Made by a program: the position numbers and the translations under genes. A stretch of DNA of 64,000 nt from Streptomyces sp. NBC_01754 (lineage in GTDB: Bacteria; Actinomycetota; Actinomycetes; Streptomycetales; Streptomycetaceae): positions 3,968,001-4,032,000 of the forward strand of contig NZ_CP109132.1 of assembly GCF_035918015.1 (NCBI RefSeq), given 5' to 3'. The stretch's first letter is position 1, and every line of letters starts with the position of its first letter. Positions 1-64,000 of this stretch are shown piece after piece. The notes beneath the pieces are model-generated. The model searched no databases. It was not told where the DNA came from and saw only the letters and a program-made list of their open reading frames with translations.

Positions 1-495
1 CAGGCCGACGCGGACGACGCCGAAGACCACACCCTCCTCGTCCTCGGCGGCGACCGCCCGATCGGCACCTTCCTGCGTGCGCACCCGACCACCGACACCC
101 GCCTGCTCGTGACGTATCCCGAGGCGGACGCGTACAAGGTCGAGGAGATCCGCGACGACCCCCGCGTCACGCTCCTGCCCGTCGAGCACCTGACCCTGAT
201 CCCCTCCGACGGGGGCGCGGTGGCCGCGGACACGGTGAGCCAGGACGGCACCCGGCACACGGTCACCGCGGACGCCGCCTACCTCAGCATCGGAAGCGCG
301 CCCACCGCCCCGCCCGGTGATCTCGTCCGAGGCACGGACGGCTACTGTCCACCGGCTGCCCAGCATCCCCGCGTCATCGTGGCCGGAGACCTGCGCTCCG
401 CTCGCTACCAGCGGATCATGACCGCCTTCGGCTCCGGCGGCGAGGCCGCGCTGCACGCCTACTACGCGGCGCGAGACCTCTCCATCGGCACATAG
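1..495 (+). CDS. FAD/NAD(P)-dependent oxidoreductase, thioredoxin-reductase-like, C-terminal part
   Basis: The frame is open from the first base and runs 164 codons to a TAG, so the 5' end lies outside the window. The visible part has a Rossmann-like LLVLGG stretch near the window edge. Near the end, VIVAGDLRSARYQRIMTAF followed by a GSGGEAALHAYYAAR helix resembles the FAD-binding G-D segment and last helix of thioredoxin-reductase-type pyridine nucleotide oxidoreductases. No CxxC redox pair is visible in this part. Family assignment is likely; the substrate is unknown. Gene remnants follow directly. Confidence 0.7.
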   Translation, partial: QADADDAEDHTLLVLGGDRPIGTFLRAHPTTDTRLLVTYPEADAYKVEEIRDDPRVTLLPVEHLTLIPSDGGAVAADTVSQDGTRHTVTADAAYLSIGSAPTAPPGDLVRGTDGYCPPAAQHPRVIVAGDLRSARYQRIMTAFGSGGEAALHAYYAARDLSIGT

Positions 496-536
496 TGGCA
501 AGCGAGTGGCGGAGCCTGTGGTGCCGACGGCGTTGA

Positions 537-671
537 CCGGACACAGTGGATGCCCTGGTGGCCCTGACGGCGGCCCCGCACGGCGGTGCCGTGGTCCTCA
601 CCAGTGATCCGGCCGGCCTCGATGGCTACCTGAATGCGCTGGATGCCAAGGACGCGCACATCGTGCGGATC
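537..671 (+). pseudogene. C-terminal remnant of a PIN-domain (VapC-type) toxin
   Basis: About 45 codons read VDALVALTAAPHGGAVVLTS, then a DPAGLDGYLNAL stretch ending in HIVRI. This is how the last beta-alpha-beta unit of many actinobacterial PIN-domain ribonucleases reads, including the conserved SD acidic residue. A TGA lies in frame just upstream, the N-terminal half with the other acidic residues is missing, and the frame runs on past the usual end. No antitoxin gene is adjacent. It is best read as a dead fragment in a degraded region. Confidence 0.45.
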
Positions 672-794
672 CGGGGAGGAGGCCGGTCGGCGGGCGTGTC
701 CCGGCGCGAGGGGACGGAGGAATGCGGAAGGCCCCGGTCTTCTGGGTTCAAGAGAGCCACGGCGGACGATACGAGACGACCTGGGGCCAGGGCT

Positions 795-830
795 GTGTGG
801 CTGTGGCCGTGGCTGTGGCTGTGGCTGTGG
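795..830. repeat. CTGTGG hexanucleotide microsatellite
   Basis: About six tandem copies of CTGTGG, one changed to CCGTGG, lie in the non-coding stretch between the PIN remnant and the TPR remnant. No coding function is visible. Confidence 0.7.
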
Positions 831-905
831 ACGAGTCTTCCGCACGGTGCTGTACGCCGGCGAACGCCACCGGAGAGACAACCAGGAGTCCGGCTGGAGT
901 ACTGG

Positions 906-1212
906 TCACAACCGCCGGGCGGGCTGGGCCCGGGCCACACTGCCGGTGCGCCCGGTGAGAAGGGCCGCAGCCTCCGTGCGAGAGGAGTCGGCCTTCGCTG
1001 TCTCGCCCACACCTGTGTAGAGGTTCGCCAGTGCGCCGAGCGTATACGCCTGCCACTGGAGGTCGCCGAGCCGGCGGAAGGCGGCGAGGCTGTCCTGGTA
1101 GTACTTCACGGCGTCCTGGGCCTGCCCCATGCACTGGTGGAGGGCGCCGATGGCGTCCAGGATGCGGGCGATACCCCGCCTGAAGCTACCCTCGCGAGCC
1201 CTGGGTATTTCC
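906..1212 (-). pseudogene. TPR-protein C-terminal fragment
   Basis: The minus-strand frame reads IARILDAIGALHQCMGQAQD followed by AVKYYQDSLAAFRRLGD and QAYTLGALANLYTGVGE. This is two to three tetratricopeptide-type helical hairpins with the A-x-x-Y-Y/L-A-x-F spacing found at the C-terminus of Streptomyces SARP/AfsR or NB-ARC-TPR regulators. There is no plausible start or N-terminal DNA-binding part; an in-frame stop closes the frame just upstream. It is likely the leftover tail of a larger regulator. Confidence 0.5.
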
Positions 1213-1214
1213 CC

Positions 1215-2000
1215 TCATCTCCTCGCCACGAACAGGCTCCAGCCCTTCGCGTCCCGCCACGGTCCGGCGCCGCCGGCGAAGGCCCGCGCCGCCTCTTCCC
1301 TCAGTGCCTCCACCATCCGGCCGTGCCGGGCCGTCCCTCGTTCCAGCCCGTAGAACACGAGCAGGGAGGCGGCGAGTGCGGCCAGCTGCTCGGGCTCGTG
1401 GAACACCAACTCCCCCCGGTACTCGGTCTCCTCGACCTCAGCGAAGGTGTCCTTCAGCAGCGGGCGCAGGCTCTCGGAGTCGACGCGCGGGAAGGGGCGG
1501 ACGGGCGTGCCTTCGCTGCTGACGCAGTCGCGCAGCAGCCGGGCCAGCCGAGGCGTCGTGTCCATCATGTTGACGACTGCGACGAAGGCCCCGCCCGGAC
1601 GCACTACGCGCCGAGACTCCGCCAGCGCCTGCCGCAGGTCGGCCACGTGATAGAGCATGTGCCGCTCCAGCAGGCAGTCTGCCGATCCGTCGCGTAACGG
1701 CAGCGCGCATGCGTCCCCCCGTACCACCACGACGCCACCCCCGCGCGTCCCGCTCACCGCGGCCGTGGACCGGTCCACCCCTACCAGCTGCCCGGCGTAC
1801 CCGTCCCGGGCCCACCGCCGCAGCAGGTCCCCGGTGCCGCAGCCGACATCCACTACCGTCCCGCGCGCTCCGGCCCACCGGCGTGCGAGTGCCAGCGTCA
1901 CTTCGTCCACGTCGTCGACAGGTGAGCTGTACGCCCTGTGCATGGCGCGCCGGGTCCGCAACGCCCTCAGATCCGCGTACTCGTGCTCGATGAGGTCCAA
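1215..2000 (-). CDS. class I SAM-dependent methyltransferase
   Basis: This 261-residue protein has a class I methyltransferase fold: motif I VVDVGCGTGDLLRRW near residues 45-60, motif II VGVDRS, an acidic DACALPLRDGSAD stretch, and motif V/VI ESRRVVRPGGAFVAVVN. I chose TTG at 2000 because a GAGGGG Shine-Dalgarno lies 5 nt upstream; an ATG at 2033 is possible but lacks one. Conserved methyltransferase motifs are intact, so it is probably functional. The methyl acceptor cannot be told from sequence. It sits outside the mobile element, in a degraded neighbourhood. Confidence 0.8.
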   Translation of the reverse strand: MDLIEHEYADLRALRTRRAMHRAYSSPVDDVDEVTLALARRWAGARGTVVDVGCGTGDLLRRWARDGYAGQLVGVDRSTAAVSGTRGGGVVVVRGDACALPLRDGSADCLLERHMLYHVADLRQALAESRRVVRPGGAFVAVVNMMDTTPRLARLLRDCVSSEGTPVRPFPRVDSESLRPLLKDTFAEVEETEYRGELVFHEPEQLAALAASLLVFYGLERGTARHGRMVEALREEAARAFAGGAGPWRDAKGWSLFVARR

Positions 2001-2593
2001 GCGATCCCCTCGACGACCCGCACATCCGCGCACCCCGACCGCCCTTGGCCGGCGCTCGACAATGGAGCGCGATAATGCCCACCACCGCGCGCACGCACGC
2101 CTGCGTTCACCAGATCTCTGCTCTCCGTCACGGCCTGGCCGGGAAGACAGGCCAGCCTAGCTCTGCGACAGCCAGGGCGGCGCTCGACAGCGCCGGGGCA
2201 GGGGTTGGTGTCATGCTGGGGGGTTCTGCTGTTTCCGCGAAGGCACAAGGGAACCGGGGCGGTCGCGGTTTTGGCGAGAGGTGGCCGACCCGGGCATAGC
2301 CACTGCTCGTTGGCCCACAGGGCGTACTGCTGGCGGGCGTAGTGGCGCGGGTCGCAGAGGCTGTCCGGGTCGTCCAGGTCCATCAGCCGCGCTGCGGGGA
2401 GTTCGGCTGCTCCGATGGCGTCCCCGCCGTGTCCCGCAGCTTCCCCGGACAGTGCGATACGGTCCGCGAGCGCGGCCTTGCGAAGCCAGAACTCCCGGCC
2501 CGTCCGGGTGCCGAACGGCTTGTCAGCGGCGGCAATCATGGGCTGGTCGTCCACGGCGATGGAGGCCCGGTACCAGCACGTGACGGGCGGCAT
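1967..2593 (-). CDS. hypothetical protein, doubtful C-terminal half
   Basis: The first 100 or so codons look protein-like: ASIAVDDQPMIAAADKPFGT, then an Ala/Leu/Asp-rich helix and DSLCDPRHYARQQYALWANE. After that the reading becomes Pro/Arg-rich and resembles translated non-coding GC-rich DNA, and it overlaps the start of the methyltransferase gene. The N-terminal part resembles small hypothetical proteins that I associate with Streptomyces mobile elements. The gene may be frameshifted near 2290. No function is recognised. Confidence 0.3.
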   Translation of the reverse strand: MPPVTCWYRASIAVDDQPMIAAADKPFGTRTGREFWLRKAALADRIALSGEAAGHGGDAIGAAELPAARLMDLDDPDSLCDPRHYARQQYALWANEQWLCPGRPPLAKTATAPVPLCLRGNSRTPQHDTNPCPGAVERRPGCRRARLACLPGQAVTESRDLVNAGVRARGGGHYRAPLSSAGQGRSGCADVRVVEGIAWTSSSTSTRI

Positions 2594-2714
2594 CCTGGCC
2601 GACGTCGCGCAGCGGGTCGGGGGACTCATCCGGGAAGTGGCCAACGACGCTGAGGACAGCGGCGCGGAGGGCTCCGAAGAGTCTCGTTGAGACTGCAGAC
2701 GAGACTATGAACCT

Positions 2715-2748
2715 CGAAGGCCCCCGCAGCGAGCTGCGGGGGCCTTCG
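2715..2748. terminator. perfect 15-bp hairpin beside the left att copy
   Basis: CGAAGGCCCCCGCAG, a CGAG tetraloop, and the exact complement. It lies just beyond the 3' end of the truncated tRNA-Ser copy, as expected for the original tRNA terminator read on the minus strand. A different but similarly built hairpin occupies the same place beside the intact tRNA-Ser at 25845-25878. Confidence 0.7.
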
Positions 2749-2826
2749 ACGTATTGCCCGGTGAGAGCAACGGCGGAGGATAGGGGATTCGAACCCCTGA
2801 GGAGTTGCCCCCAACACGCTTTCCAA
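2743..2826 (-). repeat. left attachment site: truncated tRNA-Ser 3' copy
   Basis: The copy matches 25873-25956 at 78 of 84 positions and contains the anticodon-loop edge, variable arm, T-arm and acceptor 3' strand of tRNA-Ser(GGA). Homology ends abruptly after TTCCAA at the anticodon. Four of the six mismatches lie in the T-stem and are compensatory (GGGG/CCCC here, CGAG/CTCG in the intact gene). Another changes the CCA end to CCG. It is presumably the host 3' end displaced on integration. Confidence 0.8.
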
Positions 2827-2922
2827 ATGTTCGTCCGAGGGTTCGGCGGAGGTCGTAGGTGTCCCGACCTGCGGCGGAGTGGTCGGGACTACTCCGTCTG
2901 GACGGGTCTGGACGGGGGTGAA

Positions 2923-2941
2923 TGCAACCAGTACTGCAACC
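2923..2941. repeat. TGCAACC direct repeat, putative integrase arm site
   Basis: Two TGCAACC copies with a 12-bp period lie about 100 bp inside the left att copy. The same pair with the same 12-bp period occurs at 25818-25836 inside the right att copy. Matching short repeats at both ends suggest arm-type binding sites for the integrase or excisionase. Confidence 0.5.
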
Positions 2942-2959
2942 GCCGAGCAGGTCTGCCGT

Positions 2960-4299
2960 GAACCACGCTAAATGCGCGCCGCGTTTTGTGTCACGGAGAA
3001 GCATGGCCATGACTCAGTTGTGCACAAGGGGATGGTTTTCTGCGTGGCCGTTCCCCGTGCTGACGAAGATGCGCCGAGGCAGCGGGCCACAGGGGAACGA
3101 CGTAGCACCCCGGTCGGCCGAAGTCGAGGCGCTGTACCCGATTCGAACCCACAACCAGCGGATCAAAAGTCCTGGCGAACTCGTGATCGTCCATTTTCCA
3201 TGATCCTGGTGAGGGTGATTCGTCCTGGTCAGAGCCCTACTAGGTCATGCTGTCGGGTTCGCGCCAGGGGGGCTCGTGCTGCACCGTCCGCTCACGCATC
3301 GCTCACGCATACACGCGAGACGATGTACCGGCCAGAACCGTGTCACCAGCAGCGAAAGGCGACGACCGGCCTTTCGGCCTGGGCGGCCGGGACGGCTCCT
3401 GTCGACCTGGCGACCCAGGCGGGCGTCAGGCAGCTGCCCGTCAGCTCGGGCACGTCGATGTAGATGGCGTGGACGGAGACGGCGGGAAGCTTCACGAGCA
3501 GAGTGACCGGGCTCTCCGGATGGACGAGCGGATCGCGGGCGTGATGCAAGTAGCTTCTCCGTCATCACCGCCAGCCAGACCAGTCGAGGGCCGGCGGTGA
3601 AGGTGGATTTGGGGCCTATCCCCCAAGAGCGCCAGGCCATTGATCGTCGGCCACCAACCCCGCTGACACGCACTGCCGTCGGCGACTGGCAAGGAAGCAT
3701 CGAGAATGAGCCATCCCATGCATGCTGCACGCAAGGAAGGCACTTCCGATACCGGCACAAATGACTTCTGCGCCGCCAGAGGCACCATGTCAACCAGTAG
3801 AGGAAACAAGATCAGGCCCGCCGACCCCCTTGGTGTCGCGACGCAGCTCAACAAGCCAGGCGTGAACTGCAGGGTGGCCTTGCCGCTTCGCCCGGCAGCT
3901 CACGCCACCGAGAGAATCCCAGCTGCTTCCGAACTGCAGAGCGAGACGGGGTGGTCTCGTTGCACATGAGGCGACCAGTAGCGATGCGCAGCACGGGGCT
4001 ACCACCGCAGCCCAAAAGGCACGCCATCAAAAAAATCTCCTCCAGATGGCAGGTTCACGACTGTCTGTGAAGGACATGTGACTGCAAGGCTGTCCTGCGA
4101 CAGGCCGTGAGTGCTGGGGGCGTAGGTCCTGGTGACCTCCTGAGGCAGCCAGGAAGCGCGCATTCGGACTGATCGAATTACTGGCTTTGGTGGGCCAGGA
4201 ACCTGCCCACACACCCTGTCATCAGATCCAGGCTGCGCGTCCCGGAACGACTCCCGGGGCGGATGCCATGGAGACTCTTCTCTACAGAGAGGTGCACTG
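2960..4299. other. gene-poor left arm of the element
   Basis: I find no convincing gene here. A minus-strand stretch at about 3343-3549 reads SPVTLLVKLPAVSVHAIYID and could be part of a decayed small protein, but the frame has no supported start. A tRNA-like fragment lies at about 3138-3176. The lack of genes next to the tRNA-like remnant suggests erosion or repeated insertion at this end. Confidence 0.5.
3138..3176 (-). other. tRNA-like fragment (anticodon arm to T-loop)
   Basis: On the minus strand a GGACTTTTGATCC anticodon-arm-like hairpin is followed at normal spacing by GTGGGTTCGAATC, a canonical T-loop. The 3' side of the T-stem does not pair and no acceptor stem can be formed, so it is not a functional tRNA. 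Depending on stem register the anticodon would be UUU or UUG. It may be an old attachment-site scar. Confidence 0.35.
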
Positions 4300-4830
4300 A
4301 TGAGCAATTTATTCAGTCGCCGAAGCCTGATCGGAACGGCCATCGCAGTTGCTGCAGGGGGCGTTGTAGGTGGTTCGGCCGCTTCAGCTGCACCGCACTC
4401 AGCGACGGCTAAAGCAAGCGCGGCAGATCTCCGCGTCGGTACGGTCACCGCGCATGACGGAGCAGACGTCGTTGTGGCCGTGACACAGAGCATGGGGACC
4501 CAGTCCACGGTCACCATGCCGGCCGTCGGCTTCCCCGAGGGCTGGCGGCTTCGTCCAGGCGATCGCGTCGGGCTACGCAAAGGGATGAAGGGGGGAGCGA
4601 GCGTTGTCGCTTGTCCGCTGGTGCGACCCGTACGCGGGGTACTCAAGAGTGACCCCTCGTCCAGTGCGGAGCTCCGGATCGCCGACGCCAGCGGACTACT
4701 CACCGAGCACAGCAGCGTCCGGCTCTCCGATGGGAACGTGACCTACATAGCGGACTTCATCGACAACGATCGCGGCGAGCGTTCGCTGTGCTTCGCCTTG
4801 AGACCCGAGCGCGCGCCCCTGGCCGCATGA
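4300..4830 (+). CDS. exported protein with twin-arginine-type signal
   Basis: This 176-residue protein opens with SRRSLIGTAIAVAAGG, a twin-arginine followed by a hydrophobic stretch and an A-S-A-A cleavage-like site near residue 31. The mature part is small, beta-rich and Gly/Val-rich, with a GDRVGLRKGMKGG stretch, and has only two cysteines. I do not recognise the family. A GAGAGG Shine-Dalgarno precedes ATG 4300. The stop overlaps the start of the MauE-like gene (ATGA), so it heads a translationally coupled operon with the redox genes that follow. It may be the substrate or structural partner of that system; this is inferred from position only. Confidence 0.75.
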   Translation: MSNLFSRRSLIGTAIAVAAGGVVGGSAASAAPHSATAKASAADLRVGTVTAHDGADVVVAVTQSMGTQSTVTMPAVGFPEGWRLRPGDRVGLRKGMKGGASVVACPLVRPVRGVLKSDPSSSAELRIADASGLLTEHSSVRLSDGNVTYIADFIDNDRGERSLCFALRPERAPLAA

Positions 4831-5408
4831 CGGGCGATTTCGCAGCCCTGGCACTGGCGGGTGTGCTCGCTGGTCTCCTTACCGGGCCAGGGCTCGAGAA
4901 GCTTCGGGCCCCTGAGTCCTTCAGTTCGACTCTGAAGGCTCTGGGACTGCCATCGGCCGTCCTGCGAACGGCGTCCATCACGTTGCCAGCGGCCGAGGTG
5001 TTGGCGGGGGCATGTGTGTTGCTCCTCCCGACGCAACTCTGGCCGATAGCACTGATTATTGCGCTTGCCTTCGGGTTCGCACTGGCTGGGGCATTGGGGC
5101 TTCGGGCGGAGAGCCCCATCTCATGCTCATGTTTTGGCGGCGGTAGCGAGGCCGTGCTGGGGAAACGACAGCTGTACGCATTTCCGCTCTGGGCTGGTGC
5201 TGCTGTTTCAGTAGAGGCTATAGGCCGAAGCTGGTCCTCGGGCGAAGGGGCTGCGTACCTTGCAGTAGTTCTCGCTGTCCTGTGTGGGCTCCGTGCCGTC
5301 AGCCTCGCCCGCCTGTGGCGAGATGCGAAAGCAGACAGATTGGCAGCCAGCGAATCCCTCCAGCCGCGCCATGCTCCCATTTTCGATGTCGCCAAGGAGG
5401 CCACGTGA
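4827..5408 (+). CDS. MauE/DoxX-family redox membrane protein
   Basis: A 193-residue integral membrane protein with about four or five hydrophobic helices. It has the MauE hallmark C-S-C-F-G-G at residues 100-105, after a helix ending in GLRAESPIS. MauE-family proteins support disulfide formation in the cysteine-rich light chain of methylamine dehydrogenase and occur widely in other redox clusters. The start ATG at 4827 overlaps the upstream stop, and its own stop overlaps the next gene's GTG. It probably passes electrons across the membrane between the MauD-like thioredoxin and the cytoplasmic side; the exact substrate is unknown. MauE itself is named for methylamine use, but no dehydrogenase heavy chain is present here. 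Confidence 0.75.
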   Translation: MTGDFAALALAGVLAGLLTGPGLEKLRAPESFSSTLKALGLPSAVLRTASITLPAAEVLAGACVLLLPTQLWPIALIIALAFGFALAGALGLRAESPISCSCFGGGSEAVLGKRQLYAFPLWAGAAVSVEAIGRSWSSGEGAAYLAVVLAVLCGLRAVSLARLWRDAKADRLAASESLQPRHAPIFDVAKEAT

Positions 5409-5959
5409 GTACAGGTCTTGCTGTGATCGCCATAATCCTCGCGCTTTGCCTAGGGGGGTGCACGCTGCTCCTCTTGGGTGCCCAGGTGGAGCTTTTCCGC
5501 AGCCTGCAACAGGTTCGTGAACAGGCTGGATTGCTTGACCGTGCGACACCCGTAGATTTGGGTAGCGCACGGGGGCTGCGCGCGAGTGAAGTCGGCCTTC
5601 CTGTCGGTTTGGACACAGAAACCAGCGCCCTCGTTCTTTTCCTGTCAGACAAATGCTTCGTTTGCCGATCGATTGCGGCCGGCCTGCAAGGAGCGTTGCT
5701 TCGTGGTGTCTGGCTAGTGTTGGACCCTGGCTCGGCTGGGCCGGATGCTCAACTCGCACCGGCACTGGGATTCAACGCGGAAGACGAAAAAGTTGTCGTC
5801 GACCCAGAGCGAAAAATCATGAAAGCAATCGGGACTCTGGGAACCCCCCCTAGTTCTCTCAGTCGAGCATGGGCGCCTCACACGCGCATCAGGAATCACC
5901 TCAACACGGCAGGTCTACGAACTCGCAGGCTCGGCTCTGCCTCAGCAGGCACGCCCTGA
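5405..5959 (+). CDS. MauD-like membrane-anchored thioredoxin-fold protein
   Basis: A 184-residue protein with one N-terminal membrane helix (residues 4-25, containing Cys15 and Cys19), a coiled linker, then a thioredoxin-like domain: LVLFLSDKCFVCRSI with the CxxC at residues 84-87 (C-F-V-C). MauD-type proteins use such a pair to form disulfides in an exported Cys-rich partner. The GTG at 5405 overlaps the MauE-like stop by GTGA, so the pair is translationally coupled. The domain is short after the active site, lacking some of the usual beta strands. The next gene encodes a tiny cysteine-rich protein, which is the obvious candidate substrate. Confidence 0.7.
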   Translation: MSTGLAVIAIILALCLGGCTLLLLGAQVELFRSLQQVREQAGLLDRATPVDLGSARGLRASEVGLPVGLDTETSALVLFLSDKCFVCRSIAAGLQGALLRGVWLVLDPGSAGPDAQLAPALGFNAEDEKVVVDPERKIMKAIGTLGTPPSSLSRAWAPHTRIRNHLNTAGLRTRRLGSASAGTP

Positions 5960-5992
5960 AAGCGATCACGTGAAGCAGGAAGGAATGATGGC

Positions 5993-6301
5993 ATGAGTGC
6001 ACTAATGGAGGCAGGTCGTCGAGTACTGGACGGCCTCGCCAGTAAGTAAGCGGAAAAAGAGGCCGCTGGCGCATCAGCCGCCTGTGCCGACGGGTGCTGC
6101 TCTCTCGTGTACTGCAATACCTGCGGGGTGTACGGATCTGCTTGCGAGCAGGTGAATTGCTCGTCGGGCTACCACCTCGAGGTCTGGCAGTGCAACGTGA
6201 GCGGTGGGTACTGGCTCTGCTATGAGTGCACCACCGGCAGCACTTGCTGGAATGGGACATTCAAGTGCTCTCAGGCTCGCCACTCGTCGGCCTGCAACTG
6301 A
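5993..6301 (+). pseudogene. tiny Cys-rich MauA-like protein, frame broken by TAA
   Basis: ATG 5993 has a GGAAGG Shine-Dalgarno. Eighteen codons later an in-frame TAA (6047-6049) interrupts the frame, which then runs open to 6301. The part after the stop has 13 cysteines in about 84 residues, including CADGCCSLVYCNTC, then a C-S-S-G-Y-H-L-E-V-W-Q-C segment and YWLCYECTTGSTCW. Spacing of the Cys and Trp residues recalls the methylamine dehydrogenase light chain (C-P-P-G-T-E-x-S-W-x-x-x-C and Y-x-x-C-C-G), but it is much smaller. The only later in-frame start is GTG 6107, which has no good Shine-Dalgarno and would lose the first three cysteines after the TAA. It is either a recent nonsense mutant, a sequencing error, or an unusual bicistron. 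Confidence 0.5.
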
Positions 6302-6322
6302 CATCAGCGATACCGATCGGCT

Positions 6323-6367
6323 GCGGCTCTCCCGCATTGGGAATTGAACCTGATGCGGGAGAGCCGC
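6323..6367. terminator. 15-bp perfect inverted repeat between Cys-rich and membrane-protein genes
   Basis: GCGGCTCTCCCGCAT and its exact complement are separated by 15 nt. No T-run follows, so it could be a partial terminator, a processing site or an mRNA-stabilising hairpin. It separates the coupled genes at 4300-6301 from the downstream pair. Confidence 0.5.
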
Positions 6368-6413
6368 CTAGGAAGCGGCCTGATGTTCATATGACGTTTC
6401 GAGGGGATAGTAA

Positions 6414-7160
6414 GTGAGCATCACGCCAACTGACATCACCGTACTGATTCTGGCCGCGACTGCAGGATTCGCTCAACTCTTCAGTCCTTGAGGACTGTCT
6501 TTCATAGGTACGCTCCGACCTCGACTTCGAAGCGCACCTACTTCTCTGGGCCAGGGAAGGAAGTGGAGTCAATCATATCGAGCATTGCCGGTAATTCTTC
6601 TATGCGCGGGATTCCTCACGTCAAGCACATTCATCTTCGCCGGCGTGAATTATGCAACTGGAGCTCTTGGGGTTGGAAACCTCCCCTTCGCAACACGTAA
6701 CGCGATATCAGTGGGGCTCTGTTGCGCATTTACGGCTGTCGATGTTTGGGTAGTCTTGCGAATGAAGGAATTCAGCATAGGGCTGCCTCGGCAAACGCCT
6801 CGCCTACTCATTTACAAAGGAAGCACCCACGCGGGCGCTCTCATCTGGGGCTTGGATACCGGGCTGGCATTTACGACCTTCCGTGTATCAGCGGCAACTT
6901 GGGCGGCCTTGGCCTTGGCCGCGACACAGTCAGCTCCCCTGCTAACCGGGGCGGCATACGGAACAGGATTCGCACTCCCGCTGGCATGCGCCATCCTGCT
7001 CCCCAAGTGGCGCCAAGAAGCCAATGGCGGGGATAGAATCGAACCACAGTGGCTCCTCAAATTTTTGCGACAGTACACCAGAAGCGTACAAGTCGCTGGC
7101 GTGGTCATTATGGCGGTAACGGCAATAGTTCTAGTAATTGCCGAAGCTAAAAGGGGGTGA
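6414..7160 (+). CDS. candidate selenoprotein: polytopic membrane protein with in-frame TGA
   Basis: GTG 6414 follows a GAGGGG Shine-Dalgarno and reads a membrane helix, TVLILAATAGFAQLFSP, straight into TGA at 6489-6491, then GLSFIGTL and a further 214 or so residues with about five more membrane segments, ending at a TGA at 7158-7160. Read through, it is 248 residues with Sec at position 26 in an S-P-U-G context. CcdA/DsbD-type electron transporters have Cys at this place; the CcdA at 60325 in this window has SPC at residues 20-22. A SECIS-like hairpin follows the TGA and selA/B/D plus tRNA-Sec lie just downstream. If the TGA is a real stop, the gene would be a pseudogene or would start inside at about 6585, losing the first helix. 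The last bases overlap or abut the lipoprotein gene. Confidence 0.6.
6482..6497 (+). promoter_or_regulatory. small hairpin presenting the in-frame TGA in its loop
   Basis: CAGTCC, TTGA, GGACTG forms a perfect 6-bp stem (7 if T-A closes) with the in-frame TGA inside the loop. It would have to melt for the ribosome to reach the TGA and is mutually compatible with the hairpin at 6505-6540. A role in decoding is only a suggestion. Confidence 0.45.
6505..6540 (+). promoter_or_regulatory. candidate bacterial SECIS element
   Basis: The hairpin begins 13 nt after the TGA. The arms are TAGGTACGCT-C-CGA and TCG-A-AGCGCACCTA, giving 13 base pairs over 36 nt with two A/C mismatches and an 8-nt loop that starts 27 nt after the TGA. 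This distance is in the range known for bacterial SECIS elements, which lie inside the coding region just 3' of the UGA. The loop has a G in the middle rather than in its first two positions, so it is not a textbook match. Confidence 0.5.
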
Positions 7161-7165
7161 AATGC

Positions 7166-7729
7166 ATGACGGAGCCTCAAGGGGCTAGAAGGGCCTCATC
7201 GATGCTGCTCATTCTTCTGCTCTCGATATCTGGATGCTCCAGCGAGGGGAGTAATAAGCCGAAACCCAAGGAGGTTGCATCTACGTCCGCATCTGACCCT
7301 TCGGAATCGAAAGGGCCTTGCCTGATCGCATCTTCGGACCCTACCGACGTGCCTGACGTTCTACGCGGCATGGGTTCCGATGTGAAGTGGTGCGGCGATA
7401 AGGATTTATGGGTGCGCACTCCTGGGGCAAGTGAATTGATCACCCTCGACAAAGGGGCTTACCGCGCAAAGTTTGCGTCTGTTACCTTGAACGAACAGGG
7501 TGAGATGAGTGCACGCAACGGACCACCGCAAGTCACTGCTGTCCGAGTAGATGGCTCTGGTACGGCTCGTGGCAGCACAGGCGGATACGCTACTGCCAGC
7601 GGAGAAGGAGGCCAAGAAATCCGCTGGTGGCCAACTACTATTACTTTCCCCTCCGCAGGGCACTGGGAAGTAAAGGAAGTTCTCGCCGCCACTACTGTTC
7701 GGTTCACTATCCATGTGTCAAAGCACTAA
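7166..7729 (+). CDS. lipoprotein of unknown function
   Basis: A 187-residue protein with a signal peptide SMLLILLLSISGC carrying a lipobox (L-S-I-S-G-C), then a Ser/Lys/Pro-rich linker and a soluble domain with two cysteines (in GPCLIAS and VKWCGDK). ATG 7166 is preceded by AAGGGGG at proper spacing; a GTG at 7157 overlapping the previous stop is a second possible start. It is probably co-transcribed with the candidate selenoprotein. Family not recognised. GC content and codon use are clearly lower than in the flanking core genes, a sign of foreign origin. It faces selB tail to tail. Confidence 0.7.
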   Translation: MTEPQGARRASSMLLILLLSISGCSSEGSNKPKPKEVASTSASDPSESKGPCLIASSDPTDVPDVLRGMGSDVKWCGDKDLWVRTPGASELITLDKGAYRAKFASVTLNEQGEMSARNGPPQVTAVRVDGSGTARGSTGGYATASGEGGQEIRWWPTTITFPSAGHWEVKEVLAATTVRFTIHVSKH

Positions 7730-7820
7730 GGTTCAGAGCTCCCGGAGGATGACAGATGGCAAGGAGGTGCAGTGAAGTAACCCAGTGGAGCTGTGGCCAC
7801 TCAGCCACGCGAACTGAGTT

Positions 7821-9623
7821 TCAGACGTTTCCCTCTGGCGCTTCCTTTACGCTCCGTCGGCTGTCGGTATGGCGCCGCATCAGCCCGATGCGGTCACAGT
7901 GCTCAAGCAGCGGCACGACAACACGCCGTGTGGTGCCCAGGGCGCGGGCAGCTTCGCCAACAGAAAAGGGCTGTTGCAGCCCGGTGAGGATGCGCAACGC
8001 CTGGGCAGGGGCATCCGGAAGAAGAACCACCTGATCCGTAAGACGCAGAAGCGAGCCCGCTCGATTTGCCGCAGCCAGTTCCTCGCTCCGCAATCCCAAC
8101 TTCAGTAGTCCTGGCGTTTCGGGAGCGGCGAAAGGGGTTTCAGCGAGCCGAGCGGTGATGCGCTTTACTGCAGCGGCAACCTGGGGAGACAGCATCGGAG
8201 TGCCTCTGGAGATGATTCGCCCGTCGCGGACGCTGAGTGGCGGTTTGATCAATGCAACGACCAGCGCTCTGTCTGGCAGGTCTAGTTTCTGACGTGCCGT
8301 CTCGATCGGCAGCCCATGTTCCGAGGGTCGGGTGGCGGTATGGATCTCGACTTCTTCCGCCAACCGTGAGCGCAACGACTCCCAGTACGGGGGGTGCACG
8401 AGCCAGTCGCCGACTACGGCAGATCCGCGTATCGGAACTCCCATGGCTTCGAGTTGCCCTCGCCTGATCAGTAGCCGTTGTCGCAGCTCGACGGCCTCTC
8501 GGGGTGTGCCATCGTAGGTGCGCAGAGTGGCGCCACGATGTGCCGCAGCACCTCGTCGGCGTAGTTCTGGTGGCTGTACGTCGAGCAACGTCACACCGCT
8601 AAGCCCGCGGCGTCCGGGGTCCCTCAGCACAGCACGGTCGCCGATACGCAGCGGCAGCGGCGCAGACAGGGTGAGCCGGGCAGTGTCCTCTCCCAGTGGT
8701 CGTACGTGAACGGGCACAGCCGCGGAACCGATATGCAGGATGGCGTTCCGCTTCCGCTGGGCAGTCAAGGGGTCCCTGCTGTGCACTCGCACGTCACAGA
8801 CCGAACAGTCCAGGAACGCTCCGGGGGTGAGTAGAACATCGCCTCGTCCGGTCTCATCCCGGTTCACGCCGCGAAGGTTGAGAGCAACCCTAGCGGTGCC
8901 ACAAGCGGCGGGGGTGGATTGGCCGAGAGTCTGGATGCTCCGAACGCGCACGGGACGCCCCGTACCGAGGGCGAAGAGCGAGTCTCCCGTGCGGATTCGG
9001 CCCGCGTTCAGTGTGCCGGTGACCACGAGCCCGCTGCCGTTGATGGTGAATGCGCGGTCCAGCCAGAGGCGCACGGGCGCCTCAGGATCGTTGCCGGGCA
9101 GCTTGGACACCAGCCGTGCGAGCGCATCGCGCAGTTCGGGCAGCCCCTTCCCAGTGACTCCGCTCACCGTGACCGCCTCGACGTCGCCCAGCGACGTGGC
9201 ACGGATCTGCGCGAGGGCTTCCTCTCGGGCAGGGGACGGGTCGGCCAGGTCGCTGCGTGTCACGGCTAGCAGTCCATGTCGTACCTCCAGCGCGTCCAGC
9301 ACCGCGAGGTGTTCTGCGGACTGCGGCATCCAGCCCTCGTCCGCCGCTACGACGAACAAGGCTGCAGGTACGGGCCCCGCGCCGGCGACCATGGTGGTGA
9401 TGAAGCGCTCGTGGCCCGGCACATCGACGAACGCCAGCCGCTCATCTCGCCGCTCCGGGTTCGCCGGATCCCGGGAGGGGAGATCCATCCACGCGAAGCC
9501 CAGGTCGATCGTCATCCCCCGTAGCTGTTCCTCCGCCAGACGGTCGGGATGCGTGCCGGTCAGGGCCTGCACGAGCGTGCTCTTGCCGTGGTCTACATGG
9601 CCCGCTGTCGCGATCACGCGCAT
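7821..9623 (-). CDS. selB: selenocysteine-specific translation elongation factor SelB
   Basis: The 600-residue protein starts with the GTPase G1 motif AGHVDHGKSTL (residues 7-17), then G2 around RGMTIDLGF, G3 DVPGHERF and G4-like VTRSD, followed by EF-Tu-like beta-barrel domains and a C-terminal set of winged helices that in SelB bind the SECIS hairpin. It delivers Sec-tRNA-Sec to in-frame UGA codons. ATG at 9623 lies 1 nt after the selA stop, so selA and selB form one transcript in the order tRNA-Sec, selA, selB. Length is normal for actinobacterial SelB. It converges on the lipoprotein gene. The family call is certain from the motifs. Confidence 0.95.
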   Translation of the reverse strand: MRVIATAGHVDHGKSTLVQALTGTHPDRLAEEQLRGMTIDLGFAWMDLPSRDPANPERRDERLAFVDVPGHERFITTMVAGAGPVPAALFVVAADEGWMPQSAEHLAVLDALEVRHGLLAVTRSDLADPSPAREEALAQIRATSLGDVEAVTVSGVTGKGLPELRDALARLVSKLPGNDPEAPVRLWLDRAFTINGSGLVVTGTLNAGRIRTGDSLFALGTGRPVRVRSIQTLGQSTPAACGTARVALNLRGVNRDETGRGDVLLTPGAFLDCSVCDVRVHSRDPLTAQRKRNAILHIGSAAVPVHVRPLGEDTARLTLSAPLPLRIGDRAVLRDPGRRGLSGVTLLDVQPPELRRRGAAAHRGATLRTYDGTPREAVELRQRLLIRRGQLEAMGVPIRGSAVVGDWLVHPPYWESLRSRLAEEVEIHTATRPSEHGLPIETARQKLDLPDRALVVALIKPPLSVRDGRIISRGTPMLSPQVAAAVKRITARLAETPFAAPETPGLLKLGLRSEELAAANRAGSLLRLTDQVVLLPDAPAQALRILTGLQQPFSVGEAARALGTTRRVVVPLLEHCDRIGLMRRHTDSRRSVKEAPEGNV

Positions 9624-9624
9624 G

Positions 9625-10947
9625 TCAGATCTCCGCCGCGCGCATTACGGCTGTGAGGACTTCGTCGTCGTGCTGCTCTGGCACACAGCGCAGGTCCAGC
9701 AACAATCTGCCGCGTTCGACCCGGCCCAGAACCGCGGGGGTTCCTGTCCGAAGCGGCTCGGCGAGGGCAGGAGGTAGAGCGATCGCGTACGACGGCAGTA
9801 CGGTGCCCGGTGCACCGCCTCCGCCGACGACTGCCTCCGAGGGCGTAACTACTGCGTCCAGTCCGTGCCGGGATACGGCACGGACAAAGCGCTGCGAACG
9901 TGCTCGCAGCACTTCCGGAGAGAGATGCAATGCCTGATGTACAGGTGACTCAGGGCCACGGAGAGTGGCTTCCAGCGCGGCGAGAGTGAGTTTATCGACG
10001 CGGAAGGCGCGGGCCATCGGGTGCCGCCGGAGGCGAGCGACCGTATCCGCCGCTCCGAGTAGCAGTCCGGCCTGCGGGCCGCCGAGGAGCTTGTCGCCAC
10101 TGGCGGTGACCAGCGTCGCACCGGCCCGCAGTGCGGAGGTGGCGTCAGGTTCGCCGGGCAAGAGCGGGTCGGGCTTCAGTAGTCCTGAGCCAATGTCGAC
10201 GACGACAGGCAGCCCCAGTCCGGCCACGTCACGGACGCCTACCTCAGATGTGAACCCGCGCACCACGAAGTTGGACGGGTGGATCTTCAGCACGAACGCG
10301 GTGTCGGGCCCGATCGCTTCGGCATAGTCGCTCAGCCGGGTCCTGTTGGTCGTGCCCACCTCACGGAGCCGAGCTCCTGCTGCGGCCAACAGTTCTGGGA
10401 TTCGGAATCCGTCACCTATCTCTACGAATTCCCCCCTGCTCAGTAGGATGTCCCGTCCCGCTGCCAAGGCGGCCGCGGCGAGTGCCAGGGAAGCGGCGCC
10501 GTTGTTCACAACGTGTGCTGCCTCCGCGTCCGCCACCGCCTCGCACAGGGCACTGATTGCTCCTTGTCCCCGCGGAGCACGGCGACCGGTGCGCAGGTCC
10601 AACTCGACATCGGTATGGCCAGCTGCTGCGTTCACCGCGTCTAGCGCTGCCGCAGACAACGGCGCCCGCCCCAAATTAGTGTGGACCACGACGCCGGTCG
10701 CGTTGTGCACGGGACGTAGCTCGGCGGCGTGGTCCGGCAATGCGGCGAGTGCCGCGTCCACAGCCGTCGCGGGCGTGATCTCACCCTTCCTCACAGCCTG
10801 CTGTGCAGAGGAGACAGCGGCCTTCGTAATGCGTCGCCCTAAGCGCGCCGATGCCTGGCGTAGTCGCGGATCGTCCAACAGCTTGGAGGTACTGGGCACA
10901 TGGCGCCTGGCATCCGCAGGCGTAGAACATTGCTGATCGTCATGCAC
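9625..10947 (-). CDS. selA: L-seryl-tRNA(Sec) selenium transferase
   Basis: This 440-residue PLP enzyme converts Ser-tRNA-Sec to Sec-tRNA-Sec using selenophosphate. Visible landmarks are NATGVVVHTNLGRAPL near the N-terminus, ELDLRTGRRAPRG, VVNNGAASLALA, IHPSNFVVRGFT, and the PLP-lysine motif ASGDKLLGGPQAG. I chose GTG 10947 because GGGGAG lies 10 nt upstream; a second GTG at 10899 is possible. The tRNA-Sec gene lies 24 bp upstream in the same orientation, so both may share a promoter. selB follows immediately. Bacteria with SelA do not need the archaeal PSTK/SepSecS route, so this set plus selD is complete. Confidence 0.95.
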   Translation of the reverse strand: MHDDQQCSTPADARRHVPSTSKLLDDPRLRQASARLGRRITKAAVSSAQQAVRKGEITPATAVDAALAALPDHAAELRPVHNATGVVVHTNLGRAPLSAAALDAVNAAAGHTDVELDLRTGRRAPRGQGAISALCEAVADAEAAHVVNNGAASLALAAAALAAGRDILLSRGEFVEIGDGFRIPELLAAAGARLREVGTTNRTRLSDYAEAIGPDTAFVLKIHPSNFVVRGFTSEVGVRDVAGLGLPVVVDIGSGLLKPDPLLPGEPDATSALRAGATLVTASGDKLLGGPQAGLLLGAADTVARLRRHPMARAFRVDKLTLAALEATLRGPESPVHQALHLSPEVLRARSQRFVRAVSRHGLDAVVTPSEAVVGGGGAPGTVLPSYAIALPPALAEPLRTGTPAVLGRVERGRLLLDLRCVPEQHDDEVLTAVMRAAEI

Positions 10948-10970
10948 CGTACGAGCACTCCCCGGAACCT

Positions 10971-11066
10971 TGGCGGAGGCGGACGGGAATCGAACCCGCC
11001 TGGCCCGGCTTCCGGACCACACCGATTTTGAAGATCGGGAGGGGCACCAGCCGCCCTAACGCCTCC
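10971..11066 (-). tRNA. selC: tRNA-Sec (anticodon TCA)
   Basis: The 96-nt gene begins GGAGGCG and ends CGCCTCC-G-CCA with CCA encoded. It has an anticodon loop CTTCAAA, a long variable arm (GTGGTCCGGAAGCCGGGCC) and a T-loop GTTCGATTC. The extended acceptor/T-arm and UCA anticodon identify it as selenocysteine tRNA. It lies between divergent selA and selD. Confidence 0.95.
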
Positions 11067-11122
11067 ATGTCGTGATTCTTGTTCTTCGAACACGCGAGTG
11101 ACAAGAGTGAAAAGGTAACGGC

Positions 11123-12172
11123 ATGACGTCCGTTGGCACATCGCACTCGAATCAGCCAACCGCCCCGAGCCCGGTGAGGAGGCTCACCTCGTACGCGCAT
11201 GGTGGGGGCTGCGCCTGCAAGATTCCGCCGGGCGAACTGGAGGAGATGGTCGCCGGTCTGCTGCCGGCTGGACCGACCCTTCGTGGAGGAGAAGGGGAAC
11301 TGCTCGTCGGGCTGGACGATGGTGACGACGCGGCCGTGGTGCGTACTGGTCCAGGTACGGCAGTGGTGGCAACGGCGGACTTCTTCCCACCGGTCGTGGA
11401 CGACGCCTACGACTGGGGCCGAATAGCTGCAGCCAACGCGCTGTCCGATGTCTACGCGATGGGCGGCCGCCCCATCGTGGCTGTCAACCTCCTGGGATGG
11501 CCCCGTGGGGTTCTGCCCATAGCCCTCGCACGGGAGGTATTGCGAGGAGCCCAGGACGTGTCCCGACTCGCCGGGTGCCATATAGCCGGAGGCCACAGCG
11601 TCGACGATCCAGAGCCGAAGTACGGAATGGCGGTCACCGGCCTGGTGGACCCGGAGCACCTCCTGCGGAATGACGCCGGACGCCCCGGAATCCCCCTGAC
11701 CCTGACGAAACCGCTGGGAATCGGTGTCCTCAACAACAGGCACAAGCTCACCGGTGAGAACTTCCCGCACGCCATCGCGAATATGACCACACTCAACGAC
11801 CAGGCATCGGCCGCTGCCCTGGCCAACGGAGCAGTGTGTGCCACCGACGTCACCGGATTCGGCCTCCTTGGCCATCTGCACAAACTGGCGCGGGCCAGTG
11901 GCGTCACCGCTGTCGTAGATCCGGCAGCAGTACCCATGCTCGATGGGGCGCGAAAATCTTTGCAGGAGGGATACGTCAGTGGCGGCACTCGACGCAACCT
12001 CGACTGGGTGCGCCCGCACCTCAGATCGGACAAAACTGCGGAGGAAGAACTCCTCCTGCTGGCGGACGCCCAGACTTCCGGTGGGCTACTGGTGGCCGGC
12101 GAGCTCCCCGGCCATCCCGTCATCGGCGAACTCATCCCCTCTGTACCCGGTACCACGATCATCCTTCGTTGA
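11123..12172 (+). CDS. selD: selenide, water dikinase (selenophosphate synthetase)
   Basis: This 349-residue enzyme makes selenophosphate from selenide and ATP. It carries the N-terminal catalytic loop LTSYAHGGGCACKIPP, with Cys30 and Lys33 matching E. coli Cys17 and Lys20; Cys, not Sec, occupies the catalytic place. DDAAVV and GHSVDDPEPKYGMAVTG are the ATP-binding glycine and acidic motifs of the PurM/SelD superfamily, and GIGVLNN, CATDVTGFGLLGHL follow. The gene diverges from tRNA-Sec/selA with only 56 bp between, so a bidirectional control region is likely. AAGG precedes the ATG. Length is typical. Confidence 0.95.
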   Translation: MTSVGTSHSNQPTAPSPVRRLTSYAHGGGCACKIPPGELEEMVAGLLPAGPTLRGGEGELLVGLDDGDDAAVVRTGPGTAVVATADFFPPVVDDAYDWGRIAAANALSDVYAMGGRPIVAVNLLGWPRGVLPIALAREVLRGAQDVSRLAGCHIAGGHSVDDPEPKYGMAVTGLVDPEHLLRNDAGRPGIPLTLTKPLGIGVLNNRHKLTGENFPHAIANMTTLNDQASAAALANGAVCATDVTGFGLLGHLHKLARASGVTAVVDPAAVPMLDGARKSLQEGYVSGGTRRNLDWVRPHLRSDKTAEEELLLLADAQTSGGLLVAGELPGHPVIGELIPSVPGTTIILR

Positions 12173-12274
12173 GGGCTTCTGTTTGGTGCCCGATGCGCGA
12201 GGTGCTCGTGATTCCGACGGGGCTCTAGCTAGGTAAGACCAGCATCTGTCCGAGGTGGGACCAGACCGCCTTGG

Positions 12275-12811
12275 TCACCGGCCTCGCGTCCTGGCCTCAC
12301 GGCCGCGAACTTCGTGTGTTTGCTCCCGTCCGCGCCTTGCGGCCCCAGTCGGCCAGACCACGTCGACGGCCAGCCCGGCCTGTCGGGCTTGCCCCACGGT
12401 GTCGGCGGTTCCGCCGCCTTTGCCTGAAGGAGGCGTGCCGTCCCACACCGCGACGAGGCGATCTGCGCGGCGCAGCAGTTCGGCGTTCGCCGCCTCGTAA
12501 GCAGCCCGGTTCGCCGTCGCGTGGGGCAGCGTCACCACCTCCCCGGCTGTCTCGACCAGGTGGTCGAAGACTGCGGCGTGGGCCGGCTTGACCTTCGTGG
12601 CGCGGTAGTCCTCGGAGGGGATCACGGCGACCAGGCGGCCTCCGATCGCGGTCACCTCTTCCGCGAAGAGGCTGTCTGCCCCCGCGGCGATGCACGACAC
12701 CCCGGTCAGGTCGTCGCTGTACTTGGCGAGCAGGTCTCGCAGCGCGGCCCGTACCAGTGGCACGGTCTCGTCGGTCAGGTCCATGTGCCCGGTCACGGCA
12801 AGTGTTGTCAT
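12275..12811 (-). CDS. SLOG-superfamily (Rossmann-like) protein
   Basis: A 178-residue protein starting MTTLAVTGHMDLTDET, with SCIAAGADSLFAEEVTAIGG, VAVIPSEDYR and DRLVAVWDGTPPSGKGGGTA. These are the GxxG/nucleotide-handling loops of SLOG/DprA-like Rossmann folds; the last matches the GxxGGT turn of that group. Such proteins bind nucleotide-derived ligands. It lies 11 bp downstream of the XRE/TPR regulator in the same direction and is probably co-transcribed with it. The Arg-rich tail after residue 158 may be unstructured. Exact role unknown. Confidence 0.65.
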   Translation of the reverse strand: MTTLAVTGHMDLTDETVPLVRAALRDLLAKYSDDLTGVSCIAAGADSLFAEEVTAIGGRLVAVIPSEDYRATKVKPAHAAVFDHLVETAGEVVTLPHATANRAAYEAANAELLRRADRLVAVWDGTPPSGKGGGTADTVGQARQAGLAVDVVWPTGAARRGREQTHEVRGREARTRGR

Positions 12812-12822
12812 GCGCCCGTTCC

Positions 12823-14280
12823 TCAGCTCGACAGCAGGTCGCGGATACTATCCCGTGCCTCACGCACGGGACGTGAAGCGCTGTGTCCCACGGTGTAGGG
12901 ATACAGCTTCCCGAGCTGTGCACGGACACGCCCCGACTGCGTGCCTCGCGCGGCCTGCACCGCCAAGACAGTTTCGGCGGCCGCGGCTTGGATGTCACCG
13001 GTGAGGAACTGGCACTCCGCCAGGCCGATGCGGTCGAGCGCGTGGGAGCGCCCGGCCTCGGCACCCCGGGATGCCAGGGCGGCCCGGATTTGGTCCGCGG
13101 CCTGGGCGGCGTGGCGGCGTGGGTCTGTGCGGGAGAGGTCGAGGAGCCGTCCCCCGGTGACGCCCGCGAGTTCCGCCTCGTCGAAGTAGGCGATCCAGTA
13201 CGGCTCGTCGCCATCCGCGCCGGCGTTGGAGAGGGCCTCGGCTGCCTTGGCCGTGGCCCGGTGGAATCCGGCGGTGCGGCCCTGTGCGGCGTAGGCCCAC
13301 GCCTCGCGAGTGTGGAGCATGGCGCGGACCCGGGGGCCGATCGCGGCGCGGGCGCCCTCCTGGGCGAGGTGGATCAGCTGGAGTGCGTCGTCGGCCCGGT
13401 CGCGGTAGAGCATCTGTCGGGCCATACCGGCCAGCACGTTGGCCCCGAAGGCCACGTCTCCTCCGGCGTGGGCGGCACGAAGGGCGAGACGGTAGTAGTC
13501 CTGCGCCCGCCTGTGCAGGCCGGAGTCCCACGCCATGGTGGCGGCGGTGCCGGCGAGCTGCGCCATGACCCGGTACAGGCGGTCTGTGACTGCTGGGGCC
13601 TGGTGGTCGTCAAGGGCGCCGGATACCTCGGCGAGCTGGCCGATGACCGCCTTCCTCCGCAGGCCGCCGCCGTACTGGTGGTCCCACTGGCGGAAGGCCC
13701 GCGCGGTGGTCTCAAGTTCTTCGACTTCCCGCATCCCGAGCCGGCCTGGGCGGCGTTTCCCTTGGACGGTGGCGGCTGGGACGAGCCAGCCTTCGAGGCT
13801 GTCGAGGAGGGCAGCGCCGGTTACCGCGGCACCGGCGAGGGCGCGAGTGAGGGCGCGTCGGTCCATCACGAGATCACTCCTGGTGAGGTGGGCAGCCAGG
13901 TTCACGGTGGCGTCGGGCCGCCACGGGATCTCGTCTGTGTCTGGCCGGGCACCTGACGTTTCTGGCTGGTCCTGCTGTGCTGTCGTGTGTTCGCCCTCCC
14001 AGGGGCGTGGCGCGAGCCCGAGCAGGCTGCCCGGGATGCGAAGGCCGTCGGCGATCCGGCAGACGACGTCGAACGAGGTGACGCGCTGGGCCCCGCTGAT
14101 GATCGTGGAAACCTTGCCGGGGGTGAGCTGGCAGGCGGACGCGATGCGGTTCTGGGAGAGGCCGCCCCACTTCTTGATCAGGGTGAAGACAGCGGCGAAG
14201 TCATGCTCGATGAGCGCTGCCCGGACGTCTGCTCTGTCGAGCACGTCGGGGGCGAGCAGGCCGGGGGTGGTGGCATCCAT
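12823..14280 (-). CDS. XRE-family regulator with TPR-like C-terminal domain
   Basis: A 485-residue protein. Residues about 35-85 hold a helix-turn-helix: GLSQNRIASACQLTPGKVST, then ISGAQRVTSFDVVCRIADGL. After a linker the protein becomes a helical repeat domain (AQDYYRLALRAAHAGGDVAF, ALQLIHLAQEGARAAIGPRV), as in the large Streptomyces XRE/TPR regulators that sense a small ligand or peptide. It is divergent from the small-protein/methyltransferase genes at 14440 on, and probably regulates that interval. The SLOG gene follows it. Confidence 0.8.
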   Translation of the reverse strand: MDATTPGLLAPDVLDRADVRAALIEHDFAAVFTLIKKWGGLSQNRIASACQLTPGKVSTIISGAQRVTSFDVVCRIADGLRIPGSLLGLAPRPWEGEHTTAQQDQPETSGARPDTDEIPWRPDATVNLAAHLTRSDLVMDRRALTRALAGAAVTGAALLDSLEGWLVPAATVQGKRRPGRLGMREVEELETTARAFRQWDHQYGGGLRRKAVIGQLAEVSGALDDHQAPAVTDRLYRVMAQLAGTAATMAWDSGLHRRAQDYYRLALRAAHAGGDVAFGANVLAGMARQMLYRDRADDALQLIHLAQEGARAAIGPRVRAMLHTREAWAYAAQGRTAGFHRATAKAAEALSNAGADGDEPYWIAYFDEAELAGVTGGRLLDLSRTDPRRHAAQAADQIRAALASRGAEAGRSHALDRIGLAECQFLTGDIQAAAAETVLAVQAARGTQSGRVRAQLGKLYPYTVGHSASRPVREARDSIRDLLSS

Positions 14281-14439
14281 GGGCTGACTTCCGTTGCGAT
14301 CCTATGCACGCGCAGGCGCCTTACTGGAGCGCCAACGAGTGTATTACCGCCTCGGTAACCCCCGCCGGTCATCCCGCAGTTACCTCGCCGAGACGACGCT
14401 GTGGTGGCGACGGAAACCGTAAGCGACGCGGAGAGACCC

Positions 14440-14589
14440 ATGGCGATGACGATGAAGGTGTACGAGGTGAACCGCGACGGCGGGATCCGGGTGCTGCAAC
14501 CGGAAGCTGAGGTGGTCCCCCTCGAACGACCCGAGACCACCGACCGGTTCCCGGCCTGCGAGTGCCGACGGTGCAAGAGACTGCCGTGA
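14440..14589 (+). CDS. small Cys-containing hypothetical protein
   Basis: A 49-residue protein: MAMTMKVYEVNRDGGIRVLQ at the start and FPACECRRCKRLP at the end, with a C-x-C-x-x-C cluster that could bind a metal. I use ATG 14440, just after a GGAGAGA-like sequence; longer starts lack support. The stop overlaps the GTG of the next gene (GTGA). It is a standard companion of the downstream small genes in Streptomyces; no function is known to me. Confidence 0.6.
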   Translation: MAMTMKVYEVNRDGGIRVLQPEAEVVPLERPETTDRFPACECRRCKRLP

Positions 14590-14858
14590 CCGAATCCCGG
14601 GAACTCCCCCCGCTCGAAACCCTCACGTGGGGCCAGTCCGCCGGCCGGGCCTGCGTCTGGTGCAAGCGGCTGCTCACGACCGGAGCCGTAAGCGCCGGCA
14701 CCATCCGATGCCGCGACGGCGCCCACGTCCTCGACACCGAGGTCTGGGCCTGCCCCGAGTGCGACGCCGGAGAAACCCCACACACTTCCGCCCGGCCTGC
14801 CGGCCAGGCGGGACCGCCCCGGCACAGGGGCACGTCCACCACAGGAGGAAGCACATGA
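14586..14858 (+). CDS. small zinc-ribbon-like protein
   Basis: This 90-residue protein has two CxxC pairs, CVWCKRLL and CPECD, spaced about 36 residues apart, consistent with a zinc ribbon, and a Thr/Ser/Gly-rich tail. The GTG start overlaps the previous stop, and its own stop overlaps the next ATG, so three small genes are translationally coupled. No function is recognised; a binding partner of the next protein is plausible from the coupling. Confidence 0.6.
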   Translation: MTESRELPPLETLTWGQSAGRACVWCKRLLTTGAVSAGTIRCRDGAHVLDTEVWACPECDAGETPHTSARPAGQAGPPRHRGTSTTGGST

Positions 14859-15340
14859 CCATCGCGTTGGAGCGTCCCGTGGGCACCACCGACCCGGCGG
14901 CCCTCGTCGACCCCGAGATGTTGGAGCGGCTCGCCGCCCGCATCACCAAGGACCAGCCCGGCACCGACCTGCCCACCGCCCGCCGCATCGTCGGCCAGGC
15001 CGCGGCCTTCCTCGCCGCGAGTGCGGCCCTGCCCGACGTTGCGCTGTCGCCGAGCAAAGCCGTGGACGTCGGCTGGCACACGTGGATCCTCCACACCGTC
15101 GACTACTCCGCGTTCTGCGAGCGCCTCGCCGGACGGCTCATCCACCACGTCCCCACGCCGGAAGGCGAGAGCGTCGAAGGCGGGTCCGCAGCGGCCCGGC
15201 AGCGCACCCTCGACGCCATGGCGGCCGCAGGGTTCCGGATCGACCACGATCTGTGGCCCGATGCCGCCATGATGGGCGAGTGTTCCCAGTGCCACGCGGG
15301 TTGCACCGACAGCCCGAACGGCGGCAAGAAGTCTGCGTAG
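14855..15340 (+). CDS. glycine-rich-domain-like (GRDP-type) protein
   Basis: A 161-residue protein. KAVDVGWHTWILHTVDYSAF matches the conserved W-H-x-x-I-L-x-T-x-x-Y-x-x-F-C core of proteins annotated as glycine-rich-domain-containing (DUF1399-like), followed by RLIHHVPT. The C-terminus has CSQCHAGC, a possible metal site. AGGAGG lies 5 nt before the ATG. It is coupled to the zinc-ribbon gene upstream. Function unknown; found near XRE regulators and methyltransferases in Streptomyces. Confidence 0.6.
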   Translation: MTIALERPVGTTDPAALVDPEMLERLAARITKDQPGTDLPTARRIVGQAAAFLAASAALPDVALSPSKAVDVGWHTWILHTVDYSAFCERLAGRLIHHVPTPEGESVEGGSAAARQRTLDAMAAAGFRIDHDLWPDAAMMGECSQCHAGCTDSPNGGKKSA

Positions 15341-15404
15341 TACCACCCCTGTAGCCGGTCGCCCGGTGCACAGGCGGGCGGCCGGCCCCGTGAACGGAGC
15401 AGCA

Positions 15405-16067
15405 GTGACCGAGACCAAGGCGTGGGACACGTACGCGAAGCAGAAGCCGGAGCGGCGCCCGGTGAATGCGTCGGGCGAGACGACCTGGTTCAACTGGACG
15501 CAGTACCCCGACCATGGCCCCGGCGCCGAAGTCCTCGGTGTCCGCCCCGGCTCGGCCGTCCTCGAACTGGGCTGCGGCAAGGGCGGCAACCTCGCCCACC
15601 TCGCGGCCCTCGGCGCCCACGCGGTAGGGGTCGACGTCTCCCTCGCTCAAATCAAGGCGGCCGGCGCCCGCTGGTCCGACACGCAGATGACACTGCACCG
15701 CACCGAAGCGACCCGCTTCCTTGAGGAGACCGGAGCCAGCTTCGACTCCGTGTTCTCCGTGTTCGGCGCCGTCTGGTTCACCGACCCCGCGGTCCTACTT
15801 CCCGCGATCCGCCGTCGGCTGCGTCCCGGTGGTGTCCTCGCGTTCTCGCAGCGGCCGCCGATCGAGGGCTGCTACGGGTGCCAGGCGTCCTACATCAACC
15901 GCTCCGAGGACGAGGACCCGCTCGTCGTGAAGCGCTGGGACTACGAACCCGACCGGTGGGTGGAGCTCCTCACCGAGCACGGCTTCGCATCCCCGACCGC
16001 CCGGATCCTGCTTGCGCCGCCCGGGCCGAGGAAGGTCGGCACACTCGTCGTCCGCGCCCACGGATAG
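15405..16067 (+). CDS. class I SAM-dependent methyltransferase
   Basis: A 220-residue enzyme with motif I VLELGCGKGGNLAHLA, motif II GVDVS, a motif IV region SFDSVFSVFGAVWFTDP and RRRLRPGGVLAFSQRPP. GTG 15405 was chosen for its GGAG Shine-Dalgarno; a GTG at 15390 is also possible. It closes the small-gene cluster begun at 14440. The cluster (regulator, SLOG, small Cys proteins, GRDP-like, methyltransferase) looks like one functional unit, perhaps making or modifying a small molecule. The substrate is unknown. Confidence 0.8.
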   Translation: MTETKAWDTYAKQKPERRPVNASGETTWFNWTQYPDHGPGAEVLGVRPGSAVLELGCGKGGNLAHLAALGAHAVGVDVSLAQIKAAGARWSDTQMTLHRTEATRFLEETGASFDSVFSVFGAVWFTDPAVLLPAIRRRLRPGGVLAFSQRPPIEGCYGCQASYINRSEDEDPLVVKRWDYEPDRWVELLTEHGFASPTARILLAPPGPRKVGTLVVRAHG

Positions 16068-16169
16068 GACGCAGCGATAGGCGGAAGCCTGGGTGCACGC
16101 GCGGTTGTGGTTCACCATGTGATCGTTTGCACTTCGATGGAGCATGGGCGATCGGGCTCTCCTTGTCGG

Positions 16170-17903
16170 TCAGCGGCGTGGGCGGCGCGGCCGGCTGGTG
16201 GGTGCTGTGGTTGTCATGGGCGGCTGCGTTTCGTGGGACGGCGCGCTGAAGGCTGAGGCGGTGGTGCTTCGTAGGCGGGCTGCTTCGGCGCGGCGGTTGG
16301 GTGCGGGGTTGCGGCTGGTGTGCTGAATGCGGGTGATCAGGACGCGGGCGGGCCTGTGGGCAGTGCCGAGCTCACGGCGGGCGGCGGCTTCCTTGAGGAG
16401 CTGGTGGGGTTTGTGGCCGCCGGCTTCGGCGTCGGCGAGGACCGTGGCGAGCGCGGGCCAACCGGGATCGGAAAGGATTCGCTCGGCGTGTTCGGGGACA
16501 GCTGCACGTACGTCGTTGGCCAGGATGCGACGGGTCTCCTCCTTGGAGGGCCATGCTGCCAGTTCGGTGAGCGTCGGACTGAGCGCGTCGTCGGCTGCCG
16601 CCTGGAGGTGTTGGACGGCTTGGCGGGCGGCGTCGGCCTGGTGGGCGTGCCCCTTGGCCTCGTGCCAGCGTGCAGCGAGGATGGCGGCCCAGAGGAGTGC
16701 GGCGGTCAGGGCGGCGAGGGCGCTGCCGTCGGGCCCGGTGGCAGTGTTGACGATGTCGCGGGCTGCAGACCGCAGGGCGTGGGCGGCGCGGTCTTCGGCA
16801 CGGATCTGAGAGCGCTGGGCACGGGCGAAGGTCCGGCTGGCCGCATGTAGTTGCGCACGGATATCTGCGGGGGCTTTCTGGGCGGTGGCCTCGATGAGTT
16901 CGCCCAGGGCAGTGATGTGCGCCTGCGCTCGTGCGTCCCCACCACCATCGGCGCTCGTGCCGGTGATCTCTGTGTGGAGGGTGTCGAGGGCTTCGGTGGC
17001 CTGGTGCCAGGCGGTGGCGGGTCGGTTGCGCCGGGCGGTGGGGTGTTCCTCGGGGGCACTGGTCTCCAGGCGGGCCTTCAGCTTGGGCAGGGACAGGTCG
17101 GGGGCGATCTTCCCGCCGGGGTGGTAGATCTGCTCGCCGTCCTTGTTCAGGTCGCCGGGACGGCCAACGGCATAGCCGAGAAGGTCTCCGGAGGGGCCGC
17201 GGCGGGGCTTGACCAGGATGTCGTCGGCTTCGAGGTAGGCGAGGAGTTCCTCGGCGCTGGTGGCGTGCGGGATAGCGGCGCGGACACGGTCCTGGAGCCA
17301 CTCCCGGCTGGTCTGCTCCCAGCCGAGGCGCTCGGCCTTGTGCATCTCGGCCTGGGTGGGGCGTCGGGTGCCGGTGCGGTCGCCCTTCTTCAGGAGGCGC
17401 AGCCCGTAGTCCTTCTCGATCTCCCGGCAGGCGTCGCCGACGCGGATGCCGCTGTCGTGGAGCTTGGGGCGACGGCCGTCTTCGCGAACGGTGGTCGCGA
17501 GGATGTGGACGTGGTGATCCGCATGGCGTACGGCGATCCAGCGGCACGCCAGATCGTCGCCTTCGGGGGCGATGCCGGCTGCCTGCACGATGCGCTGGGC
17601 GATCCCGCCCCACTCGGTGTCGGAGAGGTAGCGGTCTTCGGGTGCGGCACGGACGGGGCAGTGCCAGACATGGTCGGTGACAGGCTTGCCGAACTCGCTG
17701 TTGCGCAGGCGTACAGGCTCGTCGAGGTGGTGGCCGAGTTCGGTCAGGGTGGCGTGTTCGTCGCGGCCGGGGTCCGGCATGCCGAGCATGGCGAAGGCGG
17801 CGATGAGGTGCGGGTCGAGGTGTTCGTCGTGCCGGCCGGGACCGTAGAGGTAGGCGAGCAGACCGCGGGTGTTGGACCCGGCCGGTTTGATGGCGGCGAT
17901 CAC
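16170..17903 (-). CDS. relaxase/mobilization nuclease
   Basis: This 577-residue protein has the relaxase signature RHADHHVHILATTV, the HUH-type metal motif (H-x-H-H-x-H), near residue 125, with an upstream conserved GSNTRGLLAYLYGPGRHDEH and a C-terminal long alpha-helical Ala/Arg-rich region. It would nick the element at oriT and lead the strand into a recipient. GTG 17903 overlaps the MobC-like stop (GTGA). I see no coupling protein or type IV system, so transfer would need helper functions. Actinobacterial MOB relaxases of this kind occur in integrative elements and plasmids. Confidence 0.85.
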   Translation of the reverse strand: MIAAIKPAGSNTRGLLAYLYGPGRHDEHLDPHLIAAFAMLGMPDPGRDEHATLTELGHHLDEPVRLRNSEFGKPVTDHVWHCPVRAAPEDRYLSDTEWGGIAQRIVQAAGIAPEGDDLACRWIAVRHADHHVHILATTVREDGRRPKLHDSGIRVGDACREIEKDYGLRLLKKGDRTGTRRPTQAEMHKAERLGWEQTSREWLQDRVRAAIPHATSAEELLAYLEADDILVKPRRGPSGDLLGYAVGRPGDLNKDGEQIYHPGGKIAPDLSLPKLKARLETSAPEEHPTARRNRPATAWHQATEALDTLHTEITGTSADGGGDARAQAHITALGELIEATAQKAPADIRAQLHAASRTFARAQRSQIRAEDRAAHALRSAARDIVNTATGPDGSALAALTAALLWAAILAARWHEAKGHAHQADAARQAVQHLQAAADDALSPTLTELAAWPSKEETRRILANDVRAAVPEHAERILSDPGWPALATVLADAEAGGHKPHQLLKEAAARRELGTAHRPARVLITRIQHTSRNPAPNRRAEAARLRSTTASAFSAPSHETQPPMTTTAPTSRPRRPRR

Positions 17904-18634
17904 GTTGACGATTCCTCCCTCGGGTCGGTGGGCTGACGCAGGGCCTCGGCGATCAGGGTGAGCAGGCGGTGGAGTTCGTCGAGGCGCTGGCGAATGTCAG
18001 GCGGGTTGAGGTCGCTGTTGAGTGCGCGGGCGATCTGATTGACGTTGGCTCCGATGCGGTTGAGGGCGCGCAGGACCTGGGCACGGAATATGTGGGTGCG
18101 GCGTCGGTCCTCGGACAGGGGGAGGTTCGCGGTGAATCGGCCGTCGATGAAGGCGAGGATGACGTCGGCGGCGAAGCCGGAGTCGCCCTTGTAGCCGTGC
18201 TCGGCTGCGGCCTCGCGCAGGCTGGTGCGCTCGTCGTCGGTGAAGCGCAAGGGGCCGACGCGCTTCAGGCGCGCGTCGCCGGTGAACCGGCGGATCGTTG
18301 GCTGGACGCTCTGCACAGGGGGTTCGCCGACGACGGGAACGTCAGTAGGCGTCGGGCGGAGGATCGCTTGCTGGGCGGCGTGAAGCGTGTCCGGGTCGGG
18401 GCCGCCCCAGGCCCCAGCGCCCTGGTCCGGCGCCCCCTGGCGCTGGGCCGTCTCCGCCACCCCCGGGGCGGAGGCCCCCGAAGACCGGCCATAAGTCGGA
18501 CTCGGGGTACTACTGGCTCCGCCAGGAGCCGTCCGTCCGAACGCATGCCGTAGACGTTCTGTCAGCGTAGGCGATTTCGTCAGTGTCAGCGGCGATCCGA
18601 TGCCGACGTCGAGATGGTGCGGGTCATGGTTCAC
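17900..18634 (-). CDS. MobC-like mobilization accessory protein
   Basis: A 244-residue protein with a Pro/Gly/Ala-rich N-terminal half and a C-terminal MobC-type domain: RKRVGPLRFTDDERTSLRE-like helix, YKGDSGFAADVILAFIDGRF, then LRALNRIGANVNQIARALNS, the hallmark N-x-I-G-x-N-x-N-Q-I-A stretch of MobC proteins, which bind oriT with the relaxase. It overlaps the relaxase gene by 4 nt in the same direction. This pair is the mobilization module. Confidence 0.85.
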   Translation of the reverse strand: MNHDPHHLDVGIGSPLTLTKSPTLTERLRHAFGRTAPGGASSTPSPTYGRSSGASAPGVAETAQRQGAPDQGAGAWGGPDPDTLHAAQQAILRPTPTDVPVVGEPPVQSVQPTIRRFTGDARLKRVGPLRFTDDERTSLREAAAEHGYKGDSGFAADVILAFIDGRFTANLPLSEDRRRTHIFRAQVLRALNRIGANVNQIARALNSDLNPPDIRQRLDELHRLLTLIAEALRQPTDPREESST

Positions 18635-18779
18635 GGATAGTGCTCCGGAGAAGTGCGGGCGGGAAGATGGCGTGCGAGGGCCACGGCTACGGCCGCAGGT
18701 GGAATGAGCGATCAGGCGGAGAGGCGGGCACCGTCCTGCCCGGTGGCCGGAGGAGTTCCGGTCACCGGTTGGCGGGCGA
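18635..18779. other. intergenic region, oriT candidate
   Basis: The 145 bp between the MobC-like start and the end of the DUF2637 gene hold an imperfect inverted repeat at 18742-18766 (GGTGGCCGG and CCGGTCACC). The position directly upstream of the mobilization genes is where oriT often lies. The repeat could equally be a terminator. No nick-site sequence is recognised. Confidence 0.35.
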
Positions 18780-19625
18780 TCAGCCGACGTTCCGACCGGC
18801 GCTGGGTTCCGACCGGAGGATTTCCATGACCTCGGTCAGCCTCTGACCGCCGACCGTGTGTCCCTTGTCTCGTATGGCCTGTTGGACGATGCCCCGTGTG
18901 AGCTTGCGCTTCTCCGCCGCGGCGATCCGCCCGATCTCGACCAGTTCCCCGACCGTTGCGCTGACCGGACGGCCGCCTCGCGGAAGGCTCTTCGAGCTCC
19001 TGGGCAGCGCGTTCCGGTGGCCGGATGCGGTGGCTTGCGGCTGTCCGGTGTGCGCGGGCGGCACGGCAGGCGGTTCCGGTGCCTCGGCGGAATTGAGTGA
19101 CGGGCGGTCGAGGGGCCGGCCGACCAGTTGGTGGATCTGCCGCATCAGCACGCCGAAGGCCAGCAGGGCTGCGGTCGGGGGAACCGCCGCGACCACGTAG
19201 TCGAGCAAGGGCACGACGCTCGCGTTGCCCGTGCCGCTGACACCGGCCACGTTGAGCGCAATGGATCCGACCGACCCGGTAGCGGTCAGGGTGACCGCCC
19301 ACCAGTCGGTCACTCGCCGGAGGCCGGCGCGGAGCATGAGCAGTTCGCCCGCGACGATGAAGGCGTCCAGGGTCGCGGGCCAGGCCCATTGCCGGACCGG
19401 GGAGCTTCCCAGGCCATGCTGACCGGCGACTTGGGCGAGGTGTGCGTAGGAGAGCCAGAAGCCGCCGGCGGTGAGGGCGATGATGACGGTTCCGGCTGCG
19501 GCGAGGGCGTACCGCTCGGCGGCATGCTGGGCCGTTGCTTGTGGCTTCACGTCCTGGACGTGCTCGGCGTGGGGCATCGCGTTGCCCTGCTGGGTGGTGT
19601 CATGAGGCGTGGCGGGTGTGGTCAT
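18780..19625 (-). CDS. DUF2637-family (SpdA/SpdB-like) membrane protein
   Basis: A 281-residue protein with four membrane helices in the first 140 residues (TVIIALTAGGFWLSYAHLA; then PATLDAFIVAGELLMLRAGL; WAVTLTATGSVGSIALNVAG; VAAVPPTAALLAFGVLMRQI). This is the layout of DUF2637 proteins that occur in Streptomyces conjugative plasmids near spd and tra genes. The soluble C-terminus ends in a winged-helix-like stretch (VQQAIRDKGHTVGGQRLTEV). I used ATG 19625 because CGGAG lies upstream; longer starts run into the iteron region. Likely a plasmid-spread/transfer accessory, but that role is by family only. Confidence 0.7.
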   Translation of the reverse strand: MTTPATPHDTTQQGNAMPHAEHVQDVKPQATAQHAAERYALAAAGTVIIALTAGGFWLSYAHLAQVAGQHGLGSSPVRQWAWPATLDAFIVAGELLMLRAGLRRVTDWWAVTLTATGSVGSIALNVAGVSGTGNASVVPLLDYVVAAVPPTAALLAFGVLMRQIHQLVGRPLDRPSLNSAEAPEPPAVPPAHTGQPQATASGHRNALPRSSKSLPRGGRPVSATVGELVEIGRIAAAEKRKLTRGIVQQAIRDKGHTVGGQRLTEVMEILRSEPSAGRNVG

Positions 19626-19662
19626 GCGGGTTCTCCGGGGTGGTTCTGCGGAGGCGATCACG

Positions 19663-19850
19663 GCGTTCACGCAAGGGGCGTACACGTGAGCCCCCTTCTA
19701 AAGGGGGGCTCACGCGTGAACGCTGGCATGCGTGTACGGCGTGAACGATCGCGTGATCGTCTGACCTGGGGTTTTATTCCTGGCGTGTACGCCTGCGGTC
19801 AGGCGTGGGCCGGTGGGCGGGAGAGGGGTGCGTGTACGCCCTCGTGTACG
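19663..19850. repeat. iteron-like GTGTACG repeats, candidate replication origin
   Basis: GTGTACG occurs at 19732, 19785, 19832 and 19844, and in reverse at 19679. The variant GTGAACG occurs near 19715 and 19740 and in reverse near 19663. They cluster in the 247-bp non-coding gap between the DUF2637 gene and the DnaB-type ATPase, the place expected for an element origin. A strong hairpin (19685-19714) lies among them. Iterons of this sort are known binding sites for replication initiators. Confidence 0.55.
19685..19714. terminator. strong hairpin in the iteron region
   Basis: CGTGAGCCCCCTT, CTAA loop, AAGGGGGGCTCACG: 12-13 bp with one T-G wobble. It could terminate the ATPase transcript or form part of the origin. 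Confidence 0.5.
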
Positions 19851-19872
19851 GTCCCGGCGTCCGGCGGTGGGG

Positions 19873-21411
19873 TCAGGAGACGGCGCCGATATGGCGGACG
19901 GAGGCGCGGTAGCGGGCTTGCTGGCCGCCTCCGGTGCCCCCTGCGGCTCCTTCGGCCTTGTCCGCGAGTCCGGCCCTGACGAGTCGGTCCAGGGTGCGCC
20001 TGGCTTTCTCGGTGGCCGAGCGCTCGGGGTTGTTCTGGCCGCTTTGGATCATGGCGAGTTCGCGCACGGTCAGGCCGTCGGGGCGCTGTCGCAGGATGGC
20101 GACCGGGTCGAGGGCGGGGTCGAGCGTCGAGGTGCCGCGTTCGTGGTCGTGGATGACCTGGAGGGGGCCGATCTCGCCGGTGGGTGTCTTGAGGTGGTGC
20201 AGAGTGACGGCGAGGTCACCCGCTTCCCCGGCGATGAAGAGGACGCTGCCCGCGCCGGAGGTGATCCAGGTGGAGCCGTAGACCCGGTCCAGGGTGGGCC
20301 TCTGGGCGCGTGGGGCGCCCTCGGTGGCCTTGCGCTGGTGGTGGAGCTCCATGATCTCGACGCCGTTACGCATGGCTCGCTGGCGGGCATTGTTGTAGGC
20401 GACGCCCAGCGCGTCGTCGACCAGCGTGCTCACCGCGTCCTTGAGGCTGTCGATCACGATCGTGTCGGCCTGATGAGCGGCGGCGAGGTCTGTCAGGAGG
20501 TCGGGCTCCTTGTCCAGGCTGGCAGGCAGAGGGCCCTGCCAGACAGCGAGACCGTCGCGCAAGCGCTGCTCGTGTTCGGGCCCGATGCCGCGGGCCATGG
20601 CACGGGCGATCTGCTTGTACCGGTCCAGCGCCAGGTACAGCACCCGCCGACTCGGTGCGACCGGCATGTCCAGGACGCTGTCGGCCAGACCCAGGCGGGC
20701 GAGGATCACCTGATGAGCGAGTGTGGTCTTCCCTACGCCGGGTGCTCCGACGATCATCAGGCTCTCGCCGGACGACCAGGCCGTCTGCTCCCGCGTGCCC
20801 CACAGCGGCTCGGTGTCGGCGCCGGTCTCGGTGACGAAGAGCCATCCGTCGGTGATGAACCGGGAGAGCCGACCCTGTCCCGACGCGAGTGCACGCTCGC
20901 GCTCGATGCGGACCTCCGACTCCACCTCGCTGCGGATGGCGTCCGGGTCGGCGCCCGGCTCCATCGCGCGTTGGGCGGTCCGGATGCCGGAGGCACGCAA
21001 GCGGCGCAGGTCAGCCAACTTGCGCACGATGCCGGCGTAGTAGGCGGCGCCGCTCGTCGAGGGCACGGCGTCGGCGAGCTGGTGGACGTACACCACACCG
21101 CCGACCCGTTCCAGGTCGTCCTGGGCGCGCAACTGGTGCGACAGGACGATGGGGTCGGTCGGCTTGTCCTCGCCGTGCAGAGCGAGGATGGCGCGCCAGA
21201 CCGTCTCGTGCGCGGGGCGGTAGAAATCGGCCGCGTCGAGCAGTTGGCGCACTTCGTCGATCACCGCGGCCTTGTGCATACAGGCTCCCAGCACGGCGGC
21301 TTCGGCGTCGACGTCGTGCGGCGGAACGGCGGTGAGGTCGCCCGCCGTGGGCTGGCCGCCGGTTCCCGCGAGGTGTGGCGCGTTCGGCCGCGGTTCGTCC
21401 ATACTGGACAT
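19873..21411 (-). CDS. DnaB-type helicase/AAA ATPase of the element
   Basis: A 512-residue protein: DnaB N-terminal domain (DVDAEAAVLGACMHKAAVID ... DFYRPAHETVW) followed by a RecA/AAA_25-like ATPase with Walker A SLMIVGAPGVGKTTLAHQV and Walker B-like DTIVIDSLKD. After about residue 395 comes a winged-helix-like C-terminus (DGLTVRELAMIQSGQNNPER). This architecture is known from actinobacterial plasmid/phage replication proteins. ATG 21411 has GAGGAG 5 nt upstream. It flanks the iteron region, suggesting an element replication role. Confidence 0.8.
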   Translation of the reverse strand: MSSMDEPRPNAPHLAGTGGQPTAGDLTAVPPHDVDAEAAVLGACMHKAAVIDEVRQLLDAADFYRPAHETVWRAILALHGEDKPTDPIVLSHQLRAQDDLERVGGVVYVHQLADAVPSTSGAAYYAGIVRKLADLRRLRASGIRTAQRAMEPGADPDAIRSEVESEVRIERERALASGQGRLSRFITDGWLFVTETGADTEPLWGTREQTAWSSGESLMIVGAPGVGKTTLAHQVILARLGLADSVLDMPVAPSRRVLYLALDRYKQIARAMARGIGPEHEQRLRDGLAVWQGPLPASLDKEPDLLTDLAAAHQADTIVIDSLKDAVSTLVDDALGVAYNNARQRAMRNGVEIMELHHQRKATEGAPRAQRPTLDRVYGSTWITSGAGSVLFIAGEAGDLAVTLHHLKTPTGEIGPLQVIHDHERGTSTLDPALDPVAILRQRPDGLTVRELAMIQSGQNNPERSATEKARRTLDRLVRAGLADKAEGAAGGTGGGQQARYRASVRHIGAVS

Positions 21412-21505
21412 TGAGCTCCTCAACTTGCGGGCCGTACGGGACGGCGAATCCCAGGCCACGCGGGTCAATCGTTCAGGGATGGGCGGTTACGAGAGTTCGT
21501 GCTTG

Positions 21506-21537
21506 GCCCCCGACGTTCGTAGCGTCGGGGGCTTTTT
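21506..21537 (+). terminator. orphan intrinsic terminator between divergent genes
   Basis: GCCCCCGACG, 7-nt loop, CGTCGGGGGC, then TTTTT. It points along the plus strand but no plus-strand gene ends upstream of it; it lies between the divergent ATPase and XRE genes. It may end a small RNA or act as a leader attenuator for the XRE gene. Confidence 0.65.
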
Positions 21538-21677
21538 GCGTTCACCCCCGTTCGAGGGCGGACGTCTACAGTACCCGACATTTTCGGAAGCGCAACGGTT
21601 GCATTCGGCTCCGGAATGGTGTTTAGTTTTCACCATCGCCCCGGCTGTCTGCCGGGCCCCGGCAAGGAGGTGCAGTG

Positions 21678-22223
21678 ATGAGCAGTGACGAAGGCGCCTC
21701 CCGCGCGGGGCCGGACCGGCCGCCGGCCGAGGAGCACGTCGCGGAGCGCATCAAGCTCGAACGCGAAGCGCGCGGATGGAGCACGGTCACGCTCGCCGAG
21801 CGGATGGCCGATGCCGGCCACCCGGTCAACCAGTCCGCGATCTGGCGCATCGAGAGCGGGAAGCCCCGCCGAAGGGTCAACCTCGATGAGGCGCTCGGCT
21901 TCTGCAAGGTCTTCGATCTGACCTTCGACGAGCTGACCAGCCCGCCCGGCCAGCTCGCCAATCCGCTGGTCCGACGTCTCGTCGGCGAGTACGTCGCGAG
22001 ATGGAGGGAATGGCGAGATCTGGGCAAGGACATGCGCCGAATCCAGGACGAACTGGCGGCGTATACGGACGCCAACCCCAACCAGGAAGACATGGTCAAG
22101 GCTCTGCTGACCCACGAGCTGACTATCGCCTCGAACGGCGAGTTCCATCACCACCTCGGAGCGCCAACTCGGCTTCGCAGCTACCTCGGCGAGCGCATGG
22201 ACGCGCCGTCCGAACAGAGCTGA
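21678..22223 (+). CDS. XRE-type regulator of the element
   Basis: A 181-residue protein with an N-terminal helix-turn-helix: HVAERIKLEREARGWSTVTL then AERMADAGHPVNQSAIWRIE, followed by a helical tail with an acidic region. AAGGAGG precedes a GTGATG double start; I used the ATG. The gene lies upstream of xis and int on the same strand and is a likely control switch for excision or replication. A similar 181-residue size and domain plan is common in Streptomyces mobile elements. Confidence 0.8.
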   Translation: MSSDEGASRAGPDRPPAEEHVAERIKLEREARGWSTVTLAERMADAGHPVNQSAIWRIESGKPRRRVNLDEALGFCKVFDLTFDELTSPPGQLANPLVRRLVGEYVARWREWRDLGKDMRRIQDELAAYTDANPNQEDMVKALLTHELTIASNGEFHHHLGAPTRLRSYLGERMDAPSEQS

Positions 22224-22354
22224 CTCGGCCCCTCGCTGCTACGAACAGCGAGGGCCTGCCGTCTCCGGTTCCTTCTCTTCACGCCCATCCCTGAACGACT
22301 TGCCGGCACTTTCGGGATTCGCCGTCCCGTGGCCTGCCAGGAGAGGACCCTCCC

Positions 22355-22654
22355 TTGCACCGCACCGAACTGCCCCTTGCCCAGATAGCGGACCTGCTGG
22401 ACGTCCCCGAGTCCGACCTGCGAGACCTGCTCGCCGAACGACGCCCCGCCGGAGGCGACACCCCCCTCGTGGCCCTCACCGTTGCCGAAGCCGCGCGCCG
22501 CATCGGCATCGGCCGCACGAAGCTGTACGAGTACGTCACCTCCGGAGAGATCGCCTCGGTCAAGATCGGAAGCTTGCGCCGCATCCCCGCGGAGGCGGTG
22601 AACGAGTTTCTGTCCCGGCGCCTCACGGTCAGCGACTTCGGGGCCGCAGCATGA
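22355..22654 (+). CDS. xis: excisionase-like helix-turn-helix protein
   Basis: A 99-residue protein whose C-terminal half, ALTVAEAARRIGIGRTKLYE then YVTSGEIASVKIGSLRRIPA, is the classic excisionase/MerR-like DNA-binding domain (SinR/helix_turn_helix_17 type). The N-terminal 40 residues add another small helical segment. It starts at TTG 22355 after AGGAGAGG, a fairly long spacing. The stop overlaps int (ATGA), the typical xis-int coupling of Streptomyces integrative elements. The gene symbol is functional inference. Confidence 0.75.
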   Translation: MHRTELPLAQIADLLDVPESDLRDLLAERRPAGGDTPLVALTVAEAARRIGIGRTKLYEYVTSGEIASVKIGSLRRIPAEAVNEFLSRRLTVSDFGAAA

Positions 22655-24423
22655 CGCGCGGCGCGACGGCGAAGGGCCGTCAGCCCAATGGCGCCTCGTC
22701 GATCTTCCACGGCAAGGACGGCCGTTGGCACGGATACGTCACGGTCGGCACCAAGGATGATGGGGCACCTGACCGCCGCCACATCAGCCGCAAGACCCGT
22801 CCTGACGTCACCAAGGCTGTCCGCGAGCTGGAGCGCCAGCGGGACAAGGGGGCCGTCCGCAAGGCCGGCCAGAATTGGACGTTGGAGACCTGGCTCGTCC
22901 ACTGGGTCGAGAACATCGCCGCGCCCAACGTCTCCGAGAACACGATCGACGGCTACCGCGTCGCGGTCTACCACCACCTCATTCCCGGCCTCGGTGCCCA
23001 CCGCCTGGAGAAGCTGGAGCCAGAGCACCTGGAGCGCTTCTACAAGAAGATGCAGGACAACGGAAGCGCGGCCGGCACTGCCCACCAGAGTCACCGGACC
23101 GTCCGCACCGCCCTCAACGAGGCGGTGCGCCGAGCTCACCTCACGGTCAACCCAGCCACAATCGCCAAGGGTCCTCGTGTCGAAGAGGAGGAGGTCGAGC
23201 CCTACTCGGTAGAGGAGGTCCAGCGCCTGCTCGCCGAAGCGCACAAGCATCGCAACACCGCACGCTGGGTCATCGCCCTGGCGCTCGGCCTGCGGCAGGG
23301 CGAGGTCCTCGGCATGCAGTGGAGTGACGTCGACTTCGAACTCGATGTGATCCGTGTGCGCCGAGGTCGGCTGCGGCCCCGCTATCAGCACGGATGTGGC
23401 GACCGCTGCGGGCGTAAGCCGGGCTTCTGCCCTCAGAAGATCAATACGCGTCGCGAGACCAAGACCGTGAAGTCCCGCGCCGGCCAGCGGCCCATCGGTG
23501 TCCCGGGTGAGTTGATGAAGCTGCTCCGTCGGCACAAGGAGGAACAGGATCGCGAGCGGAAGCGCGCACGCGATCTGTGGACGGAGAAGGGGTACGTCTT
23601 CACCTCGCCGACCGGCGAGCCCCTGAACCCGAACACGGACTTCCATAAATGGAAGGACCTCCTGAAGGCGGCGGAAGTCCGCGACGGCCGCCTCCACGAT
23701 GCTCGTCACACCGCGGCGACCGTTCTGCTGATTCTCGGTGTCTCTGACGCGGTTGTGGACGGAATCATGGGCTGGGAGCCCGGAAAGTCTGCGCGGATGC
23801 GCCGCCGCTACCAGCACCTCACCAGCCGTGTCCTGAAGGACACCGCAGACAGGGTCGGTGGGCTCCTCTGGGGCAATGCCCCGGCCCAGGCGGTCGGAGG
23901 CTCATTGTCTGGCGCCGACCAGAGCCCTGTCCCTGCTGAGCTGATGGTCCACGTCGCCCGCCTCGGTGAGCGGCGGGTGCCCTTCCTTCAGCGGGAGCAT
24001 GCTGCCGAGGTCGTTGCCCAGTGGAGCGAGGACTGGCCGGACCGAACGGCCGAGGTCGAGGAGTGGGATCGCGGGCGCTGGGAGCGCAACGGCCCCGGTG
24101 GTGTGCGGGAGGTCCGTGATCGGATGCCCGAGCGGACGGTGGTCTTTCACGCCCGTGCGCTGTTCCGTCCCAGCGGAGAGCGGGAGTCGACAGCGCTCCC
24201 CGAACAGTGGTCCGTGCCGACCTGGGAGTTCGAATTCGGTGCCTACACCAACCGCCCGTCGGTCTGGCGCACGGTCCGTATCCCCGGTACGGGCCAAGAG
24301 GTCGAGGCCAACGCGCGCGGTACGGACAAAGTGGCCGTGGGGGCCGCCTTCGCCGAGGCGTGTACACAAGCTGTGGACCGCGCGCAGAACCCGGGGAAGT
24401 ACGGCGACGCGGACGAGTGGTAG
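22651..24423 (+). CDS. int: tyrosine-recombinase integrase with C-terminal extension
   Basis: A 590-residue integrase. It has an N-terminal arm-binding domain, an SAM-like core-binding domain around residues 75-165, and a catalytic domain with Arg215 in GLRQGEVLGMQW, a Lys near TVKSRAGQR, the H-x-x-R box LHDARHTAAT near residue 349, and the nucleophile in RRRYQHL near residue 387. Family members usually end shortly after the tyrosine; this one carries about 180 more residues that are Arg/Trp/Glu-rich and end in NPGKYGDADEW. It is coupled to xis. It faces the tRNA-Ser target with the CoiA-like gene between. Integration into tRNA-Ser(GGA) follows from the att copies. Confidence 0.9.
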   Translation: MTRGATAKGRQPNGASSIFHGKDGRWHGYVTVGTKDDGAPDRRHISRKTRPDVTKAVRELERQRDKGAVRKAGQNWTLETWLVHWVENIAAPNVSENTIDGYRVAVYHHLIPGLGAHRLEKLEPEHLERFYKKMQDNGSAAGTAHQSHRTVRTALNEAVRRAHLTVNPATIAKGPRVEEEEVEPYSVEEVQRLLAEAHKHRNTARWVIALALGLRQGEVLGMQWSDVDFELDVIRVRRGRLRPRYQHGCGDRCGRKPGFCPQKINTRRETKTVKSRAGQRPIGVPGELMKLLRRHKEEQDRERKRARDLWTEKGYVFTSPTGEPLNPNTDFHKWKDLLKAAEVRDGRLHDARHTAATVLLILGVSDAVVDGIMGWEPGKSARMRRRYQHLTSRVLKDTADRVGGLLWGNAPAQAVGGSLSGADQSPVPAELMVHVARLGERRVPFLQREHAAEVVAQWSEDWPDRTAEVEEWDRGRWERNGPGGVREVRDRMPERTVVFHARALFRPSGERESTALPEQWSVPTWEFEFGAYTNRPSVWRTVRIPGTGQEVEANARGTDKVAVGAAFAEACTQAVDRAQNPGKYGDADEW

Positions 24424-24432
24424 CCGCTGAAT

Positions 24433-24484
24433 CAACAGCACGAAGCCGTGCGACGGTGATCCGTCGCACGGCTTCGTGCTGTTG
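24433..24484 (+). terminator. 24-bp perfect hairpin after int
   Basis: A perfect 24-bp stem with a TGAT loop sits 10 nt past the int stop. It is unusually long and lacks a T-run. It probably terminates xis-int transcription and isolates it from the CoiA-like gene. Confidence 0.8.
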
Positions 24485-24546
24485 TTGCCCATCTCCCCCT
24501 GGGAGACGCCCTGTTGAGTGTCAGTGGTCGCTTCTATGGTAGAGAG

Positions 24547-25809
24547 ATGGCAAATGGGGTGTGGCACACCGGATATGGCCTAGAGATCAATCTGTCACTG
24601 CCTGACCTCGGTCACCCGGGGCGTCCCGATCTGTTGCGGGAGATCACCGCCAAGGTCTCCGACCGCGACGCGCATCTGCTCGAATGCCTCGCACACCACG
24701 ACGGGCGGGAATGCCTGTCCGAGACCGGCGGGAAGTCCCCGTGGATGTTCATCCGTCGAGGCAGGGTTGGGGGCCGGCGACCTCTCGTGGCCTCACACCT
24801 GCCGATCACGCACAAGGCGACCCCGGCGGAGAGCGCCCAGCACAAGGCCACCAAGGAGCGGATCGTCGAGACCGCCGGGCGCTACGGTCTGGACGCCGAG
24901 GCCGAGGTTCCCATGGCGAACCGGCGGAGCGTCTCGGACGCCGTTGTCACCGGGCCTGGTGGTCTCAGGATCGGCTGGGAGATCCAGTACCACCACCTCA
25001 GTCCCAGCAGCGTGCACCGGCGTTCGGTCAACGCCGTGGAGCATGGCATCACCCCGCTGTGGGTGGCTAAGGACCGGACGGCTTCCCTGATCGACCGCGC
25101 TCCCTGGGCGCGCGTCGACGACATGCCGTGGAAGGACATTGTTGACCGCAAGGAGATGGTGATCCGCGGTGGCTACCGGCACCTCGAAGTCTGGAAGTGC
25201 GTACCGAGCAGCGAGCGCCACTGCCTCCTCAGCGAGGGCGCCGGTCATTGTGGTGCGATTCACGCGGACTGGTTCGTGCCGGCGTTGTGCCTCCCGGAGA
25301 AGAAGCCGGTCTGCATCGAGGACCTGGTCCTGCAGAGCGCTACGGGGGAGAGCGTCCCGGTCTACGTGCCCAGTCGGGGCAGTGGCCGCGCTGGGCGGCA
25401 CATGTGGGTGTCGGCGGCCGATCGTGCGCTGTGGGAGGAGATCGTCAACGAGAAGACGCCCCTGCCCGCAGTCCCAGCAGAAGAAGACGACGACGTGATC
25501 ACCTTCGCTGAGCAGGAGGTCGACCGCACCTGCCGGGCAGGCGAAGACAGCTGGTTCATCAGTGACGCCCGGCCTCTTCGCGATCTCGATCAACCGACGG
25601 GCGGCTTCACCCTCCCCCGTCTGCCGGTCCAATGCTCCAGCGACCCGACGCGGATCACTCCCGTCGAGCGGGCAGCAGCCTCCGCAGCGCTGGGCTGCCC
25701 ACCATGGGAGCTCGGGCTGTGTACCGGCTGCAGCCAGATGATGCGACGGTACGGGCAGAACGCGGCCATGTACTGCAACGTGTGTCGGGCAGCCCTCAAC
25801 GGGCGGTAG
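24547..25809 (+). CDS. CoiA-like putative nuclease
   Basis: A 420-residue protein. The middle region, KERIVETAGRYGLDAEAEVP, SDAVVTGPGGLRIGWEIQYH, then HLSPSSVHRRSVNAVEHGIT, has the D...E-x-Q layout of the PD-(D/E)xK nuclease fold in CoiA-family proteins, where Q replaces K. The C-terminus has a CTGCSQMM ... CNVC zinc ribbon. CoiA proteins take part in DNA processing; in mobile elements similar nucleases are often defence or competition genes. ATG 24547 has a weak GAGAG upstream. It sits between int and the right att, a common cargo site, and its role here is inference. Confidence 0.6.
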   Translation: MANGVWHTGYGLEINLSLPDLGHPGRPDLLREITAKVSDRDAHLLECLAHHDGRECLSETGGKSPWMFIRRGRVGGRRPLVASHLPITHKATPAESAQHKATKERIVETAGRYGLDAEAEVPMANRRSVSDAVVTGPGGLRIGWEIQYHHLSPSSVHRRSVNAVEHGITPLWVAKDRTASLIDRAPWARVDDMPWKDIVDRKEMVIRGGYRHLEVWKCVPSSERHCLLSEGAGHCGAIHADWFVPALCLPEKKPVCIEDLVLQSATGESVPVYVPSRGSGRAGRHMWVSAADRALWEEIVNEKTPLPAVPAEEDDDVITFAEQEVDRTCRAGEDSWFISDARPLRDLDQPTGGFTLPRLPVQCSSDPTRITPVERAAASAALGCPPWELGLCTGCSQMMRRYGQNAAMYCNVCRAALNGR

Positions 25810-25817
25810 CCGGCAAC

Positions 25818-25836
25818 TGCAACCAAAACTGCAACC
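25818..25836. repeat. TGCAACC direct repeat, right end
   Basis: Two TGCAACC copies with a 12-bp period, matching the pair at 2923-2941 at the other end of the element. They lie about 40 bp inside the att homology. Likely arm-type recombinase sites. Confidence 0.5.
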
Positions 25837-25844
25837 ACCAACGC

Positions 25845-25878
25845 CGAAGGGCCCCACCGCAAGCGGTGGGGCCCTTCG
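25845..25878 (-). terminator. hairpin terminator of tRNA-Ser
   Basis: CGAAGGGCCCCACCGC and its exact complement, 16 bp with a 2-nt gap (or 15 bp with CAAG loop). It lies just downstream of tRNA-Ser on the minus strand. Confidence 0.75.
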
Positions 25879-25956
25879 ACGTATTGCCCGGTGAGAGCAA
25901 TGGCGGAGGATACGAGATTCGAACTCGTGAGGGGTTGCCCCCAACACGCTTTCCAA
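25873..25956 (-). repeat. right attachment site in tRNA-Ser
   Basis: The 84-bp segment from the flank through the T-arm to the anticodon, 78/84 identical to 2743-2826. Here it completes an intact tRNA gene, so this side is the reconstituted target. The crossover probably lies near the anticodon loop. Confidence 0.8.
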
Positions 25957-25988
25957 GCGTGCGCCCTAGGCCACTAGGCGAATCCTCC
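25901..25988 (-). tRNA. tRNA-Ser (anticodon GGA)
   Basis: An 88-nt class II tRNA, 5' GGAGGATTCGCC, with anticodon loop containing GGA, a long variable arm (GTTGGGGGCAAC), T-loop GTTCGAATC, and CCA encoded. It is the element's integration target. Confidence 0.95.
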
Positions 25989-26130
25989 GCCGCAAACAAT
26001 ACAAGACGTTGGGGGGTGCTCGCGAACACGCTCCCCGGAGATCGTTCCGGGAGGGCTCCCGGGGGTCCGGGAGCGGGGTGGGGGCGGTGGGTGGGTGGAC
26101 GGGGAGGGGCCGGGATCGGCTAAGGTGGGC

Positions 26131-26222
26131 GTCAGCCCCTCACGTGGCGCTATCTGACTGAACTCCCCCAGGGCCGGAAGGCAGCAAGGGTAGGTTGGCT
26201 CTGGCGGGTGCGTGGGGGGCCC
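26131..26222 (+). ncRNA. ffs: signal recognition particle RNA (small bacterial type)
   Basis: The transcript has the conserved SRP domain IV: CAGGGCCGGAAGGCAGCAAG, with the GGAAG tetraloop-type apex and asymmetric A/C-rich internal loop that binds Ffh. Long arms pair CCCCTCACG with CGTGGGGGG. In Streptomyces it lies just upstream of dnaX, as here. A TAAGGT at 26121 could be its -10 box. Ends are approximate. Confidence 0.9.
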
Positions 26223-26318
26223 TTGCGTGTCCGGGGGCCGTCGGTCTCAGGGCCTGGTCCGGGGGTCTGGTCTCCGGCGCGGGTCCGGTTGTCGGTGCGT
26301 CCCGATAACCTCGTAGGT

Positions 26319-28640
26319 GTGTCGTCCCTTGCGCTCTACCGCCGCTATCGCCCCGAGTCCTTCGCCGAGGTCATCGGTCAGGAGCATGTCACTGACCCGT
26401 TGCAGCAGGCCCTGCGGAACAACCGGGTCAATCACGCGTATCTGTTCAGCGGGCCGCGTGGGTGTGGGAAGACGACCAGTGCGCGCATCCTCGCGCGCTG
26501 TCTGAACTGCGAGCAGGGCCCGACCCCGACGCCGTGCGGGGAGTGCCAGTCCTGCCACGACCTGGCGCGCAACGGCCCGGGGTCGATCGATGTGATCGAG
26601 ATCGACGCAGCCTCGCACGGTGGTGTGGACGACGCCCGTGACCTGCGGGAGAAGGCGTTCTTCGGACCCGCGTCGAGCCGGTACAAGATCTACATCATCG
26701 ACGAGGCGCACATGGTCACCCCGGCAGGGTTCAACGCCCTGCTGAAGGTGGTCGAGGAGCCGCCGGAGCATCTGAAGTTCATCTTCGCGACCACCGAGCC
26801 CGAGAAGGTCATCGGGACGATCCGGTCGCGTACGCACCACTACCCGTTCCGCCTGGTCCCGCCGGGGACGCTGCGGAGCTATCTCGCCGAGGTGTGCGGC
26901 AAGGAGAACAGCCCCGTGGAGGACGGCGTGCTGCCGCTCGTCGTCCGGGCCGGGGCGGGATCCGTCCGTGACTCGATGTCCGTGATGGACCAACTGCTGG
27001 CCGGCGCCGGCGACGACGGTGTGACATATGCCATGGCGACCTCGCTCCTGGGGTACACGGACGGGTCCCTGCTGGACTCCGCCGTGGACGCCTTCGCGGC
27101 GGGTGACGGGGCGGCGGCGTTCGAGGTCGTCGACCGGGTGGTCGAGGGCGGTAACGACCCCCGGCGCTTCGTGGCCGACCTGCTGGAGCGGCTGCGCGAC
27201 CTGGTGATCCTGGCGGCGGTGCCGGACGCCGGTGACAAGGGACTCATCGACGCCCCCGCCGACGTGGTCGAGCGGATGCAGGCGCAGGCCGCCGTCTTCG
27301 GGGCCGCCGAGCTGAGCCGCGCCGCGGACCTGGTCAACGAGGGGCTCACGGAGATGCGCGGGGCCACTTCGCCCCGGCTCCAGGTGGAGCTGATCTGCGC
27401 GCGGGTGCTGCTGCCCGCCGCCTTCGACGACGAGCGTTCGTTCCAGGCCCGGCTGGACCGGCTGGAACGGGGCGCGTCCTTCGCGACGGCCGGGTCCGGG
27501 CCCGCCCTGGGATACGTACCGGGGCCGGAGGCCCACGCGCCCGGCGTCGGACTGCCCGGTGGTGGGTCGGCCGCCGCGCGTGCGGCGGTGCGGGGGGAAG
27601 ACCCCGGAGCCCCGCCGGGCGAGTTCCCGCAGGCTGCCGTGCAGGGCGTCGCGGAGGCCGGGCACGCCATGCCACAGCCCCAGGCCGCCCACACGCAGGG
27701 CCAAGGCCGGCCCCCGCAGCAGCCCCAGCCCCAGCACGCCCCTGAAGCCGGCGCCGGAGCTGGTGGTGCGCGGCCCGGGGCCTGGCCGACGGCTTCCCCG
27801 GCCGGTGGCGGGGCAGCCGGCGGTGCGGAGGCCGGGCGCCGTCCCGGTGGCTGGCCGACCGCGGCGGCCCCCGGCCGGACACCGCCTCCCCAGGCGGCCG
27901 CGCAGGCCCCCGCCCCGGCTGCCCCAGTGCCCGGGCCCGCCTCGCCCGCCCCCGTACCGGGCGGCGGCCAGGACATGGCCCAGGGCGCGGCCCAGGTACG
28001 GAACATGTGGCCCGACATCCTGGAGGCGGTGAAGAACCGCCGCCGTTTCACCTGGATCCTGCTCAGCCAGAACGCCCAGGTCACCGGGTTCGACGGCAGC
28101 ACGCTCCAACTGGGCTTCCTCAACGCCGGAGCCCGGGACACCTTTGCCGGCAGCGGCAGTGAAGAGGTGCTGAAGCAGGCGCTCGCCGAGCAGTTCAACG
28201 CCACCTGGCGTGTCGACGCCGTCGTCGACGCTTCGGGCGGCGGCGGTACGCCCCCGCAGCCGGGCGGCGGAGGGGGCCGCCCGACGGCTCCCGGCGGATA
28301 CCAGGCTCCCGGCGGGTACCCGGCCGCGTCCTCCGCACCGGCCCAGCCCACGGCACCGCCCCCGTCGTACGAGTCGCGGCCCGCTCCCGCCCCGCAGGGC
28401 CCGGCTCCCGTCCCGCAGCCCCAGTCCCAGCCCCCGTCCCCACCCCAGCACTCCGGGCGGCCGGAGCCGTCGGCGTACGACCGGGAGCCCGTCCCCGAGC
28501 CGCCGCGCGCGGTCGCGCCCGAGGACGACACCGCCGAGGCGGACGACCCGGACCTGGTCGACTCCGCGTTGTCCGGGCACGACCTGATCGTCCGCGAGCT
28601 GGGGGCCACCGTGGTCGAGGAGTTCATGAACGAACAGTGA
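26319..28640 (+). CDS. dnaX: DNA polymerase III subunit gamma/tau
   Basis: A 773-residue clamp-loader ATPase. Visible are LYRRYRPESFAEVIGQEHV at the start, Walker A GPRGCGKTTSARILARC at residues 45-61, the zinc cysteines CLNCEQGP ... CGECQSC, the Walker B/DExx IYIIDEAHMV and sensor 1 FATTEPEK. After about residue 380 comes a long Pro/Ala/Gly/Gln-rich linker with low-complexity repeats, then a conserved tau-like C-terminal module from WPDILEAVKNRRRFTWILLS. GTG 26319 starts the conserved SSLALYRRYR; the Shine-Dalgarno is weak. SRP RNA lies just upstream. No programmed-frameshift slippery run is evident. Confidence 0.95.
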   Translation: MSSLALYRRYRPESFAEVIGQEHVTDPLQQALRNNRVNHAYLFSGPRGCGKTTSARILARCLNCEQGPTPTPCGECQSCHDLARNGPGSIDVIEIDAASHGGVDDARDLREKAFFGPASSRYKIYIIDEAHMVTPAGFNALLKVVEEPPEHLKFIFATTEPEKVIGTIRSRTHHYPFRLVPPGTLRSYLAEVCGKENSPVEDGVLPLVVRAGAGSVRDSMSVMDQLLAGAGDDGVTYAMATSLLGYTDGSLLDSAVDAFAAGDGAAAFEVVDRVVEGGNDPRRFVADLLERLRDLVILAAVPDAGDKGLIDAPADVVERMQAQAAVFGAAELSRAADLVNEGLTEMRGATSPRLQVELICARVLLPAAFDDERSFQARLDRLERGASFATAGSGPALGYVPGPEAHAPGVGLPGGGSAAARAAVRGEDPGAPPGEFPQAAVQGVAEAGHAMPQPQAAHTQGQGRPPQQPQPQHAPEAGAGAGGARPGAWPTASPAGGGAAGGAEAGRRPGGWPTAAAPGRTPPPQAAAQAPAPAAPVPGPASPAPVPGGGQDMAQGAAQVRNMWPDILEAVKNRRRFTWILLSQNAQVTGFDGSTLQLGFLNAGARDTFAGSGSEEVLKQALAEQFNATWRVDAVVDASGGGGTPPQPGGGGGRPTAPGGYQAPGGYPAASSAPAQPTAPPPSYESRPAPAPQGPAPVPQPQSQPPSPPQHSGRPEPSAYDREPVPEPPRAVAPEDDTAEADDPDLVDSALSGHDLIVRELGATVVEEFMNEQ

Positions 28641-28831
28641 GCCGGCTGTGGCTGTCGCTGCGGCGGCGGCCCGTCCAGGCGTGGCGGGTCGAGCCGGCCG
28701 CGGTGGCGGCCCGGCCGCACGTCGTGAGGCGAGTGCCGGGCCCCTCGGGTGGAGGCGGACGGGTGTGGCGGGCCCTGTCCACGGAGCGGAGGCCGTCAGG
28801 GCCGTCCGGCCCCGGCGGCTAGGCTGCACCC

Positions 28832-30085
28832 GTGAAGGTCCTCGTCATCGGCGGCGGCGCCCGCGAACACGCCCTGTGCCGCTCTCTTTCCCTCGACCCC
28901 GACGTCACCGATCTGTACTGCGCACCCGGCAACGCCGGGATCGCGGAGGTGGCCGAACTGCGCCCGGTCGACGCGCTCGACGGCGAAGCCGTCGCCCGTC
29001 TCGCCACCGGCCTGGGCGCCGAGCTGGTGGTCGTCGGTCCGGAGGCACCGCTTGTCGCCGGTGTCGCCGACGCCGTGCGCGCGGCCGGTATTCCCTGCTT
29101 CGGCCCGTCCCGTGAGGCCGCTCTGCTGGAAGGCTCCAAGGCGTTCGCCAAGGACGTCATGGCCGGTGCCGACGTGCCGACCGCCCGGAGCTACGTCTGT
29201 ACGACGCCCGCGGAGATCGACGTGGCGCTCGACGCCTTCGGCGCTCCGTACGTCGTCAAGGACGACGGACTCGCGGCGGGCAAGGGCGTCGTGGTCACCG
29301 ACGACGTCGGGGCCGCCCGCGCCCACGCGCTGGCCTGTGACCGGGTGGTCATCGAGGAGTTCCTCGACGGCCCCGAGGTGAGCCTCTTCGCGATCACCGA
29401 CGGCACGACGGTGGTGCCCCTCCAGCCCGCCCAGGACTTCAAGCGCGCCCTGGACGGCGACGAAGGCCCCAACACCGGTGGCATGGGTGCCTACTCCCCG
29501 CTCCCGTGGGCCGACCCGAAGCTGGTGGACGAGGTCATGCAGACCGTGCTCCAGCCGACCGTCGACGAACTCCGCCGCCGGGGCACGCCTTTCTCCGGGC
29601 TGCTGTACGCGGGCCTCGCCATCACCTCCCGAGGTGTACGGGTCATCGAGTTCAACGCCCGCTTCGGCGACCCGGAGACGCAGGTGGTCCTGGCCCGGCT
29701 GAAGACGCCGCTGGCCGGTGTCCTGCTCGGGGCCGCCGCCGGCACCCTGGACGCCGTGCCTCCGCTGAACTGGCACGACGACGCCGCCGTCACCGTCGTC
29801 ATCGCCTCGCACAACTACCCCGGCACCCCGCGCACGGGCGACCCGATCGAGGGGCTCGACGAGGTGGCGGCGCAGGACGCCCCGCACGCGTTCGTCCTGC
29901 ACGCGGGTACCCGGAAGGACGGTGACGCGGTTCTCAGCGCCGGAGGACGCGTGCTCTCGGTCACCGCGACCGGCAAGGACCTCTCCCAGGCGCGCGAGCG
30001 TGCCTATGCCGCCGTCGGCCGGATCCGGCTGGACGGCTCCCAGCACCGCACGGACATCGCCCGTAAGGCCGCCGAGGAGGCCTGA
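28832..30085 (+). CDS. purD: phosphoribosylamine-glycine ligase
   Basis: The 417-residue ATP-grasp enzyme of the second de novo purine step (5-phosphoribosylamine + glycine + ATP to GAR). It begins [16 protein letters not shown] with the P-loop-like N-terminal site, then [16 protein letters not shown], the ATP-grasp lysine/glycine region [17 protein letters not shown], and the metal-binding [14 protein letters not shown]. Length and order are normal. Start is GTG 28832. Monocistronic-looking: long non-coding stretch follows. Confidence 0.95.
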
Positions 30086-30747
30086 GGAGGGGAAGGGGTC
30101 GGGCACAAGACGGAGTTCCGAGGCCGTCCCGCTCTGTCTGGTGGACGCGTTGACGTGCCCTCGCGGGGCCGAACGGCCCGTACCCCGGTACTCCGTACTC
30201 CGTACCCCGGTAACCCCGGTACTCCGTGCCCCGCCTCCGCACCTGTGCCCGGCGCCCTCCCCGGAGGCGCCGGGCACAGGTGCGCCCCGGGGCTCCCGGA
30301 CCCCCCGGGCGCCGGAACCGCCCCCGGGACGGGAGGCCGGTCACCGAGCGCACGCGGCGGCGTCCGTACCACCGGAAACCACCCGAGAGGACCACCAAAG
30401 ACCACCGAAGACCGCCGGAAACCACTGGGGAAGACGTCGCGGCGCCCCCCCGAACGGACCGTCGGCAGACAACCGGGGGCCCACCGGACGGACCACCGGG
30501 GGGCCCGGCGAACGGATCACCGGAGAGACCACCGGACGCCCTTACAACCCCGCGTCAGCAGCTTTGCCCAAAGCCATTCCATCGAGTGACGGCTAGTCCA
30601 TCCGGATGACGCCCGTCGAGGCCCCAACTAGGGTGCGGCGCAAGCTTTCCGGCACTTGGCCCACCGACATTGCGATGTCGGTGGGCGGTGCCACAGTGGG
30701 GGGCATGACCAACACCGTCGCGGGGGCAGAGGGGGTGACGTCCAGCC
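30086..30747. other. 662-bp gene-free region with low-complexity repeats
   Basis: It holds CGGTACTCCGTACTCCGTAC-type repeats (about 30184-30230), then a run of ACCACC/GGAAACCAC-type imperfect repeats (about 30360-30450), and a perfect hairpin at 30659-30686 before the next gene. No reading frame looks coding. Confidence 0.6.
30659..30686. promoter_or_regulatory. 12-bp perfect inverted repeat upstream of 30748 gene
   Basis: GCCCACCGACAT, TGCG, ATGTCGGTGGGC. It lies about 60-90 bp before the start codon and has no T-run, so an operator or leader hairpin is more likely than a terminator. Confidence 0.45.
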
Positions 30748-32517
30748 GTGTCCGCTACCCGTTCGGTTGAAGAGCTGGGTGCGCGGTCCGCGCGCGCCCG
30801 TGCCTTGGCTCTGCTGCGTGTGCGCAGCAGAGCCGTGGCCCTGGCCGTCGTGCCCGCGGCGGTGGCCGTCGTGCTGCTGGTCGCGAACGCGCAGGGGCGC
30901 ATCGGCGGTGCGGCGTGGGACACGGCGCGCTGGGCGGTGACGGGCTGCGCGGTCGTGGTGCTGCTGCTGGCCGCCGCGGTCACCGTGGCGGTGGCCCGGG
31001 CCAGGCCCGCGGTCAGTCCGACCGTCCCCCTCACCGAAGAGGCGGCCCCCGGTCTCTACCGGCTCGTCAGGGAGCTGGCGAACCGGCTGGAGGTCCCCGC
31101 GCCGTCGGCCGTGGCGCTGACTCCGGACTGCGACAGCTGGCTGGAGGACCGTACGCACCCCGCCGCCCGGCCGAAGCCGCCGGACCTCGCCGACGGGCCG
31201 GTGGCCCGGCGCCGGGGACGCCGGGCCCCCGACGCGCCCGTGCTGGTCATCGGCTCGCCGTTCATGTGGTGGATGCGGGTGGCCGAACTGCGTGCGGTGC
31301 TCGCCCCGGTGGTCGCGGGCACGGGCCCGTCCGCGCACCCGGACATAGCCGCCGCCCGGCGCTTCGTACGCGGACTGGACGCCGCCGTCGCCGATGCGTC
31401 CACACCCGGGCAGGGAGTCGTGCGCAAGATCCCGTCCGCCTTCGTCGGATGGGTCTCCGGCCTCCTGCTGCGCGGCTGCCGTACCCATGCCGCCGAGATG
31501 GAGCGCTGTGTGGCGGCAGCCGCGTCGGTCCGTGCGCAGGCGGTGGACTACGGGCTCCGCATAGCCGCGCAGGAACAGGTCGGACTCGCCTACGCGGGCT
31601 GGGACCGGCTGCTGACCCGGGTCGCCCTGCCGGCCTGGCGGATGGGCCGCTGGCCGTCCCGGCTGGACGCCGGCGTCGTGTCGGCCCTCACGGAGCTCTC
31701 CCGCCGCGACCGGCTGGCCGAGAGCTTCACCTCCCGCCTCGGGGAGCGTCCCGCCTGCGACCTCATTGAGGAGCCGGGCACCGCCGACGAGGCGGCCTCG
31801 CTGCTGGCCGCGCGGCTGTTCCACGGCGGACCCGCGCAGAGCGGGCCCGGTTGGTCCCCCGTCGACTGGCAGCACTACCCGCAGGAGGTCGTCGACCGTA
31901 AGTGGCGCACCGAGGCCGCCCGTCTGCACCAGGTGCTCGACGCCATAAACGTGGCCGCCAGCGTCTCGGTGGGGACGCCCGCCGCACCGGTGGAGGGCGT
32001 CTTCGCCGGACACACGCTGGCCCGCGTCATCGATCACCTCGCGCCGGCCGGGCGTCGCCCCGGACAGAACGCCGAGGAGCTCGCGCGGGAGCTCGGCGCC
32101 GCCGTGGCGCGCGACGAGGCCGCAGACGCCTGGGACGCCCGGCCCGGCGGCCAGGGGAACGGCCCCTCGGGTGCGCTCGGCGCCAAGCACGGCACGGCGG
32201 CGGCCATCGACCCGCTGGAGGCCTGGGGTCTACCGCTGCCGCTCTTCCCGCTCCAACCGCCCCGCACGGACACGGAGCTGCTCACCGACCATGTGGCGGC
32301 CATGGTCTGCTGCGCGGCCGTGGACACCGCGGGTGCGGCCCCGGGGCTGGACTGGCTCGACGGACCCGTGCTGCTGGTGGACGGAAGCCGCAGGTCCGAC
32401 CTGGGCGGTCCCGTGCTCAGCTTGGTCGAGGACGGCGACGCCGAGCCGCTGCGGTCCTGGCTCTCCGCCGTCGGCGTACGTGCCGACAGGCCGGTACGCC
32501 TGGCTGAGCAGCCCTGA
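30748..32517 (+). CDS. membrane protein, degenerate M48-like peptidase
   Basis: A 589-residue protein with two N-terminal membrane helices (residues about 28-48 and 63-83). Next comes PGLYRLVRELANRLEVPAPS, as in M48/HtpX peptidases, and SPFMWWMRVAELRAVLAPVV, where M48 peptidases have S-x-x-E-L-x-A-V-L-A-H-E-x-x-H. The HExxH metal motif is absent (VVAGTG in its place). The remainder is an alpha-helical soluble region that includes EVVDRKWRTEAARLHQV. So it is likely a pseudopeptidase. Start GTG 30748. Function unknown; the fold assignment is an inference. Confidence 0.7.
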   Translation: MSATRSVEELGARSARARALALLRVRSRAVALAVVPAAVAVVLLVANAQGRIGGAAWDTARWAVTGCAVVVLLLAAAVTVAVARARPAVSPTVPLTEEAAPGLYRLVRELANRLEVPAPSAVALTPDCDSWLEDRTHPAARPKPPDLADGPVARRRGRRAPDAPVLVIGSPFMWWMRVAELRAVLAPVVAGTGPSAHPDIAAARRFVRGLDAAVADASTPGQGVVRKIPSAFVGWVSGLLLRGCRTHAAEMERCVAAAASVRAQAVDYGLRIAAQEQVGLAYAGWDRLLTRVALPAWRMGRWPSRLDAGVVSALTELSRRDRLAESFTSRLGERPACDLIEEPGTADEAASLLAARLFHGGPAQSGPGWSPVDWQHYPQEVVDRKWRTEAARLHQVLDAINVAASVSVGTPAAPVEGVFAGHTLARVIDHLAPAGRRPGQNAEELARELGAAVARDEAADAWDARPGGQGNGPSGALGAKHGTAAAIDPLEAWGLPLPLFPLQPPRTDTELLTDHVAAMVCCAAVDTAGAAPGLDWLDGPVLLVDGSRRSDLGGPVLSLVEDGDAEPLRSWLSAVGVRADRPVRLAEQP

Positions 32518-32590
32518 GGCAGCCCTGAGGAGCCCGGAGCAGCCCGGAGCAGGCCTCAGCCCAGCCCTGAGGAGCCCGGAGAGGCCACGG
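32510..32590. repeat. tandem GCAGCCCTGAGG / AGCCCGGAG repeats
   Basis: Imperfect tandem units GCAGCCCTGAG and GAGCCCGGAG(CA) follow the end of the previous gene. They are part of a 447-bp region (32518-32964) without a gene, which also holds GGTCCTC-type repeats at about 32595-32645. Confidence 0.6.
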
Positions 32591-32964
32591 CGGTCCCTCA
32601 AACGGTCCTCGAGGCCTCTTCGTGGTCCTCAGCGGTCCTCGGCGGTTCAGTGGGCAGAACTGCCCTGGTCGGCTCTGAACGGCCCTGAACGGTCTGAACC
32701 GAACGGGTCATGAACGCTTTGAACAGCCCTTCCGCCACCTTTCCACCAGACGGTGACGGCGTGGACGTGGGTTCTTTCTGCACGCGCGTGCGTGCGTATA
32801 ACCCACGAGATGTCGTACATACGCCCCCAATACTCGGAAGAATGGGCTCCGCACGCGTCAATTCGCGACGAACGGTGACGGAGTGCATGCGTGATGTGAT
32901 GTGCTGGAGTCGGCGCCGGTATCCGGCGCGGCAGAGTGGTCGGGGGACGAGGGAGGGGAGCGGC

Positions 32965-34428
32965 GTGGGGGCTGAGCACATCCGGCGGTGGGAATCTGGT
33001 GCGCTGGCGCATGCCGTGAGCGATCCCTTCGGGCAGGGTCCGCTGCCCTGGCTGCGCGGCAGCGAGAACTACTTCGACGACACCGGCCAGGTCGTCCCCT
33101 GGTACGCCGACCCCGACCTCGGCCGGAGCGGGAGCGGTGGCGGCACCCGTACCGCCGACGACGTGCACCAGCAGATCAAGGGGTTCGCCTCGCCGGGCGC
33201 GGCCGCCCCCGGCGAGGCCATCGACTTCCACATCACGGTGAACCCGCCCCAGCAGTTCTCCGTGGACGTCTACCGCATCGGCCACTACGCGGGCGACGGC
33301 GCATCCCAGATCACCACGAGCCCACGGCTGCCCGGCATCGTCCAGCCGGCCCCGCTCACCGCCGGGCGGACGGTCTCCTGCCACCACTGGTGGCTCTCCT
33401 GGCGGCTTCAGATCCCGAGCTACTGGTCGGTCGGGGCGTACGTCGCGGTGCTCACCACCGTCGACGGACACCGTTCGCACGTCCCGTTCACCGTCCGCGA
33501 CGACCATCCGGCGGACCTGCTGCTCCTGCTGCCGGACATCACCTGGCAGGCGTACAACCTCTACCCGGAGGACGGCCGGACCGGCGCCAGTCTCTACCAC
33601 GCCTGGGACGAGCAGGGGAGGCTGCTGGGCGAGGAGGACGCCGCCGCCACGATCTCCTTCGACCGCCCCTACGCGGGTGCCGGCCTGCCGCTGCACGTGG
33701 GCCACGCCTACGACTTCATCCGCTGGGCCGAGCGGTACGGCTACGACCTCGCGTACGCCGACGCCCGCGATCTGCACGCCGGCCGCGTCGACCCCGGCCG
33801 GTACCGCGGCCTGGTCTTCCCTGGCCACGACGAGTACTGGTCGGTGCCCATGCGCCGTACCGCCGAACTGGCCCGGGACACCGGTACCTCGCTCGTCTTC
33901 CTGTCCGCCAACACCATGTACTGGCAGGTCGGTCTCTCGCCCTCCGCGTCCGGGGTTCCGGACCGGCTCCTCACCTGCCGCAAGCGCCGCGGACCGGGCA
34001 AACCGGCGCTCTGGCGCGAGGTCGACCGACCCGAGCAGCAACTGCTGGGCATCCAGTACGCGGGCCGCGTGCCCGACCCGCACCCCCTGGTCGTACGGAA
34101 CGCCGGGCACTGGCTGTGGGAGGCGACCGGGGCGGGGGAGGGCGACGAGATCGACGGACTGGTCGCCGGCGAGGCCGACCGGTACTTCCCGCGCACGACC
34201 CTGCCCGAGCACCAGAACCGCATGCTGCTGGCCCACTCCCCGTACCAGGACGGCGACGGGGTCACCCGGCACCAGGAGACCTCGCTGTACCGGGCCCCTT
34301 CGGGTGCGCTCGTCTTCGCCTCGGGCACCTTCGCCTGGTCCCCGGCCCTGGACCGCCCCGGCCATGTCGACTCCCGTGTCCAGCGGGCCACGGCCAATCT
34401 GCTCGACCGGATCTGTAAGCGCGACTGA
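32965..34428 (+). CDS. N,N-dimethylformamidase beta-subunit-like protein
   Basis: A 487-residue protein. VDVYRIGHYAGDGASQIT and DITWQAYNLYPEDGRTGASL are typical of the C-terminal domain of the N,N-dimethylformamidase large subunit family. FPGHDEYWSVPMRRTAE with the GHDEYW box, and SANTMYWQVG, follow. This family, despite its name, includes many proteins of unknown role. GTG 32965 was chosen for its GAGGGGAG Shine-Dalgarno; an upstream extension to 32710 has a poor start. No signal peptide is visible. A DMF-degrading role should not be assumed. Confidence 0.75.
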   Translation: MGAEHIRRWESGALAHAVSDPFGQGPLPWLRGSENYFDDTGQVVPWYADPDLGRSGSGGGTRTADDVHQQIKGFASPGAAAPGEAIDFHITVNPPQQFSVDVYRIGHYAGDGASQITTSPRLPGIVQPAPLTAGRTVSCHHWWLSWRLQIPSYWSVGAYVAVLTTVDGHRSHVPFTVRDDHPADLLLLLPDITWQAYNLYPEDGRTGASLYHAWDEQGRLLGEEDAAATISFDRPYAGAGLPLHVGHAYDFIRWAERYGYDLAYADARDLHAGRVDPGRYRGLVFPGHDEYWSVPMRRTAELARDTGTSLVFLSANTMYWQVGLSPSASGVPDRLLTCRKRRGPGKPALWREVDRPEQQLLGIQYAGRVPDPHPLVVRNAGHWLWEATGAGEGDEIDGLVAGEADRYFPRTTLPEHQNRMLLAHSPYQDGDGVTRHQETSLYRAPSGALVFASGTFAWSPALDRPGHVDSRVQRATANLLDRICKRD

Positions 34429-34643
34429 CCGCGCGGGCGGTCTCGGCCCTCCGGACCCGGACACCCCCGGCCCACGGACGCCGGCCAGGCTCGACGGTCC
34501 GCGGCTCCACGGCCCCCGGGCCTGTCCGCCCTGCCCTGGTCCACGGCTCCCGGCCCTGTCCGCCCGGACACCCCCTGGCGGCGCGCATCGTGTCCATGCG
34601 GGACAATCGCAACGACTCCTGGATCTACCTACGCGGAGGCAGC

Positions 34644-35573
34644 GTGTCCGGTTTCGTAGAAAAGCCCGAGCCCGTGCAGGTGCCGGGGCTCACCCACCTG
34701 CACACCGGCAAGGTGCGCGATCTGTACCGGAACGAGGCCGGTGACCTCGTCATGGTCGCCAGCGACCGTATCTCCGCGTACGACTGGGTCCTGCCCACCG
34801 AGATCCCGGACAAGGGGAGGGTGCTCACCCAGCTGTCCCTGTGGTGGTTCGAGCAGCTCGCCGATCTCGTCCCCAACCACGTGCTCTCCACCGAGCTGCC
34901 CGCCGGGGCGCCCGCTGACTGGGCGGGGCGGACGATGATCTGCCGGTCACTGCGCATGGTGCCCGTCGAGTGTGTGGCGCGCGGTTATCTGGCCGGCTCC
35001 GGGCTGGTCGAGTACGACGCCACGCAGACCGTCTGCGGGATCGGTCTGCCCGCAGGGCTGGTCGACGGTTCCGAACTGCCGGGGGCGATCTTCACCCCCG
35101 CCACCAAGGCAGCCGTCGGCGACCACGACGAGAACGTGAGTTACGAGGAGGTCGCCCGCGAGGTCGGCCCCGAGACGGCGGCGGCGCTGCGGCAGACCAC
35201 GCTGGCCGTCTACGGCCGGGCCCGTGACATCGCCCGTGAGCGCGGCATCATCCTGGCCGACACCAAGTTCGAGTTCGGCTTCGCGCCCGACGGGGACGGC
35301 GGCGAGGATCTGGTCATCGCCGACGAGGTGCTGACCCCGGACTCCTCGCGCTTCTGGCCCGCGGCGAGCTGGGAGCCCGGCACGGCTCAGCCCTCGTACG
35401 ACAAGCAGTTCGTGCGCGACTGGCTGACCTCGCCCGCCTCCGGCTGGGACCGGCACGGCGAGCAGCCGCCGCCGGCGCTGCCGCAGGAGATCGTGGACGC
35501 GACCCGGGCCAAGTACCTGGACGCCTACGAGCACCTCACCGGCCTCACCTGGTCCCAGGCCCCGCAGCGGTGA
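34644..35573 (+). CDS. purC: phosphoribosylaminoimidazole-succinocarboxamide synthase
   Basis: A 309-residue SAICAR synthetase (CAIR + Asp + ATP to SAICAR). Visible family motifs: HTGKVRDLYRN at residues about 20-30, VASDRISAYDWVLPTEIPDK, VECVARGYLAGSG, TPATKA, ILADTKFEFG and DEVLTPDSSRFWP. GGAGG lies 4 nt before GTG 34644. Independent of the dimethylformamidase-like gene, with about 200 bp between. Terminator and tRNA-Gly follow. Confidence 0.95.
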   Translation: MSGFVEKPEPVQVPGLTHLHTGKVRDLYRNEAGDLVMVASDRISAYDWVLPTEIPDKGRVLTQLSLWWFEQLADLVPNHVLSTELPAGAPADWAGRTMICRSLRMVPVECVARGYLAGSGLVEYDATQTVCGIGLPAGLVDGSELPGAIFTPATKAAVGDHDENVSYEEVAREVGPETAAALRQTTLAVYGRARDIARERGIILADTKFEFGFAPDGDGGEDLVIADEVLTPDSSRFWPAASWEPGTAQPSYDKQFVRDWLTSPASGWDRHGEQPPPALPQEIVDATRAKYLDAYEHLTGLTWSQAPQR

Positions 35574-35580
35574 CGACGAA

Positions 35581-35605
35581 GGCCCCGGTCCTCGGGACCG
35601 GGGCC
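35581..35605 (+). terminator. hairpin after purC, shared with tRNA-Gly
   Basis: GGCCCCGGTC, CTCGG, GACCGGGGCC. It lies 8 nt after the purC stop and 9 nt beyond the 3' end of the opposite-strand tRNA-Gly, so it can end both transcripts. Confidence 0.75.
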
Positions 35606-35613
35606 TTCCTCCG

Positions 35614-35689
35614 TGGAGCGAACGACGAGGTTCGAACTCGCGACCTCAACCTTGGCAAGGTTGCGCTCTACCAACTGAGCTACGTTCGC
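35614..35689 (-). tRNA. tRNA-Gly (anticodon GCC)
   Basis: A 76-nt tRNA with acceptor GCGAACG/CGTTCGC, anticodon loop TTGCCAA, T-loop GTTCGAACC and encoded CCA. Closely similar to the second copy at 39608-39680. Confidence 0.95.
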
Positions 35690-35711
35690 ATGCGCCGTGG
35701 CGCGCTGACCA

Positions 35712-36341
35712 CTATACCCAACCTCGCTCGCGTGCGAGTCGCACGGCCGCGTGACGGTTCTCGGCCCCCAGCTTGGAGACCGCCGCCGACAGGTAGTTGC
35801 GGACCGTCCCCTGCGACAGCGAGGCCCGCTCGGCGATGTCCGCGACGGGCGCCCCGTCCGACGCCAGCTCCAGCACCTCGGCTTCCCGGGCGGTCAGCGG
35901 CGAGTCCCCGGCGGAGATCGCGTCGGCCGCCAACTCCGGGTCCACGTAACGGCTTCCCGCGTGCACGGTCCGGATGATCTCGGCCAGGCGCCGGGCGCTG
36001 ACCGTCTTCGGCACGAAGGCCCGCACGCCCGCCGCCAGGGCGCGCTTCAGATGGCCGGGCCGGCCGTGGCTGGTCACGATCATGGTCCGGCAGTCGGGCA
36101 GTCCGGTACGCAGCGCTGTGGCGACGTTCACACCGTCCGCGCCGGGCATCTCCAGGTCCAGGACCGCCACGTCGGGCCGGTGCGCCAGGGCCATCGCGAT
36201 CGCCTCGGGACCGGTGGCCGCCTCCGCGACCAGGACGATGTCGTCCTCCAGCGCGAGGAGGGCGGCCAGTGCGCCCCGTATCAGGTGCTCGTCGTCGGCC
36301 AGCAGGACCCGGACGGGCCGGGGCGGCGGTGCGGATGTCAT
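35712..36341 (-). CDS. NarL/DesR-type response regulator
   Basis: A 209-residue regulator: receiver domain with DD near residue 16 (LLADDEHLIR), the phospho-acceptor Asp in VAVLDLEMPG, Thr/Ser in MIVTSHG and Lys in VPKTVS, then a LuxR helix-turn-helix PLTAREAEVLELASDGAPVA, DIAERASLSQGTVRNYLSA. Its ATG overlaps the stop of the kinase gene, so both are co-translated. It probably controls the adjacent ABC exporter. Confidence 0.9.
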   Translation of the reverse strand: MTSAPPPRPVRVLLADDEHLIRGALAALLALEDDIVLVAEAATGPEAIAMALAHRPDVAVLDLEMPGADGVNVATALRTGLPDCRTMIVTSHGRPGHLKRALAAGVRAFVPKTVSARRLAEIIRTVHAGSRYVDPELAADAISAGDSPLTAREAEVLELASDGAPVADIAERASLSQGTVRNYLSAAVSKLGAENRHAAVRLARERGWV

Positions 36342-37690
36342 CGTCTCTCCTCCAGCGTGGGCACCACGGCCTCGCGGGGCGAGGACGGCGTCACAGGCGT
36401 AACGGGCGCGACAGCCTCAACTGGCGTACGAGCTGCGACAGGCGTCACAGCGGGCACGGCACCGCCGCGTGAGGGCAGCGGGACGGTCGCGGTCAGCCGG
36501 AAGTGCCCGTCACCCGTCGGGCCCGCCTCCAGCAGGCCGTCCAGCACCCTCAGCCGTTCGCGGAGCCCGGGCAGCCCCGAACCGTGGCCCGGGGTGGTGT
36601 CCGCGTCCGGCGGTACGCCGTCGTTCTCCACCACCAGCCGTACGGTGTCCTCGGCCGCCCGGAGCCGGATGGAGCACCGCTTCGGGTCGCCGTGCCGCAG
36701 GACGTTGGTGGCCGCTTCCCGTACGACCCAGCCGAGCGCCGAACGCACCGGGGCCGGCAGGGGTTCGCCGGGATGCGAACCGGGGTCCTCCACCGTGCAG
36801 CTGATACCCGCCGCCTCCAGCACCCCCTGGGCCCCCGCGAGTTCCGTACGCAGATCCGCCTCACGGTAGCCGCGCACGACGTCGCGGACCTCCTGCTGGG
36901 ACGCGCGGGCGATCCGCTGCACCTCGATCATCTGGTCCACCGCCGCCGGTTTCCCGCGCTGCGCCAGCTCCACGGCCAGTTCGCTCTTCAGCGCGATCAC
37001 CGCCAGGTTCCGTCCCAGCACGTCGTGCATGTCCCGGCCGAACCGCAGCCGCTCCTCGGCGACCGCCAGCCGGGTCTCCATGTCCTTGGCCTCGCGGAGT
37101 TTCAGCATCAGGCCCAGGGACCACGCGGAGATCCGCACGGTGACGGCCATCGTTCCGTTGCCGAAACCCATACCGAAGGCGGTCTGGAGCGCGATCGAAC
37201 CGCTGCCCCCGGCGAGCAGGACGCCGCCACCCGCACCGGCCGCCACGGCCACCACGGCCAGGGGGGTGGCCCACGCGGGCGCGATCAGGACGAGTGAGGT
37301 CACGAACGGCAGGGCCGACGAGGCGAGGGCCAGGGGAAGCTCGGGGAAGGAGTCGGGGCCGGCGTACGCGCCGAGCCCCAGCAGGCCCGCGGCGTTCGCG
37401 AGCATCAGGGCGGCCCCGAGCGCCGGCAGCGGCCGGGCGACGGTCCGGCGTCCCAGATAGCTCTCCAGCGCCCGGGCCACCAGCGGCACCGCGCAGCACC
37501 CCTGGGCGACGGCGGACAGGACCGTCAGGGCGATCAGGACGACGGGCGCGTCGGAGTGCCGCACGGGCCGTGTCACCGACAGAAGCCCCTGGCACAGGAT
37601 CGACATCCACACCAGCGTCTGGAGGGTGCCACGCGTGTACAGGTCGAGCATGCCGAAGCCGTCGCGCTTCCTCCACGCCCGTATCCACAC
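36338..37690 (-). CDS. DesK-type sensor histidine kinase
   Basis: A 450-residue membrane kinase with several hydrophobic helices in the first 190 residues. The HisKA_3 box ERLRFGRDMHDVLGRNLAVI carries the phospho-His (D-M-H-D-V-L-G). Then an HATPase_c domain: VVREAATNVLRHG (N box), VVENDGVPPD and GSGLPGLRERL (G boxes). The tail is a low-complexity Val/Thr/Pro stretch. I took GTG 37690 for its AAGGAG upstream. It is coupled to the response regulator. Confidence 0.85.
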   Translation of the reverse strand: MWIRAWRKRDGFGMLDLYTRGTLQTLVWMSILCQGLLSVTRPVRHSDAPVVLIALTVLSAVAQGCCAVPLVARALESYLGRRTVARPLPALGAALMLANAAGLLGLGAYAGPDSFPELPLALASSALPFVTSLVLIAPAWATPLAVVAVAAGAGGGVLLAGGSGSIALQTAFGMGFGNGTMAVTVRISAWSLGLMLKLREAKDMETRLAVAEERLRFGRDMHDVLGRNLAVIALKSELAVELAQRGKPAAVDQMIEVQRIARASQQEVRDVVRGYREADLRTELAGAQGVLEAAGISCTVEDPGSHPGEPLPAPVRSALGWVVREAATNVLRHGDPKRCSIRLRAAEDTVRLVVENDGVPPDADTTPGHGSGLPGLRERLRVLDGLLEAGPTGDGHFRLTATVPLPSRGGAVPAVTPVAARTPVEAVAPVTPVTPSSPREAVVPTLEERR

Positions 37691-37722
37691 AGTCCTTCGC
37701 TCCTTCTCGGTTCCGCCGGTGC

Positions 37723-38535
37723 TCAGCGTCGCGGATCCCATCGGAACCACCGCTGCACAGCAAACACCGAGAGTGCCGTCCAGGCCAGCGCCGTGAGCGC
37801 CGCCCCGAGGACGTCACCGCCCGGTACGCCCCCCAGCCAGCCCGCCCGGACCAGGGTCATCACACCGGTGACCGGGAGCAGTTCGCAGAGCGACGCGGCG
37901 AGGTCAGGGAGGAGGTCCAGCGGTACGAAGAAGCCGGAACCCAGCATCGAGACGAGGAACAGCGGCAGCGTGGTGAGCTGGGCGGTCTGCACCGTACGCG
38001 TCAGTGCCGAGGTGGCCGCGGCGAGCGCGGTCAGCAGGACGACGCCGATCAGCAGCCCCAGCAGCAGCAGTTCGGGCCGCCGCGGTGCCGTGAGACCGAA
38101 GGCGAGTGTGCCGACGACGACGATCAGTACGCACTGGACGAGCGCCAGGAGCACCGCGGGGAGGGCCGTACCGGTGAGGATCTCGCGGTCGGTGACCTCT
38201 CCGGTGCGGAGCCGCTTCAGGACGAGCTCCTCGCGCCGGGCCACGTAGGCGGCGACCAGGTTCATGTAGACGACCTGGAGCAGCACCATGCCGATACCGC
38301 CGCTCAGGGAGGCACCGGCGACGGACAGTCCGGAGCCCTCCAGACCGATCTCCTCCAGCGTGGACTTCATGACGAGGATCAGCAGCACCGGCATCAGCAG
38401 GACCATGAACACCGCCGTCCTGTTGCGCAGGAGGAGTGTCATCTCGGCCCGGCCGAGTGCGCTCAGCCGGCCCGCCGTCGTGGTGCCCGCCGTCGTGCGC
38501 GCGGTCGTGGTGCCCGCCGTCGTGGTGCCCGTCAT
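37723..38535 (-). CDS. ABC-2 type transporter permease
   Basis: A 270-residue permease with six hydrophobic helices, including NRTAVFMVLLMPVLLILVMK, LLQVVYMNLVAAYVARREE and LTTLPLFLVSMLGSGFFVPL. The N-terminus is a simple Thr/Ala/Gly repeat (TTTAGTTTARTTAGTTTAG) encoded by a GTCGTGGTGCCCGCC-type DNA repeat, of unknown role. The 4-nt overlap with the ATPase gene shows coupling. ATPase, permease, kinase and regulator make a typical drug/peptide efflux module of Streptomyces. Confidence 0.85.
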   Translation of the reverse strand: MTGTTTAGTTTARTTAGTTTAGRLSALGRAEMTLLLRNRTAVFMVLLMPVLLILVMKSTLEEIGLEGSGLSVAGASLSGGIGMVLLQVVYMNLVAAYVARREELVLKRLRTGEVTDREILTGTALPAVLLALVQCVLIVVVGTLAFGLTAPRRPELLLLGLLIGVVLLTALAAATSALTRTVQTAQLTTLPLFLVSMLGSGFFVPLDLLPDLAASLCELLPVTGVMTLVRAGWLGGVPGGDVLGAALTALAWTALSVFAVQRWFRWDPRR

Positions 38536-39476
38536 GCCGCGGCCCTTTCCGTCTCCGTGTGTGTCTTCGCGATGTCGAGGAACGCCTCTTCCAGCGAGGC
38601 GGAGCGGGCGTCGAGCCCGATCAGCTCCACGCCCGACTCCCGGGCCCAGGTGAGCAGTTCGTGGAGCGACTCCTGGAGCGTGTGGGTGCGGATCTCGACG
38701 CGTTGCCCGACCGCACCCGCCCGCAGCACCAGCGGCAGCCGCGCCGCCGGGACGTCCGCCGGGAGGCCGAAGCGGATACGGGAGGGACGCGCGGCCGTCA
38801 CGTCGGCGATCGTGCCCGAGGTGACGATCCGCCCCTGGTGCATGATCGCCAGCCGGTCGGCGAGCGCCTCGGCCTCCTCCAGGTAGTGGGTGGTCAGCAG
38901 GACGGTCGTACCGCCCTCGCGCAGCTCCCGCACCAGCCGCCAGGTCTCACGCCGCCCCTCGGCGTCGAGTCCGGTCGTCGGCTCGTCCAGGAAGAGGACC
39001 TCCGGACGGCCGAGCAGGGCGAGTGCCAGGTCGAGCCGGCGGCGCTCACCGCCGGAGAGCTGCTTGACCCGCACCCCGGCCCGGGCGGTCAGACCCACCA
39101 GACCGAGGACCTCGCCGGCCGGCCGTGCTCCGCTGGTGCAGCCCGCCCACATCCGCAGGGTCTCGGTGACGGTCAGGTCGGAGGGGAAGCCGCCCTCCTG
39201 GAGCATCACACCGACCCGGGGGCGGACGGCGGCGCGCTCGCGGTACGGATCGTGGCCGAGCACCCGCACGGTCCCGCCGTCCGGGCGGGCCAGTCCTTCC
39301 AGGAGCTCGACCGTGGAGGTCTTGCCCGCGCCGTTGGTGCCGAGGAGGGCGAAGAGTTCGCCGGGTGCGACGGAGAACGAGATGCCGGACACCGCCTCGA
39401 AGCCGCCCGCGTAACGCCGCCGTACGTCGTCCGCCACGACTGCGGCTCCGGTGTGGGGAAAGTCGTCACTGGTCAT
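38532..39476 (-). CDS. ABC transporter ATP-binding protein
   Basis: A 314-residue ATPase: Walker A ALLGTNGAGKTSTVELLEGL, signature KQLSGGERRRLDLALALLGR, Walker B EVLFLDEPTTGLD and the H-loop VLLTTHYLEEAE. Similar to DrrA/CcmA-type exporters. Lies upstream of its permease in the operon. ATG 39476 is the only good start. Confidence 0.9.
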   Translation of the reverse strand: MTSDDFPHTGAAVVADDVRRRYAGGFEAVSGISFSVAPGELFALLGTNGAGKTSTVELLEGLARPDGGTVRVLGHDPYRERAAVRPRVGVMLQEGGFPSDLTVTETLRMWAGCTSGARPAGEVLGLVGLTARAGVRVKQLSGGERRRLDLALALLGRPEVLFLDEPTTGLDAEGRRETWRLVRELREGGTTVLLTTHYLEEAEALADRLAIMHQGRIVTSGTIADVTAARPSRIRFGLPADVPAARLPLVLRAGAVGQRVEIRTHTLQESLHELLTWARESGVELIGLDARSASLEEAFLDIAKTHTETERAAA

Positions 39477-39567
39477 GGCCCAAGACTTCCGCCGGATCGC
39501 GGCCGCGCGCAGTGCGCGCTGTCATGACTCCGTATGACGCATGTCATGCACGGCCGACGGGTACGAC

Positions 39568-39600
39568 AAAGGCCCCGGTCGACAATCGACCAGGGCCTTT
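39568..39600 (-). terminator. hairpin terminator beyond tRNA-Gly
   Basis: AAAGGCCCCGGTCGA and TCGACCAGGGCCTTT with a CAA loop and one mismatch; the AAA/TTT ends suit termination on either strand. It separates the ABC operon from the tRNA-Gly pair. Confidence 0.65.
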
Positions 39601-39607
39601 GGAAAAG

Positions 39608-39680
39608 AGCGGACGACCAGGTTCGAACTGGCGACCTCAACCTTGGCAAGGTTGCGCTCTACCAACTGAGCTACGTCCGC
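39608..39680 (-). tRNA. tRNA-Gly (anticodon GCC), second copy
   Basis: Acceptor GCGGACG/CGTCCGC, anticodon GCC, T-loop GTTCGAACC. CCA is not encoded. Body nearly identical to the copy at 35614-35689. Confidence 0.95.
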
Positions 39681-39759
39681 AGTGCAACCACTCGGCTTTC
39701 ACCGGTGGAGCGACCACCACTCTACCTGATCCACGAGGTGACCCGGTAAGGCGGTGCAG

Positions 39760-39831
39760 AGCGGGTGACAGGAATTGCACACTGCGCCTTCCCCCTGGAA
39801 GGGGGATGTTCTACTACTGAACTACACCCGC
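39760..39831 (-). tRNA. tRNA-Gly (anticodon TCC) with unusual D and T loops
   Basis: Acceptor GCGGGTG/CACCCGC and an anticodon arm TCCCCCTTCCAGGGGGA give Gly(UCC). The D-loop reads AGTAGTAG instead of AGTGGTAG, so the invariant G18-G19 is broken. The T-loop region reads GTGCAATTC instead of GTTCGAATC. CCA is not encoded. These changes recall the non-proteinogenic tRNA-Gly of staphylococci; see findings. Confidence 0.8.
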
Positions 39832-39982
39832 ACGCTGCTTCGGGCCCGGCCTTTCGGCCTTGCCCTTCGGCGTGCTCCAGACTCTAGCCGACCTGCGGGG
39901 GTGTTGTGCAAGTCGGCTCCCCGGGGTGCTGTCGGCGGGAGCCGCCGAGCCGTGACGGAATGGAACATTCCGGTCGCGGACC

Positions 39983-40318
39983 TCAACTGGCGGCCCGGAA
40001 CGCCTCGTAGACCCGCTTGGGGATCCGGCCGCGGGCCGGTACCTCCATCCGGTGCGAGCGGGCCCAGGCGCGCACGGTCGCGGGGTCGGGCGCGACGTCC
40101 GTGCGGTGGTAAGCCACCGAGGCCTTGCCGCGCCTGCCGGCCCGTGCCAGCTTCCGGCCGGCCGACATGTACGGGGTCAGGGCGCCGCGCAGTTTCTTCG
40201 CGTTGGCGGCATTGAGGTCGATCTCGTACGACTTCCCGTCCAGGGCGAAGGCGACCGTTTCCGTTGCCTCTCCTCCGTCGATGTCGTCGGAGAGTGTGAC
40301 CACGACGCGCTGAGCCAC
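39983..40318 (-). CDS. lsr2: Lsr2 nucleoid-associated protein
   Basis: A 111-residue protein. N-terminal dimerization part: MAQRVVVTLSDDIDGGEATE, TVAFALDGKSYEIDLNAANA. C-terminal DNA-binding part: DPATVRAWARSHRMEVPARG with the R-G-R AT-hook-like sequence, then IPKRVYEAF. Lsr2 is the actinobacterial xenogeneic silencer that coats AT-rich DNA; the AT-richer Mau-like region (about 6.0-7.7 kb) would be a natural target. Length is normal. Confidence 0.95.
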   Translation of the reverse strand: MAQRVVVTLSDDIDGGEATETVAFALDGKSYEIDLNAANAKKLRGALTPYMSAGRKLARAGRRGKASVAYHRTDVAPDPATVRAWARSHRMEVPARGRIPKRVYEAFRAAS

Positions 40319-40690
40319 GGATATCGGTCCTTTCCTGCGGCACCGTCGCGTGTGACATGCGCTGGTGCCGGCCTTCCGGCGGCTGGGCGGATACGGATCG
40401 ACGGGTGTCGACTGTTCCGGGGGTAATTGTGCTTTCCCCGGTAATCATTTGTACAGCGGTGGGAGCCGCATGGCGAAGCCCGGTCAATTACGTCCGCGTG
40501 TCCGCATGCAATCCGAGTCACGATTCTTTCCCGGGATTTTCCCTGCGGGTTGTCGCTTCCGATATCTCCGCGTGATCCGGGCCACCCTGTATCTACTCGC
40601 GTAGAAATTCTGGCCAGGTACGCTGAGTGGACCCGTGGGGACGGGGAACCCCTCGGAAGACTCAGCCGCACCACACCACCGGGAGTGCCA

Positions 40691-40942
40691 GTGGCACGCG
40701 TCGTAGTCGACGTCATGCTCAAGCCCGAGATCCTCGACCCGCAGGGACAGGCCGTGCAGCGTGCGCTGCCCCGTCTCGGCTTCGACGGAATCGCGGACGT
40801 CCGCCAGGGAAAGCGTTTCGAGCTCCAGGTCGAGGGGCCGGTCGACGCCGCCGCCCTCGCCCGTATCAACGAGATGGCCGAGACCTTCCTCGCCAACACC
40901 GTCATCGAGGACTTCGTCGTCAAGGTGGAGGAGGAGAAGTGA
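40691..40942 (+). CDS. purS: PurS subunit of FGAM synthase
   Basis: An 83-residue protein beginning [20 protein letters not shown], with [16 protein letters not shown] and TVIEDFVV. PurS joins PurQ and PurL in the three-part FGAM synthase. GTG 40691 follows GGGAG. The stop overlaps purQ (GTGA). A start at 40550 would be too long. Confidence 0.95.
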
Positions 40943-41615
40943 CCTCCCGTATCGGCGTCGTCACTTTTCCCGGCACCCTCGACGACCAGGACGCCCTGCG
41001 GGCCGTCCGGGTCGCGGGCGCCGAACCCGTGTCGCTCTGGCACCGCGACAAGGACCTGCGTCAGGTCGACGCGGTCGTCCTGGCCGGCGGGTTCTCCTAC
41101 GGGGACTACCTCCGCGCCGGAGCCATCTCCCGTTTCTCGCCGGTGATGGAGACGCTCATCGAGCAGGCGAAGGCGGGCATGCCAGTCCTCGGTATCTGCA
41201 ACGGCTTCCAGATCCTGACCGAGGCGCACCTGCTGCCCGGCGCGATGCTGCGCAACAACCACCTCCACTTCGTCTGCCGCGACCAGAAGCTGCGGGTGGA
41301 GAACGCGGAGACGGCCTGGACCTCGGACTACACCCGTGACCAGGAGATCTCCGTACCGCTGAAGAACATGGACGGCCGGTACACCGCCGACGCGCGCACG
41401 CTCGACGAGCTGGAGGCCGAGGGGCGCGTCGCGTTCCGCTACCTCGACGGCAACCCGAACGGCTCGCTGCGCGACATCGCCGGCGTCACCAACGCCGCCG
41501 GAAACGTCGTCGGCCTGATGCCGCACCCGGAGCACGCCGTGGAGCCGCTCATCGGCACCGGCCGCACCGACGGCCTCGGTTTCTTCACCTCGATCATCAA
41601 GAAGCTGGTCAACGC

Positions 41616-41619
<4 letters not shown>
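40939..41619 (+). CDS. purQ: PurQ glutaminase subunit of FGAM synthase
   Basis: A 226-residue class I glutamine amidotransferase. The nucleophile lies in [13 protein letters not shown] (Cys near residue 86) and the His/Glu pair in [10 protein letters not shown]. It starts at GTG 40939, overlapping purS, and its stop overlaps the purL ATG (ATGA). It supplies ammonia to PurL. Confidence 0.95.
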
Positions 41620-43877
<2,258 letters not shown>

Positions 43878-43895
43878 GTCCTCACCCCGGCCACC

Positions 43896-43932
43896 CGAAG
43901 CCCCCGTCCGGGCCGACCGGACGGGGGCTTCG
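43896..43932 (+). terminator. 15-bp hairpin after purL
   Basis: CGAAGCCCCCGTCCG, 7-nt loop, exact complement. It lies about 20 nt after the purL stop. Confidence 0.8.
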
Positions 43933-43952
43933 ACGTTCCCTGTTGATTGAGA

Positions 43953-43968
43953 TTACGTAATTACGTAA
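43953..43968. promoter_or_regulatory. tandem TTACGTAA palindromes, operator candidate
   Basis: TTACGTAATTACGTAA is two abutting copies of a perfect 8-bp palindrome and itself a 16-bp palindrome. It ends 10 bp before the ATG of the ArsR-like gene. In such GC-rich DNA this is a striking site; self-regulation is the simplest reading. Confidence 0.6.
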
Positions 43969-43978
43969 GGTTGTGGAC

Positions 43979-44506
43979 ATGGAGCTCGAGGAACGCGTCG
44001 CCGAGCTGGAGCGCCGCCTCGCGGTGCTGGAGCAGGCGGCGGGTGGTGCGCCGCCGGTTCTGGGCGACGGCGACTTCTGGGCGCTGGACGGGCTGAAGGA
44101 CCAGCTCGGCCGGCTCGGGGACGCCGCGGCCGACGGCGGGGTGCTGTTCACCGGCGCGGTCCGGTTGCCCACCCGGGAGCGGTACGAGTGGCAGTACGGC
44201 GCACTCACGGCCGGTCTCCTGGGCTCGGAGGAGGAGGACCGTCCCGACTGGGAGGAGGCCGCCGAGCCGCTGGCGGCGCTCGGGCACCCGGTGCGGCTGC
44301 GGCTGCTCCGCGAGATCCTCGCGGGCCGGCGTACCGCCGCCGAACTGGCCGAGCTCGACGAGACGGGAACCACCGGTCAGATCTACCACCACCTGCGGCT
44401 GCTGACCGCCGCGGGCTGGCTGCACAGTCCCGGTCGCGGGCGTTACGAGGTGCCCGGCACCCGGGTCGTGCCGCTGCTGGTGGTCCTCACGGCCGCCCGG
44501 CCCTGA
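43979..44506 (+). CDS. ArsR-like helix-turn-helix regulator
   Basis: A 175-residue protein: N-terminal coiled-coil-like helix (ELEERVAELERRLAVLEQAA), a middle region ending ALGHPVRLRLLREILAGRRT, then AELAELDETGTTGQIYHHLR and LLTAAGWLHSPGRGRYEVPG. This is the winged helix of ArsR-family regulators (ALGHPVRLRLLREI box). AAGG lies 8 nt before ATG 43979. The palindromic operator overlaps its leader. Ligand is unknown; no metal cysteines are seen. The M23 peptidase gene follows by 27 nt and may be its target. Confidence 0.8.
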   Translation: MELEERVAELERRLAVLEQAAGGAPPVLGDGDFWALDGLKDQLGRLGDAAADGGVLFTGAVRLPTRERYEWQYGALTAGLLGSEEEDRPDWEEAAEPLAALGHPVRLRLLREILAGRRTAAELAELDETGTTGQIYHHLRLLTAAGWLHSPGRGRYEVPGTRVVPLLVVLTAARP

Positions 44507-44533
44507 GGCACTCGCTACGAGGGGGAGTACACC

Positions 44534-45370
44534 GTGTCCGTACGCAAAGCCGCGACGACGCTGTCCCGTTGCTGCTGGTTCGTCTTCGTCGCCCTGGTGC
44601 TGGTCGGTGTGTTCCGCGACCCGCTGCTCCCCTTCGGGCTGACCTTCGTGCCCGCGGCGGTCGCCGTCGCCATCACCGTGGTGCTGGGCCGGCTGAGCAG
44701 CCGCGAGGTGGCGGCGCAGGCCCGTCCCGCCGTCGAGGTCGGCCCGCCGGTGACCGGGCGCTGGACCGCGCTCAACAGCCCGGCCGACCGGGTGCCCAGC
44801 CACGGCATCCACGCCTACGGGCAGACATACGCGATCGACGTCGTCGCCGAGCCGGAGACGGAGGCGGAGGGACGGCGTCCGCCCTTCCGGTGGGTGTGGC
44901 CCGTCGCCCGCCGCAACGAGGACTTCCCGGCCTTCGGCGCCCCGTTGCTCGCGGTGGCTGAGGGCACCGTCGTCCACGCGAGCGACGGGCAGCGCGACCA
45001 CCTCAGCCGGAACTCGGGCCCGGCCCTCGCCTACCTGATGTTGTTCGAGGGGGCCGTACGGGACATGGCGGGCGCCCACCGGGTCGTCGGCAACCACATC
45101 GTGCTCGACATCGGGGACGGCACCTACGCCATGTACGCGCACATCCGGCGCGGCTCGCTCCAGGTGAAGGCGGGGGACACGGTCCGCACCGGGCAGCGGC
45201 TCGCCCGGTGCGGGAACTCCGGCAACTCCACCGAACCGCATGTGCACTTCCAGCTGATGGACCACCCGGACCTCGACCTGGCCAGGGGGGTCCCGTTCAG
45301 CTGGCGGGGTGTCGGCGTCCCGGCGAACGGTGAGTCGTTCACGGCCGGGGGGGCCGTCAGCACCGGCTGA
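44534..45370 (+). CDS. M23-family peptidase, membrane-anchored
   Basis: A 278-residue protein with two N-terminal membrane helices (WFVFVALVLVGVF; LTFVPAAVAVAITVVLG) and a LytM domain: HGIHAYGQTYAIDVV (first His and Asp), then HIVLDIGDGTYAMYAHIRRG and GNSGNSTEPHVHFQLMD (H-x-H). It would cut peptidoglycan cross-links or act in cell-wall turnover. GTG 44534 is preceded by GAGGGGGAG. It follows the ArsR-like gene closely, so may be co-transcribed. Confidence 0.85.
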   Translation: MSVRKAATTLSRCCWFVFVALVLVGVFRDPLLPFGLTFVPAAVAVAITVVLGRLSSREVAAQARPAVEVGPPVTGRWTALNSPADRVPSHGIHAYGQTYAIDVVAEPETEAEGRRPPFRWVWPVARRNEDFPAFGAPLLAVAEGTVVHASDGQRDHLSRNSGPALAYLMLFEGAVRDMAGAHRVVGNHIVLDIGDGTYAMYAHIRRGSLQVKAGDTVRTGQRLARCGNSGNSTEPHVHFQLMDHPDLDLARGVPFSWRGVGVPANGESFTAGGAVSTG

Positions 45371-45413
45371 CAACTTGGCGGGCGTCACACGTCGTGTCGT
45401 ACGGGGGGACGCC

Positions 45414-45821
45414 GTGGAGGAACAAGGTGGTACGCGACCGGTCGGCACCGTGAGGCGCCGGCCCGGCCGCGGGCCCCGGCGCGAGCTCGCCAACAAGCTG
45501 CTGTGCGTGCTGGCCGTCGCCGGGACGGGCCTGAGCCTCTGGGCCTTCACCCTGGAGTTCACCGACCACCGGGACCGGGCCGAAAGCCGCACGCACATCA
45601 CCGAGGCGTGCGGAGGTCTCGTCGACCCCGACCGGATACTCGGTCTCGACGGTGGCGGCATCGGACCGGCGGTGCACGTGATGCGGCTGGCCGATCCGTA
45701 CGACCGCGTCGTCGGGGACCGGCTGGAGGCTCTGTTGCGGGCCTACGTCGACGACGCGACCGGACGCCGGGGCTGCACCGGTGTCCTCCTTCCCGGGGCG
45801 GCGGACTTCGCGCGGGGCTGA
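45414..45821 (+). CDS. hypothetical membrane-anchored protein
   Basis: A 135-residue protein. After an Arg-rich start it has one membrane helix (LLCVLAVAGTGLSLWAFTL, residues about 26-46), then an exported domain with Cys pairs (EACGGLV ... RGCTGVL). GTG 45414 is chosen; an upstream GTG at 45393 is possible. No family is recognised. It follows the M23 peptidase gene in the same direction by 43 bp and may share its function in the envelope. Confidence 0.6.
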   Translation: MEEQGGTRPVGTVRRRPGRGPRRELANKLLCVLAVAGTGLSLWAFTLEFTDHRDRAESRTHITEACGGLVDPDRILGLDGGGIGPAVHVMRLADPYDRVVGDRLEALLRAYVDDATGRRGCTGVLLPGAADFARG

Positions 45822-45871
45822 GTACGGGGAAGAGCCCCGTCGTTGTCCGAGGGGCCGGTTAGTCTCGCCCC

Positions 45872-46675
45872 ATGCCACCGGCCAGGAAGCGCCTTCGCGC
45901 GTACGACGTCTCCAGGACCCGGACCGCGGTCCTCGCCCAGTTCGGCCACCTGCGGGACGCCGTGTGCGCCCTGACGCCCGAGCAGCTCGCCGGACCGTCG
46001 GGGCTCGGGGAGTGGACCGTGCGGGACCTCGCCGCCCACATCACGGCAGCGCTCGAACGTGTCAGCGGCGCGCTGGAGTCGCCGGAGCCGGCCGGTGGCC
46101 GGGAGCCGCGACTCGGGCTGCTGGAGTGGGCCGCGACCACCGCCGGACGCGGGAGGGAGATCGCCGGCGACGCCCGGGCGCTCGCCGAGGCCGTCCCCGA
46201 CCTGGGCGCGCTGTACGACGGGACCGCGGAGCGGTTCGCCCGGCTGGTGTCCGGCGCTGCGGCGGACCGGCTGGTGACGACGCGGGCGGGCACCATGCGG
46301 CTGGGCGACTTCCTCGTCACCCGTACCGTCGAACTCGTCGTCCACACCGACGACCTGAACCGCGCGGCCGGCCTCGACATCCCCTACGACCGGCAGGCAC
46401 TCGCGGCGTGCACCCGGCTGCTGGCGGACACCCTCGCGGACCGGGCGCCGGGTGGATCCGTCGAGGTGCGCGTCCCGCCCTTCGCCGTCGTCCAGTGCAT
46501 CGGCGGCCCCAAACACACCCGGGGGACCCCGCCCAACGTGGTGGAGACCGATCCGCTCACCTGGGTCCGCCTCGCGACCGGCCGGGCGCGGTGGGCGCGG
46601 GCCCGGGAAGAGGGGCGGGTCGGTGCCGGGGGAGAGCGGGCCGACCTGGACGCGCTGCTGCCGCTCATGGGCTGA
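45872..46675 (+). CDS. maleylpyruvate-isomerase/DinB-like mycothiol-type protein
   Basis: A 267-residue protein. The N-terminal DinB-like fold has LGEWTVRDLAAHITAALERV with the G-x-W-x-V-x-D-L-x-x-H metal-binding box of mycothiol maleylpyruvate isomerase N-terminal domains, then FLVTRTVELVVHTDDLNRAA with V-x-H-x-x-D. A C-terminal SCP2-like part ends VETDPLTWVRLATGRARW. Family proteins are mycothiol-dependent; the true reaction is unknown. Intact. Independent of the purF gene, which lies 400 bp on. Confidence 0.8.
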   Translation: MPPARKRLRAYDVSRTRTAVLAQFGHLRDAVCALTPEQLAGPSGLGEWTVRDLAAHITAALERVSGALESPEPAGGREPRLGLLEWAATTAGRGREIAGDARALAEAVPDLGALYDGTAERFARLVSGAAADRLVTTRAGTMRLGDFLVTRTVELVVHTDDLNRAAGLDIPYDRQALAACTRLLADTLADRAPGGSVEVRVPPFAVVQCIGGPKHTRGTPPNVVETDPLTWVRLATGRARWARAREEGRVGAGGERADLDALLPLMG

Positions 46676-47073
46676 GGGGAGCACGCGACGGCCGCGCGGG
46701 ACCTGCCGGGGAGCCCTCCCCGCCCCTGACCGCGCCCGTCGGAGTGTGAGGCTCACCACGGAACGAGCGTTCCGCCGACGCCCGGGCGGCCCGGCGTCCC
46801 AGCTCACCGAGCGCCACGAGGAGCAGGCTCACGCCGTGGGTCGGACAGCGTACCGACCCACCGGTAACCACCGCTCATCCCGGGCGCCGACCGCCTTTTG
46901 GTCGCTTCCGGGCGTCGGTCGGCCTTCCGCGGCGACTACGCGGTGTGACCACTTCGCGCGCCTCCCGGGGCGCCCGCGGAGGCACTGCCGGTGCCCCGAG
47001 CGGCACGTACGAAGGGCCGGTGCGGAGGTGGCCCAATTCGGACCGGTGGTCGATCTCCCCTACACTCGGTGCC
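46676..47073. other. 398-bp non-coding region upstream of purF
   Basis: No coding frame is convincing. A TACACT at 47061-47066 lies only 7 bp before the purF GTG and could be a -10 box, which would make purF leaderless or nearly so. No known purine riboswitch fold is recognised. Confidence 0.5.
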
Positions 47074-48600
47074 GTGCCTCGTGGTGATGGACGACTCAAC
47101 CACGACCTGCTCCCCGGAGAGAAAGGCCCCCAGGACGCTTGCGGCGTCTTCGGTGTCTGGGCTCCGGGCGAAGAGGTCGCCAAGCTCACCTATTTCGGAC
47201 TGTATGCCCTGCAGCACCGTGGACAGGAGTCCGCGGGCATCGCAGTGAGCAACGGGTCCCAGATCCTGGTCTTCAAGGACATGGGACTGGTCTCGCAGGT
47301 CTTCGACGAAACGTCTCTGGGGTCGCTCCAGGGCCATATCGCGGTCGGTCATGCCCGCTACTCCACCACCGGTGCCTCGGTGTGGGAGAACGCGCAGCCG
47401 ACGTTCCGTGCCACCGCGCACGGATCGATCGCCCTGGGTCACAACGGCAACCTGGTCAACACGGCCCAGCTCGCCGAGATGGTCGCCGACCTCCCGCGCA
47501 GGGACGGCCGCGCCACCCAGGTCGCGGCGACCAACGACACCGATCTGGTGACCGCCCTGCTCGCCGGCCAGCGGGACGCCGACGACAAGCCGCTCACCGT
47601 CGAGGAAGCCGCCGTCAAGGTCCTCCCCGAGGTCAGAGGCGCCTTCTCGCTCGTCTTCATGGACGAGCACACCCTCTACGCCGCCCGTGACCCGCAGGGC
47701 ATCCGCCCCCTGGTCCTGGGCCGGCTGGAGCGCGGCTGGGTGGTGGCCTCCGAGTCCGCCGCCCTCGACATCTGCGGAGCAAGCTTCGTCCGTGAGATCG
47801 AACCGGGCGAGCTCGTCGCGATCGACGAGAACGGCCTGCGCACTTCACGCTTCGCAGAAGCGAAGCCCAAGGGCTGCGTGTTCGAGTACGTCTACCTCGC
47901 ACGACCCGACACCGACATCGCGGGACGGAACGTCTACCTCTCCCGGGTCGAGATGGGCCGCAGGCTGGCGGCGGAAGCCCCGGCCGAGGCCGATCTGGTC
48001 ATAGCGACGCCGGAATCGGGGACCCCCGCGGCCATCGGTTACGCCGAGGCGAGCGGTATCCCCTTCGGTGCCGGACTGGTCAAGAACGCCTATGTCGGCC
48101 GGACCTTCATCCAGCCTTCGCAGACCATCCGCCAGTTGGGTATCCGCCTCAAGCTGAATCCGCTCAAGGAAGTGATCAAGGGCAAGCGCCTGGTGGTCGT
48201 CGACGACTCGATCGTCCGCGGCAACACCCAGCGCGCCCTGGTCCGGATGCTTCGCGAGGCGGGCGCCGCCGAGATCCACATCCGGATCTCCTCCCCGCCC
48301 GTGAAGTGGCCGTGCTTCTTCGGCATCGACTTCGCGACCCGCGCCGAGCTGATCGCCAACGGCATGTCCGTCGACGAGATCGCCACCTCCATGGGGGCCG
48401 ACTCGCTCGCCTACATCTCGATCGACTCGATGATCGAGGCGACGACGATCGACAAGCCGGACCTGTGCCGCGCCTGCTTCGACGGCGAGTACCCGATGGA
48501 GCTCCCGGACCCCGAGCTGCTCGGCAAGCAGCTGCTGGAGACCGAGCTGGCGGCCGGACCCGCCGCCACCGCGGCGGCCGACGCGCTGCGTCGTCCGTGA
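47074..48600 (+). CDS. purF: amidophosphoribosyltransferase
   Basis: A 508-residue enzyme of the first purine step (PRPP + Gln). A 22-residue propeptide precedes the glutaminase Cys23 in QDACGVFGVW. GHARYSTTG, HNGNLVN and the PRTase loop VVVDDSIVRGNTQRAL are clear. Cysteines in KGCVFEYVYLARP, KWPCFFGIDF and DLCRACFDGEYP match the [4Fe-4S] ligands of the Bacillus-type enzyme, and propeptide processing fits that class. GTG 47074. Confidence 0.95.
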   Translation: MPRGDGRLNHDLLPGEKGPQDACGVFGVWAPGEEVAKLTYFGLYALQHRGQESAGIAVSNGSQILVFKDMGLVSQVFDETSLGSLQGHIAVGHARYSTTGASVWENAQPTFRATAHGSIALGHNGNLVNTAQLAEMVADLPRRDGRATQVAATNDTDLVTALLAGQRDADDKPLTVEEAAVKVLPEVRGAFSLVFMDEHTLYAARDPQGIRPLVLGRLERGWVVASESAALDICGASFVREIEPGELVAIDENGLRTSRFAEAKPKGCVFEYVYLARPDTDIAGRNVYLSRVEMGRRLAAEAPAEADLVIATPESGTPAAIGYAEASGIPFGAGLVKNAYVGRTFIQPSQTIRQLGIRLKLNPLKEVIKGKRLVVVDDSIVRGNTQRALVRMLREAGAAEIHIRISSPPVKWPCFFGIDFATRAELIANGMSVDEIATSMGADSLAYISIDSMIEATTIDKPDLCRACFDGEYPMELPDPELLGKQLLETELAAGPAATAAADALRRP

Positions 48601-48660
48601 CCCGGACCGACCGGCGCGCTCCCCACCAGCCCCGTATTCCGACACGAAAGATCCCGGGCA

Positions 48661-49734
48661 ATGTCTGAGACAACAGGTGCTTCCTACGCGGCGGCGGGCG
48701 TCGACATCGAAGCGGGCGACCGCGCCGTCGAGCTGATGAAGGAGTGGGTGAGGAAGACCAAGCGCCCCGAGGTCGAGGGCCTCGGCGGCCTCGGCGGCTT
48801 CGCCGGCCTCTTCGACGCCTCCGCGCTCAAGCGGTACGAACGTCCGCTGCTCGCCTCCGCCACCGACGGCGTCGGTACGAAGGTCGATCTGGCCCGCCAG
48901 ATGGGCGTGTACGACACCATCGGCCGCGACCTCGTGGGCATGGTCGTCGACGACCTGGTCGTGTGCGGTGCGGAACCCCTCTTCATGACCGACTACATCT
49001 GCGTCGGCAAGGTGCACCCCGAGCGGGTCGCGTCCATCGTCAAGGGCATCGCCGAAGGCTGTGTCCTGGCCGGCTGCGCCCTCGTCGGCGGCGAGACCGC
49101 CGAGCACCCGGGCCTGCTCGGCCCCGACGACTTCGACGTCGCGGGCGCCGGTACGGGCGTGGTCGAGGCGGACCGGATGCTCGGCCCGGACCTCATCCGC
49201 AAGGGTGACGTGGTGATCGCGATGGCGTCCTCCGGTCTTCACTCGAACGGGTACTCGCTGGTGCGCCACGTGGTCTTCGACCGGGCCGGCTGGGCCCTGG
49301 ACCGCCAGGTCGAGGAGTTCGGCAGGACGCTCGGCGAGGAGCTTCTGGAGCCCACCAGGATCTACTCCCTGGACTGCCTCGCCCTGACCCGGACGACCGA
49401 GGTGCACGGCTTCAGCCACGTCACCGGCGGCGGCCTGGCCAACAACCTGGCCCGGGTCGTGCCGGACTTCCTGCATGCCACCGTCGACCGGTCCACCTGG
49501 GCCCCCGGAGCCGTCTTCGACCTGGTCGGCAAGGCCGGGAAGGTGGAACGGGCGGAGCTCGAGAAGACGCTCAACATGGGCGTCGGCATGATCGCGGTCG
49601 TCCCGGCCGATTCGGCGGACGCGGCGCTCACGACACTGGCGGACCGGGGTGTGGACTCCTGGGTCGCCGGCGAGATCACCGACCGCGGCACGCACTCCGG
49701 CGCCGCGGCGTTGACCGGCAGCTACGCACGGTAG
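48661..49734 (+). CDS. purM: phosphoribosylformylglycinamidine cyclo-ligase
   Basis: A 357-residue AIR synthetase (FGAM to AIR). It has ASATDGVGTKVDLARQMG, VDDLVVCGAEPLFMTDYICV, VGGETAEHPGL, MASSGLHSNGYSLVRHVVFD and HVTGGGLANNL. AAAGAT... precedes the ATG. Gap to purF is 60 bp, so co-transcription is likely. Confidence 0.95.
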   Translation: MSETTGASYAAAGVDIEAGDRAVELMKEWVRKTKRPEVEGLGGLGGFAGLFDASALKRYERPLLASATDGVGTKVDLARQMGVYDTIGRDLVGMVVDDLVVCGAEPLFMTDYICVGKVHPERVASIVKGIAEGCVLAGCALVGGETAEHPGLLGPDDFDVAGAGTGVVEADRMLGPDLIRKGDVVIAMASSGLHSNGYSLVRHVVFDRAGWALDRQVEEFGRTLGEELLEPTRIYSLDCLALTRTTEVHGFSHVTGGGLANNLARVVPDFLHATVDRSTWAPGAVFDLVGKAGKVERAELEKTLNMGVGMIAVVPADSADAALTTLADRGVDSWVAGEITDRGTHSGAAALTGSYAR

Positions 49735-49875
49735 GACGACGGGACGGTACGGCCGGCGGCCCGGTTCCCACCGGGCCGCCGGACGCGGTCTCCGGGACGG
49801 AGCGTGTCCGGTGATGTCGGTACGGTGCCCGGTGACCGCGCTTCGCCGGCCCCTGGCCCCGCCGGGGCAACACAG

Positions 49876-49905
49876 AACCCGGTCCGGGCGGGCCCGGACC
49901 GGGTT
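49876..49905. terminator. 14-bp perfect hairpin between purM and DUF3073 gene
   Basis: AACCCGGTCCGGGC, GG, GCCCGGACCGGGTT. It lies between the converging purM and DUF3073 genes and may serve both. Confidence 0.8.
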
Positions 49906-49922
49906 GATGTGTCAGCGCGAGG

Positions 49923-50174
49923 TCAAGCGCCGCGACGCTGTGACGACGGACCGGACTGTTCGTCCTCGTCCGCGTCGTCGTTGTACAGATCCGCGTACTG
50001 TGCGTACGGGTCATCTTCTTCGTCGTCGTCCTCGAACGGCTCGGCGTTCGGTGGTTGACTTGAAGTCGATGCGCCCAGCTCATTGGCCAGACGCGACAGG
50101 TCAGTCCCGCCGGTGCTGTACTTCAGCTGGCGGGCGACCTTGGTCTGCTTGGCCTTTGCCCGGCCGCGCCCCAT
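49923..50174 (-). CDS. DUF3073 family protein
   Basis: An 83-residue protein starting MGRGRAKAKQTKVARQLKYS, then TGGTDLSRLANELGA, and a very acidic tail rich in Asp/Glu/Tyr (DPYAQYADLYNDD). This is the standard actinobacterial DUF3073 protein beside purM. I used ATG 50174, preceded by GAGGGGG, rather than an upstream ATG at 50231. Function unknown. Confidence 0.85.
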   Translation of the reverse strand: MGRGRAKAKQTKVARQLKYSTGGTDLSRLANELGASTSSQPPNAEPFEDDDEEDDPYAQYADLYNDDADEDEQSGPSSQRRGA

Positions 50175-50497
50175 GGCTCGACCCCCTCGGTGACGGGGCT
50201 CGACGGCCCCAGAGTCTTGACACGCGTTCATGTTTCAGGACGGACTCTCGGCTGAGAGACCGCGTCCGTGGCTTCAACCGTACCTGCTTCGTCGGCCATA
50301 CGGTACGCCGCCCGCATCACGCGCCTGGTCACACGACCGTCGAAGAGGTTGTCCTCGCTGGTCAAGGGCGATTTTAACCTCTTCCGGACGGCCGACCCGC
50401 CGACCGGAGTGAGTCTTGTCTCCCCGTTCGGGCCCGGCCCCGCCACCGGATCGGCGACCGCTCGGTGACGGGGCCCGCGGACCGTACGCGCCGCGGG

Positions 50498-51580
50498 TCA
50501 GGGGCGGCGTGCCCGCGCCATCCGCTGCTCGGCGATCCGGTCGGCCGCCGCGGCGGGCGGAATCCCGTCGGTCTTCGCACGTGCGAATATGGTCAGCGTG
50601 GTGTCGAAGATCTCGGTGGCCTTCGCCTTGCACCGGTCGAAGTCGAAGCCGTTGAGCTCGTCGGCGACCTGGATCACTCCGCCGGCGTTCACCACGTAGT
50701 CCGGCGCGTACAGAACCGAACGGTCGGCAAGGTCCTTCTCCACACCCGGGTGGGCGAGCTGGTTGTTGGCCGCTCCGCACACCACCTTCGCGGTGAGCGC
50801 GGAGACGCTGGCGTCGTCGAGCGCGCCGCCGAGTGCGCACGGGGCGTAGATGTCGAGGCCCTCGGTGCGGATCAGCGTGTCCGTGTCCGCGGCCACCGAG
50901 ACCTCGGGGCGGACGTCCGTGATCCGGCGCACGGACTCCTCGCGGACATCCGTCACGACGACCTCGGCCCCGTCGCTGAGCAGGTGCTCGACCAGGTGGT
51001 GGCCCACCTTGCCGACACCCGCCACGCCGACCTTTCGGCCGCGCAGCGTGGGGTCCCCCCACAGGTGCTGGGCGCTGGCCCGCATGCCCTGGAAGACGCC
51101 GTAGGCGGTGAGTACCGAGGAGTCGCCGGCGCCGCCGTTCTCGGGGGAGCGGCCGGTGGTCCAGCGGCACTCCCGGGCGACGACGTCCATGTCGGCGACC
51201 TGGGTCCCGACGTCACAGGCCGTCACGTAGCGTCCGCCGAGGGAGGCCACGAACCGTCCGTAGGCCAGGAGGAGTTCCTCCGACTTGATCAGTTCGGGGT
51301 CGCCGATGATCACGGCCTTGCCGCCGCCGTGTCCGAGCCCGGCCATGGCGTTCTTGTACGACATGCCCCGTGAGAGGTTCAGCGCGTCCGCGACGGCCTC
51401 CTCCTCGGAGGCGTACGGGTAGAAGCGGGTGCCGCCGAGGGCGGGGCCCAGAGCGGTGGAGTGAAGGGCGATGACGGCCTTGAGGCCGCTGGCACGGTCC
51501 TGGCAGATCACGACTTGCTCGTGGCCTCCCTGATCCGAGTGGAACAGGGTGTGCAGGACGCCGTCGGTCACATCGGTCAC
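50498..51580 (-). CDS. vdh: valine dehydrogenase
   Basis: A 360-residue Glu/Leu/Phe/Val dehydrogenase. It has [33 protein letters not shown], the catalytic Lys in [32 protein letters not shown] and a Rossmann [17 protein letters not shown]. Streptomyces Vdh deaminates valine, feeding macrolide precursors. AGGAG lies 8 nt before GTG 51580. It diverges from the 51757 gene. Confidence 0.9.
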
Positions 51581-51756
51581 TGTGGTGACTCCTAAGTACG
51601 AAGCGTCGGAAGGCCCTCCTGAAGGTGGGGAGGACCACGGACCGACCGGCACGGCCGGCCCGGCTGGGCAAGAGCGTAAGTCCTCCGGACACGCAGATCC
51701 CCTCCCGTGCGGAGGATCACCCCCTGGTGGAGTACCGGCGTGACACGATCTGCTTC

Positions 51757-52599
51757 ATGTCGGTGGTGTCTTCGGTGCTCGTCCCCTACACGTCCTATCT
51801 GCGGGTGTACGAGCCGCTCGTCGCCTTCCGGGAACCCGAGCGGAGCCACTGGGCGCGCTATGCGCGACGGTCCGCCCTGCCCACGGCGCAGGACGAACTG
51901 CGACGTTCCCTGGCGGACCTGGTGCCCACCCCGCCGGTGGCGGTGCCGGTGCACGAGAGCCCGGACGCCTTCGTCGCGGAGCTCGACGGGGTGGTGTGCG
52001 TCTGCCCGTGGCGTACCCGGATGCGTGGATGGCTGGCGATGGAGGAGGTCGAGGGTCTGTTTCCGGCCAATGTGCTGGACGCGGTCCTGCCCCCGGTGGT
52101 GCGGGCCCAGGCGGCCGCGGACCACGAGCGGTGGGCGGAGCGGAACCCGGACGCCCGTCCCTGGATCCGCACCACCGTGTGGCACGTACCGGTGCGCTGG
52201 TTCGTGCTCTTCGAGGACGCCGAGCGTGAGTACGTGGCGGCCGGCGACGGAGGCCGCCCCCTGCTGCGGTACCGGACCCCGATGGTGCAGGCCCGGCGCC
52301 GGCTGGCGAGGGCGCTGAGGACGCTGCGGGAGACGGTGGACGAAGGGCCGCTGACCGAGGGGCTGGTGGATGTCGGCCGCTGGCTGGAGGAGTTCCATCC
52401 GCGGGCCCTGGTCGAGCTGGACTACGGCGGTCTGGTCCACGCGCTGAGCGGCGAGCGGCTGGCCGCGGACCGGTCGGCCGCGGACGTGGCCGAGGGCATC
52501 GCGGCGCTGCGGGCCGGGGACGGCGACGCGGCGGGGGTGGCGTACGGACGCCTCGTCGAGCGGTGGAGCGCGGTGCGGGAACGGCGGTCCGCGAACTGA
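51757..52599 (+). CDS. conserved Streptomyces protein beside bldC
   Basis: A 280-residue soluble protein: MSVVSSVLVPYTSYLRVYEP, VVCVCPWRTRMRGWLAMEEV, RTTVWHVPVRWFVLFEDAER and a helical C-terminus. It is the usual neighbour between vdh and bldC. No domain is recognised. ATG 51757 is the simplest start; GTG 51727 would add ten residues. High-GC codon use like its neighbours. Confidence 0.75.
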   Translation: MSVVSSVLVPYTSYLRVYEPLVAFREPERSHWARYARRSALPTAQDELRRSLADLVPTPPVAVPVHESPDAFVAELDGVVCVCPWRTRMRGWLAMEEVEGLFPANVLDAVLPPVVRAQAAADHERWAERNPDARPWIRTTVWHVPVRWFVLFEDAEREYVAAGDGGRPLLRYRTPMVQARRRLARALRTLRETVDEGPLTEGLVDVGRWLEEFHPRALVELDYGGLVHALSGERLAADRSAADVAEGIAALRAGDGDAAGVAYGRLVERWSAVRERRSAN

Positions 52600-53301
52600 G
52601 GGCCGGGGGCCGGGGCTCTTGGCGGCACAAGTGGCCATATCCCCCGCATAGAGCTGCGATCGGGAGGGAAGAGACAAGGCATGAAGTGTCCGGCATCGAG
52701 GACACGGTGAAGCCCCGGGGAGGCCCGGCGGACCGGTGGAGGTGAACCGATATGCCCTGAGGGGAACTGACGGGCCGTGAACCTGAGTCCTGTGTGACGC
52801 GTGTGATGTGCGGGGTGGCAGGGGTGCGGAAGCGTCCCGGGACCTACGTCCCGAACCGGGCCTTTGCCTCAAGCGTGATGGAAAGCACTAACGGGGCCCT
52901 TGCGCCGTTCCCTACTCCTCATGCCAAAATAGGACAAGGAGTCCGGGGAGGGCTCTGTCCGTCCGTTATGGGCGGAATGCTCTGCGTTACTCGCTATGGG
53001 GGGTCTGACGACTTCTGACGACTTCTGGCGACTCCCGGTCATCCTGTGACTGATCGTCACCGGGGCGTGACTGTCCGCTATGGCATGGTCCATCGGCTTC
53101 CGTCGCTGATGAACAACTGGGAGGGCAATTCCATCGGTTTGGCCGACGTGGCCGGACGGATGGTGTAGTTGTAGTGCCGAGGACAAGCCGTTCGTCCTAT
53201 AACCGACTCGGCCCGCGTCCGCCATTTCGGGCAACGCGGGTCAAGGTGCAGAATTTAGAGGAAAGAACCGAGATGGTTCGGTTCTCCCGAGGAGGCCGCT
53301 C
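52600..53301. other. 702-bp non-coding region upstream of bldC
   Basis: No convincing frame. It holds a direct repeat TCTGACGACT (about 53005-53025) and a TATAAC at 53199 that could be a -10 element for bldC. A long leader is expected for a developmental regulator. Confidence 0.5.
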
Positions 53302-53508
53302 ATGACCGCTCGCACCCCTGATGCCGAGCCGCTGCTGACCCCGGCTGAGGTTGCCACGATGTTCCGCGTGGACCCGAAGACGGTCACCCGTTGGGCGAAG
53401 GCTGGCAAGCTCACGTCCATCCGCACACTCGGTGGGCATCGCCGGTACCGCGAGGCAGAGGTCCGCGCACTGCTTGCGGGTATTCCGCAGCAGCGCAGCG
53501 AGGCCTGA
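53302..53508 (+). CDS. bldC: developmental regulator BldC
   Basis: A 68-residue MerR-like DNA-binding protein: LLTPAEVATMFRVDPKTVTR then WAKAGKLTSIRTLGGHRRYR and EAEVRALLAGIP. This is BldC, the small head-to-tail-oligomerising regulator that delays Streptomyces sporulation. GGAGG lies 7 nt before ATG 53302. A Rho-independent terminator is 140 bp on. Confidence 0.95.
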   Translation: MTARTPDAEPLLTPAEVATMFRVDPKTVTRWAKAGKLTSIRTLGGHRRYREAEVRALLAGIPQQRSEA

Positions 53509-53650
53509 CACACCCCTGTCGCCGCACAAGCACAGGCGCATCCGGGTCACCGGAGGGTCCCCCAACCCGCTGGTACCCACTCATAGCTCCACACGACGGA
53601 CGCCTGCCCCAACGGGCGTCATATCTGCGTGAAGCAGGACACGTCGTTCG

Positions 53651-53688
53651 ATCGCGCTGGACTCCGCCGGGTCCAGCGCGATTTTTTT
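53651..53688 (+). terminator. intrinsic terminator after bldC
   Basis: ATCGCGCTGGAC, 8-nt loop, GTCCAGCGCGAT, then T7. Confidence 0.9.
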
Positions 53689-53997
53689 GTCCCCGTGAGG
53701 TCACGGCACACCCGGCTCCCGCGGGGCATCCGGCTCCGTCGCCCCGGTGCCTGCCGCCGAACATGCCGACGGGTCGGTTTCCGACTGCCGGACGCGACGC
53801 GGGGTGAGCGTGTTCGGGACCGTCCGTGAGGGCCTCTCGGCGTCGTGGGCGAGCCGGAGCGGAACGGGCCCGGGGGCCACGTGAGGTAAGAGTGCAATTG
53901 CACATACTAAATTCGCCAGTTGTAGGAAGTGCGTAAAGTCCCCCGTGCCCAAAAGTTCCGAGGTGACTCCCGTCACACCGGCATGACCGCGCCTCGT

Positions 53998-54342
53998 CTA
54001 CGAGGCTGCCACCGGGGGAGGCGGATCGCGGCGGCCGTCGGTCACGTCGTGCGGGGACTTTCGTCCCTGGGTGCCTCCGCCGGGACCCGCCCCGGCCGGC
54101 GTGCGTCCCTCCGTCCTCCGCAAGGCCCTGACGGGCCCCTGCGGGCCTCCCGGCGGGCGAGGGTCACTGCCGGACTCCCGGACGACGTAAGGCGGCTGTG
54201 GGGCCGTCACGGACTCCATGGCGAGCCGCAGCAGGCGATGGCAGATCGGGCAGTGGCGGGTGAGATGGCGGTAGCCGGACGCGGCCGCCAGATGGGCGCG
54301 CAGCAGCGCGCGGGTCTCGTGCCGTGCCGTGGACGCGGGCAT
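53998..54342 (-). CDS. DUF6274-like small protein
   Basis: A 114-residue protein. The first 45 residues, MPASTARHETRALLRAHLAA then ASGYRHLTRHCPICHRLLRL, are conserved-looking and hold a CxxC with flanking His, a possible zinc site. The rest is low-complexity Gly/Pro/Arg. I associate it with the DUF6274 family near bldC/hrpA in Streptomyces. Function unknown; the true C-terminus may be earlier. Confidence 0.6.
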   Translation of the reverse strand: MPASTARHETRALLRAHLAAASGYRHLTRHCPICHRLLRLAMESVTAPQPPYVVRESGSDPRPPGGPQGPVRALRRTEGRTPAGAGPGGGTQGRKSPHDVTDGRRDPPPPVAAS

Positions 54343-54444
54343 GCGCGCGACCTCCCGGGGTCACCGGCCGCCCCACGCCGAGGGAAACAGGGGCGGACTC
54401 CGTCCTACGGAACTACCCGTGTCGCGGCGCGGCGTCAAGACGCG

Positions 54445-54477
54445 CGAAAGCCCGGATCCGAAGGATCCGGGCTTTCG
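54445..54477. terminator. 15-bp perfect hairpin next to tRNA-Asp
   Basis: CGAAAGCCCGGATCC, GAA, GGATCCGGGCTTTCG. It lies 7 bp beyond the tRNA-Asp 3' end. Confidence 0.8.
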
Positions 54478-54484
54478 TCCACTG

Positions 54485-54559
54485 CGGTCCTGACGGGATT
54501 TGAACCCGCGGCCTCCACCTTGACAGGGTGGCGAGCACTCCAAACTGCTCCACAGGACC
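54485..54559 (-). tRNA. tRNA-Asp (anticodon GTC)
   Basis: Acceptor GGTCCTG/CAGGACC, anticodon loop CTGTCAA, T-loop GTTCAAATC; no CCA. Identical to the copy at 61311-61385. Confidence 0.95.
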
Positions 54560-54684
54560 AGGCTGTTCCGCTGCCTTCCTCGCGTCCGGCTGCGGAGACA
54601 GACTCTACAGGAGGTCCCGGGCCAGGTCGAACTCACGCTGGGTGGCGGTGAGGTCACGGTCCAGGACGCTCCGGAGGAGGGCCG

Positions 54685-57600
54685 TCACGGTGCCGCCGCG
54701 TCGATCGCCTTGACGATCCGTTTGTCCGAGACCGGCTGGGACGTGCCCAGCGCGTGGGCGAAGTAGCTCACCCGCAGCTCCTCGATCATCCAGCGGATGT
54801 CCAGCACCTCCTGGGGGACGGGCCGCCCCCGCGGCAGCTGTTCGAGCAGCCAGGCGTACTCGTCCTGCATCTCGTGGACCTTGGCCATGCGCGTGGTGTC
54901 GCGCTGGACGTTGGTCGGCATCTGCTGGAGCCGGCGGTCCTCCGCGACCAGATAGCGCATCAGGTCGGGCAGCCTGCGCAGCCCGGTCGCGGTGACGAAC
55001 CCGGGCGGTACGAGTCGGGCCAGGTGCTCCCGTACGTCCGTCACGTTGTTGATCAGGACCAGGCTGTTCGTGGTCTTCAGCCGGCGCTCGCAGGCCTGCC
55101 AGGCCGCCAGGATCTGCTGGACCTGGCCGATCGTGCGGACGGTCAGGTCCACCAGGTCGGCGCGAACCTTGTCGTGGAGCGCCCGGAACGCCGCCTCGTT
55201 CCAGGCCGGGCCGCCGTGGGCGGCGATCAGCCGGTCGGCCGCCGCCGTCGCGCAGTCGTCGAACAGTGCCTGGACGGAGCCGTGCGGATTGCGGGACAGC
55301 GCCAGCTTCTGCTGGTTGGAGAGGGTGTCCGAGGCGAACTTCGACGGGTTCACCGGGATGTTGAGCATGATCAGCTTCCGGGTGCCCCGCCACATCGCCT
55401 GCTGCTGCTCGGCCTCCGTGTCGAAGAGCCGCACGGCGACGGTCGAGCCCTGGTCGACGAGGGCCGGGTACGCCTTGACCGGCTGGCCCGCCCGGCGCGT
55501 CTCGAAGACGCGGTCCAGGGTGCCGATCGTCCAGTCCGTCAGCCCCGACCGCTCGACCGACTCACCCGAGGGCCCGGCGGTCGCCGCCGCGGCCTTGGAG
55601 AGCGCCTGGCGGGCCTTGGGCCGCAGCCGGACCTTCAGCGCCTCCAGGTCCTTGTCCTCGGCGACCTTGCGGCGCCGCTCGTCGATGATCCGGAACGTGA
55701 TCTTCAGGTGGTCCGCGACGCGCGACAGATCGAAGTCGTCCGCCGTCACCGGGACCCCGACCATCCGCTGGAGTTCACGGGCCAGGGTGAGGGGCAGCGG
55801 CTCCTGGAGAGGGACCGCGCGGTCCAGGAACTTCGCGGCGTGGTCCGGGGCCGGGACGTAGTGCCGGCGGACGGGCTTGGGCAGCGAGCGGATCAGCTCG
55901 GTGACCACCTCCTCGCGCAGGCCCGGGATCTGCCAGTCGAAGCCCTCGGCGGTCACCTGGTTGAGCACCTGGAGCGGGATGTGTACGGTCACGCCGTCCG
56001 CGTCCGCGCCCGGCTCGAACTGGTAGGTCACCCGGAACTTGAGCTTCCCCTGCCGCCAGGAGTCGGGGTAGTCGTCCTTGGTGACGGCCGAGGCCTTCTC
56101 GTTGATGAGCATGGACCGCTCGAAGTCGAGCGCGTCCGGCTCCTCACGGCGCTTGTGCTTCCACCAGGAGTCGAAGTGCGCCCCGGAGACCACGTGCTCC
56201 GGGATCCGGCTGTCGTAGAAGTCGAAGAGCGTCTCGTCGTCCACGAGGATGTCGCGGCGCCGGGCCCGGTGCTCCAGCTCCTCGACCTCGCCGAGCAGTT
56301 TGCGGTTGTCGTGGAAGAACTGGTGGTGGGTGCGCCAGTCGCCCTCGACCAGCGCGTTGCGGATGAACAGGTCGCGGGACGCCTCCTGGTCGATCCGGCC
56401 GAAATTGATCTTGCGCTGGGCGACGATCGGCACCCCGTAGAGCGTGACCCGCTCGTACGCCATGACCGCTGCCTGGTCCTTCTCCCAGTGCGGCTCGCTG
56501 TACGTGCGCTTCAGCAGATGCTGGGCGAGCGGCTCGATCCACTCCGGTTCGACCTTCGCGTTGACCCGCGCCCAGAGCCGGGAGGTCTCGACCAGCTCGG
56601 CCGACATCACGAAGCGCGGCTGCTTCTTGAACAGCGCGGAGCCGGGGAAGATCGCGAACTTGGCGCTGCGGGCTCCGAGATACTCGTTCTTCTCGGTGTC
56701 CTTCAGCCCGATGTGCGACAGCAGCCCCGCCAGCAGCGAGGTGTGCACCGACTGCTCCGGCGCGTCCTCGTCGTTGAGCTGGATGCCCATCTGCTTGGCC
56801 ACCGAACGCAGCTGCGCGTAGATGTCCTGCCATTCACGGATCCGCAGGAAGTTCAGGTACTCCTGCTTGCACATCCGGCGGAAGCTGGAGGAGCCGCGCT
56901 CCTTCTGCTGCTCCCGGACGTAGCGCCACAGGTTCAGGAAGGCCAGGAAGTCGGACGTCTCGTCCTTGAAGCGGGCGTGGTGCTGGTCGGCCTGGGTCTG
57001 CTTCTCCGCCGGCCGCTCGCGCGGGTCCTGGATGGAGAGCGCGGCGGCGATCACCATGACCTCGCGGACGCAGCCGTTGCGGTCGGCCTCCACCACCATG
57101 CGGGCCAGCCGCGGGTCCACGGGCAGCTGGGAGAGCTTCCGGCCCAGAGGGGTGAGCCGCTTCTTCGGGTCCTTCTCGGCCGGATCCAGCGCGCCCAGCT
57201 CCTGGAGAAGCTGGACGCCGTCACGGATGTTGCGGTGGTCCGGCGGGTCGATGAAGGGGAACTTCTCGATGTCGCCGAGGCCGGCCGCGGTCATCTGGAG
57301 GATGACGGAGGCCAGGTTCGTCCGCAGGATCTCCGGATCGGTGAACTCCGGGCGGGTGAGGAAGTCGTCCTCGGAGTACAGCCGGATGCAGATGCCGTCC
57401 GAGGTGCGGCCGCAGCGGCCCTTGCGCTGGTTGGCGCTGGCCTGCGAGACCGGCTCGATCGGCAGCCGCTGGACCTTGGTGCGGTGGCTGTAGCGGGAGA
57501 TGCGGGCGGTGCCCGGGTCGATGACGTACTTGATGCCGGGGACGGTCAGCGAGGTCTCCGCGACGTTCGTCGCCAGAACGATCCTGCGGACGACGCGGTT

Positions 57601-58614
57601 GGGGGTCCGCTGGAACACCCGGTGCTGCTCGGCGTGCGAGAGGCGCGCGTAGAGAGGGAGCACCTCGGTGTGGCGGAGGTTGCGCTTGTCCAGCGCGTCC
57701 GCGGTGTCGCGGATCTCCCGTTCGCCGGAGAGGAAGACCAGCACGTCGCCCGGTGCCTCGTGGTCCAGTTCGTCGACGGCGTCGCAGATCGCGGTGATCT
57801 GGTCGCGGTCGGCGTCGCTGCTGTCCTCCTCCAGGAGGGGGCGGTAGCGCACCTCGACCGGGTACGTGCGTCCGCTGACCTCGACGATCGGCGCCTCGCC
57901 GAAGTGCTTGGCGAAGCGTTCCGGGTCGATGGTCGCCGAGGTGACGACGACCTTCAGATCGGGGCGCTCGGGCAGCAGCCGGGCCAGGTAGCCCAGCAGG
58001 AAGTCGATGTTCAGCGACCGCTCGTGGGCCTCGTCGATGATGATCGTGTCGTAGGCGAGCAGTTGGCGGTCCGTCTGGATCTCGGCCAGCAGGATGCCGT
58101 CCGTCATCAGCTTCACGAACGTCGCGTCCGGGTTCACCTGGTCGGTGAAGCGGACCTTCCAGCCGACGGCCTCGCCGAGCGGGGTCCTCAGCTCGTCCGC
58201 GACCCGCTCGGCGACCGTGCGGGCCGCGATCCGGCGGGGCTGGGTGTGCCCGATCATGCCCCGCACCCCGCGCCCGAGCTCCATACAGATCTTGGGGATC
58301 TGCGTGGTCTTGCCCGAGCCGGTCTCCCCGGCGACGATCACGACCTGGTGGTCGCGTATCGCCTCCAGGATCTCGTCCTTCTTCTGACTGACCGGGAGCT
58401 GTTCCGGGTACGACAGGGCGGGCATCCGGGCGGCGCGCCCCGCGAGCCGCCCGGCCGCCTTCCCGGCCTCGGCGGAGATCTCGTCCAGCACGGACTGGCG
58501 GGCCTCGGGTTTGCGGATGCGGCGGGCACCCTCGAGACGCCGGCCGAGCCGGTGCGCGTCGCGGAGCGAGAGCTGCCCGAGCTGGGACTGGAGGTCGGCA
58601 AAGGAAGTAGACAT
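54685..58614 (-). CDS. hrpA: ATP-dependent RNA helicase HrpA
   Basis: A 1309-residue DEAH-box helicase. Walker A VIVAGETGSGKTTQIPKI at residues about 90-107, TQPRRIAA, the DEAH box DTIIIDEAHERSLN, SAT in VVTSATID, and motif VI QRKGRCGR are present. Then come the HA2/OB-fold domains and the long HrpA C-terminal domain (DUF3418-like) ending VSDKRIVKAIDAAAP. Full length. HrpA acts in RNA processing and ribosome rescue in E. coli. It is a single-gene unit. Confidence 0.95.
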   Translation of the reverse strand: MSTSFADLQSQLGQLSLRDAHRLGRRLEGARRIRKPEARQSVLDEISAEAGKAAGRLAGRAARMPALSYPEQLPVSQKKDEILEAIRDHQVVIVAGETGSGKTTQIPKICMELGRGVRGMIGHTQPRRIAARTVAERVADELRTPLGEAVGWKVRFTDQVNPDATFVKLMTDGILLAEIQTDRQLLAYDTIIIDEAHERSLNIDFLLGYLARLLPERPDLKVVVTSATIDPERFAKHFGEAPIVEVSGRTYPVEVRYRPLLEEDSSDADRDQITAICDAVDELDHEAPGDVLVFLSGEREIRDTADALDKRNLRHTEVLPLYARLSHAEQHRVFQRTPNRVVRRIVLATNVAETSLTVPGIKYVIDPGTARISRYSHRTKVQRLPIEPVSQASANQRKGRCGRTSDGICIRLYSEDDFLTRPEFTDPEILRTNLASVILQMTAAGLGDIEKFPFIDPPDHRNIRDGVQLLQELGALDPAEKDPKKRLTPLGRKLSQLPVDPRLARMVVEADRNGCVREVMVIAAALSIQDPRERPAEKQTQADQHHARFKDETSDFLAFLNLWRYVREQQKERGSSSFRRMCKQEYLNFLRIREWQDIYAQLRSVAKQMGIQLNDEDAPEQSVHTSLLAGLLSHIGLKDTEKNEYLGARSAKFAIFPGSALFKKQPRFVMSAELVETSRLWARVNAKVEPEWIEPLAQHLLKRTYSEPHWEKDQAAVMAYERVTLYGVPIVAQRKINFGRIDQEASRDLFIRNALVEGDWRTHHQFFHDNRKLLGEVEELEHRARRRDILVDDETLFDFYDSRIPEHVVSGAHFDSWWKHKRREEPDALDFERSMLINEKASAVTKDDYPDSWRQGKLKFRVTYQFEPGADADGVTVHIPLQVLNQVTAEGFDWQIPGLREEVVTELIRSLPKPVRRHYVPAPDHAAKFLDRAVPLQEPLPLTLARELQRMVGVPVTADDFDLSRVADHLKITFRIIDERRRKVAEDKDLEALKVRLRPKARQALSKAAAATAGPSGESVERSGLTDWTIGTLDRVFETRRAGQPVKAYPALVDQGSTVAVRLFDTEAEQQQAMWRGTRKLIMLNIPVNPSKFASDTLSNQQKLALSRNPHGSVQALFDDCATAAADRLIAAHGGPAWNEAAFRALHDKVRADLVDLTVRTIGQVQQILAAWQACERRLKTTNSLVLINNVTDVREHLARLVPPGFVTATGLRRLPDLMRYLVAEDRRLQQMPTNVQRDTTRMAKVHEMQDEYAWLLEQLPRGRPVPQEVLDIRWMIEELRVSYFAHALGTSQPVSDKRIVKAIDAAAP

Positions 58615-58754
58615 ACGGACCCCAGGATCTCACCCGGGCGCGAGGAGAGGCCAACCCATTTCACGCGGACTCCGTCACCCTGTCCGTGAGCCACCCGTCG
58701 CCGGGCCACCCGTCCCCCGCCCGTCCGCCGGTTCCGTCCCGGCCCGTACGCTGT

Positions 58755-58890
58755 TCGTTCCCCTGATCCCGACCCCTGATCCGGACCCCGACCCCTGATC
58801 CGGACCCCGACCCCTGATTCCGACCCCGAACCCGTCCCTGTCCCGACCCCGACCCCGTCCCGACCCCGACCCGATCCCCGAACCCCGGCC
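58755..58890. repeat. CCGACCCCTGATCCGGAC minisatellite
   Basis: About three 18-bp units CCGACCCCTGATCCGGAC, followed by degenerate CCCGACCCCGA-type units. It lies in the non-coding stretch between hrpA and the next gene (58615-59071). Confidence 0.75.
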
Positions 58891-59071
58891 CGTCCGCCGT
58901 CCGGTTCCCCGTCCCCTCCGTTGCCCGTCCCTCCGGGGACGTCCGTCGCCGCGGCCCGCGTGGCCGACCGGCACGGCGCTCCGGGGTCGGTGACCGCACA
59001 GGCGCGAGGGATCACAGCACGTAACATTCCGCGCAGTTGAGCATCCGTCCGTATCCGTGGAAGGCGGCCCC

Positions 59072-59485
59072 GTGTCCCGTACGCAGTGGTGCTGTCTGGC
59101 GGCGGTGCTGGCGGTCGTCCTGGGGCTGTTCGGCACGTCGGCCGTGGGGGACCCGTCTCCGGCGGTGGCGGCGGACGCCGTACCCGTGCCGGTCGCCGCA
59201 CCGGCACCTGTTCCGGTACCCGTACCCCTCGCCGTTTCCGTTCCCGGGGGCGGGGACACGGCCCCGGCCGTGCCCGGTTGTGACCGGGACCGGGGCGACC
59301 AGGGTGCCGATCCCGCCCTGCCCGCCAGGAACCGGGTCTCCCACGACCAGGTGCCGGGTTGCGCCGTACCCGCACCGGTGGCCGCCGTCGGGCGCGGGCT
59401 CCTCCCGGCCGCCGCCCGTATCGCCGTACGGGGGAGCCGGTCCGCCGGACCCACTCCCGTCGGGCTCTCCGTGCTGAGGGTGTAG
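59072..59485 (+). CDS. small exported protein of unknown function
   Basis: A 137-residue protein with an N-terminal signal (CCLAAVLAVVLGLFGTSAVG, then a VAADA cleavage-like site) followed by a Pro/Val/Ala repeat region and two cysteines (VPGCDRDR, VPGCAVP). GGAAGG is 7 nt upstream of GTG 59072. A longer start at 59057 exists. No domain is recognised. It lies before a DsbA-like gene and could be its client. Confidence 0.6.
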   Translation: MSRTQWCCLAAVLAVVLGLFGTSAVGDPSPAVAADAVPVPVAAPAPVPVPVPLAVSVPGGGDTAPAVPGCDRDRGDQGADPALPARNRVSHDQVPGCAVPAPVAAVGRGLLPAAARIAVRGSRSAGPTPVGLSVLRV

Positions 59486-59542
59486 GCGGACCCGCCCCGG
59501 CCCCTCTCCCACCCAGAACCCCGCACCAGCACGGAGCGCCGC

Positions 59543-60328
59543 ATGCCCACGCCCACCACCCGCCCGAAGTCCCGCAAGCCGCTCGTCTTCGGCACCGTCG
59601 TCGTCCTCGCCGCCGGACTGCTCGGCTTCGCCTCCTACCGGGCCACCGCCCCCGACTCGTCCCCCTCCGGTACCTCGGCGGTCGGCACGACCGCCGAGGA
59701 GGCCCCCGGGGCCCACCCCGAACTCGTGGCACTCGCCCGCCGCGACGCCGCCGACAAGCTGGCCCAGGGCCGCACCGACGCCCCCGTGGTCCTCATCGAG
59801 TACGCCGACTTCAAGTGCGGTTACTGCGGAAAGTTCGCCCGCGACACCGAACCCGAACTGGTCGAGAAGTACGTACGGGACGGCATCCTGCGCATCGAGT
59901 GGCGCAACTTCCCGATCTTCGGCAAGGAGTCCGAGGCCGCCGCCCGCGCCGCCTGGGCGGCCGGACAGCAGGGCCGCTTCTGGGAGTTCCACCGGGCCGC
60001 GTACGCCGAGGGCGCCAAGGAGAAGGGGTACGGCGAGGACCGGCTGCGGGCCCTCGCCCAAGAGGCCGGGGTCGAGGACCTCGACCGTTTCGCGCGCGAC
60101 ACCGAGAGCACCGCGGCGGCCGACGCGGTCGCCCGCGACCAGGAGGAGGCCTACGGGATCGGCGCCACCTCCACCCCGTCCTTCCTCATCAACGGCCGCC
60201 CCGTCGCGGGAGCCCAGCCGATGTCCGTCTTCACCCAGGCAGTCGAGGCCGCGGCGGCCGACGCCGCACCCGTGGGCAGCGCCGGGGAGGACGCCGGGGA
60301 GGAGAAGGCCGGGGGGAAGGCGGAATGA
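59543..60328 (+). CDS. DsbA-like thioredoxin-fold oxidoreductase
   Basis: A 261-residue protein with an N-terminal membrane anchor (LVFGTVVVLAAGLLGFASY), a Ser/Thr linker, and a DsbA/thioredoxin_4 domain: IEYADFKCGYCGKFARDTEP carries the C-G-Y-C active site, and IGATSTPSFLINGRPV is the cis-Pro loop. The ATGA overlap with the downstream CcdA gene shows coupling. The pair forms an extracytoplasmic thiol redox route. Confidence 0.85.
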   Translation: MPTPTTRPKSRKPLVFGTVVVLAAGLLGFASYRATAPDSSPSGTSAVGTTAEEAPGAHPELVALARRDAADKLAQGRTDAPVVLIEYADFKCGYCGKFARDTEPELVEKYVRDGILRIEWRNFPIFGKESEAAARAAWAAGQQGRFWEFHRAAYAEGAKEKGYGEDRLRALAQEAGVEDLDRFARDTESTAAADAVARDQEEAYGIGATSTPSFLINGRPVAGAQPMSVFTQAVEAAAADAAPVGSAGEDAGEEKAGGKAE

Positions 60329-61170
60329 CGTCCGGCATCGGCTACTTCGCGGCCCTGCTCGGCGGGCTGCTCGCCCTGGTCAGCCCGTGCAGCGCGCTGC
60401 TGCTCCCGGCCTTCTTCGCGTACTCGCTGGACACCACGTCCCGGCTGCTGACCAGGACCGGCATCTTCTACGCCGGTCTCGCCACCACCCTCGTGCCCCT
60501 CGGCGCCGCCGGCTCCTACGCCGGGCGCCTCTTCTACGGGCACCGGGACGCCCTGGTGCTCGGCGCGGGCTGGCTGATCGTCGTCCTCGGCCTCGCCCAG
60601 ATCGTGGGCCTGGGCTTCGCCTCCCGCCGGATCGCCGAGCTCAGCGGCCGGATCCGCCCGACGACCGCGCTCTCCGTCTACGCCCTGGGCGCGGTCTACG
60701 GGCTCGCCGGGTTCTGCGCGGGCCCGATCCTCGGCAGCGTCCTGACCGTCGCCGCCGTCAGCGGCAGCCCGGTCTACGGCGGGCTGCTGCTCGCCGTCTA
60801 CGCCCTGGGCATGGCCGTCCCGCTGTTCGTGCTCGCCCTGCTCTGGGAGCGCTTCGACCTGGGCCGCCGGCGCTGGCTGCGCGGCCGGACCCTGCGGCTG
60901 GGACGGCTCCGGCTGCACACCACGTCCCTGCTGTCCGGCCTGTTCTTCATCGCCCTCGGCACGCTCTTCCTGGTGTACGACGGCACGACGGCGCTGCCCG
61001 GACTGCTCGGTGTGGACGACTCGTTCGCCGTCGAGCAGTGGGCCCAGCGCCTCGGTGAACGCGTGCCGGACGCGGTGGCCCTGGGCACCGTGGTCGCGCT
61101 GGTGCTGCTGGTACTCGGGGTGCGGGCGTGGCGGCGGCACGGGGTGCGGAAGGAGGAAGAGGTCGCCTGA
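60325..61170 (+). CDS. CcdA-type membrane electron transporter
   Basis: A 281-residue membrane protein with at least six helices. Cys in GGLLALVSPCSALLLPA (residue 22) and in YGLAGFCAGPILG are the pair that passes electrons in CcdA/DsbD beta domains. It probably reduces or supports the DsbA-like protein upstream. Its SPC site is the in-window comparison for the SPU of the candidate selenoprotein at 6414. Confidence 0.85.
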   Translation: MTSGIGYFAALLGGLLALVSPCSALLLPAFFAYSLDTTSRLLTRTGIFYAGLATTLVPLGAAGSYAGRLFYGHRDALVLGAGWLIVVLGLAQIVGLGFASRRIAELSGRIRPTTALSVYALGAVYGLAGFCAGPILGSVLTVAAVSGSPVYGGLLLAVYALGMAVPLFVLALLWERFDLGRRRWLRGRTLRLGRLRLHTTSLLSGLFFIALGTLFLVYDGTTALPGLLGVDDSFAVEQWAQRLGERVPDAVALGTVVALVLLVLGVRAWRRHGVRKEEEVA

Positions 61171-61175
61171 CACGG

Positions 61176-61206
61176 CGAAGGCCCCGTCCACCGGACGGGG
61201 CCTTCG
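61176..61206. terminator. 14-bp perfect hairpin after the CcdA-type gene
   Basis: CGAAGGCCCCGTCC, ACC, GGACGGGGCCTTCG; between the CcdA-type gene and opposite tRNA-Phe. Confidence 0.85.
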
Positions 61207-61211
61207 GGAGG

Positions 61212-61288
61212 TGGTGGCTGGGGCCGGGATCGAACCGGCGACCTATCGCTTTTCAGGCGATCGCTCGTACCAACTGAGCTACCCAGCC
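61212..61288 (-). tRNA. tRNA-Phe (anticodon GAA)
   Basis: Acceptor GGCTGGG/CCCAGCC, anticodon loop CTGAAAA, T-loop GTTCGATCC, CCA encoded. Confidence 0.95.
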
Positions 61289-61310
61289 ACGCGGCGCACG
61301 AGCACCGCAG

Positions 61311-61385
61311 CGGTCCTGACGGGATTTGAACCCGCGGCCTCCACCTTGACAGGGTGGCGAGCACTCCAAACTGCTCCACAGGACC
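61311..61385 (-). tRNA. tRNA-Asp (anticodon GTC), second copy
   Basis: Identical over 75 nt to 54485-54559; no CCA. Confidence 0.95.
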
Positions 61386-61424
61386 AAGCTAATGTGCGAG
61401 ACGAGTCTCGCACACGGTTAAGCG

Positions 61425-61497
61425 TGCCCCCAACGGGATTCGAACCCGTGCTACCGCCTTGAAAGGGCGGCGTCCTGGGCCACTAGACGATGAGGGC
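61425..61497 (-). tRNA. tRNA-Glu (anticodon TTC)
   Basis: Acceptor GCCCTCA/TGGGGGC, anticodon loop CTTTCAA, T-loop GTTCGAATC; no CCA. Confidence 0.95.
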
Positions 61498-61577
61498 TAA
61501 GGGCCCACCTGCGCGCCGTCCGGCGCGTCGGGGACGTGAGAAGCATATGGGATGCGGGGACCTATCGCCAAAACGCT

Positions 61578-63110
61578 TTACGGGGAGGGTGTGGGGGCGC
61601 TCGGGGAGGGTGTGGACTTCATCAGGTTCTCCTCCGGCAGATGACGGCTGACCTCGGCCGTCGTCAGCCCCAGACCCCCCAGGGTGATCTCGTCCCAGGC
61701 CTGTAGATGCCGGGTGGAGCGGTCCATGTAGAGCACCGAGGCGCGGACCTTCTCGGGTTTCTCGTTCTGTACGGCGCGCAGCCCGCCGCCGCCCGTGGAG
61801 CCCTCGATCTTCAGCCGGGTGCCCTGCGGCAGCAGTTCGTTCACACGGTGGTGGACGTGACCGGCCAGCACCAGCGGCACCGCCCCGTCCGTCTCCCGGG
61901 CCGCGGCCGGGTCGTGGGTCACCGCGATGTCCACCGGGGTGCCCGCCCGCCGCTGGTCGCGCAGCGCGGCGGCCAGCTCCCTGCCCGCCCGGCGCTCGGC
62001 CTCCTCGCCGCCGCGCGGGCGTACGCGGTCCGGGGTGAACTGCGGGTCGCCGATGCCGGCCACCCGCAGTCCGGCGACGTCCACCGTGCCGCCCTCGTCC
62101 AGGACGTGCACGTTCCTGAGCTTCTTCAGGTAGTCCTGGGTGGCCGTGGAGTCGTGGTTGCCCCGCACCCACACATAGGGCGCGCCGAGGTCTCGGACCG
62201 GGTCCAGGAAGCCGTTCTCGGCAGCCGTGCCGTGGTCCATGGTGTCCCCGGAGTCGATGATCACGTCGATCTCGTACTGCTCCACGAGGGACTGGACGAT
62301 GTGCCAGGCGGCGGGGTTGAGGTGGATGTCGGAGACGTGCAGGACCCGGATGGTCGCGGGGTCGGGCTGGTAGACGGGGAGCGTGGAGGTGGCGTCGTAC
62401 AGCTTGGTCACATTGGTGACGAGGCGGGCCAGTTCCTGCTGGTAGACGTCGAAGTCCGTGACGATCGAGCGGGCGTCACCCACGACTGAGGGGGCGCTGG
62501 AGAGCAGTCCGGAGAACTTGGGTTCCAGGACCGACTTCGGGTTCCAGGTGGCGTACGCGCTGACGCCGGACGCCGCCAGCAGCGCCAGGGCGAGCCCGCC
62601 GGCGGCCAGGGCGCGGCGCGGGCGGCGGTAGACGACGAGGCCGAGCGCGGTGGCCCCGGTGACGACCGCCACGCAGGAGCGGACGGCCAGTTCCCGGGTC
62701 CCGGCGGCGACGTCGCCGGTGACCTCGTCCTGGAGCCCGGAGAGGCGTTCGGGGTGCTTGACCAGCGCCTGGGAGCGTTCCGGGTCCAGCTGGTCCACGT
62801 CCACGTCGAGCCGGACCGGGGCGTGGTGGGAGTCCAGGTGCAGGGCGCCGAGCGGAGACACGTTGATCTTGGTGCCGCCGGTCGCCGAGGGCCGCAGGGT
62901 CATGGTGGTGTCCATGGGCCCGACCGGCGTACGCACACTCCCGACCGCCAGCAGCCCGAGCCAGGCCCCCAGCACCACGACCGCGACCAGACCGAGCGCC
63001 CGGACCCAGGGGCGCGGGGCGGCGGTGAGCGTGGCGGTGACGGCGCCGGGGCGGCGGCGGGGGCGGAAGCGGAGGCGTGCGGCTACGGCACGGAACGGAG
63101 GGCGGGCCAT
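61578..63110 (-). CDS. metallophosphoesterase, membrane-anchored
   Basis: A 510-residue protein with membrane helices near residues 36-56 and 145-185, then a calcineurin-like phosphoesterase domain: VLHVSDIHLNPAAW (D-x-H), IDSGDTMDHG (G-D), VWVRGNHDS (G-N-H-D), and LAGHVHHR (G-H-x-H). All metal ligands are present. ATG 63110 is chosen; a Pro/Ser-rich tail ends the protein. Substrate unknown; probably extracytoplasmic. Confidence 0.85.
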   Translation of the reverse strand: MARPPFRAVAARLRFRPRRRPGAVTATLTAAPRPWVRALGLVAVVVLGAWLGLLAVGSVRTPVGPMDTTMTLRPSATGGTKINVSPLGALHLDSHHAPVRLDVDVDQLDPERSQALVKHPERLSGLQDEVTGDVAAGTRELAVRSCVAVVTGATALGLVVYRRPRRALAAGGLALALLAASGVSAYATWNPKSVLEPKFSGLLSSAPSVVGDARSIVTDFDVYQQELARLVTNVTKLYDATSTLPVYQPDPATIRVLHVSDIHLNPAAWHIVQSLVEQYEIDVIIDSGDTMDHGTAAENGFLDPVRDLGAPYVWVRGNHDSTATQDYLKKLRNVHVLDEGGTVDVAGLRVAGIGDPQFTPDRVRPRGGEEAERRAGRELAAALRDQRRAGTPVDIAVTHDPAAARETDGAVPLVLAGHVHHRVNELLPQGTRLKIEGSTGGGGLRAVQNEKPEKVRASVLYMDRSTRHLQAWDEITLGGLGLTTAEVSRHLPEENLMKSTPSPSAPTPSP

Positions 63111-63276
63111 TGAGCCCGTATGCCCCACCTGGCGGACGAACATGCGGACGGGCGGGCGCGGCTGTGGGCCGGACGGGTGGCGCCCGGCGCGGGCGGCGGG
63201 CGCGGGAGGCGGGGCGGGGTGACGGGTGGTTCCGGGAGACGGGGCCTTCCGGCCGGGCGTACGGGACAATGGCCGG

Positions 63277-63630
63277 GTGCTGGAGATGACGCGCGAGGAG
63301 TTCGAAGAGCTGGTGAGCCTGGCTCTGGACCGGGTCCCGCCTGAGCTGATGCGGCTGATGGACAACGTGGCGGTGTTCGTGGAGGACGAGCCGGAGGACC
63401 CGGGGGACCGGGAACTGCTCGGCCTCTACGAGGGGACGCCGCTCACCGACCGCGGTGAGTGGTACGCGGGGGTGCTGCCGGACCGGATCACCGTCTACCG
63501 CGGACCGACGCTGCGCATGTGCGAGACGCGCGAGGACGTCGTCGCCGAGACCGAGATCACCGTGGTCCACGAGATCGCCCACCACTTCGGCATCGACGAC
63601 GAGCGGCTGCACGAACTGGGATACGGGTGA
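63277..63630 (+). CDS. small zinc metallopeptidase (MMP_TTHA0227-like)
   Basis: A 117-residue protein. VVHEIAHHFGIDDERLHELG gives the HExxHxxGxxD zincin site of the small family once called DUF1025. The N-terminus reads LEMTREEFEELVSLALDRVP. GTG 63277 start. A natural substrate is unknown for the family. Confidence 0.85.
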   Translation: MLEMTREEFEELVSLALDRVPPELMRLMDNVAVFVEDEPEDPGDRELLGLYEGTPLTDRGEWYAGVLPDRITVYRGPTLRMCETREDVVAETEITVVHEIAHHFGIDDERLHELGYG

Positions 63631-63874
63631 GCCCGCGGGCTCGCGCCGCTCGCGGGCCCGGCCGGTCGGTCCGGCTGCCGGCCTCTCCGTACCCGCCCGG
63701 CGGCGGCACGAGGGGGCGGCGGTGTGTGGGGGAGTTGTGTCAGGGCGTGTCCCCGGCGGGTGCGGGGGAGTTGGACACATCGCCCATCCGGGTCGGTGTG
63801 GCTCGGCCCGTCGCTCCCGCGCCGCCCTTCCGCCGTTCCGCGTCCCGCCGTCCCCATGTTCCGGAGGTGCCTTC

Positions 63875-64000
63875 GTGCGCCAGTTGTCCGCCCGCGTCCG
63901 CCGGGCAGCCGTCACCGCGCTGACGATCGCCGCGTCCACCGCCTGCATGAGCGTCGGGGAGGAGGCCGCGGAACCGGCTGTGGAACATCCGGTCGACCGG
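63875..64000 (+). CDS. exported protein, N-terminal part
   Basis: GTG 63875 follows GGAGG at 7-8 nt. It reads VRQLSARVRRAAVTALTIAA, then STACMSVGEEAAEP and on to the window edge, open throughout. The Arg-rich start, hydrophobic core and STAC fit a Sec or lipoprotein signal. Product unknown. Confidence 0.6.
   Translation, partial: MRQLSARVRRAAVTALTIAASTACMSVGEEAAEPAVEHPVDR

Follow-up and report, generated by a model that had tools for sequence, protein, structure and literature searches.

The window analysed here is a stretch of 64,000 nucleotides from Streptomyces sp. NBC_01754 (contig NZ_CP109132.1, positions 3,968,001 to 4,032,000 of the forward strand), and all coordinates are counted from its first letter. 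The genes and features that concern this study are listed below, where secM (product, SecM) and CysR are labels coined in this analysis.

4300-4830, plus strand: gene for a protein with a Tat-like signal (by eye); a counterpart lies near the operon in loci L007-L010 and L017
4788-5408, plus strand: gene for a MauE-like membrane protein with a CSCFG (CxC) motif (PF07291, E 5.2e-18)
5405-5959, plus strand: gene for a MauD-like membrane-anchored thioredoxin-like protein (SDKCFVC); the homology shifts frame near 5832-5848
5993-6301, plus strand: gene for CysR, a Cys-rich protein, with an in-frame TAA at 6047-6049
6401-6406, plus strand: GAGGGG, a Shine-Dalgarno-like sequence 5' of the GTG at 6414
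6414-7160, plus strand: secM, GTG start, predicted Sec26, stop TGA at 7158-7160; 248 residues, six helices in the structure model
6489-6491, plus strand: in-frame TGA, the predicted Sec26 codon (SPUG), kept in 24/24 loci
6505-6540, plus strand: hairpin 3' of the TGA, a weak SECIS candidate (minimum free energy structure; z -0.83 against synonymous variants)
7157-7729, plus strand: lipoprotein-like gene overlapping the secM stop
7821-9623, minus strand: selB (PF09107, PF00009)
9625-11022, minus strand: selA (PF03841, E 3.9e-95)
10971-11066, minus strand: tRNA-Sec (UCA) gene (ARAGORN; RF01852, 75.7 bits)
11123-12172, plus strand: selD (PF00586, PF02769)

When the TGA at 6489 was read as selenocysteine (Sec, U), 6414-7160 was translated as VSITPTDITVLILAATAGFAQLFSP-U-GLSFIGTL..., a single open frame to 7158-7160, and in-frame stops were found directly upstream of the GTG at 6414. 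The first-pass annotation had described a Shine-Dalgarno-supported GTG start with an in-frame TGA at 6489 and Sec genes downstream; both descriptions were borne out, the former by GAGGGG at 6401-6406 and the otherwise open frame, and the latter by selB, selA, tRNA-Sec and selD within 7821-12172. A search of the strain's own genome gave one locus for SecM with one TGA inside. Since the terminator of secM is also TGA, any recoding must be position-dependent. In the structure model of SecM (pLDDT 87.5, pTM 0.87), Sec26 adjoins a break in the predicted first transmembrane helix. The lipoprotein-like gene has one counterpart 3' of secM in L007 and another, judged by eye, in the C-terminal portion of P0004. 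The GC content is 54-60% per 500 bases at 5500-8000 and 54-67% at about 4000-8000 as compared to 70% for the window, suggesting that the stretch around secM is acquired DNA.

Related loci whose DNA spans the TGA site were gathered through a motif about 120 codons downstream (14 loci) or by profile in genomes. They amount to 24 loci (the window, L007-L020, L022-L024, L031, L033-L036 and L039) in 22 carrier genomes, which are mostly actinobacterial with one Chloroflexi MAG (G945); two genomes contribute two loci each (L011/L017 and L031/L039). All 24 loci have TGA at the Sec26 codon, and TAA, TAG or a sense codon was seen in none of them. Since 14 of the loci were found by the downstream motif, these were not picked for their TGA. 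L017, which has a frame break past the site and belongs to the same assembly as L011, was counted for the TGA and omitted from alignment A3. The context of the site over the 24 loci is [QH]-x-[FL]-S-x-U-G-x-S-[FM], and two clades can be told apart, a main clade of 18 loci (UGxSF) and a second clade of 6 loci (UGxSM). In the alignment of 17 rows, the only invariant Cys/Sec column is at Sec26. Judged from these sequences, the conservation of the TGA is more than chance.

With P0001 as the query, SecM was found in 1 of 295 genomes of the own genus; searching genome contigs with P0001 alone gave no relative, while alignment A2 did find relatives, namely in 3 of the 391 genomes of the order and in 2 of the 394 of the class, the own genome being included in each count. 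Alignment A3 gave 10 of 200 genomes in the family of G938, including those of two remote loci, L037 (G1064) and L038 (G1004), which stand outside the 24. In both remote loci an in-frame TGA occurs close to the aligned position (SVUTHN and APUGVN), and they perhaps form another offshoot of the SecM family. A second copy next to L033, L040, is broken.

Counted between pairs of main-clade loci, changes at codon positions 1/2/3 numbered 158/114/587 in the nine codons before the TGA and 303/139/688 in the nine codons past it; in the second clade, they were 34/10/77 before and 24/21/60 past the TGA. The third-position excess on both sides indicates that one frame is translated through the TGA. This amino-acid constraint argues against the alternative that the TGA is a real stop closing a 25-codon leader, with a separate, translationally coupled protein behind it. 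Such a leader would account for the second clade, in which an ATG lies four codons past the TGA in 6/6 loci, GAGG formed from the TGA itself could serve as a ribosome site, and 71 of the listed database proteins begin with MAGV at this very ATG. It would also fit the four of the 18 main-clade loci (L008, L010, L016 and L022) whose first possible restart is codon 2 past the TGA, and the fact that no database homologue spans the Sec site. The main clade, however, shares no restart codon across its 18 loci: the first possible restart falls at codons 7-32 in twelve of them and is absent within 39 codons in L012 and L031, and the invariant G27, S29 and G32 all precede it in 14/18. Besides, the codon is always TGA and never TAA or TAG, and the carriers have Sec genes. 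We therefore regard a leader as very improbable.

The protein set searched comprised 5.8 billion entries. The first search returned 41 proteins. Leaving aside our translation of secM and the fragment from the window itself, the list of homologues finally came to 129, weak matches (E up to 1) included. None of the 129 spans the Sec site, and a Cys form of SecM was found neither among them nor in the 24 loci. For the minority of the 129 whose DNA was examined, the absence of the site is explained by gene callers that start after the TGA: in P0007 (on the contig of L010) and P0010 (on the contig of L008), for example, the helix lies upstream in frame with the annotated start past the TGA. The first-pass annotation had named homologues beginning past position 6491 as evidence against a selenoprotein; to the letter this is what the database contains, whereas the DNA, where examined, places the helix upstream in frame. 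It had also predicted Cys relatives with TGC or TGT at 6489, and none turned up. The search needed shared five-residue words, and its scoring was in part limited to the top 8000 candidates; a distant Cys relative such as CcdA is thus still possible, and since no Cys relative was found, the proposition that Sec replaces Cys is not demonstrable. Three weakly similar proteins of 441-446 residues (P0067, P0068 and P0069) start with MVGTVRAAR or VRAAR, and may be another branch, truncated at a TGA and fused to a long C-terminal portion.

Alternatively, the TGA might stand in place of an ordinary Cys codon, through a nonsense mutation in a pseudogene or through a sequencing error. The surroundings in the window lend this some colour: from the sequence, the C-terminus of the MauD-like protein and CysR look damaged, and the stretch is low in GC. 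The local system may be decaying, with secM itself intact, or this part of the assembly may be in error. The same TGA in 24/24 loci of 22 genomes nevertheless refutes a pseudogene or error for the family as a whole, and for the window an ordinary Cys codon is exceedingly improbable given that no Cys form was found among the 129 proteins and that the remainder of the 248-codon frame is open.

SelA was found in all 17 carriers tested (of 22), as compared to 57 of 158 genomes over the cut-off in a sample of the class, the own genome among them. Among the matches listed, a tRNA-Sec score of at least 60 bits was obtained in 20/22 carriers and in both remote genomes (L037 and L038), and weaker scores came from G1060 (49.4 bits) and the Chloroflexi MAG (43.5 bits). 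Control genomes also gave low-scoring matches, five of them over the cut-off, so that the cut-off by itself does not separate cleanly; the 60-bit line is our own choice. In 10/22 carrier genomes, secM has a sel gene no more than about 8 kb away (the genomes with the window, L013-L016, L018 and L019, together with G296, G437 and G1014), and selB is directly 5' of the MauE gene in L013-L016. L013 has two tRNA-Sec genes (2825-2918 and 4065-4159), and its genome, G939, has a second SelA match. Among the matches listed, formate dehydrogenase alpha with an in-frame TGA was over the cut-off in 13/22 carriers and absent in 9/22, including the own genome, which implies that Sec is retained without that client in those nine. 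The single strong formate dehydrogenase alpha match of the own genome (C1:479389-482445) has no stop inside its frame, which may make secM an important client of Sec there. The proposal of the first-pass annotation that the TGA at 6489 encodes Sec thus stands, with the TGA in 24/24 loci, coding on both sides of it and Sec machinery in the carriers. On this sequence evidence, 6414-7160 very probably encodes a selenoprotein, a member of an unnamed family.

The region past the TGA was also inspected for a SECIS element. Over the 24 loci, its folding energy was not unusual against synonymous variants (mean z -0.36), and a fold common to all 24 was not found. The six second-clade sequences have a 6-bp hairpin at bases 15-31 that is paired in all 36 cells; its three two-sided changes all come from L024, and 17 of 500 shuffles reached its covariation score.

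The genes upstream of secM recur with it. In 15 loci (L007-L020 and L022), tblastn detected MauE in 14, MauD in 15 and CysR in 14, and the CysR of L020, which tblastn missed, was seen by eye. The MauD-like protein has a CxxC motif and an N-terminal helix-like stretch, and a relevant Pfam or NCBIfam match was absent. By eye, the CysR of the window is without a hydrophobic signal stretch, while relatives have intact copies, and the operon as a whole looks intact in, for example, Streptosporangium amethystogenes, Nonomuraea and Planosporangium mesophilum, carriers found through the downstream motif; a partial deletion of its signal was considered and rejected, as this CysR matches that of L007 over the same length. 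Two CysR genes are present per locus in L009 (5440-5793 and 7622-7990) and L022 (954-1331 and 2608-3003). In CysR, the twin-arginine pair is invariant and only one Trp is invariant; its mature domain was modelled as beta-rich (pLDDT 73-91 per ten residues). Comparison of the CysR profile with PDB sequences gave mostly signal-region matches (best E 0.36), and neither Foldseek against the PDB nor comparison with amine dehydrogenase light-chain models gave a match. For the aromatic amine dehydrogenase light chain (2agy, 2h47 and 2agw), the Z values were too low for kinship. The resemblance of CysR to the methylamine dehydrogenase light chain (CPxG...WxxC) does not count as evidence, since in hhalign 91 of 100 shuffles equalled or exceeded its score. 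SecM matched nothing useful among PDB sequences.

These neighbours can be accommodated in other ways. SecM could be a selenoprotein outside CysR maturation that accompanies the sel genes and acts as a transporter or as an antioxidant; this we consider unlikely, though with an appreciable chance of being right, because MauE, MauD and CysR adjoin SecM even where tblastn detects no sel gene in the locus (e.g. L007-L011), and because one weak family member (P0041, E 5e-3) has its SecM-like part fused to a MauE domain. CysR could also be a RiPP-like precursor, with MauE, MauD and SecM as tailoring enzymes of a peptide cluster. The accessible text of the decRiPPter study describes three candidate families in Streptomyces in which mauE homologues, in one family together with mauD, accompany precursors with 8 or more Cys (PMC7794033); as in the secM operon, MauE/MauD stand beside a Cys-rich product, and the likeness is one of gene content. 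The word "selenocysteine" is absent from the main text of that study as far as it was accessible (PMC7794033). The invariant twin-arginine pair and the modelled beta-rich domain of CysR are more like a folded exported protein, which makes a peptide cluster unlikely.

The likeness of SecM to CcdA/DsbD transporters had been a central point of the first-pass annotation, and the CcdA it placed at 60325 in the window, with SPC, is indeed there. SecM has S-P-U (S-L-U or S-F-U in some relatives) near the helix 1 break where CcdA has S-P-C, and secM also has a thioredoxin-like neighbour. In a global profile alignment, forced and weak, SPU fell over SPC (204 columns, prob 35), and in Foldseek the CcdA structure 5vkv ranked 4 with prob 0.60, the highest among the best 50 rows (E 0.33, TMq 0.33). 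The local profile comparison, on the other hand, gave prob 5.6, PF02683 was unmatched by the window SecM at E up to 1 and by 17 members at E up to 0.1, and 5vkv was not among the 50 VIA rows listed. CcdA has redox Cys in TM1 and TM4, whereas SecM is without a second conserved Cys (17 rows) and has Sec at the site in 24/24 loci. The description as CcdA-like therefore has partial support, from the placement of SPU and a weak Foldseek match, and finds none in the Pfam family or in a second Cys; kinship to CcdA is plausible.

Among catalogued selenoproteins, of which a 2026 review lists 119 prokaryotic families and subfamilies (PMC13188914 Table 1), a single Sec in a redox context is a feature shared with SecM, and the list includes TsoB, rhodanese/DsbD fusion-like (PMC13188914). 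No entry of that table, in which some rows are without a motif, fits SecM by name, domain and motif (PMC13188914), and the NCBIfam selenoprotein models gave no match to 17 SecM members at E 0.1. In the literature searched, which reached few subscription papers, no report of the SecM family was found.

We propose that SecM is a selenoprotein in a Mau-like set, a reading to which, as a whole, we assign a probability of roughly 0.8. SelB and tRNA-Sec would decode UGA 6489 as Sec26, a step with strong support. By gene order and motifs, SecM belongs to an export-side thiol-redox set together with the MauE-like protein (CxC), the MauD-like protein (CxxC) and CysR with its twin-arginine signal. The methylamine dehydrogenase light chain is disulfide-rich, and CcdA and DsbD relay electrons. 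MauE and MauD serve the maturation of methylamine dehydrogenase, according to the accessible portion of PMC7794033. The secM operon resembles that pair in its MauE domain, CxxC partner and small disulfide-rich twin-arginine product within one operon, and differs from it in that its product gave no match to the amine dehydrogenase light-chain models and that it adds a selenoprotein. A selenenyl-sulfide may arise between the lone Sec26 and a MauD or MauE cysteine, and SecM may pass electrons across the membrane, by which the disulfides of CysR would be correctly formed or reshuffled, in the manner of MauE/MauD acting on that light chain and of the CcdA/DsbD relay. A role of SecM in CysR maturation seems somewhat probable, and the chances of an electron relay through Sec26 are about even.

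According to the accessible text of the deep-Sep paper, Cys homologues now appear to exist for every known selenoprotein, and families that lack them may be filtered out (PMC12013277). Bacterial selenoprotein searches lean on Cys relatives, and SecM, if the proposal is true, falls in that blind spot. More tentatively, and against somewhat unfavourable odds, SecM may represent an obligate-selenium membrane redox family without a Cys counterpart, whose single membrane-embedded Sec drives the maturation of a secreted protein with disulfides, akin to the light chains of quinone-cofactor amine dehydrogenases; SecM would then be a main reason for the retention of the Sec code in some actinomycetes. 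If the proposal is true, SecM would give a Sec client to genomes that lack a Sec formate dehydrogenase, and would make the need for Sec rather than Cys testable.
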